Source: a virus. Taken from it: DNA of 25,432 nucleotides. Location of the stretch: IMG/VR virus record IMGVR_UViG_3300031565_000328, positions 1 through 25,432 of that record; one strand, given 5' to 3'. Positions 1-25,432 of the stretch are shown here, in pieces. Numbering within the stretch: position 1 is the stretch's first letter; each line of letters opens with the position of its first letter. The notes beneath the pieces are model-generated. The model worked only from the letters and a program-made list of their open reading frames with translations, searched no databases and was not told the DNA's origin. The position numbers and the translations under genes were made by a program.

Positions 1-646
1 GCCCTCGTTCTTATTCCTTGAAAACGTGCCTGCCATCACAAGCCGTGGGGGATTACGCGTCGTTAGAGAAATTGCCGAAATGGGGTATGACTGTAGGTGG
101 TGTTGCATATCCGCTGCTTCCGTTGGCGCACTGCATAAGAGAGAACGGTGGTTCTTGCTTGCCCACTCCCACGACGATGGATTCCCTGCCGCCTCGATCC
201 GAAGAAGCAATGAAGAAACACTTCGAGAAGCACAGACCTGGCAGAAAAGCTCCGAGCAATCTCAGGGAGTGGATTCATCCACAGATGTGGCCAACTCCAA
301 CAGCAAGAGATGCAACACGGAACAAGGGGGGCAGCCCATCAGATTGCAATCGACATACGCCGAATCTTCCGACAGCTATATTGAAAATGGTGGCGACTCC
401 AACAGCCAGCCAAGCCAACAAACCTATCAGGACTCCCAGCCCCAGTCGTCAGAAGGGGGAACACGGAGAGGACATACCGGACAGCATTGGCCGTTTGAAT
501 CCAGAGAACATTGGCAAGAGATTGTGTCCTCTATGGGTAAGTGTTCTGATGGGATATCCGACCACGTGGCTAGACTTAGATGCCTCGGTAATGCAGTGGT
601 TGCTAGACAAGCGAAAGAAGCGTTCAAAATCTTAATGGGACTATGA
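1..646 (+). CDS. C5-cytosine DNA methyltransferase, C-terminal part (5' end outside window)
   Basis: This frame transfers a methyl group to C5 of cytosine in DNA, probably protecting phage DNA from host restriction. It is open from the first base, so the true start and motifs I-IV are upstream. The first visible residues read PSFLFLENVPAITSRG, the ENV motif (motif VI, catalytic Glu). Next come GYDCRWCCISAASVGALHKRERWFLLA, which holds motif VIII (RERxxLLA), then a Ser/Asn/Gln-rich stretch where the target-recognition domain lies, then RLRCLGNAVVARQ (motif X; the usual GNAVVP has Ala for Pro). An internal GTG at 26 is not the real start because the ENV motif precedes it. The stop overlaps the next start (ATGA). 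Nearly all of this DNA is also open in a second frame with its own conserved-looking motifs. Family assignment is firm; the specificity cannot be read. Confidence 0.9.
   Translation, partial: PSFLFLENVPAITSRGGLRVVREIAEMGYDCRWCCISAASVGALHKRERWFLLAHSHDDGFPAASIRRSNEETLREAQTWQKSSEQSQGVDSSTDVANSNSKRCNTEQGGQPIRLQSTYAESSDSYIENGGDSNSQPSQQTYQDSQPQSSEGGTRRGHTGQHWPFESREHWQEIVSSMGKCSDGISDHVARLRCLGNAVVARQAKEAFKILMGL
18..635 (+). CDS. Overlapping ORF of the 'PKWGM/WPTPTARD/LMGYP' type inside the methyltransferase
   Basis: A 205-codon frame lies within the methyltransferase gene, shifted by one base. Its product has recurring motifs I recognise from phage hypothetical proteins: LPKWGM near residue 20, two LPTPT/WPTPTARD segments near residues 48 and 91, a Lys/Arg-rich NLREW segment between them, and a C-terminal LNP...WVSVLMGYPTTWLDL. 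The same bases that give WPTPTA here give ANSNS in the methyltransferase frame, and LMGYPTTWLDL is the shifted reading of the methyltransferase DGISDHVARL. The frame is open back to the window start, so TTG 18 is a nominal start; ATG 87 would remove the PKWGM motif. No function is known to me. It may be a genuine dual-coding gene or a systematic by-product of methyltransferase codons; I cannot decide without comparative data. Confidence 0.45.
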   Translation: MKTCLPSQAVGDYASLEKLPKWGMTVGGVAYPLLPLAHCIRENGGSCLPTPTTMDSLPPRSEEAMKKHFEKHRPGRKAPSNLREWIHPQMWPTPTARDATRNKGGSPSDCNRHTPNLPTAILKMVATPTASQANKPIRTPSPSRQKGEHGEDIPDSIGRLNPENIGKRLCPLWVSVLMGYPTTWLDLDASVMQWLLDKRKKRSKS

Positions 647-1140
647 GAAAGATCATAGCGTTAGCCAGTTGGTGGCTATCGAGCGGTAAATATTGTCTCA
701 TATTGGGATGGAAAGACGCTGTATTAGATCCACCAGTTTCTGGGCAAATGGTATTGCTTAGAACACCCTGGAAATCTACTAAAAGCGAATATGCGATTTA
801 CACTAGAACGCCGGATATACTACAGTTTGATCCTCATGCGCCTGAATCGGAAAAAAGAAACTGGGACACTTTTGAGTTTGCGAACGGAAGCTATGTGATA
901 GCTCAAGGAAAATATTGGAAACCACTTGAGTGGTTATCACGAGGTGCGGTGATCATTGGTTTCCTCGTTGTGTGTGCTTTGTTCGGCGTATTTTGTTTTT
1001 ACCTCTATGTGATTTGTCAAGATGAGCAATATCTTAAGTCAACGGTCGAAACAGCGATCAGATACGCGATCGTGGCACTTGTGATTCCCGGGATAAATGC
1101 AGTATGGACTCGCAGAAAAAAGAAACTGGGACACTTTTGA
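643..1140 (+). CDS. Hypothetical small membrane protein
   Basis: A 165-residue protein of unknown function whose ATG overlaps the methyltransferase stop (ATGA), suggesting translational coupling. The first ~95 residues are soluble and aromatic-rich. Residues ~100-125 (GAVIIGFLVVCALFGVFCFY) form a clear membrane segment and residues ~140-156 a second, weaker one (AIVALVIPGINAVW), followed by a basic tail RRKKK. The basic tail and stop codon lie inside the second copy of a 77-bp direct repeat whose first copy encodes an internal part of the same protein (NWDTFEFANGSYVIAQGKYW) in another frame. The C-terminus may therefore have been rewritten by the duplication, and the ancestral protein may have ended differently. 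No family recognised. Confidence 0.6.
   Translation: MRKIIALASWWLSSGKYCLILGWKDAVLDPPVSGQMVLLRTPWKSTKSEYAIYTRTPDILQFDPHAPESEKRNWDTFEFANGSYVIAQGKYWKPLEWLSRGAVIIGFLVVCALFGVFCFYLYVICQDEQYLKSTVETAIRYAIVALVIPGINAVWTRRKKKLGHF
850..926 (+). repeat. 77-bp perfect direct repeat, copy 1
   Basis: Identical, base for base, to 1115-1191. This copy lies inside the membrane-protein gene and encodes part of its soluble domain. The two copies start 265 bp apart. Flanks differ immediately outside the 77 bp. Confidence 0.95.
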
Positions 1141-1191
1141 GTTTGCGAACGGAAGCTATGTGATAGCTCAAGGAAAATATTGGAAACCACT
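1115..1191 (+). repeat. 77-bp perfect direct repeat, copy 2
   Basis: Second copy of the repeat at 850-926. Here it is read in a different frame, supplies the stop codon of the upstream membrane-protein gene (1138-1140), and carries an AAGGA ribosome-binding site (1170-1174) just before the start of the ParB/methyltransferase gene. It probably arose by duplication when the downstream gene was joined, or by a recombination event; an assembly artefact is possible. Confidence 0.95.
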
Positions 1192-2454
1192 ATGATTAAC
1201 TGGCACTTAGAAAAGCGTAAGATCAAAGATCTCAAGCCGCACGCAAAGAACCCTCGCCGCTTGTCTAAGCACGACGCTGAGCATCTACAGAAGAGCCTGG
1301 AGAAGTTCGGGATCATCGACAAGCCTTGCATAACGACTGACGGTAAGATCATAGGAGGCCATCAACGCCTCTCGATTCTAAAGAAGCTTGGCCACAAAGA
1401 GATTGAGTGCTATGTGCCCGATCGAGAGCTAGAGCAGACAGATATTGATGAGCTGAACATCCGCTTGAACAGAGCGACCGGAGAGTTTGACTTCGATATT
1501 CTAGCAAACCAGTGGAATGTAGAAGATCTGATTGACTGGGGCTTTACCGAAGAAGAGCTGTGCATGAACATAGCTGAAGAGATCGATCCAGTAGAAGAAG
1601 ATAACGAGACACTCGAACCAAGCAAAGATGAAGATGCTATTACTAAATTGGGAGACGTGTATCAGTTGGGTGATCATAGGCTTGTATGTGGTGATTCAAC
1701 TAATGGCGATACGGTCAATCTATGTCTCCAAGAAGAAACGCCCATACTGATGGTCACTGATCCTCCCTATGGCGTTAGCTATGATCCGAATTGGAGAGAT
1801 CCAAAAAACATAGGAATAGGAACGGATGGAATAAGGGTCGGTGTAAAAGCAAAAGGAAAGGTGCTAAATGACTCCCAAGTCAATTGGGCTTTAGCGTGGC
1901 ATCTTTTCCCTGGCTCTGTGGCTTATGTATGGCACGATGGTAGGGCGGCTTCAGTAGTACAGAGAAGCCTTGAAGAAGCTGAGTATGAGATGAAAAGCCA
2001 GATCATCTGGGCTAAGCAGCATTTTGCTCTCTCTCGTGGCGATTATCACTGGCAGCATGAACCCTGCTGGTATGCCGTCAAGAAAGGTCATTCTCATAAC
2101 TGGCAAGGAAGCCGCAAAGAATCCACAGTCTGGGAGATATCAAATCTCAATGCTTTTGGATGTAAAGGAAAAGATGCTGATGAACGCACGGCACATTCAA
2201 CTCAGAAGCCTCTCGAATGTATGGCTCGTCCGATGCGTAACAATAGCGCGGAAGGTGAGGGAGTTTATGATCCGTTTTTGGGGTCAGGTACTACTTTACT
2301 GGCCGCCGAACAGCTCAACCGAAAATGTTTTGGAATCGAGCTAAGTCCTGCTTATGTGGATATCATCATCAAGCGCTGGATTAAGTACCGACAAAAAGCT
2401 GGAAAGGATACTCTTGTGAAAAAGAACGGTGAAGTAACTAAGGAGTTTGATTAA
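1180..2454 (+). CDS. ParB-like/DNA methyltransferase fusion (beta-class, DPPY)
   Basis: A two-domain DNA-modification protein of 424 residues. Residues ~5-105 form a ParB/Srx-like nuclease-fold domain with the hallmark KIIGGHQRL near residue 58. Residues ~160-410 form a methyltransferase: DPPYG at ~194 (catalytic loop, typical of N6-adenine enzymes) precedes DPFLGSGTT at ~363 (S-adenosylmethionine-binding loop), the order seen in beta-class enzymes. HSTQKPLE before the latter is also typical. The likely role is methylation of phage DNA; no cognate restriction enzyme is nearby. TTG 1180 has AAGGA at good spacing (5 nt); ATG 1192 in the same frame is the alternative start and lies 17 nt from that site. 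The stop overlaps the TerS start (TAATG). In phages such fusions often sit just before terminase genes, as here. Confidence 0.9.
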   Translation: METTMINWHLEKRKIKDLKPHAKNPRRLSKHDAEHLQKSLEKFGIIDKPCITTDGKIIGGHQRLSILKKLGHKEIECYVPDRELEQTDIDELNIRLNRATGEFDFDILANQWNVEDLIDWGFTEEELCMNIAEEIDPVEEDNETLEPSKDEDAITKLGDVYQLGDHRLVCGDSTNGDTVNLCLQEETPILMVTDPPYGVSYDPNWRDPKNIGIGTDGIRVGVKAKGKVLNDSQVNWALAWHLFPGSVAYVWHDGRAASVVQRSLEEAEYEMKSQIIWAKQHFALSRGDYHWQHEPCWYAVKKGHSHNWQGSRKESTVWEISNLNAFGCKGKDADERTAHSTQKPLECMARPMRNNSAEGEGVYDPFLGSGTTLLAAEQLNRKCFGIELSPAYVDIIIKRWIKYRQKAGKDTLVKKNGEVTKEFD

Positions 2455-2843
2455 TGGGTACACCTGGAGTTCCTTGGAAAATGGCCAAGTCTAGGATTCT
2501 TGAGGTAATTAAAAAGAAAAAAGGTGTTGTAGCTCAAATATGCAAAGAACTAGATATCGCCTTTGAAACTTACGTTAAGCATATTAAAAACAAAGAAGAG
2601 TTTAAAGAAGCTATCGATAATGCGCGTAACGACTACGACACTACGATAGCAGATATGGCAGAGAATGCCTTGATGAGAGGACTGCAAGATGAAGATCCGA
2701 ATGCCTATCTTAAATCAGCAATGTACGTCCTGAACAACAAAGGCAGGGATCGTGGGTACAATCATCCCGAAGCGCAAAAGCAAGTCTTTACCCTCGTCGA
2801 AGTCAAAGAAAAGCTTAAAGACGGAAAGCTCGTACAATCTTGA
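2454..2843 (+). CDS. terS: Terminase small subunit
   Basis: A 129-residue protein in the position expected of the DNA-recognition subunit of the packaging motor, directly before TerL. Residues ~13-50 (KSRILEVIKKKKGVVAQICKELDI and following) resemble a helix-turn-helix. The central and C-terminal parts (MAENALMRGLQDEDPNAYLK, then AMYVLNNKGRDRGY) match the usual small-terminase pattern of a helical oligomerisation core followed by a K/R-G-rich end. The start ATG overlaps the methyltransferase stop. The gene overlaps the TerL frame by 92 bases. It would bind the packaging initiation site and load TerL; that part is inferred from family and position. Confidence 0.8.
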   Translation: MGTPGVPWKMAKSRILEVIKKKKGVVAQICKELDIAFETYVKHIKNKEEFKEAIDNARNDYDTTIADMAENALMRGLQDEDPNAYLKSAMYVLNNKGRDRGYNHPEAQKQVFTLVEVKEKLKDGKLVQS

Positions 2844-5325
2844 CTGCAAGGAATGGCGACTCAATCATCTCTATCGCATCATCGACAAGCAGGGGAACTC
2901 GATACGCTTTCAGCTCAATGCTGTTCAGACGATAGTCCTTCATAACATGCACAATCGCAATCTGATTTTGAAGGCTAGACAGCTCGGCATGAGTACGTTC
3001 GCAGTTTTGTATCTAGTCGATGAGGCAATCTTCGAGCGCAACATCTCTTGCGGTATCGTCTCGTACTCTTTAGAACACGCGCAGCACATCTATAAGAGGA
3101 TCATTGGACACGCTCTAGATACTTTCCTTCCTGAACTTGCTGGCTATCTAGGCATACAACAGCACTCAGCTAGAGAGATTACATTTAGCAATGGCTCGTT
3201 TCTCCGAGTTGACACTACTTTACGCGGTGGTGCTTATCAGCTAGTCCTAGTGTCGGAGTATGGCAAGACATGCGCGCGCAATCCGCTGAAAGCTGAAGAG
3301 GTAGTCACTGGTACGCTGCAATCTATACCAGCGTCGGGGCGTGTGATAATAGAGAGTACTGGTGAAGGCAATACTGGCTTCTATGCAGATATGATCAATC
3401 AGGCAGTCCTTGAATCAGGAAATAAGCTCACAGCCCTCGACTACAAGCTATTCTTTTTTCCCTGGTACTCTGAGTCAACGTACGTTCTTCAAGATGAAGT
3501 TAGCTACTCAGTGGATCTCACCGACTATTTTAACAAGTTAGAGAAAGATGCTGGTGTAAGGATTACGCAGCATCAACGCAACTGGTACGCTCTACAGGCA
3601 AAGATGCTCGGCGACAAGATGAAGCAGGAGTTTCCGTCTACGGTAGCCGAGGCGTTTGCCAGCTCCTCTGATGCTTACTACTTCCAAGCGCTCATTGAAG
3701 AAGCCTATGCCGACAGCCGCTGCTTAGCGATCTCACCTTACGATCCTCTACAGCCTGTCTATGTGGCAATGGATATCGGTGTCAATGATCTCACTGTCCT
3801 CGTTTTCATTCAGTGTGTGCATGGAGAGATTCGGGTCGTCGATTTCTATGCAGATTCGGGCAAAGGGGTAGAGTTCTATTGTCACTTTTTGCAACAGGAA
3901 AAACGGTTCTTGTATCATACAATTTTCCTCCCTCACGACGCTAGGAAGCGCGACGGTATAGTAGTAGACAATACATATGAGAGAGAGTTTCGTAAGCTTT
4001 TTTCTCACACCGAGACTAAGTTTGTCGTGCTCAAGCAAACCGACAAACAGATCCTGATCTCTAACGCTAAAATAAAACTCAGCCGATGCGTATTCTACCT
4101 CACTAAGACGAAGACTTTGCTTGAGTATCTCGGAAAGTATCGTAAGAAGTGGAGTGAGATGTACGGTCGCTACGAAGACTCCCCCTATCACGATATCAGC
4201 TGCTTCATAGGGGAAACGCTTGTCGAAACAGAGCATGGACTTAAGCGAATTGATAAGATAGTGGTAGGAGATAGAGTCTTAACTCCCACGGGATACAGAT
4301 ATGTTCGTAACGTTTTCCAGTACAAAACAAAAAGTCTGCTAAAAATAAAGTCTGATTCAGCCGATCTAATTTGCACTTCCCATCACAAAATTTTCAGCAA
4401 CAAAGGAATTGTAACCGCCGATTCTTTGCGTTATAATGATCAAATGATCACGCAAGAGGAGTGTGAAGATTGGGATCGGAGTTTATACCGTGGAAAGGCG
4501 AGAGAGTTAGGGTTCAAGGACTTTTTCTTATCAATGAGCCAGGAACAAAGATCTATTTTAATGGCTACAGCTACGCCAAGAATCAATTCGGATATTGGCG
4601 TGGAGGATCATCAATACCAAACAGCGGAGGATCATTGCATAGAGCTGTGTGGATCTATCACAAGGGAAAAATCCCTCCCAAATATGATATCCACCATTTG
4701 GATGATGATAAATCGAACAATGTTATCGACAACCTGGAACTTATCACCCACAGCGACCACATGTCCATGCACATGTCTACAGAAGAAAGAAGGTTTCTTT
4801 CAAGAAAAACAATATCTAAAGCTATCGCAGCCGCTCCGAAGTGGCACGCATCACCCGAAGGGATTGAGTGGCATAGAATCCACGGAAAGCATGCCTTTGC
4901 TCAAAAGCCGCTGCTGGAAAAGACTTGTAAGATTTGCTCGAAAACTTACCTTTCTCCTTGGAAAAACTCCACAATGTGTTCAAACGCATGCCGCGCTCAA
5001 TATAGAAGAAATACTGGAAAAGATACCGAAAAGCGTAAATGCCATATCTGCCATGAAGAATTTGAGTGTTTCAAATATAGCAAGCAAAGGAACTGTTCTA
5101 GGAGTTGCGGAGTTATATTCGGACATAGAAATAGAAGTGTATGATTTAGAAGTAGAAATCGATCATTGTTATTTTGCTAATGGAATTTTAGTAAGCAACT
5201 CTCATTATGCAGACGCTTTTCAATATGCCATGCAAGCCGTAACGCACATCGAAACAGTCAGCAGCATGAAAGGCGCTCTTGAGAAGCACAAAGCTGTAGT
5301 TGAGAAGAGGCGATTTCAAATATAG
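2752..5325 (+). CDS. terL: Terminase large subunit interrupted by an intein
   Basis: ATP-driven DNA packaging motor and headful nuclease. The N-terminal ATPase has a Walker A-like ILKARQLGMST (residues ~72-82) and Walker B LVLVSEYGK (E169), followed by the family pattern NPLKAEEVVTGT...IESTGEGNTGFY. The nuclease domain begins at AMDIG (D341). Residues 484-816 are an intein, inserted just before HYADAF, which carries the last metal-binding Asp (D821). The mature protein would be about 524 residues, normal for the family. The only start codon before the conserved region in this frame is GTG 2752, deep inside TerS, so the true start is uncertain; the next ATG (2947) would lose the adenine-binding region. 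The frame stays open through an HNH gene nested in another frame. Confidence 0.93.
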   Translation: MGTIIPKRKSKSLPSSKSKKSLKTESSYNLDCKEWRLNHLYRIIDKQGNSIRFQLNAVQTIVLHNMHNRNLILKARQLGMSTFAVLYLVDEAIFERNISCGIVSYSLEHAQHIYKRIIGHALDTFLPELAGYLGIQQHSAREITFSNGSFLRVDTTLRGGAYQLVLVSEYGKTCARNPLKAEEVVTGTLQSIPASGRVIIESTGEGNTGFYADMINQAVLESGNKLTALDYKLFFFPWYSESTYVLQDEVSYSVDLTDYFNKLEKDAGVRITQHQRNWYALQAKMLGDKMKQEFPSTVAEAFASSSDAYYFQALIEEAYADSRCLAISPYDPLQPVYVAMDIGVNDLTVLVFIQCVHGEIRVVDFYADSGKGVEFYCHFLQQEKRFLYHTIFLPHDARKRDGIVVDNTYEREFRKLFSHTETKFVVLKQTDKQILISNAKIKLSRCVFYLTKTKTLLEYLGKYRKKWSEMYGRYEDSPYHDISCFIGETLVETEHGLKRIDKIVVGDRVLTPTGYRYVRNVFQYKTKSLLKIKSDSADLICTSHHKIFSNKGIVTADSLRYNDQMITQEECEDWDRSLYRGKARELGFKDFFLSMSQEQRSILMATATPRINSDIGVEDHQYQTAEDHCIELCGSITREKSLPNMISTIWMMINRTMLSTTWNLSPTATTCPCTCLQKKEGFFQEKQYLKLSQPLRSGTHHPKGLSGIESTESMPLLKSRCWKRLVRFARKLTFLLGKTPQCVQTHAALNIEEILEKIPKSVNAISAMKNLSVSNIASKGTVLGVAELYSDIEIEVYDLEVEIDHCYFANGILVSNSHYADAFQYAMQAVTHIETVSSMKGALEKHKAVVEKRRFQI
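4201..5199 (+). other. Intein in TerL (mini-intein splicing blocks; HEN out of frame)
   Basis: A 333-residue protein-splicing element. Block A begins with Cys1 (CFIGETLVETEHGLKRIDKI, then VGDRVLT). Block B has CTSHHKIFS with the TxxH motif. Blocks F/G are VYDLEVEIDHCYFANGILVSN, ending in the splice Asn; the next extein residue is Ser. The penultimate residue is Ser instead of the usual His, which some functional inteins tolerate. Insertion is between YHDIS and SHYADAF in the terminase nuclease motif, a conserved site of the kind inteins favour. Between blocks B and F the intein frame encodes ~220 residues with no recognisable domain; the endonuclease is encoded in a different frame of the same DNA. 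Confidence 0.92.
4470..5144 (+). CDS. HNH homing endonuclease nested out of frame in the TerL intein
   Basis: A 224-residue endonuclease that would cut intein-less terminase genes to spread the intein. Residues ~28-45 form an N-terminal strand region and residues 57-101 the HNH core: LHRAV, then IHHLDDDKSNNVIDNLELIT with HH at 75-76, N84/N88 and distal H97 and H101. Two C-terminal zinc fingers follow (C153/C156/C170/C174 and C191/C194/C209/C213). It is not in the intein frame. A stop (TGA 4464-4466) directly precedes the frame, so in-frame fusion is excluded without a frameshift. TTG 4470 is the first start and has AGAGGAG (4455-4461) 8 nt upstream, so independent internal translation is likely. 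Its stop (5142-5144) falls inside intein block F. Confidence 0.85.
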   Translation: MGSEFIPWKGERVRVQGLFLINEPGTKIYFNGYSYAKNQFGYWRGGSSIPNSGGSLHRAVWIYHKGKIPPKYDIHHLDDDKSNNVIDNLELITHSDHMSMHMSTEERRFLSRKTISKAIAAAPKWHASPEGIEWHRIHGKHAFAQKPLLEKTCKICSKTYLSPWKNSTMCSNACRAQYRRNTGKDTEKRKCHICHEEFECFKYSKQRNCSRSCGVIFGHRNRSV

Positions 5326-5375
5326 GTATTAAAATATTTACTGAGCATAATGCAGTCTTTTCATAAGATGGCTAC

Positions 5376-7541
5376 ATGCTCACAGACAACGAAATATTTG
5401 GCGAATATCAAGAGAATTACAGATACGCGCATGACTTCTGGGTTCCGTTCACGCGCAACGCACAAATCTTTACTTTAGCAGCTTCGGGTTACACTTGGAG
5501 CGATGCAGAACTTAAAGAGCTATCTAAGCAGGGCAGAGAGCCGCTAGAGCTGAATATCATGCGACGACCCTTGCAGTTCTTCAGCGGCTACCTGCGTGAC
5601 AATCTTAACAGCGTTGTAGTTGCACCAGTCGAAGGCTCCGACCAGAAGACGGCCGATCAGTTTACTAAGCTCATGTATTATGTGTGGGACAAAGGCGGTG
5701 GCTATAACACTTTCCTAGACGCTTGCGACGAGGGGATGAAGTCTGGTTTATCGCTCTGTGGTATACAGATGGATTACTCCAGGGACTTCGTTAATGGGGA
5801 AATATCTTTCTTTAAGCGTACTTATAACAGCTTTTATCTCGATCCAACTTTCGAGCGCATTGACCTGGTGGATTGTGGTTTTGCCATTACTAGAGATCTA
5901 CTTAACCGCACCCTGGTAAAGCAGCTCTTGCCGTTTGTGGATCCTAAAGTGATCGACGATGTGCAGATGAGTTTTCGAGACGATAAGTTCTTAAGCTACC
6001 ATCCTAACTTTACTACTCTAAGCCGTAACCGAAACCTGATGGCCTATGATCAGTATTACAGGCGCACATCAAGAGAGCGGGAATTCTTAGTCGACGAGAA
6101 CGCAGGCTTTTACCGAGACATCACAGATCTCTCCAAAGACGAAAAGTATGATCTTAAAGTAGGTATCAAGCGGATCCAGACTTTACATGATGATGCAGAA
6201 GAAATGGGTGTCGAGCCTAAAGACCTCCCACCGATTCTAAGGATTCAAAAAGTAGAGCGACCGTATGTAGAACTTAACATCATGCTCAACGGCCAGCGCG
6301 TTTTCTGCGGAGAGGATAAGACCGGGATAGTTGAGACTTACCCTTTTGCACCTGTGCTTTGTTATATGGAGCCGTCGATCTGGATGCCCTCACAGCGGGT
6401 GCAAGGGATTGCATCTACCCTTTGGTCAGCTCAGCGGCAGTTTAACAAAAGGCACATGAAGATCATCGACATGATGGATTCCGACATTGCGACAGGGTAC
6501 AAATATTTTATTGGTGCAGTGGCCGATGTGGAAGATCTACAGCAAGCCGGGCAAAACAAGATCATCGGGATCGATCCAGAGAATGCACCTGCGGGCATGG
6601 ATTCAGTGCAACAGCTACAGGGCGGAGGTGCTAATCCTGCTCTTATCGAGTACCAGGCGATCTTAGATCAGTTGACACTCACGTTGGCAAACGTAAACGA
6701 GTCGGTGCTTGGTGTAGATGAGAAAGGCAACACACAGGTATCCGGGCGATTAGCTCAAGTCAGGATCGCTCAGGGACTACGCAGCAACCGTAAGATCTTT
6801 GATAACATCGAAGTTACCCAAGCAATCATTGGCGGCTTATGTCTAAAGGCTATTCAGAATCACTACACTCCGGCAAAAGTGCGGCGCATCATCGGTGAAG
6901 AGCCTACAGAGCAATTCTATGAAAAGGACTTCGAGCAATATGACGCAGTTCTGAAAGAGGGTGTCAGATCCAAATCTCAGAAAGACGCTTACTATTACGA
7001 GCTTGTTAACCTCAAGAAAGATCAACTGGTGGATGTTCCGCAGAGCGAAATTGTTCGCAATCTACCTTCTGCTGGCAATAGCGATCTACAGGAAGCGATC
7101 GATCAGCAACAGCAACAGCAGCAAGCTCAGCAGCAGAAAATGGATGAGCAGGAGCAAATGCAGATCAAATTGCAAAATGCCAAAGTTGATGAAGCTGTAG
7201 CGCTGACGCAAGAAAGAAGGGCGCGTGTAGTAACTGACATTGCCCGAGCAGCAGAATTATCATCCGAAGCGGAACAGAATCGAGCAAAAGCCGCTCTGGA
7301 TCGTGCTAAAACTATCACTGAGATAGCGACGATGAAAACCGATCAGCTGCTAAAAGTGATAGGATTTGTAAATTTGCTGAATCAGCAAGAGACTCTCGAT
7401 AGGGACGAAGTAGAGGAAAGAGTACACGCTCAATCCGATCAGATCAATTCAGAGACTCAGGGATCAGCAGAGCAGATAGAGAAAGATCAACTACTACAAC
7501 AGATTTCACAAATGGGAAACCAACCAGGAATACAGCCATGA
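5376..7541 (+). CDS. Portal protein (P22 type)
   Basis: A 721-residue protein, close to the usual length of P22-family portals (about 700-725), placed directly after terminase. It forms the dodecameric ring at one capsid vertex through which DNA enters and leaves. The N-terminal YAHDFWVPFTRNAQIFTL and the segment NIMRRPLQFFSGYLRDN are typical of this family, as is DYSRDF...YNSFYLDPTF. The C-terminal ~150 residues are Gln-rich (poly-Gln near residue 575) followed by a long charged helix, matching the barrel/coiled-coil extension. No strong ribosome-binding site is seen before ATG 5376. The stop overlaps the next start (ATGA). Confidence 0.88.
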   Translation: MLTDNEIFGEYQENYRYAHDFWVPFTRNAQIFTLAASGYTWSDAELKELSKQGREPLELNIMRRPLQFFSGYLRDNLNSVVVAPVEGSDQKTADQFTKLMYYVWDKGGGYNTFLDACDEGMKSGLSLCGIQMDYSRDFVNGEISFFKRTYNSFYLDPTFERIDLVDCGFAITRDLLNRTLVKQLLPFVDPKVIDDVQMSFRDDKFLSYHPNFTTLSRNRNLMAYDQYYRRTSREREFLVDENAGFYRDITDLSKDEKYDLKVGIKRIQTLHDDAEEMGVEPKDLPPILRIQKVERPYVELNIMLNGQRVFCGEDKTGIVETYPFAPVLCYMEPSIWMPSQRVQGIASTLWSAQRQFNKRHMKIIDMMDSDIATGYKYFIGAVADVEDLQQAGQNKIIGIDPENAPAGMDSVQQLQGGGANPALIEYQAILDQLTLTLANVNESVLGVDEKGNTQVSGRLAQVRIAQGLRSNRKIFDNIEVTQAIIGGLCLKAIQNHYTPAKVRRIIGEEPTEQFYEKDFEQYDAVLKEGVRSKSQKDAYYYELVNLKKDQLVDVPQSEIVRNLPSAGNSDLQEAIDQQQQQQQAQQQKMDEQEQMQIKLQNAKVDEAVALTQERRARVVTDIARAAELSSEAEQNRAKAALDRAKTITEIATMKTDQLLKVIGFVNLLNQQETLDRDEVEERVHAQSDQINSETQGSAEQIEKDQLLQQISQMGNQPGIQP

Positions 7542-7723
7542 AAAAGATGTCACAAGGATTTAATTCCAAGATGGATGAGATGCTTGGATCTAAAAACGGT
7601 AAGAAGAAAAAGCAGTCTCTTAAGGATCGTCGCGACGAGTCTAAAGGAATGGAGAAGGCTATGGGCAAGAGATCGTATTCTTCTGTCATGAGCATGGACA
7701 AAGGCTCTAGGAAAAAGAAGTAA
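7538..7723 (+). CDS. Small basic phage protein (paralogue of 8966-9142)
   Basis: A 61-residue Lys-rich protein with the pattern FNSKMDEMLGSKNG, then SLKDRRDESKGMEKAMGKR, then MDKGSRKKK. I recognise the NSRMDESLG...RRDESKGM pattern as recurrent in phage genomes between portal and capsid genes, but no function is known to me; the charge suggests nucleic-acid or capsid association (inference). It overlaps the portal stop and the next start, so it is translated as part of the late operon. A second copy lies 1.4 kb downstream. Confidence 0.75.
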   Translation: MKKMSQGFNSKMDEMLGSKNGKKKKQSLKDRRDESKGMEKAMGKRSYSSVMSMDKGSRKKK

Positions 7724-7953
7724 TGGCTCATTACAAACCAGCAGCTAAACGCAAATACTCTGCAAAAGCTGAAAAGAAAATGGATAAGGTTTACAAAGAG
7801 TTCGGAGAGGGAAAACTCCACTCCGGCTCTAAGACAGGCCCTATCGTCAAGAATGTAAAACAGGCTAGTGCCATAGCTATTTCCGAGGCGAAGCGAAAGG
7901 GTTTAAAAGCTGGCGAAGTTTGGAAAAAATCTGATCGCAAGCCTAAAAAGTAA
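7723..7953 (+). CDS. DUF6496-like small basic protein
   Basis: A 76-residue basic protein. The core KVYKEFGEGKLHSGSKTGPIVKN, continued by KQASAIAISEAKRKG, matches the DUF6496 pattern (LHSGSK-GP-V-K-KQAIAIALSEA). Function unknown; small DUF6496 proteins are common in phages and some bacteria. The start overlaps the previous stop (TAATG). It is the last + strand gene before a minus-strand cassette. Confidence 0.75.
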   Translation: MAHYKPAAKRKYSAKAEKKMDKVYKEFGEGKLHSGSKTGPIVKNVKQASAIAISEAKRKGLKAGEVWKKSDRKPKK

Positions 7954-7956
7954 TAG

Positions 7957-8106
7957 CTAAGCAAAAGATCTAGGGAACGGTGGGGCATCTACACCGCCAA
8001 CTATCAAGCAAGCTAGATAGCAGATAGCTATTCCCACAGGCAAAGCAGCCCCTGCAATCAGCAAGGGCATCCACAAGATTTCTGTTACATTTAGCAATCT
8101 TTTCAT
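7957..8106 (-). CDS. 49-residue membrane protein
   Basis: A minus-strand ORF starting at 8106 with GAGGA 3 nt before ATG. The product has a basic N-terminus (MKRLLNVTE) and one long hydrophobic stretch (residues ~10-37, ILWMPLLIAGAALPVGIAIC and on), ending APPFPRSFA. It is probably a single-span inner membrane protein with the N-terminus inside. It follows the 8113-8595 gene by 6 nt and shares its transcript. Function unknown; a holin-like or superinfection role is possible but unsupported. The stop is 4 nt from that of the convergent DUF6496 gene. Confidence 0.6.
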   Translation of the reverse strand: MKRLLNVTEILWMPLLIAGAALPVGIAICYLACLIVGGVDAPPFPRSFA

Positions 8107-8112
8107 AATTCC

Positions 8113-8595
8113 TCAGCAAGTATGCTTTGGGTTTTTTGGAACTTGAGGGTAGTCAGCTTCTGGCCTGCTTCGCGGAGGAGCTTCGTGCGAACCGGGAGTA
8201 TCAGCATGGACGTGAGGATGCGTGATAAAGTGGGAAAACACATTCGCTACATAAGATCCCCATCCTTGGCTAGCAGGAGCAGCTTCCCTGTGATGAACTG
8301 GCTCGCGTAGATAATTTGGCACATCAGGAGCACGTTGCTGAGGGCGAGGATCGGAAGCAAATCCCGGTCGTCGAAACAGATCATCCGATGTCGGAATACT
8401 TCCACCAAACCTTCTAGGCTCTCCTACTTCGTCTATGCGAGGTCGAGATGTTTGATTGATACTCTCTCTCGCTAAACGACTAGCAAGCACGTCACTGTGT
8501 CTAGTGTCATCGCGTCTGGGCGGTGAATATGAGCGTTCGTACGAGCTTCCCATGCGCATGTCGCTGCTGCTTTCAAATGATCCTAGTCTTGGCAT
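8113..8595 (-). CDS. Hypothetical Pro/Arg/Ser-rich protein, minus strand
   Basis: A 160-residue protein with a perfect AGGAGG (8601-8606) 5 nt before ATG 8595, the best ribosome-binding site in the region. The sequence is rich in Arg, Pro, Ser and His with no recognisable fold (SYSPPRRDDTRHS, SINQTSRPRIDEVGEPRR, THPHVHADTPGSHEAPPR); it looks largely disordered. It is the first gene of a two-gene minus-strand unit opposite to the late operon, preceded by a 39-bp hairpin repeat, a tRNA-like element and a sigma70-like promoter. This is the layout of a moron-type accessory cassette. No function can be assigned. Confidence 0.6.
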   Translation of the reverse strand: MPRLGSFESSSDMRMGSSYERSYSPPRRDDTRHSDVLASRLARESINQTSRPRIDEVGEPRRFGGSIPTSDDLFRRPGFASDPRPQQRAPDVPNYLREPVHHREAAPASQGWGSYVANVFSHFITHPHVHADTPGSHEAPPRSRPEADYPQVPKNPKHTC

Positions 8596-8609
8596 AAATT
8601 CCTCCTGTT

Positions 8610-8648
8610 AAAATTTGCGAGCATTTTGTCGGAGGGGACAAATTGGTT
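8610..8648 (+). repeat. 39-bp hairpin repeat, copy A
   Basis: First of three related 39-bp copies. The core TTTGTC-GGAGGG-GACAAA (8625-8642) is an inverted repeat. Viewed on the minus strand it forms the leader just upstream of the 8595 gene, with loop CCCTCC. Copies at 9205 and 9508. Confidence 0.8.
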
Positions 8649-8669
8649 CAAGGGAAAATATTTCCACAA

Positions 8670-8799
8670 GTGAGAGATGAGGACTCGAACCCCTAGAGTG
8701 CGCACTCTTGAGTAGTCTTACTGGACGGTAGTGTGAAGAATACGTCCTCACAACTGCGACTTAGCTTTCTCATCAGAAACCTATCTGCATTTCTCTCAC
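8670..8799 (-). ncRNA. tRNA-like structured RNA with canonical T-arm (Tyr GTA-like)
   Basis: A 130-nt element read on the minus strand. An 8-bp closing stem (GTGAGAGA/TCTCTCAC) resembles an acceptor stem. A 4-bp D-like stem (CAGA/TCTG, 8774-8787) has GG in its loop. A 7-bp stem with a 7-nt loop, TGTGAGG-ACGTATT-CUUCACA-type (8732-8752), has GTA at the anticodon position (Tyr), though U33 is C. A palindrome AGAGTGCGCACTCT (8695-8708) sits where a long variable arm would be. The T-arm is GGGG-TTCGAGT-CCTC (8679-8693). It is longer than a normal tRNA, has extra bases between arms and no encoded CCA, so it is a degenerate tRNA or a tRNA-like leader. Confidence 0.4.
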
Positions 8800-8803
8800 T
8801 TTT

Positions 8804-8833
8804 ATTATATACCATGCACTGACTTCATCTCAA
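8804..8833 (-). promoter_or_regulatory. sigma70-like promoter for the minus-strand cassette
   Basis: On the minus strand TTGAGA (8833-8828) and a perfect TATAAT (8809-8804) are separated by 18 bp. The predicted start is about 8799-8798, the first base of the tRNA-like element. It would drive that RNA and the genes at 8595 and 8106, against the late operon. Confidence 0.65.
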
Positions 8834-8849
8834 TTTCACACTTGAGAAG

Positions 8850-8873
8850 TTATGATAATTATCCTTATCATAA
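8850..8873. promoter_or_regulatory. 9-bp perfect inverted repeat (operator candidate)
   Basis: TTATGATAA-ttatcc-TTATCATAA, arms perfect, lies between the minus-strand promoter (TTGAGA at 8828-8833) and the + strand gene at 8966. It is a possible repressor site or weak hairpin. A smaller related palindrome, GAGCTA-tga-TAGCTC, is at 8926-8940. Confidence 0.45.
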
Positions 8874-8925
8874 CAACCAAAGAAAAATTTGAATAAATTC
8901 ACTCTTTCATCCATTTTGAAATAAA

Positions 8926-8940
8926 GAGCTATGATAGCTC
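8926..8940 (+). promoter_or_regulatory. Small inverted repeat upstream of 8966 gene
   Basis: GAGCTA-tga-TAGCTC, 6-bp perfect arms, contains TATGAT (8930-8935), which resembles a -10 box. A matching -35 is not clear. It may mark transcription start for the + strand gene that follows. Confidence 0.3.
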
Positions 8941-8965
8941 GCAAAACCAACAAATGGAGTACCCC

Positions 8966-9142
8966 ATGAAGAAACAAGGCTATAATTCGCGTATGGACGA
9001 GTCCCTCGGTGCTAAAAACGGCAAAAAATCCCAATCCATGAAAGACCGCAGAGATGAATCCAAAGGAATGTCTAAATCTATGGGCAAGAAAGCCTATTCT
9101 GGCGATAAAATGATGGATAAAGGCAGCAGGAAGAAAAAATAA
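8966..9142 (+). CDS. Small basic phage protein (paralogue of 7538-7723)
   Basis: A 58-residue protein nearly parallel to that at 7538: YNSRMDESLGAKNG, SMKDRRDESKGMSKSMGKK, MDKGSRKKK. ATG 8966 is preferred over ATG 8954 because GGAG (8956-8959) precedes it by 6 nt and because the paralogue begins MKK. The two copies flank a minus-strand cassette, which suggests either tandem duplication followed by insertion, or insertion of a cassette bringing a second copy. Its stop overlaps the next start (TAATG), just as for the first copy. Confidence 0.72.
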   Translation: MKKQGYNSRMDESLGAKNGKKSQSMKDRRDESKGMSKSMGKKAYSGDKMMDKGSRKKK

Positions 9143-9252
9143 TGGCTAAAAAAGTATCCATCGGGAAAGGCATGAGCGTGTCCAAGTCCCAGGAGAAGAA
9201 AGTTGAAATTTGCGAGTATTTTGTTGGCTTCAACAAATTGGTGCAACCTTAA
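9142..9252 (+). CDS. Truncated small basic protein running into repeat B
   Basis: A 36-codon frame, MAKKVSIGKGMSVSKSQEKK then a tail encoded by repeat copy B (VEICEYFVGFNKLVQP). It occupies the place DUF6496 has after the first paralogue, with the same TAATG overlap, and its first 20 residues look like a real basic N-terminus. The end coincides with the repeat, so it may be a gene cut off by recombination at the repeat. May not be functional. Confidence 0.4.
   Translation: MAKKVSIGKGMSVSKSQEKKVEICEYFVGFNKLVQP
9205..9243 (+). repeat. 39-bp hairpin repeat, copy B
   Basis: Diverged copy. Its core is TTTGTTG-GCTT-CAACAAA (9220-9237): the sequence differs from copies A and C but pairing is retained by changes on both arms, and total length (18 nt) is the same. 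Flanks AAATTTGCGAG and AAATTGGT are shared with copy A. Confidence 0.7.
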
Positions 9253-9317
9253 GTAATTTGTTGTCGCATTGCCGGAGCCGGCAAGCCAATGGCATCAATA
9301 TTCTTCATATTCTTGCC

Positions 9318-9494
9318 TTAGCTAAATAAATGCAGATACGCCCATCCCATAGTTAGGTCTTTGCTTTTCTCCCATACAATCCAGTCCGTATCTAAGGCAA
9401 CGTAAAAAATGTAATATCCTTCGATGTAGGAAAACCGAAATTCTTCATTTTCCATAATTATTTGGTCGGGCTTGCGCCTTCGCCAAAAACTCAT
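9318..9494 (-). CDS. 58-residue hypothetical protein, minus strand
   Basis: A minus-strand ORF from ATG 9494: MSFWRRRKPDQIIMENEEFR, then an aromatic-rich part (IEGYYIFYVALDTDWIVWEK) and MGWAYLHLF. The composition is protein-like. The ribosome-binding site (GAAG) is weak; an internal ATG at 9455 is an alternative. It lies just downstream of repeat copy C in minus orientation, the same arrangement as the 8595 gene and copy A, which supports it being a real, independently expressed accessory gene. Between 9253 and 9317 I see only a GCCG-gagc-CGGC hairpin. Confidence 0.4.
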   Translation of the reverse strand: MSFWRRRKPDQIIMENEEFRFSYIEGYYIFYVALDTDWIVWEKSKDLTMGWAYLHLFS

Positions 9495-9507
9495 TCTTCA
9501 GTCCATT

Positions 9508-9546
9508 AAAATTTTCTACCACTTTGTCGGAGGGGACAAATTGGTT
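9508..9546 (+). repeat. 39-bp hairpin repeat, copy C
   Basis: Core TTTGTC-GGAGGG-GACAAA (9523-9540) identical to copy A. The following TTTCCACAA is also present after copy A, separated there by a 13-bp insertion. On the minus strand it precedes the 9494 ORF. The 9547-9661 stretch holds a TATGATAA motif (about 9620) as a possible -10 for the next gene. Confidence 0.8.
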
Positions 9547-9661
9547 TCCACAACCATTTTCAGTGCGTCACGAAACTGGTACACTCTAAAGAAAAGAATA
9601 GACCATAGTAAAATTTTGTATATGATAAGATTGAAACGTACAAATACCATAAGGAGAAATT

Positions 9662-9865
9662 ATGGCAAAAGGAAAGCCCTCAGAATCGGGCAGCATGAAT
9701 ACAGGGGTAGGCTTGTGCAGCTACAAGTCAAATCCTCTTAAGGCAGCGTCTCAAGTAGCTCCGATGTGTGGGCCTGGTGGAAACCCAGACCAGCAGAAAG
9801 CTAATCGTCTCCTACAGAAAGCCCATAAGGATTGGGATTCTCTGCGCGGCGAATCAGGTATGTAA
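9662..9865 (+). CDS. Small conserved-type phage protein
   Basis: A 67-residue protein with a strong ribosome-binding site (AAGGAG, 6 nt before ATG). The sequence has a Gly/Ser start (MAKGKPSESGSMNTG), SYKSNP, a CGPGGNPDQQKAN segment and a C-terminal helical end KAHKDWDSLRGESGM. I recall similar CGPGGN-D--KAN-LL-KAH---DSLRG-SGM proteins near capsid genes of podovirus-like phages; function unknown. It opens the head-gene block after the accessory region. Confidence 0.7.
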   Translation: MAKGKPSESGSMNTGVGLCSYKSNPLKAASQVAPMCGPGGNPDQQKANRLLQKAHKDWDSLRGESGM

Positions 9866-9866
9866 A

Positions 9867-10265
9867 ATGAGACTTGCTAAATGCCCAGTCTCTAAATTGC
9901 TTTTGCCCGAAAAGTTGATCGAGGAAAAGTCCTCGTTAAAAAATGAACTCAACAAAATCGTGGATGATGCAATTAACAGCTTAAATCACTTGAGAGAGAA
10001 TTATTTTCTAACTATGCACGCAAAGTTTGATAAATTTGATCCTAGTGTTTTTGTGGTAAGTCAATTAGTAGCAACGCTGAAAGTACCCAATGCATTTATG
10101 AGCAACACAATGGTGTTTTGGATAAATGTAAAAAATGCAGTCTGCGTTCTGCTCTGGATGGTTCCTTCTACAAGAGAAGGAGAAAAACCAGAACCAGAAT
10201 TTAACAAACCAGGTGTCGCCTACCTACACGCAAAGGGCGCTATGCCATCGTCACAGGCTATGTGA
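9867..10265 (+). CDS. Hypothetical protein before scaffold
   Basis: A 132-residue protein starting at ATG 9867, one base after the previous stop. The frame is open further upstream (to 9768) but that part only shadows the preceding gene. Residues ~14-45 form a helical, charged segment (EKLIEEKSSLKNELNKIVDD). The middle has a hydrophobic stretch (NTMVFWINVKNAVCVLLWMV) and the end is Pro/Gly-rich. No family recognised. The hydrophobic part may be a membrane segment, or the C-terminal third may be altered by a frameshift. Confidence 0.5.
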   Translation: MRLAKCPVSKLLLPEKLIEEKSSLKNELNKIVDDAINSLNHLRENYFLTMHAKFDKFDPSVFVVSQLVATLKVPNAFMSNTMVFWINVKNAVCVLLWMVPSTREGEKPEPEFNKPGVAYLHAKGAMPSSQAM

Positions 10266-10281
10266 TGTCAATCGGGGAATT

Positions 10282-10908
10282 ATGGATACAGAAACCGAAA
10301 CTGTAGAAGAAGTGCAAAGCCCAATCGAGACGGCTGAAGTAGAAAGTCAAGAGAGCGCACCAGAGCAAGAGAAGCAAGAGGAAACGACAGTTCCCTTAGC
10401 TGCATTGCAAAAGGAGCGTAGGAAGCGTCAGGAAGCCGAGCAAAGAGCCAAGTTGTATGAAGACATACAAGCTCAGCAGCTCCGAGAAAAGCAACAGACG
10501 CAGCCAGCTCAGGACAATGATGATCAGTACGAAGCAGCTACTAAAGCGGATCTCCGAAAGATGGAGAGTGCAGCAGTAAGGGCTATGGAGGAGAGGTCAT
10601 GGATACGACAGCACCCAGAGAGGGCAGAAGAAGTAAACGAGAAACTAACCGCGTTTTTAAAACAAAGACCGAACCTCGCTCCTGCAATTGAAGCAGCGCA
10701 GAATAGATATGAGGAAGCGTGGACATTAATGAATGCTCTGACACCTAAGCAGACGAAAGCCCTAAAGCCTGTAGCCATCAAACGAGATGCTCCAGGTTCT
10801 CCAGCAGGAATTTCTAAAGCCGCGGGGATGAATCAGGGCGTGGACGTAATGGCCATGACAGACTCTGAGTATAATGCGTGGAGGCAATCGCAGCGTAAGC
10901 GTAGATAG
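10282..10908 (+). CDS. Putative scaffolding protein
   Basis: A 208-residue, highly charged protein immediately before the major capsid gene, the standard place of the scaffold that directs capsid assembly and then leaves the prohead. The N-terminal ~45 residues are acidic (MDTETETVEEVQSPIETAEV). A long Glu/Lys/Gln helical region follows (ALQKERRKRQEAEQRAKLYE and on), consistent with coiled coil. The basic C-terminus (WRQSQRKRR) suits binding to the capsid interior. ATG 10282 with GGGGA upstream is preferred; the frame runs back to 10135 but that part overlaps the preceding gene. Assignment rests on position and composition. Confidence 0.75.
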   Translation: MDTETETVEEVQSPIETAEVESQESAPEQEKQEETTVPLAALQKERRKRQEAEQRAKLYEDIQAQQLREKQQTQPAQDNDDQYEAATKADLRKMESAAVRAMEERSWIRQHPERAEEVNEKLTAFLKQRPNLAPAIEAAQNRYEEAWTLMNALTPKQTKALKPVAIKRDAPGSPAGISKAAGMNQGVDVMAMTDSEYNAWRQSQRKRR

Positions 10909-10929
10909 GTCGCAACAGGGGTTTATCCT

Positions 10930-11862
10930 ATGTCCGTAACAACCACATCCGGCTACGGCTCGATGAGCGACAGATGGGCGCATAGAGCTTTGCTACAAAG
11001 AAGCAAGCCGCGTAACGTCCACAATCTCTTTGGCAGGGCCTTCACGCTCCCACAGAAAAATACCGACACGATGGCGTTCAGAAGACAAGAAAACTTGAAT
11101 TCTGATCCAGTCGTACTACCAGAAGGCGCAGATCCTGCTCCTGAGCAAGTACAAAAATTTGATATCAACGTCACGATTCAAGAGTTCGGTAAAGTCGTTC
11201 TGCTATCTCGTAAAGTTATCCTCGTTGTAGAAGATGACACAGCGAACGAGACAGCCGACAACCTCTCTCAATGTATGCACACGATGATTGATAAAGTTAC
11301 ACGAGACGTTTTTGCGTCTAGTGTTCCTGAAATCTCTTGTCTTAACGGTGTTAATGGAAATGCGATTACTGAGCTCACACAGGTAGACGTTGATAGAGCG
11401 ATTGCTTATCTCGATCAAAATGACACCGAAAAAATGACCCCTACAATCGAAGGTACATCGCGTTTCGGCACAGGCCCCGTGGAACCTGGTTTTTGGGTTA
11501 CTGCTCACGTAAAAATGAAGCCAGACATCAGATCTTTGGATTCATTTGTCCCAACATCTCAATACGGTTCGCAAGATCCAGTGTTGCAAGCAGAATTCGG
11601 AGCTACCGATGAAGCACGTTGGGTTACATCTACATTGGTTAATGTCACAACAGATAATCCTCCTGTCTACAGCAACACCTTTATTGGTGCGAATGCTTAC
11701 GGCTATGTAGGGCTAGATGAAGTTTCTACTGAAATGATCCTAAAACCTCTTGGTTTCAACGATTACCTCAACAGATTCCAGTCTATGGGATTCACCGCGT
11801 GGTTCAATGCAGCCATACTCGATGACTCGCACATTGTAACGCTACTATCAACCCAAGCTTAA
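10930..11862 (+). CDS. Major capsid protein (N4 gp56-like)
   Basis: A 310-residue capsid protein placed after the scaffold. The N-terminal pattern (NVHNLFGRAFTLPQKNTDTM, then FRRQENL), followed by LPEGADPAP and a strand region VTIQEFGKVVLLSRKV, matches the N4 gp56 family of HK97-fold major capsid proteins. The central segment MIDKVTRDVFASS and the C-terminal GANAYGYVGLDEV fit the same family. It would assemble the icosahedral shell. AGGGG lies about 9 nt before the start. Function is well supported by order and motif resemblance. Confidence 0.85.
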   Translation: MSVTTTSGYGSMSDRWAHRALLQRSKPRNVHNLFGRAFTLPQKNTDTMAFRRQENLNSDPVVLPEGADPAPEQVQKFDINVTIQEFGKVVLLSRKVILVVEDDTANETADNLSQCMHTMIDKVTRDVFASSVPEISCLNGVNGNAITELTQVDVDRAIAYLDQNDTEKMTPTIEGTSRFGTGPVEPGFWVTAHVKMKPDIRSLDSFVPTSQYGSQDPVLQAEFGATDEARWVTSTLVNVTTDNPPVYSNTFIGANAYGYVGLDEVSTEMILKPLGFNDYLNRFQSMGFTAWFNAAILDDSHIVTLLSTQA

Positions 11863-11871
11863 GGTGAAGTT

Positions 11872-12639
11872 ATGTCAGATCTATATTTAGGCCAAACTTG
11901 CACTGAGGCGTACAAATTCATCTCAGCGGGCACGGCTCATACTTTTACGTTTAACTTCCAACCGGATAAGGTCGTTTTCAATAACCTTACTCAGTGGGCA
12001 GCAACAGCGGCTAATCTACCTGTTTCAGTTTGGTTTCGCGATCAAACAACAGCAGCGCACGCGTTCCAACAGCAAGTAATTGACTCGGCAGGAGGATCCT
12101 CTTTTAACTTTTTGGATCAAGCTACCAACGGTTTTACCTCTGCTAACACCAGTGGTGGACAGTCAACATCCTATGCAACTATCAGTGGGATTACAGCGGC
12201 TGATCCTTGCGTTGTTACTCATAGCACTTACACTTTCCAAACGAATCAGATCGTTCGTATCACGGATCTAGGAAGCTCTATGCCTACAGCGCGTGGAATG
12301 GGAGAATTGAATGACAACCGTTATAGAATCGTTGTTCTAGGTGCTACCACCTTCTCTCTGAAGGATCCGATCACGGATGAGCCTATTGATTCGACTAACT
12401 TTGTTACTTATGTATCGGGTGGTAGAATTACTCTTGAGACCCATGTATTAAGTCTCAACGTCCCGCAAGTGTCTCCTTATTCAAATACAAATCCATACAA
12501 TCCTAATCCTTATGCTTATGATCCAGTGCTTTATAAGCTGACAGCTGGCACAGCGGTTATGGGTGATAACTCGGATGTTTTCGTGATCGAAGTCATTAAG
12601 TGGGGACAAGTAACAGATCTCGGTGATTTGTTAACGTAA
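11872..12639 (+). CDS. FCCH-domain phage protein, head/neck associated
   Basis: A 255-residue protein right after the capsid gene. The N-terminal ~100 residues are beta-rich with no recognised family. Residues ~100-190 form a repeat-type beta domain (ISGITAADPCVVTHSTYTFQ, then MGELNDNRYRIVVLGATTFSL) of the ubiquitin-activating-E1 FCCH-like type found in phage structural proteins. The same domain, with obvious similarity, makes up almost all of the next gene. It is probably a decoration or head-surface protein; the exact place in the virion is inferred from gene order. Confidence 0.65.
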   Translation: MSDLYLGQTCTEAYKFISAGTAHTFTFNFQPDKVVFNNLTQWAATAANLPVSVWFRDQTTAAHAFQQQVIDSAGGSSFNFLDQATNGFTSANTSGGQSTSYATISGITAADPCVVTHSTYTFQTNQIVRITDLGSSMPTARGMGELNDNRYRIVVLGATTFSLKDPITDEPIDSTNFVTYVSGGRITLETHVLSLNVPQVSPYSNTNPYNPNPYAYDPVLYKLTAGTAVMGDNSDVFVIEVIKWGQVTDLGDLLT

Positions 12640-12649
12640 CGAAGAAACT

Positions 12650-12675
12650 TTTAGGCGGCTCACGGGTCGCCTAAA
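12650..12675 (+). terminator. Hairpin between capsid-associated genes
   Basis: TTTAGGCG (12650-12657) pairs perfectly with CGCCTAAA (12668-12675), loop 10 nt. It lies in the 49-bp gap between two paralogous FCCH genes. There is no T-run after it, so it is more likely a processing or attenuation hairpin than a full terminator. It would leave the abundant capsid message upstream protected. Confidence 0.45.
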
Positions 12676-12688
12676 CTTATAGGATAGT

Positions 12689-13009
12689 ATGAGCGGTCAA
12701 ACGTCCCACAGGGTGAACATCAGCGCGATGACGAACGCGAAGCCTTGCGTTGTCACTACTGCTACCGTTCATGGCTTTGAAACCTCTCAGATGATCCGCT
12801 TTACTGGACTCAACAGCATGATTCCAGTCAAAAGAGGTCAAGACCCGATAAACAATAACAAATACAGAATCATAGTGATCGATACGACCTCATTTTCTCT
12901 TTACGATCAGATAACCGATTTGCCTATCGATTCAACCAATTACCCACCGTATGTAACCGGTGGACAATGCAACCTTGTCGAACAAGTATTTATTTATAAC
13001 GGAGATTAA
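12689..13009 (+). CDS. Single FCCH-domain protein, paralogue of upstream C-terminal domain
   Basis: A 106-residue protein. Its ISAMTNAKPCVVTTATVHGF, GQDPINNNKYRIIVIDTTSF and DLPIDSTNYPPYVTGG align step by step with the central domain of the 11872 gene (ISGITAADPCVVTHSTYTFQ, GMGELNDNRYRIVVLGATTF, DEPIDSTNFVTYVSGG). It is clearly a domain duplication. Probably another small capsid or neck surface protein. AGGA lies upstream of ATG 12689. Confidence 0.65.
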   Translation: MSGQTSHRVNISAMTNAKPCVVTTATVHGFETSQMIRFTGLNSMIPVKRGQDPINNNKYRIIVIDTTSFSLYDQITDLPIDSTNYPPYVTGGQCNLVEQVFIYNGD

Positions 13010-13010
13010 G

Positions 13011-13490
13011 ATGGCTCGACCAAAAAAAGTACCTACCGAAGATATCGCCCCAGAAACAACCCTTCTGGCACAAGTTAAAAAGGTAAAAACAGAAGAGCAA
13101 GAGACAGACATCAATCAGATGCCGTTGGAGACACTCGGCGATTACGTCAGATACAATAAGAAAGCGCGTGAGATGAATAAGAAACTGCGCATTCTGAGAT
13201 ATCCAATTAAGCAATGTCCAGTTGAATTGCATCCGAGCCAGCGAGTGGTGTTTAGCCGTAAAGATCAACCTCGCAATCCGCTCCCAGTGTTCGTTTCCAA
13301 TGAGATGATCCACTTTGATAAAAAGCTGATTCCGGGTCAAACTTACGACCTACCGCTATGCATTATCGATCACCTAGCATCAAAAGGCAATCCGATTTGG
13401 GACTGGGTAACAAATCCCGATGGCTCTAAGGAAACACGCAAGATTGCGATGGATCCAAGATTTGCTCTTAGAACAATTTACGCGAGCTAA
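13011..13490 (+). CDS. Hypothetical virion-module protein
   Basis: A 159-residue protein. ATG 13011 with GGAG upstream begins MARPKKVPTED, a typical Lys-rich flexible N-terminus; an upstream extension to 12960 overlaps the previous gene and is rejected. Residues ~45-80 are basic and helical (YNKKAREMNKKLRILRYPI) and the C-terminal half is beta-like (HFDKKLIPGQTYDLPLC, SKGNPIWDWV). It lies between the FCCH proteins and the neck adaptor, one codon-gap from each, so it probably belongs to the head-completion set. No family recognised. Confidence 0.6.
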   Translation: MARPKKVPTEDIAPETTLLAQVKKVKTEEQETDINQMPLETLGDYVRYNKKAREMNKKLRILRYPIKQCPVELHPSQRVVFSRKDQPRNPLPVFVSNEMIHFDKKLIPGQTYDLPLCIIDHLASKGNPIWDWVTNPDGSKETRKIAMDPRFALRTIYAS

Positions 13491-13492
13491 CA

Positions 13493-14185
13493 ATGGTTCA
13501 GAACGTATCAGACTGCTTAAGGATTATGAGACTGGCGTTAGGGCGCAGGAACGAGAACGATCCTGACTCTAACGATTCTACCTTGCTTCAATACATCAAT
13601 GACTTCGTGAATTTGTCCATGACGGATGATGTGAAGCTCTTTGAGCAGTTTGGCACGTTGACTTTTGAGATCGACGAAACGAATACAACAGGCGTTTACA
13701 CCTTCAATGATGTAGGAGCAGCTCATCAATTCTCGAATATCGGCATGGTCGGCTTCATCTCTCTCACCAATCCTCCTGATAAATCCGTATCGTGGAATCG
13801 TCTAGCTGTATTCATGGATCCAGGGATCTTCTATGACATCTGGGGCATAAACAATACCGACATCCTGATCAAGGGCTATCCTACTCAGATGCTCTTCTAT
13901 GGCACAGAGATGGTGTTCAGGACAATTCCAAACACGGAATATACGGTCACTCTTTACGGCTACAAGATACAGCCAGAGTTTTCTTCTATAGGTGATCCAG
14001 CATTGCCTTTCGACTACTGGATGAGGTATCTAGCTTATGGAGCAGCTCTAAACTACGCTAGAGACTACCGCTATGAAGATGCATCCTTGAACATGATTGC
14101 AAAGCATTTCTCACACGAAAGAAAGTATCTGCTGACAAGAACATTTAACCAACGCAAGGTCGGCAGATGCCAACCGCAATTCTAA
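13493..14185 (+). CDS. Head-tail adaptor, SU10-adaptor-like
   Basis: A 230-residue protein. The N-terminal helical region (CLRIMRLALGRRNENDPDSN, then LLQYINDFVNLSM) followed by a beta-rich middle and a C-terminal helical part (LPFDYWMRYLAYGAALNYAR, then MIAKHFSHERKYLLTRT) match the pattern of the adaptor that docks below the portal in SU10-type podoviruses, equivalent in role to P22 gp4. It would form the first neck ring. Assignment is by pattern and position, between capsid and hub genes. Confidence 0.6.
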   Translation: MVQNVSDCLRIMRLALGRRNENDPDSNDSTLLQYINDFVNLSMTDDVKLFEQFGTLTFEIDETNTTGVYTFNDVGAAHQFSNIGMVGFISLTNPPDKSVSWNRLAVFMDPGIFYDIWGINNTDILIKGYPTQMLFYGTEMVFRTIPNTEYTVTLYGYKIQPEFSSIGDPALPFDYWMRYLAYGAALNYARDYRYEDASLNMIAKHFSHERKYLLTRTFNQRKVGRCQPQF

Positions 14186-14195
14186 GAGACATCGC

Positions 14196-14663
14196 ATGAC
14201 AACAGTATACAATGTGAACTTTGAATTTTTAGAAATTAAATCTTCTCTTCTATATGAGCGTGACTCAATAATCATTGGATCTTATCTTTTTTCTGATTCT
14301 GTAATTACCATCACTTCTCGCTCTCCTATCGTCTTAGACAAAGAAGAGAGCATCCAATCTATGAGTGCATTGCTAAAATGGGACAAACAGCTTCTATTAA
14401 ATTACCCAAACAATTTAGGGAATTATGGATATACTTTATTTAATTCTGAAATTGAAAAAAACGATAAAGGTTCTCCAGAAAACATAAGGTTAAAAGGTAA
14501 ATTTAAAATTGATAACTCAACTTTATGCGATGTTACTTTTAATTCTGACACTGGATTAGCAACCTACAAAGCTCAAGATGAGATTATTCTTTCTTATGCA
14601 AGTGGATGGAAACTACTAGTCTCATTTTATCAAAATTATTTGAATGAGCTTTTGAAAATATAA
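14196..14663 (+). CDS. AT-rich hypothetical protein, possible insertion
   Basis: A 155-residue protein with no family I recognise. The third positions and codon choices are clearly richer in A/T than in the neighbouring virion genes (many AAA, TTT, ATT, TTA). The protein is Ile/Leu/Ser/Asn-rich, with beta-like segments (SIIIGSYLFSDSVITITSRS, DSTLCDVTFNSDTG-like) that could form an immunity or antigen-like beta fold. It lies between the adaptor and a 58-codon gene. Composition suggests recent acquisition (moron). It may be an accessory gene unrelated to virion structure. Confidence 0.55.
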   Translation: MTTVYNVNFEFLEIKSSLLYERDSIIIGSYLFSDSVITITSRSPIVLDKEESIQSMSALLKWDKQLLLNYPNNLGNYGYTLFNSEIEKNDKGSPENIRLKGKFKIDNSTLCDVTFNSDTGLATYKAQDEIILSYASGWKLLVSFYQNYLNELLKI

Positions 14664-14686
14664 CAAGCCAAAAAACAAGGTGCAAC

Positions 14687-14863
14687 ATGAAGAACAAATC
14701 CGGTAAGACCTTTTCAGCTCGACTCGAAGGGTTCGACAGAATGATGGGCAATAAGAGCAACAAGCCCGCTAAAGCTCCTGCTGATGTCTCCCAGGCATTC
14801 GCTCGCGCTAACAAGAAAGCTAAGAAGCCGAAACTGAAAGCTGACAAGATGAAAGGTAAATAA
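14687..14863 (+). CDS. 58-residue Lys-rich hypothetical protein
   Basis: ATG 14687 has an AAGGTG-type site 5 nt upstream. The product is basic, starting MKNKSGKTFSARLEGFDRMM, with a repeated Lys/Ala tail (KKAKKPKLKADKMKGK). It ends one base before the start of the next gene, which fits operon translation. It resembles the other small basic proteins of this phage in composition (RM-D-M-G-K...), though not closely in sequence. Function unknown. Confidence 0.55.
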   Translation: MKNKSGKTFSARLEGFDRMMGNKSNKPAKAPADVSQAFARANKKAKKPKLKADKMKGK

Positions 14864-14864
14864 C

Positions 14865-15548
14865 ATGGTATGGAATTCGACGAGTCCATTGGGAACCGTT
14901 TCTGTCAAAGCTAACGTCACTATTCAGCAGCAGAATACCTCCTATATTGATGCGACCATGGGCAATAGCACCAACACCTCTAAAGATCACTACTGGAATA
15001 TTGGAGCTGATGAAGATGGTCATCATCGCGCAATCCAGATGAAGGAGTACAAGGACACCTATACAGGCGCGCCAACTACTCCCTCATTAACTACATCTAT
15101 GGCAACAGCGATATCTTCTCTCGCCAATGGTACTTCTGTAGATGCCGTGTTGCGTAACTCGACTGGCTTGATGCAGCTGTTAGGGGGAAGGGTATTGTGC
15201 GTGTTCAATTGCACTGGTGCAGCTCCAATCCAAGCTGATTTAGTCTATGAATTAAATCTTAATCCCATAACAGGCGTTCCGGCTACTGATGGAGTAGACC
15301 GAAACGGAACCGGAACCTACACATTAAGATTTGCCAATACGTTGCCTAGCGACAATTATATAGTAGTAGGCGGAGCCATTAAAAATTCAGCCACTAATAA
15401 TATTTATGAACCGCTGATTTTCAGCGTCGCTAGTGGTACGGCAGTAAACGCCAGAAAGTCAACAACTGGTTTAGTAGTAGTCATTACAACACCAGCTGGA
15501 ACCCTAATCGACCCAATGCAATTTTGGGTGGCTTGCTTTGGGGGATAA
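14865..15548 (+). CDS. Putative virion structural protein
   Basis: A 227-residue protein. The N-terminus (MVWNSTSPLGTVSVKANVTI, then NTSYIDATMGN and DHYWN) resembles the N-terminal module of phage proteins that begin MVW-TA-PLGT---N and have a DHYWN segment, usually structural. The remainder is beta-rich with a Gly/Thr composition (YTLRFANTLPSDNYIVVGGA) similar to receptor-binding or decoration domains. It overlaps the next gene's start by one base (TAATG). It is probably a tail or head surface component. Confidence 0.6.
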   Translation: MVWNSTSPLGTVSVKANVTIQQQNTSYIDATMGNSTNTSKDHYWNIGADEDGHHRAIQMKEYKDTYTGAPTTPSLTTSMATAISSLANGTSVDAVLRNSTGLMQLLGGRVLCVFNCTGAAPIQADLVYELNLNPITGVPATDGVDRNGTGTYTLRFANTLPSDNYIVVGGAIKNSATNNIYEPLIFSVASGTAVNARKSTTGLVVVITTPAGTLIDPMQFWVACFGG

Positions 15549-17467
15549 TGGAAATATTCGAACTCGTTAGCGTAAAACAACCCGCTGGTTTTACATCGGG
15601 TATTGATAGGAGTGGGGTTAACTTCCTAGATCCAGTCGATGCCTTCGAAGTGCTGCGCAACGGTTTCGTCTATCGTCAAGTGCTACAGTCTCGATTAGGT
15701 TTTCAGGTATTTGCTAATCGATGCTCTGACACCTCAAGAGTCATGGGGATCTTTCAGAATGTGAATCCACAGACCAGTGTTACCACTACCCTTGTTTGCA
15801 CTAAAAACTTTCTCTATCAATATAATGGCGCGACGAATCAATTCGATCAGATCCCGATGGCAGGAGCAGCACCTCCAGGTGGTTTTGGAATCGTAAGCAA
15901 TTCTGAATATGTTTCTGGCACTACCTATCCAACCAAAAGTTCTGCGCAGAGATTTGTTTTTTGTTCTTCAGGAATGACTCAAATATATTTCTACGATGGA
16001 ACTGATGTTAAGGTGTTCACTGACTTAGCTGATAATCCAGACTATCAAGCACCTTCTTTCGGTGCATTAACAAGAGCCACTTATGTAGGATGGTTTGCTA
16101 ATCGCATCAACTTCTTTAAGCCTGTAATCGCTGCATTGGAGAACCCACAAGGAATCCTTTACTCAGCAGAAAGAACAACATCCGGTAATGGCGACAAGTT
16201 CAACACTTCTGGTGCAGGACTGCTTAATTTCGATACCTATGAACTCATGAAAGGTATGAATATCATCGGAAATTACATGGTGGTGAATTTTCAGCGATCC
16301 AACTGGACACTTCGCAAAAATACCGATCCTTTCAACCCATACTTCCCTCAGAAGATCACATCAGTCATAGGAACGGATGCTCCTTTCTCAGCTGTAGCGT
16401 GGAGTGATGACGTTTACTCAGCAGGAAAGACAGGATTTATAAAGACTGATGGACGAGTATCGAAAAAATTTGACAAATTGATTCCTAGATTCGCTCAAGA
16501 CGATATCGATCAAGTAAACTTCGATCTGACGTATGGGGGGTTTGATCGCATCAATGGGCAAATCCTTTTCTCGTACCTAGAAGAGCAGGGACTAGCACAT
16601 GATGCTACTGGTACGACGCAAGATCAAGTTCTTGTCTACAACTATGAGGAGAAGACATGGGCAACCAATGACCAGCGCTTTAGTGTCTTTGGACAAGCTC
16701 TGTCCGGCACTTCTCTCTCGATGAACCAGATTGAAGCATCGGCTGGCTTACCGCCATCATGGGCTAGGATGGACACAACAGAAGAGACAATGAACACCAT
16801 AGGTATCACTCTAGAGACGCAAAAGACTCTAGCAGGTGATAACAATGGCTTTGTGTATGAGATCAATCTAGGAAATGATGACTACTTTGCCGCCATAACA
16901 GATATCTCTAAGGCAGCTTCAGCAGTGGTTACTTTTGCAGCTACACCATTCGAAGTAGGTGATCGCGTGGTTTTTGAAAATATAGATGGCCCTGCTGACC
17001 TATTTCCTAGTATGTCCGAGATGAATGGCCAGATTGGAACCGTTACAGCTGCTACTCTCACCTCAGCTACCGTAAACCTAGACAGCCTTGATTTTACTAC
17101 TTACGACGCTGGAAATCCCACAGGCAGCATCTCAAAGATCATCGAATTTGAAGCCGAGTTAGCACCTTTCAATCCCTATAGAGCGCAAGGGAGGCGATGT
17201 TATGTTTCTCATGTAGAGGTTTTGCTAAACACGCACAATGCAGGGGTCTATGTAGATGTCTATGAGGACGAAGAAGAATCTCCATTCAAAACAGTATTGC
17301 TACAACCCGGCTCAACGACGACGAAACAAAGGGAATGGATAAACTTCACGGTTGATCAAGAATCTAACTTCCTCACCTTCGTTTTCAGAAATGATTTATG
17401 GAAAGATCAGATACTTATCACGTCGATTAGAATACACTGTAGTCCAGGCGGATTAACAAGCAACTAG
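15548..17467 (+). CDS. Tail hub / stabilisation protein (P22 gp10-like role)
   Basis: A 639-residue protein starting at ATG 15548, overlapping the previous stop; an upstream in-frame GTG-type start in the preceding gene is rejected. The sequence is a series of beta-rich, WD/kelch-like segments (TTLVCTKNFLYQYNGATNQ, RFVFCSSGMTQIYFYDGTDV, WSDDVYSAGKTGFIKTDGR) as in podovirus tail-hub proteins that plug the neck. The C-terminal ~150 residues form a separate domain containing another short FCCH-like stretch (VVTFAATPFEVGDRVVFENI). P22 gp10 is about 470 residues, so this is longer. Role inferred from position after the adaptor. Confidence 0.6.
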   Translation: MEIFELVSVKQPAGFTSGIDRSGVNFLDPVDAFEVLRNGFVYRQVLQSRLGFQVFANRCSDTSRVMGIFQNVNPQTSVTTTLVCTKNFLYQYNGATNQFDQIPMAGAAPPGGFGIVSNSEYVSGTTYPTKSSAQRFVFCSSGMTQIYFYDGTDVKVFTDLADNPDYQAPSFGALTRATYVGWFANRINFFKPVIAALENPQGILYSAERTTSGNGDKFNTSGAGLLNFDTYELMKGMNIIGNYMVVNFQRSNWTLRKNTDPFNPYFPQKITSVIGTDAPFSAVAWSDDVYSAGKTGFIKTDGRVSKKFDKLIPRFAQDDIDQVNFDLTYGGFDRINGQILFSYLEEQGLAHDATGTTQDQVLVYNYEEKTWATNDQRFSVFGQALSGTSLSMNQIEASAGLPPSWARMDTTEETMNTIGITLETQKTLAGDNNGFVYEINLGNDDYFAAITDISKAASAVVTFAATPFEVGDRVVFENIDGPADLFPSMSEMNGQIGTVTAATLTSATVNLDSLDFTTYDAGNPTGSISKIIEFEAELAPFNPYRAQGRRCYVSHVEVLLNTHNAGVYVDVYEDEEESPFKTVLLQPGSTTTKQREWINFTVDQESNFLTFVFRNDLWKDQILITSIRIHCSPGGLTSN

Positions 17468-17474
17468 GTAGAAC

Positions 17475-17741
17475 ATGGCTAAGATTCCCGAATATTTCAA
17501 TGTAGGAAGTCGAGAGGATTTGACTCCAGAAAGGCTGTTAATCTTGATGGAAGAGATGTACAAGCAGTTAGCGGTAGCCGTGAATCAAAAGCCTAATGTA
17601 TACGAAAGAGACACAGACGGCCTAACGACCGATTCCTTTTTGAGCAATGGGGATCTCAATATCAATAGCTCAACGAACAAGGTAGAGATGCTTACCAATA
17701 GGACGAGTCCCTCTGCTGTAATATGGACAACGCTATCGTGA
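17475..17741 (+). CDS. Small hypothetical tail-module protein
   Basis: An 88-residue protein. The first 45 residues are helical (LTPERLLILMEEMYKQLAVA) and the end is polar and beta-like (SNGDLNINSSTNKVEMLTNR), as in small phage proteins often found between the hub and ejection genes. It ends 9 bp before the next gene, which has its own GAGGA site. Function unknown. Confidence 0.6.
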   Translation: MAKIPEYFNVGSREDLTPERLLILMEEMYKQLAVAVNQKPNVYERDTDGLTTDSFLSNGDLNINSSTNKVEMLTNRTSPSAVIWTTLS

Positions 17742-17750
17742 GGAAAAATT

Positions 17751-18434
17751 ATGGCATTTGATTGGAAAGGGGCATCATCGGGTGCTATTGGTGGAGCAGG
17801 TGCAGGTTCTGCTTTTGGGCCTTGGGGTACTGCCGTTGGTGCAGGAATTGGAGCGCTTGGAGGCGGTTTTTTTGGTGGGCAATCGGCTAAAAATGAATCT
17901 AAGCTCCAAAAGACTCAGCGAGAACTTATCGACCAGCTATTAGGATCTCTAAGCGGTAATGGCCCCTATGCAAATCTATTCAGTGCAAGTGAAGCTGATT
18001 ACAATAAGAGTTTCCGTGAGCCAGCTTTAGCACAGTTTCGCAATGTAACAGCACCGACTATCCAAGGGCAATATACAGGCGGTCAGTATGGAGATGTTCG
18101 AAGCGATAGCACTGGTATCGAAGATAGTCTGGCACGAGCTGGTGTGGATCTAGATCAGCTCTTAAACAAAGGTTATGTAAACTACCAAAACGCGGCTAGA
18201 GATCGTCAGAGCAATGCCATAGGCCAGATTCTCGGACAAAGCGGAGCGCCTTATTCCCCCACTTTTGCAGATCAGTTTTCCCAAGGTGGCGGAATCGGTA
18301 ATGCATTCAGCGAGATAGGGAAAAACTATCGAGAGGATCAATTAGGAAAAGAAAGAGAAGCTGACAGAGACATAAAGCGTCAGGGAATAGAAATGCAAAG
18401 ACAGGGCTTTGATAGCGCTGGAGGGGGTAGATAA
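17751..18434 (+). CDS. Putative ejection/internal virion protein with glycine zipper
   Basis: A 227-residue protein. Residues ~8-45 are a long Gly/Ala stretch (GAIGGAGAGSAFGPWGTAVG and on), a glycine-zipper that could insert in or cross membranes. The rest is Gln/Ala/Ser-rich and helical with an acidic/basic C-terminal coiled coil (NYREDQLGKEREADRDIKRQ). The location just after the hub genes and the composition resemble P22-type ejection proteins, which leave the virion with the DNA and help it cross the envelope. Stop and next start overlap (TAATG). Confidence 0.6.
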   Translation: MAFDWKGASSGAIGGAGAGSAFGPWGTAVGAGIGALGGGFFGGQSAKNESKLQKTQRELIDQLLGSLSGNGPYANLFSASEADYNKSFREPALAQFRNVTAPTIQGQYTGGQYGDVRSDSTGIEDSLARAGVDLDQLLNKGYVNYQNAARDRQSNAIGQILGQSGAPYSPTFADQFSQGGGIGNAFSEIGKNYREDQLGKEREADRDIKRQGIEMQRQGFDSAGGGR

Positions 18435-19675
18435 TGAGTGCATTCAATCCTTTTGCAGTAATTGAGGGTGGTTTACAAGCGGGAAAAGAATACAGAGAAG
18501 GCCGAGCGATGGACGATATCCTCAAGCAATCCCGACAAGCCAAAAGCCCGGAGGATCAATTAAATATCATGGGTCAAGTCTTGCAAAGGCTGCCCGCTGA
18601 TCAACGCGCTGAAGCTAATGAATACCTCAAAGAGCGCTATCGCTTGAGTCAGATTCAAGGTGCTTCAGATGAGGTTAAAAGAGAAGGCGGCATACCAGTT
18701 CCGCCAGCAGGTCGCCCTTCTCAACAATCTGATGCATTAGGGCCTCGTGGCGAATCTATCAAAGTTGAAGATGATTTCCTTTCTGGAGCTACTCCGGCAG
18801 TTAGTGAGTTAACCGCACGACTGATGATAGAAAACCCAATCCGTTTTAGAGATCCTGTAGTAGCGGCGGCAGAAGCAGAAAAAAGAATTGCTCGAGAGAA
18901 GGTGGTTTTATCCGACACCGAAAAGGCATTTAGAGATTCATTAACGACTGGGATTGAAAAAAGTGAAGGCAAAGAATCTTTTATAGATATTCCGGGAGAA
19001 GTGCAGCAGAAGTTTCTAAGACAAGCCCAAAATGAAGCAAAAACGGGAAAGATTTCCCCTGAATCTGCCGGCGATAAAGCGGCTATAAAATTAGTGGATC
19101 TTGCAAAAGCAAGAACTACTTTAAAAGAAATGACAGGGCCTTCTCTCTTTAATCTAAAATCAGGAAAGACCGCACAAGCTCAACTTAACTCGATCAGGAA
19201 AACCTTTAAAGATGTAGGAGAATTGGAGCTATTCAAAAATGATTTAATGAGTAAAGAGGGTCAAGGATTAACCAATGGAGTGGCCAGCCTTGTCGCTTTT
19301 CCTCCATCTGACAATCCTAAAATAGGATCATTTATTAAGGATACCAAGGCCAAACCATCCTTTGGTTTAAAAGGCCCTCGTTTGAAGACAAAAGGAAGTA
19401 AAATTCGTTCCACAGATGAAATTGTAGAATTTATCTCCGACAATCTAGGAAAGAAGGATAGCATTAACGCATTCCTTGCTGCATTTAACGGACTAGGTTA
19501 CGACGCAGAAGAAATAAGAACAGGAATAGAAAATAGTCCTAAAATAAGTTTAGATAAGAGACAGCAAAGAGAGATAGATCAGCGTCCTAATTTTAGTAGA
19601 TTATATCCTAATTTAAGTGATATTTTTTTCTTTGCAGCAACAGGATTAAATATAGGGGAGATTGTCAATGAGTAA
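18434..19675 (+). CDS. Putative internal virion (ejection) protein
   Basis: A 413-residue, mostly helical, charged protein. Its N-terminal part (KEYREGRAMDDILKQSRQAK, MGQVLQRLPADQRAEANEYL) is Gln/Arg-rich, the middle (AEAEKRIAREKVVLSDTEKA) is coiled-coil-like, and a Lys-rich segment lies near residue 310 (KLTKGSK-like). The C-terminus has a hydrophobic patch (LSDIFFFAATGLNIGEIV). No family recognised. Between two Ala/Gln-rich genes, it fits the middle member of a three-protein ejection set. The 3' end overlaps the next gene by 8 bases. Confidence 0.5.
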   Translation: MSAFNPFAVIEGGLQAGKEYREGRAMDDILKQSRQAKSPEDQLNIMGQVLQRLPADQRAEANEYLKERYRLSQIQGASDEVKREGGIPVPPAGRPSQQSDALGPRGESIKVEDDFLSGATPAVSELTARLMIENPIRFRDPVVAAAEAEKRIAREKVVLSDTEKAFRDSLTTGIEKSEGKESFIDIPGEVQQKFLRQAQNEAKTGKISPESAGDKAAIKLVDLAKARTTLKEMTGPSLFNLKSGKTAQAQLNSIRKTFKDVGELELFKNDLMSKEGQGLTNGVASLVAFPPSDNPKIGSFIKDTKAKPSFGLKGPRLKTKGSKIRSTDEIVEFISDNLGKKDSINAFLAAFNGLGYDAEEIRTGIENSPKISLDKRQQREIDQRPNFSRLYPNLSDIFFFAATGLNIGEIVNE

Positions 19676-20489
19676 TTTTCTTGGAAGCGCATTTCAAAAT
19701 ATTCTTTCATTGGGTGGAAAAGCTTTGCCTGTAACGGCAGCCCTTGAACAGTTTTCCAAACTAAATCCTAAAATGAAATCATTTATCTCTGGAGCGACTG
19801 CTGCTGGATGGGGAGCCGATAAAATATTCAGCTTTTTAAGAGATAAATTTTCTGGGCAAGAATCTCCTGACAACAGAACTTCTTTGCGACCAGATGAAAA
19901 AGCTGCTAAATCACAAAGAAGACAAGAAGAAGCTCCCGGAAAAGCAATACAAACCGGAGCTACCCTCGCGGCAGCCGGACTAGGTGGAGGATTAGCAGCC
20001 CGAGCAGTTGGTGCAGCTATTCCCGCTGTTATCGGGGGCAGTGAATCCGCTAAACAAAAGCAACAGCCCTCTCCCGAAGCACAAGCACAGCAAGCGGAAC
20101 AGCCCAAGCAACCGAATCTTAGAGAGCAGATCATTAAGCAAGCAGAAGGCATGGTTCCTGGCTCACCAGCACAGCAACCATCCGCTCCTCAAGCACCACA
20201 AGCGCCTACTGGAGCAGCCAACCCGGTTCAATCATTCATTGCTCAGCATCCTCAACTCGGCGCATTCCTAGATCAGCAGATAAAAAATGGTGCTTTGCCA
20301 GAAGAGGCAGCACTAGCTGCTAAGACTAATAAGAAGTTCCAGAATGATGTGGCTGCTATCGAGCAGCAAGTCGGGCAAGATTTCGTATCTCTGGTCAAGC
20401 AGCTTTTTTCTTTCGATCAGGCAACGGAAAAAGTAGAAGTAGGCGATGATGTTATACTGGGTGAACTAGCCAAACTTATGAAGATGTAA
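19668..20489 (+). CDS. Putative ejection protein, Ala/Gln/Pro-rich
   Basis: A 273-residue protein. ATG 19668 follows AGGGGAG (19653-19659) by 8 nt and is preferred over TTG 19662. Residues ~95-130 form a Gly/Ala hydrophobic stretch (AAAGLGGGLAARAVGAAIPA) like the one in the 17751 product. A Pro/Gln-rich linker follows (EAQAQQAEQPKQPNLREQII, PAQQPSAPQAPQAPTGA). The C-terminal helical region ends FDQATEKVEVGDDVILGELA. Composition, glycine-rich segment and place suit an ejection protein. Stop overlaps the next start (TAATG). Confidence 0.55.
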   Translation: MSNFLGSAFQNILSLGGKALPVTAALEQFSKLNPKMKSFISGATAAGWGADKIFSFLRDKFSGQESPDNRTSLRPDEKAAKSQRRQEEAPGKAIQTGATLAAAGLGGGLAARAVGAAIPAVIGGSESAKQKQQPSPEAQAQQAEQPKQPNLREQIIKQAEGMVPGSPAQQPSAPQAPQAPTGAANPVQSFIAQHPQLGAFLDQQIKNGALPEEAALAAKTNKKFQNDVAAIEQQVGQDFVSLVKQLFSFDQATEKVEVGDDVILGELAKLMKM

Positions 20490-21100
20490 TGGATGAGATC
20501 GAAAGGATCAAACAAGCTCTGAGGCAAATTGTCCAGCAGATCGTGGCTTCTGGACGGCCTATTTCTGGCGAAGTTAGACAAGCACTAACTTTAGCTATGG
20601 AACATGCGCGCAATCGCATAACAGAGCTGCGGGGCGAGCCTATCCCTGCGGGAGCCGAACAGCTTTGGGCTTTAGCTGGTGAGAATAGACAAGCCTTTCA
20701 AAGTTATCTTCAGAGCGTACCTAACGCTGGCTTAAATGCTCTTTCAAACGAACCAGTACGCAGGGAGAATGTAGAGGACAGACTTGCGCAGAGGATAACT
20801 AGTCCTGCTGGAGAGTCTGAGGATGGCATAGCTAAAGCTGGTTTGCAATCCTCAAACGTCTATGGTTTCTCTTACAATCCCAGAAACTCAAAGCTCTTTG
20901 TAAGATTTCAGGGGGGAGGGGTTTATGAGTACGAAGATGTGCCACCACTAGCTTTCAAGCTCTTTCAACAGGGCGCGATACCTGCAAAGACAAATGGGCA
21001 AAACCGTTTTGGGCGATGGTGGGAAGGAAAAAAGCCAAGTCTCGGCGCTTCGTTCTACAACATTATCCGAGATCGTTATCCCTATCAGCGTGTTGCTTAA
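20489..21100 (+). CDS. KTSC-domain phage protein
   Basis: A 203-residue protein. The first ~100 residues are helical and charged (KQALRQIVQQIVASGRPISG, LAMEHARNRITELRGEP). The C-terminal ~85 residues (SSNVYGFSYNPRNSKLFVRF, VYEYEDVPPLAFKLF, LGASFYNIIRDRYPYQRV) match the KTSC domain pattern (S-N---IGYD---L-V-F--G-VY-Y--VP---Y--L, then G-YFN--IR--Y). The domain's biochemical role is not known to me. The gene ends the + strand run and its stop overlaps the stop of the convergent minus gene by two bases (GCTTAAG). Confidence 0.75.
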   Translation: MDEIERIKQALRQIVQQIVASGRPISGEVRQALTLAMEHARNRITELRGEPIPAGAEQLWALAGENRQAFQSYLQSVPNAGLNALSNEPVRRENVEDRLAQRITSPAGESEDGIAKAGLQSSNVYGFSYNPRNSKLFVRFQGGGVYEYEDVPPLAFKLFQQGAIPAKTNGQNRFGRWWEGKKPSLGASFYNIIRDRYPYQRVA

Positions 21101-21489
21101 GAAGTACCCAATGGCTTTCCCCATCTTACCCATAAATTAGCTATTTGCTTTAACTGGGCAGAAGGTGTAAGGCTTTGCATTATATAGCAAGCATGTCCAA
21201 ATCTAGCATTGAACCACTCAACTCCGCGAGCAATAAAAAGGTCAACATCATGCTCAAGACCCTTTGCTTCTTCACTCCAAAATTGGCGACCGAAAGCCCA
21301 GGTAAACATTATTTGATACTCATCTTCATGAAGGGAGTTTTTGTAGTTATGCTGTGCAATTTGGTTATGTTCTTGCCTATCTTTTCTTTCTTGAGAATCC
21401 AGTAGAAAATCCGCTGCCAATATTGCTAAAGCCGTTCCTGTTTCCCCTCGAAATGCAGGAATTAAAGCAGCCAAACCTAACCATCCCAT
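21097..21489 (-). CDS. Hypothetical minus-strand protein, ATP-free helical
   Basis: A 130-residue protein with a strong AAGGAGG 5 nt before ATG 21489. The N-terminus (MGWLGLAALIPAFRGETGTA) is hydrophobic and could be a signal anchor or amphipathic; the rest is helical with many aromatic residues (MFTWAFGRQFWSEEAKGLEH, ARGVEWFNARFGH) and a C-terminal WVRWGK. It is opposite in strand to its neighbours, convergent with the KTSC gene and next to a ribbon-helix-helix gene, so it is probably an accessory gene controlled separately. No function assigned. Confidence 0.6.
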   Translation of the reverse strand: MGWLGLAALIPAFRGETGTALAILAADFLLDSQERKDRQEHNQIAQHNYKNSLHEDEYQIMFTWAFGRQFWSEEAKGLEHDVDLFIARGVEWFNARFGHACYIMQSLTPSAQLKQIANLWVRWGKPLGTS

Positions 21490-21555
21490 AATGCCTCCTT
21501 TATTTTACATAACTATATCCAATAGGAAGGTTTGTTGTAAGCTACAGATTATATT

Positions 21556-21723
21556 TTAATTAGAAGTAAGATTAGAATTATCTTTCTTTATATCATAAAT
21601 CTTTTCTTTTACGGCATTTCTTATTAGATGGCTCATAGTGCAGTGTGTTAGGACGCACATGATCTTTAGGTCAGTCCATTCTTGATCAGTAAGGTAGAAG
21701 CTAACGCGGTGAAGTTTGTGCAT
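21556..21723 (-). CDS. Small ribbon-helix-helix (CopG/Arc-like) protein
   Basis: A 55-residue minus-strand protein starting at 21723. The N-terminal strand RVSFYLTDQEW (residues 6-16) is followed by a helix, a loop with TMS, and a second helix (HLIRNAVKEKIYDI), which is the ribbon-helix-helix DNA-binding layout. Dimers would bind palindromic operators. The start has no good ribosome-binding site in the bases seen, so the true start could differ slightly. A palindrome lies 38 bp upstream (21761-21780), a plausible operator for autoregulation and for control of the divergent tail fibre. Confidence 0.55.
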   Translation of the reverse strand: MHKLHRVSFYLTDQEWTDLKIMCVLTHCTMSHLIRNAVKEKIYDIKKDNSNLTSN

Positions 21724-21760
21724 AAGCTAACTTTACCACAGATGTTGCTAGAAACCCATA

Positions 21761-21780
21761 ATCTTTTATTTACAAAAGAT
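21761..21780. promoter_or_regulatory. Palindrome in the divergent region before the tail fibre
   Basis: ATCTTTT-atttac-AAAAGAT, 7-bp perfect arms. A second, shorter one follows: ATCCT-gtgcagt-AGGAT (21779-21795). TTTACA (21769-21774) may be a -35 element for the fibre gene, but no good -10 is visible. It is a likely operator region for the ribbon-helix-helix protein or the fibre promoter. Confidence 0.4.
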
Positions 21781-21823
21781 CCTGTGCAGTAGGATAAGGG
21801 AAAACTCAACTTACAGGTACAAC

Positions 21824-24217
21824 ATGCCGAAATTCGCACGAAGCACATCATACGATGGACGCCAAGGAAATCAATCACTCACAGGTTCAACTCGTTTCGC
21901 CAACACCTCAGAAGCGGCATTAGGATCTTCAGGTAGCACTCAACTCGCTATCTCACCAGTAACTTTAGCTAGTGCGGTCGGTAGCCTTGTTCCAGCAGCT
22001 ACAACGGCGATAGCTGGTATCGTAAAGCTAACCGATAATAGCGATCCTGTAGCAACAAAAGTTTATGCCGATAACCTAGCCATTGCTGGCGCGCCGGTTT
22101 CTACAGAAACAACAGCAGGAATTGGACAGCTCGCTACAAATGCGGAAGCGGTGGCAGGTACGCCATCAACTGGTACGATCGCTCTTTTTGTCACTCCTAG
22201 CAATCTCGCTTCTGTATTTGCTGCACCACCTGCGACTGGCGGCACTACTCCAGCTTCAGGGGCTTTCACTACTCTAGCTTTCACTACTTTGACAGGAACC
22301 GCGGGTGGATCATGGGCCACAGGCGGCACAGCAATAACTATCGCCACAGATGCCACCACAGATGCTGTAACGATTGCAACAGGCGGTGCTAGAACAGTAA
22401 AAATCGCTGATTCTGCACACGCTCATATAGTGACCTTGGGATCAGCCACTGGAGCAGCTTCTCTCGATCTTGCAGCAGGAACTGGAAACTTTACTCTTGA
22501 TGGTGCAGCAACAACAACGTACACAATCGGTGCAGCTACTACTACAGGCACATATACTCTCGGTGGCACAGCACAGACCGGAAACATGACTCTTGGATCA
22601 TCTTCTGGAACGAATGCTTTAAGAATTGCTAACGGCTCAGGAGCTACCACTCTTAGCCTGGCAGTAGTGCAGACAGCCGGGGCGATCAATGCTGGAACTG
22701 GCATGACCACAGGAACCATCACTCTAGGCGGAACAGCTCAGACAGGAACTATTACCCTCGGATCCTCATCAGGCACTAATGCGGTAGCTATCGCCAACGG
22801 TGCAGGTGCGACAACCGTCTCTATTGCTTCAGTACAAACGGCTGGAGCTGTAAATATCGGCGATGCGATGACAGGTGGTACAATCAGCATCGGCGGAGCA
22901 TCAGCGCAGACAGGGACTATTACTTTAGGTCAATCCTCAGCGATCCAGACGATTGCCATCTCTAACGGCAGCGGTGCAAAGACCATTGGAATTGGTAACG
23001 GAGTTTCTGGAAATGCTATTACAATCGGTAACGGCGCAAACTCCTCAGCTCAGACGCTTACACTAGCGGGTGGTGCATCAGCAGCTAACTCAACTGTAAG
23101 CATTCTCTCTGGCAACGGTTCCGCTGGCACTCAAACCCTCAATGTTCTAACAGGAAATAGAGCAGGAGCGTTGAACTTAGCTACTGGCGCAGCAGCTCAT
23201 GTCATCGCTGTAGGATCTGCATCAGCCGGAGCCGTAACAGTAGACACAGCGGCAGGAATAAGCCTAGATGCAGCGACAGCATCGAACTTTACCGTAACAG
23301 GTGCAGCGGATCTTTCTCTGATCTCCACAGCGGGGAGCCTTGTTCTAAACGGCGAAGAAGCAGTCGCCGATGCGATCAAGATCTCCTCAGCAGCAGGAGG
23401 AATTGATGTTGATGGAGCATTGCAAGTCAATATTGCTTCTTCTCAGAATGCCGTTGATGCAATTAGAATTGTAGCTTCAGCGGGTGGTATCGATATCGAT
23501 GCTGTAGGTACAGCAGGTGAAGATATCAACATCACTAACACAGGCGCTTCAATCGTGGTTTCGGCTTCTGAAGCTATTGCGGATTCAGTCGTCATTACAT
23601 CGACAGCGGGTGGTATCGACATAACAGCGCCAGGCGCAAGCGCAGGGCTAGATATCGACATTGTTAATACTGGTGGATCCGTAAACGTCAGTGCTTCAGA
23701 AGCTATTAATAATGCAGTGACAATCAATTCACTAAACGGTGGCATCGACATTCTTGCTCCAGGCGCAAGCGCAGGGTTAGACATCGATATCATCAACACC
23801 GGCGGATCAGTTAACATCACATCTACAGAAAATGATGCAGCTGCCATTGTTTTAACAGCATCGACAGGAGCCGCAGGAATTACCCTAACGCCTGGAACAG
23901 GTGGAGTGAATGTAGGTGGTGGGCTTAACTTAACAGCGGTAGCAACGCAAATGTCGATGAATGGCGGCGCCGCTACTGACTTCATAGGCCAAGCAACCCT
24001 AGTCGGCGGAACCGTAACAGTGGCGAATACTAACATTGCTACAGGTGATAGAATCTTTTTGACTCGATCCGGTCTAGCAGCATCTCCAGCATTGGGATTC
24101 CCAATTACTACGATCAGCAATGGAGTTTCTTTTACGATTGCCTCATTTAGCGCTGTAGGTGTGGCAGTAGCAACTGATGTATCCATCTTCGATTACTTCA
24201 TTGTGCGCCAGACATAA
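21824..24217 (+). CDS. Long repetitive beta-strand tail fibre or adhesin
   Basis: A 797-residue protein composed almost entirely of Gly/Ala/Thr/Ser/Ile with short alternating strands (GTAQTGTITLGSSSGTNAVA, GAGATTVSIASVQTAGAVNI). Residues ~230-420 hold about 45-50-residue repeats. Residues ~520-690 hold 42-43-residue repeats (GGIDITAPGASAGLDIDIVN and GGIDILAPGASAGLDIDIIN). This pattern suits a beta-helical or beta-prism host-binding fibre. The N-terminal ~90 residues (FARSTSYDGRQGNQSLTGST) may attach it to the tail; the C-terminal ~110 residues (residues ~690-797) are non-repetitive and end IFDYFIVRQT, perhaps the trimerisation or receptor tip. No enzymatic domain is seen. Confidence 0.75.
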   Translation: MPKFARSTSYDGRQGNQSLTGSTRFANTSEAALGSSGSTQLAISPVTLASAVGSLVPAATTAIAGIVKLTDNSDPVATKVYADNLAIAGAPVSTETTAGIGQLATNAEAVAGTPSTGTIALFVTPSNLASVFAAPPATGGTTPASGAFTTLAFTTLTGTAGGSWATGGTAITIATDATTDAVTIATGGARTVKIADSAHAHIVTLGSATGAASLDLAAGTGNFTLDGAATTTYTIGAATTTGTYTLGGTAQTGNMTLGSSSGTNALRIANGSGATTLSLAVVQTAGAINAGTGMTTGTITLGGTAQTGTITLGSSSGTNAVAIANGAGATTVSIASVQTAGAVNIGDAMTGGTISIGGASAQTGTITLGQSSAIQTIAISNGSGAKTIGIGNGVSGNAITIGNGANSSAQTLTLAGGASAANSTVSILSGNGSAGTQTLNVLTGNRAGALNLATGAAAHVIAVGSASAGAVTVDTAAGISLDAATASNFTVTGAADLSLISTAGSLVLNGEEAVADAIKISSAAGGIDVDGALQVNIASSQNAVDAIRIVASAGGIDIDAVGTAGEDINITNTGASIVVSASEAIADSVVITSTAGGIDITAPGASAGLDIDIVNTGGSVNVSASEAINNAVTINSLNGGIDILAPGASAGLDIDIINTGGSVNITSTENDAAAIVLTASTGAAGITLTPGTGGVNVGGGLNLTAVATQMSMNGGAATDFIGQATLVGGTVTVANTNIATGDRIFLTRSGLAASPALGFPITTISNGVSFTIASFSAVGVAVATDVSIFDYFIVRQT
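23609..23866 (+). repeat. Two tandem 129-bp (43-codon) repeats in the fibre
   Basis: Unit 1 is 23609-23737 and unit 2 is 23738-23866. Both begin GGIDI and share an APGASAGLDIDI..NTGGSVN core; the DNA is identical over CAGGCGCAAGCGCAGGG. A less exact 42-residue unit precedes them. This is the most recent-looking duplication in the fibre. Confidence 0.75.
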
Positions 24218-24226
24218 GTGATAAAA

Positions 24227-24266
24227 TATGTGGTTGACGTAGGTTATCCACATAGAGTAATTTTTT
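24227..24266 (+). terminator. Terminator-like hairpin after the tail fibre
   Basis: TATGTGG (24227-24233) pairs with CCACATA (24248-24254), loop 14 nt, followed by a run of six T (24261-24266). It lies 10 bp after the fibre stop. The stem is weak and the loop large, so efficiency is uncertain. Confidence 0.45.
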
Positions 24267-24292
24267 GGCGACACAAAACCATTTGAGGAACC

Positions 24293-24499
24293 ATGAAACA
24301 AAAAGTATGTCTTGAAATTGAAAACGGTGGGAAAAATTATCAACTCATTTGTGATAGTGATTCTCCTCTGGGCGGTTTACACGACGCGCTCATGCACTTT
24401 AAGGGAACGATTGTCGAGAGAATGATCGCAGCCCAGAAAGAAGAGCAAGCCGCATCCGATGCTCAATTGAAAGAAGAATTAGAACCACTACCAGAATAG
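24293..24499 (+). CDS. Small hypothetical protein
   Basis: A 68-residue protein with GAGGA 5 nt before ATG 24293. An N-terminal strand region (MKQKVCLEIENGGKNYQLIC) is followed by a helical acidic region (LHDALMHFKGTIVERMIAAQ, then KEEQAASDAQLKEELEPLPE). The pattern of a small strand-plus-helix acidic protein is common next to phage tail fibres, possibly as a chaperone or adaptor; that role is inference only. Confidence 0.55.
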   Translation: MKQKVCLEIENGGKNYQLICDSDSPLGGLHDALMHFKGTIVERMIAAQKEEQAASDAQLKEELEPLPE

Positions 24500-24507
24500 G
24501 AAAAAAA

Positions 24508-24840
24508 ATGTCCGGCAAATCACTAGTTCAAATTGACACCCTGAGATCACTGGGGTTTGCCGGAATTTCGGCAGCGTATGCAGTAGTAGGTGGTGTCCTT
24601 ACTGTTAAAGCGAGAGTCATCTGTATTACGAACAACACAGCGGGAGACATGCTATTCACCGTAGACAACACGGAAGATCAGCTCTTTGTCGCAGCGGGTA
24701 GCTTTAAGCTCTTCGATCTACAAGCTAACATGAATGCTCGCCTCGACGATCAGTATGTTGGGCCTATTGGCTGGCAGTTTTACGTTAAGCAGATCACAGC
24801 TCCTGTAAGTGGGAGCGTGTATATAGAGGTGATCTATTGA
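24508..24840 (+). CDS. Hypothetical beta-rich protein
   Basis: A 110-residue protein. It is beta-rich: YAVVGGVLTVKARVICITNN, MLFTVDNTEDQLFVAAGSF, YVKQITAPVSGSVYIEVIY. The pattern resembles small phage head- or tail-surface proteins, but no family is recognised. It begins 8 bp after the previous stop with AGGA upstream. Its stop overlaps the next start (TTGA). Confidence 0.55.
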   Translation: MSGKSLVQIDTLRSLGFAGISAAYAVVGGVLTVKARVICITNNTAGDMLFTVDNTEDQLFVAAGSFKLFDLQANMNARLDDQYVGPIGWQFYVKQITAPVSGSVYIEVIY

Positions 24841-25432
24841 GCCGCATTCCAAAAGATTTGATCAGGGAATTTGAGCTAAAGACACAGCAGGAAATTAAGA
24901 ACTATCATGATGTTTCGTTAGCGACGAATCTTTCTATCAACAAAGTCAATGAGCGCCTGGATACCATTCGTAATTCTTTTGGTGCAGAAATCGAGCATCT
25001 CAAAAGCATGATGGGGAAAAAAGATTTGCTCTATCAGCAGATCCGCGAAGAGATGACTGAGTTCAAGGGAGCCTTTGCAAGCTTTTGCAGCGATTTCCGA
25101 AAGCTAAACGAGCGCGACGCACTCTATCGAGAGCAATTCAGAGAAGCTCTAGAAAAGATCTTCAAGATGCATGAGCAGCTCAACACTAAATCCGACAAGT
25201 CAGTCGATTCGTACCTAAATGCTCAAAATGAGTTTCAAAAGACCACAGAAAGTTTTAGGCATGAAGTTTTGCTTCTTAGAATCAAGATGGCCGAGACAAT
25301 CAAGAAGATGAAACAAGAGATCCTAGATATTCCCTCCGAAGCAAAAGAGGTGGAATCTAGGCTATCGTCTGAACTGGAAATGGTAAGAGTGGATAAGGAG
25401 GGGGTTCTGCGAGAAGTAGGAGTCCTAAAGCA
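24837..25432 (+). CDS. Coiled-coil protein, 3' end outside window
   Basis: An open frame of 198 codons reaching the window end. TTG 24837 overlaps the previous stop (TTGA) and has GAGGTGAT (24826-24833) upstream. The product starts MSRIPKDLIREFELKTQQEI and is almost all charged helix (KSMMGKKDLLYQQIREEMTE, FRKLNERDALYREQFREALE, KMAETIKKMKQEILDIPSEA), a long coiled coil. It may be a tail-fibre-associated, chaperone or lysis-module protein. Function unknown; the remainder of the gene is not visible. Confidence 0.6.
   Translation, partial: MSRIPKDLIREFELKTQQEIKNYHDVSLATNLSINKVNERLDTIRNSFGAEIEHLKSMMGKKDLLYQQIREEMTEFKGAFASFCSDFRKLNERDALYREQFREALEKIFKMHEQLNTKSDKSVDSYLNAQNEFQKTTESFRHEVLLLRIKMAETIKKMKQEILDIPSEAKEVESRLSSELEMVRVDKEGVLREVGVLK

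Follow-up and report, generated by a model that had tools for sequence, protein, structure and literature searches.

The homing endonuclease of a textbook intein is a domain of the intein itself. Split inteins of the gp41-1 type were reportedly found in fractured genes by Dassa in 2009. Inteins of this type are the closest structural match to the element described here, and in Vibrio phage 1.245.O and the relatives L191, L193, L201, and L202 the IntN, HNH, and IntC parts occupy different frames or ORFs, whereas the present intein is contiguous and trans-splicing is unneeded. Two further systems share parts of its architecture. The dCTP deaminase intein of cyanophage CL131, which spliced in Escherichia coli, also carries an HNH_3 endonuclease between its N- and C-terminal splicing blocks, but that HNH shares the intein frame and is removed with the intein on splicing (PMC6293099). 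The HNH described here has a gene of its own in a different frame. Mycobacteriophage inteins likewise occupy terminase large subunits, but the endonuclease domains shown for them are in-frame LAGLIDADG domains at ATPase-domain sites, unlike the out-of-frame HNH near the last nuclease motif in this virus (PMC5050341).

A closer parallel for the coding arrangement is the ShiLan domain, together with the Pacc40 gp60 insertion, in which an out-of-frame HNH lies within an open insertion of a phage DNA methylase (Arsenault, Gosselin and Gogarten 2025, PMC11855218). As in the present case, a zinc finger HNH is encoded in a different frame of the insertion, the host frame stays open, and the distribution is patchy (PMC11855218). 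The ShiLan domain is explicitly described as having neither intein motifs nor a Shine-Dalgarno (SD) sequence, a leaderless start was proposed for its HNH, and the domain is presumed to remain part of the methylase (PMC11855218). Here, in contrast, a splicing domain is present in the form of a full Hint intein on both sides of the HNH, the essential terminase large subunit (TerL) is the host, and an SD sequence precedes the start codon in this virus.

The virus record analyzed here is 25,432 bases long (the window), and its head genes are arranged as methyltransferase, small terminase, TerL, P22-like portal, and major head protein. The TerL gene is one open reading frame on the + strand (2752 to 5325; 857 codons, zero in-frame stops), so IntN and IntC are not in separate reading frames. 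The preliminary description of this DNA gave exact coordinates for the intein and the HNH gene, and its account of intein blocks within an end-to-end open terminase frame held up, as did that of a complete HNH with two zinc fingers, an AGAGGAG site, and a TTG start in another frame. The features are as follows.

2752 to 4200, + strand: N-extein of TerL (phrog_2, 6.6e-23; phrog_26724/2472; tblastn to phage TerLs, 33 to 36% identity).
4201 to 5199, + strand: intein of 333 amino acids, Cys1 to Asn333, with Ser at +1 and the whole frame open (Pfam Intein_splicing, 8e-9; AlphaFold2 Hint fold).
4201 to 4469, + strand: IntN, the N-terminal part of the splicing domain, amino acids 1 to 90, coding in one frame only (pLDDT 93 to 97 for amino acids 1 to 80).
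4409 to 4437, + strand: weak, putative promoter-like TTGTAA-17-TATAAT upstream of the HNH (consensus scan, 5 sites versus 2.6 expected).
4455 to 4461, + strand: SD sequence AGAGGAG of the nested HNH gene, from the sequence (anti-SD duplex, −10.6 kcal/mol).
4470 to 5144, + strand: HNH-zinc finger homing endonuclease gene, TTG start, TGA stop, offset +2 to the intein frame (HNH_3, 5.6e-17; phrog_15471, 4.7e-35; AlphaFold2 pLDDT 91; I-HmuI).
4590 to 5069, + strand: dual-coded stretch, a passive open spacer in the intein frame without amino-acid selection (identity equal to the HNH-preserving null over HNH amino acids 41 to 200; pLDDT <50).
4635 to 4772, + strand: HNH core, amino acids 56 to 101, LHRAVW...HHLD...NN...NL...H...H (near-invariant across 28 lineages).
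4926 to 4991, + strand: zinc finger 1, C153, C156, C170, and C174 (invariant or ≥90% across 28 lineages).
5040 to 5108, + strand: zinc finger 2, C191, C194, C209, and C213 (from the alignment).
5083 to 5199, + strand: IntC, blocks F and G, EVYDLEVEIDHCYFANGILVSN (profile match, 9e-21; pLDDT 93 to 96 for amino acids 301 to 333).
5200 to 5325, + strand: C-extein of TerL, SHYADAFQY..., with the last nuclease motif (intein-less relatives read HDIS-SNYADCFQY, gap-free).

All hallmarks of the Hint fold, blocks A, B, F, and G, were found by Pfam, NCBIfam (intein_Cterm, 3.8e-6), and structure prediction, with block B at T59..H62 and block F at D315/H322, VYDLEVEIDHCYFANGILVSN. The nucleophile Cys1 occupies 4201 to 4203 and the last residue, Asn333, 5197 to 5199, followed by Ser+1. 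A penultimate His in block G is usual in inteins but not absolute. In this case the residue is Ser332, which is typical of this intein subfamily since Ser is found in 31 of 33 relatives. The ends of the AlphaFold2 model have pLDDT values of 93 to 97, with amino acids 182 to 293 in the middle below 50, and its top PDB match in Foldseek is the gp41-1 intein (2.7e-8, 34% identity). Between blocks B and F, the position of an ordinary in-frame endonuclease, lies the HNH at offset +2, which runs from TTG at 4470 to TGA at 5142 to 5144 (224 amino acids). Its product combines an HNH core with zinc-binding cysteines and folds at a mean pLDDT of 91.

These features very probably describe a mobile intein of the terminase gene whose DNA encodes two proteins over a shared stretch. 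The first frame, which is open, would be translated into TerL plus intein; the Hint halves would fold together, splice the exteins between HDIS and SHYAD, and free a 333-amino-acid intein with a floppy middle filler. The second frame, with its conserved HNH and its own start and ribosome binding site, would yield a separate endonuclease by internal initiation. This HNH would cut intein-less terL at the insertion site, and repair would then insert a copy of the complete element. The sole reason for the intein frame to stay open would be that a stop codon in it cuts short an enzyme essential for packaging, with the amino acids of the filler otherwise dictated by HNH codons.

Relatives show how widespread this arrangement is. 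An IMG/VR search with TerL plus IntN recovered L006 to L009 (51 to 63% amino-acid identity), all with an open intein frame and the HNH at +2, and the HNH start codon lies at intein nucleotide 270 in these four and in this virus. The same offset occurs in L085, L087, and L108, and in Tetrasphaera phage TJE1, Acinetobacter phage Highwayman, and Rhodobacteraceae phage LS06-2018-MD07, whose records annotate the whole as terminase large subunit and leave the HNH unannotated. A search blind to the HNH, based on TerL and intein C-terminus patterns and pooled with the loci and phage records already collected, produced 35 distinct intein clusters in which the HNH, where present, was always at +2. The opposite, intein-blind search used an HNH-only pattern; pooled with all earlier finds and clustered at 80% identity, it gave 117 HNH clusters. 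Of these, 86 are nested at +2 and 6 at +1; the intein frame is broken in 9, including L261, where the break falls only at ambiguous bases; 13 are free-standing, and 3 are of other kinds. An HNH as an ordinary in-frame domain was seen in 0 of these 117 clusters, from a search seeded with out-of-frame members. A first profile search of genome contigs with the HNH alignment had no matches, a second with the intein alignment matched a single MAG, L261, and a plasmid search had no match. The genes hosting the intein in relatives match terminase families, and the insertion point, close to the last TerL nuclease motif, varies by a few codons among lineages. Within the intein, the HNH starts at nucleotides 249 to 282 in 28 lineages and mostly stops 55 nucleotides upstream of the intein end. 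The dual-coding design is common to approximately 90 distinct phage terminase lineages.

Several patterns bear on mobility. Intein-less TerLs are abundant, and those among L010 to L083 are contiguous across the insertion site. The intein is patchy in its presence, since the terL flank of L006 is 78% identical to that of intein-less L012 but only 65 to 70% identical to those of other intein-bearing viruses. No sign of recent homing was seen when inteins were compared with exteins: the inteins are not clearly more alike, and the two are about equally divergent. The HNH has also been lost. In L091, which has the same intein, a stop and a large in-phase deletion disrupt the HNH frame while the intein frame is intact, and L130, L133, L134, and L179 are likewise reduced to HNH-less mini-inteins with an intact intein frame. 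Because five lineages lost the HNH and kept the intein frame, the HNH can be dispensed with, unlike the intein frame.

Packaging-associated HNH genes beside terminases have been described, and the nested gene could be such an enzyme, of the type adjoining many terL genes, that lodged in an intein and has no role in homing. The closest free-standing relatives of this HNH do adjoin terL, as in phages Lactobacillus CL2, Pseudomonas PAE1 and FBPa53, Exiguobacterium EauM-23, Sphaerotilus SN1, and Salmonella Shemara, and in Acinetobacter BP10 a free-standing HNH precedes the small terminase and shares 50% identity with the nested HNH of Highwayman. However, no HNH occupies this site in intein-less relatives, the five reduced lineages retained the intein after losing the HNH, and the top PDB match of the HNH model is the homing enzyme I-HmuI, at a modest score (E, 2.9e-3; prob, 0.98). 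A packaging role is therefore improbable, and a homing endonuclease remains the preferred identity of this gene.

Expression of the HNH could also depend on translation of TerL. Since the HNH frame is one slip away and TerL translation would bring ribosomes, a programmed −1 shift near 4464 could produce a TerL-IntN-HNH fusion. We consider this very unlikely, as the HNH frame has a stop one codon upstream of the start in this virus and at a median distance of 5 codons among 28 lineages, and an SD sequence and a start codon are present. Internal initiation is favored over a frameshift fusion because of this stop just upstream of the start. The SD sequence of the HNH in this virus beats the sites preceding all other start-like codons tested in the TerL gene. 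SD strength is also enriched among the 28 lineages (top tenth in 12; Wilcoxon P = 0.003), but a clear SD is absent in about one-third of them, making HNH expression less certain there. The base 3′ of the HNH start codon is never A (28 of 28 lineages) because ATG-A would create TGA in the intein frame.

The central question is whether an open frame over the HNH could arise by luck around a real HNH gene, as the intein frame, at offset +1 within the HNH, makes few stops. When the HNH protein was kept and its own synonymous codons were permuted, 4.2 stops were expected in the intein frame and 0 were found (P = 0.002), whereas the third frame contained 20 stops, at expectation. Resampling codons from window usage gave P = 0.0002. 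The preliminary description had placed chance openness near 2e-5, which is too strong for one sequence because the offset is intrinsically stop-poor, and a single-virus P of just 0.002 leaves chance some room. The relatives leave far less. For each cluster, stops in both non-HNH frames were compared to the same protein-preserving null. The 86 clusters nested at +2 averaged 0.00 stops in the intein frame versus 2.28 expected (third frame, 18.8 versus 19.4), and the 6 nested at +1 averaged 0.00 versus 10.15 expected (other frame, 9.5 versus 7.7), although zero stops partly defines the nested class, so that the weight rests on the third frame and on HNHs outside contiguous inteins. Free-standing HNHs had 6.85 stops versus 6.95 expected, and those between broken or split intein halves had 7.56 versus 7.48, agreement which shows that the null is calibrated. 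Nested and free-standing or split HNHs differ in openness with a Fisher P of 1.6e-16, and the stop-free frame tracks whichever frame the intein uses. Over 28 lineages gathered by intein and not by openness, the P values multiply to 1e-61, an upper bound on strength that overstates independence because the lineages are related. With openness conserved in 86 of 86 and 6 of 6 clusters, as the proposed alignment of relatives was meant to reveal, there is almost no likelihood that this frame is open by chance.

Relatives whose intein frame is broken had been named in advance as evidence that would count against dual coding. Such relatives do occur (8 clusters), but their terminase-IntN frame ends before the HNH and their IntC, where found, lies past it. 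Because they are arranged as in split inteins, they do not refute dual coding in this virus.

Compensating sequencing or assembly frameshifts, the other refutation foreseen, could mask an ordinary in-frame HNH domain, and in-frame HNH_3 inteins are known, as in the cyanophage CL131 dCTP deaminase (PMC6293099). Such errors are excluded because two independent contigs from other samples, assemblies of the same virus, match this one at 99.9% identity across 5.4 kb and 99.5% across 7.2 kb, with the HNH identical, and the arrangement recurs in L006 to L009. The same offset is found in dozens of unrelated lineages, as well as in TJE1, Highwayman, and LS06-2018-MD07, and the HNH has its own start at a median of 5 codons past an in-frame stop, leaving an error origin with a negligible probability. 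Group I introns often carry phage HNH genes, but a self-splicing RNA intron that removes the segment and makes the open intein frame a coincidence is hardly credible, given no Rfam intron match and no group I intron core within 2500 to 7600, full Hint splicing motifs, and a gp41-1-like fold.

Dual coding leaves the question of what the intein frame is selected for. As a stand-in for dN/dS, intein-frame identity between lineages was compared to a null that preserves the HNH protein. Identity was clearly above the null only at HNH residues 1 to 40 and 201 to the end, where the HNH overlaps the splicing domain, and was at or very near it for residues 41 to 200. Spacer hydropathy was also at the null (mean z, −0.3). 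An amino-acid function for the spacer was rejected on both counts, and the middle appears constrained to stay open but not to have a particular sequence, since its identity is at the null. The AlphaFold2 model agrees with a passive spacer, as it predicts ordered Hint ends around a low-confidence middle. The original reading of this stretch as a spacer was thus right, and the conserved openness supports the dual-coding homing element first proposed, in which splicing and homing would complete the cycle.

How the nested state arose is less simple. Split layouts (IntN, stop, HNH, IntC) are found in Vibrio phage 1.245.O, L191, L193, L197, L201, and L202. An HNH tree, with poorly resolved deep branches, requires 18 label changes for +2, of which strong branches force at least 6, and 3 for +1, and a single origin of nesting was rejected on this basis. 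Because the tree mixes them, free-standing, split, and nested states appear to interconvert. Either invasion of a mini-intein by an HNH gene or fusion of a split intein that already held one could have been the route.

No dual-coding intein was found in the literature searched; a preprint on non-canonical actinobacteriophage inteins outside that literature (doi 10.1101/2025.01.02.630785, cited by PMC11855218) may overlap. Within that limit on its novelty, the element is a new and widespread variant of homing intein. A more tentative idea, on balance doubtful, is that it represents an "entangled" class in which the overlap itself is adaptive and shields the homing gene from a common route of decay. 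Indels could not silently kill an entangled endonuclease because a frameshift in the nuclease would also destroy the essential terminase. If the overlap were adaptive, transitions among free-standing, split, and entangled forms would be an evolutionary strategy and not an accident.

Annotation pipelines overlook such nested genes, as illustrated by the HNHs of TJE1, Highwayman, and LS06-2018-MD07. The finding extends the unexplained hidden HNHs of the ShiLan type and connects free-standing HNH genes, split inteins, and contiguous inteins about one target gene. It also supplies a large and statistically clean natural set on the upkeep of overlapping genes, with stop avoidance alone in one frame and full selection on amino acids in the other. 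For the phages themselves, dual coding in approximately 90 lineages would make the nuclease a protein in its own right, with a start and a dosage independent of splicing and of TerL level.

Within the terminase large-subunit gene (terL) of the window, the HNH-zinc finger endonuclease gene nested in the intein is preceded by a promoter-like site, from which it could be expressed independently:

4409-4437: TTGTAA-17-TATAAT, promoter-like, its 3' end 33 nt upstream of the HNH start.

In two loci related to the window, L008 and L006, the C terminus of the HNH protein carries an additional zinc-finger module of ~40 amino acids, and this insertion is in phase with both frames. Brochothrix phage BL3 (L262) has a fragment at 2226-2411, a possible HNH remnant, that matches the zinc fingers only; it extends across the 3' end of terL into the following gene.

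In the region 2300-3500 of Vibrio phage 1.245.O (L095), a gene annotated as a "hedgehog/hint domain protein" adjoins terL. It looks like the C-terminal half (IntC) of a terminase intein that is split in two, and the HNH lying between the apparent halves has no annotation. At locus L159, one terL gene apparently contains two dual-coding inteins (1303-2178 and 3013-3927), each with its own HNH at an offset of +2. Among the host ORFs scanned, two also matched LAGLIDADG_3 (alignment A7), which suggests that the terminase concerned contains a second, conventional intein; candidates include the long ORFs of L121 and L222.

Immediately 5' of the terminase genes in the window lies a single fused ORF:

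1180-2454: DNA methyltransferase (phrog_498, 1.9e-119) with a fused ParB-like domain at its N terminus.

A perfect 77-nt direct repeat (850-926 and 1115-1191, spacing 265 nt), which extends from the 3' end of another ORF into the beginning of this fusion, may represent a real duplication or an assembly artifact.
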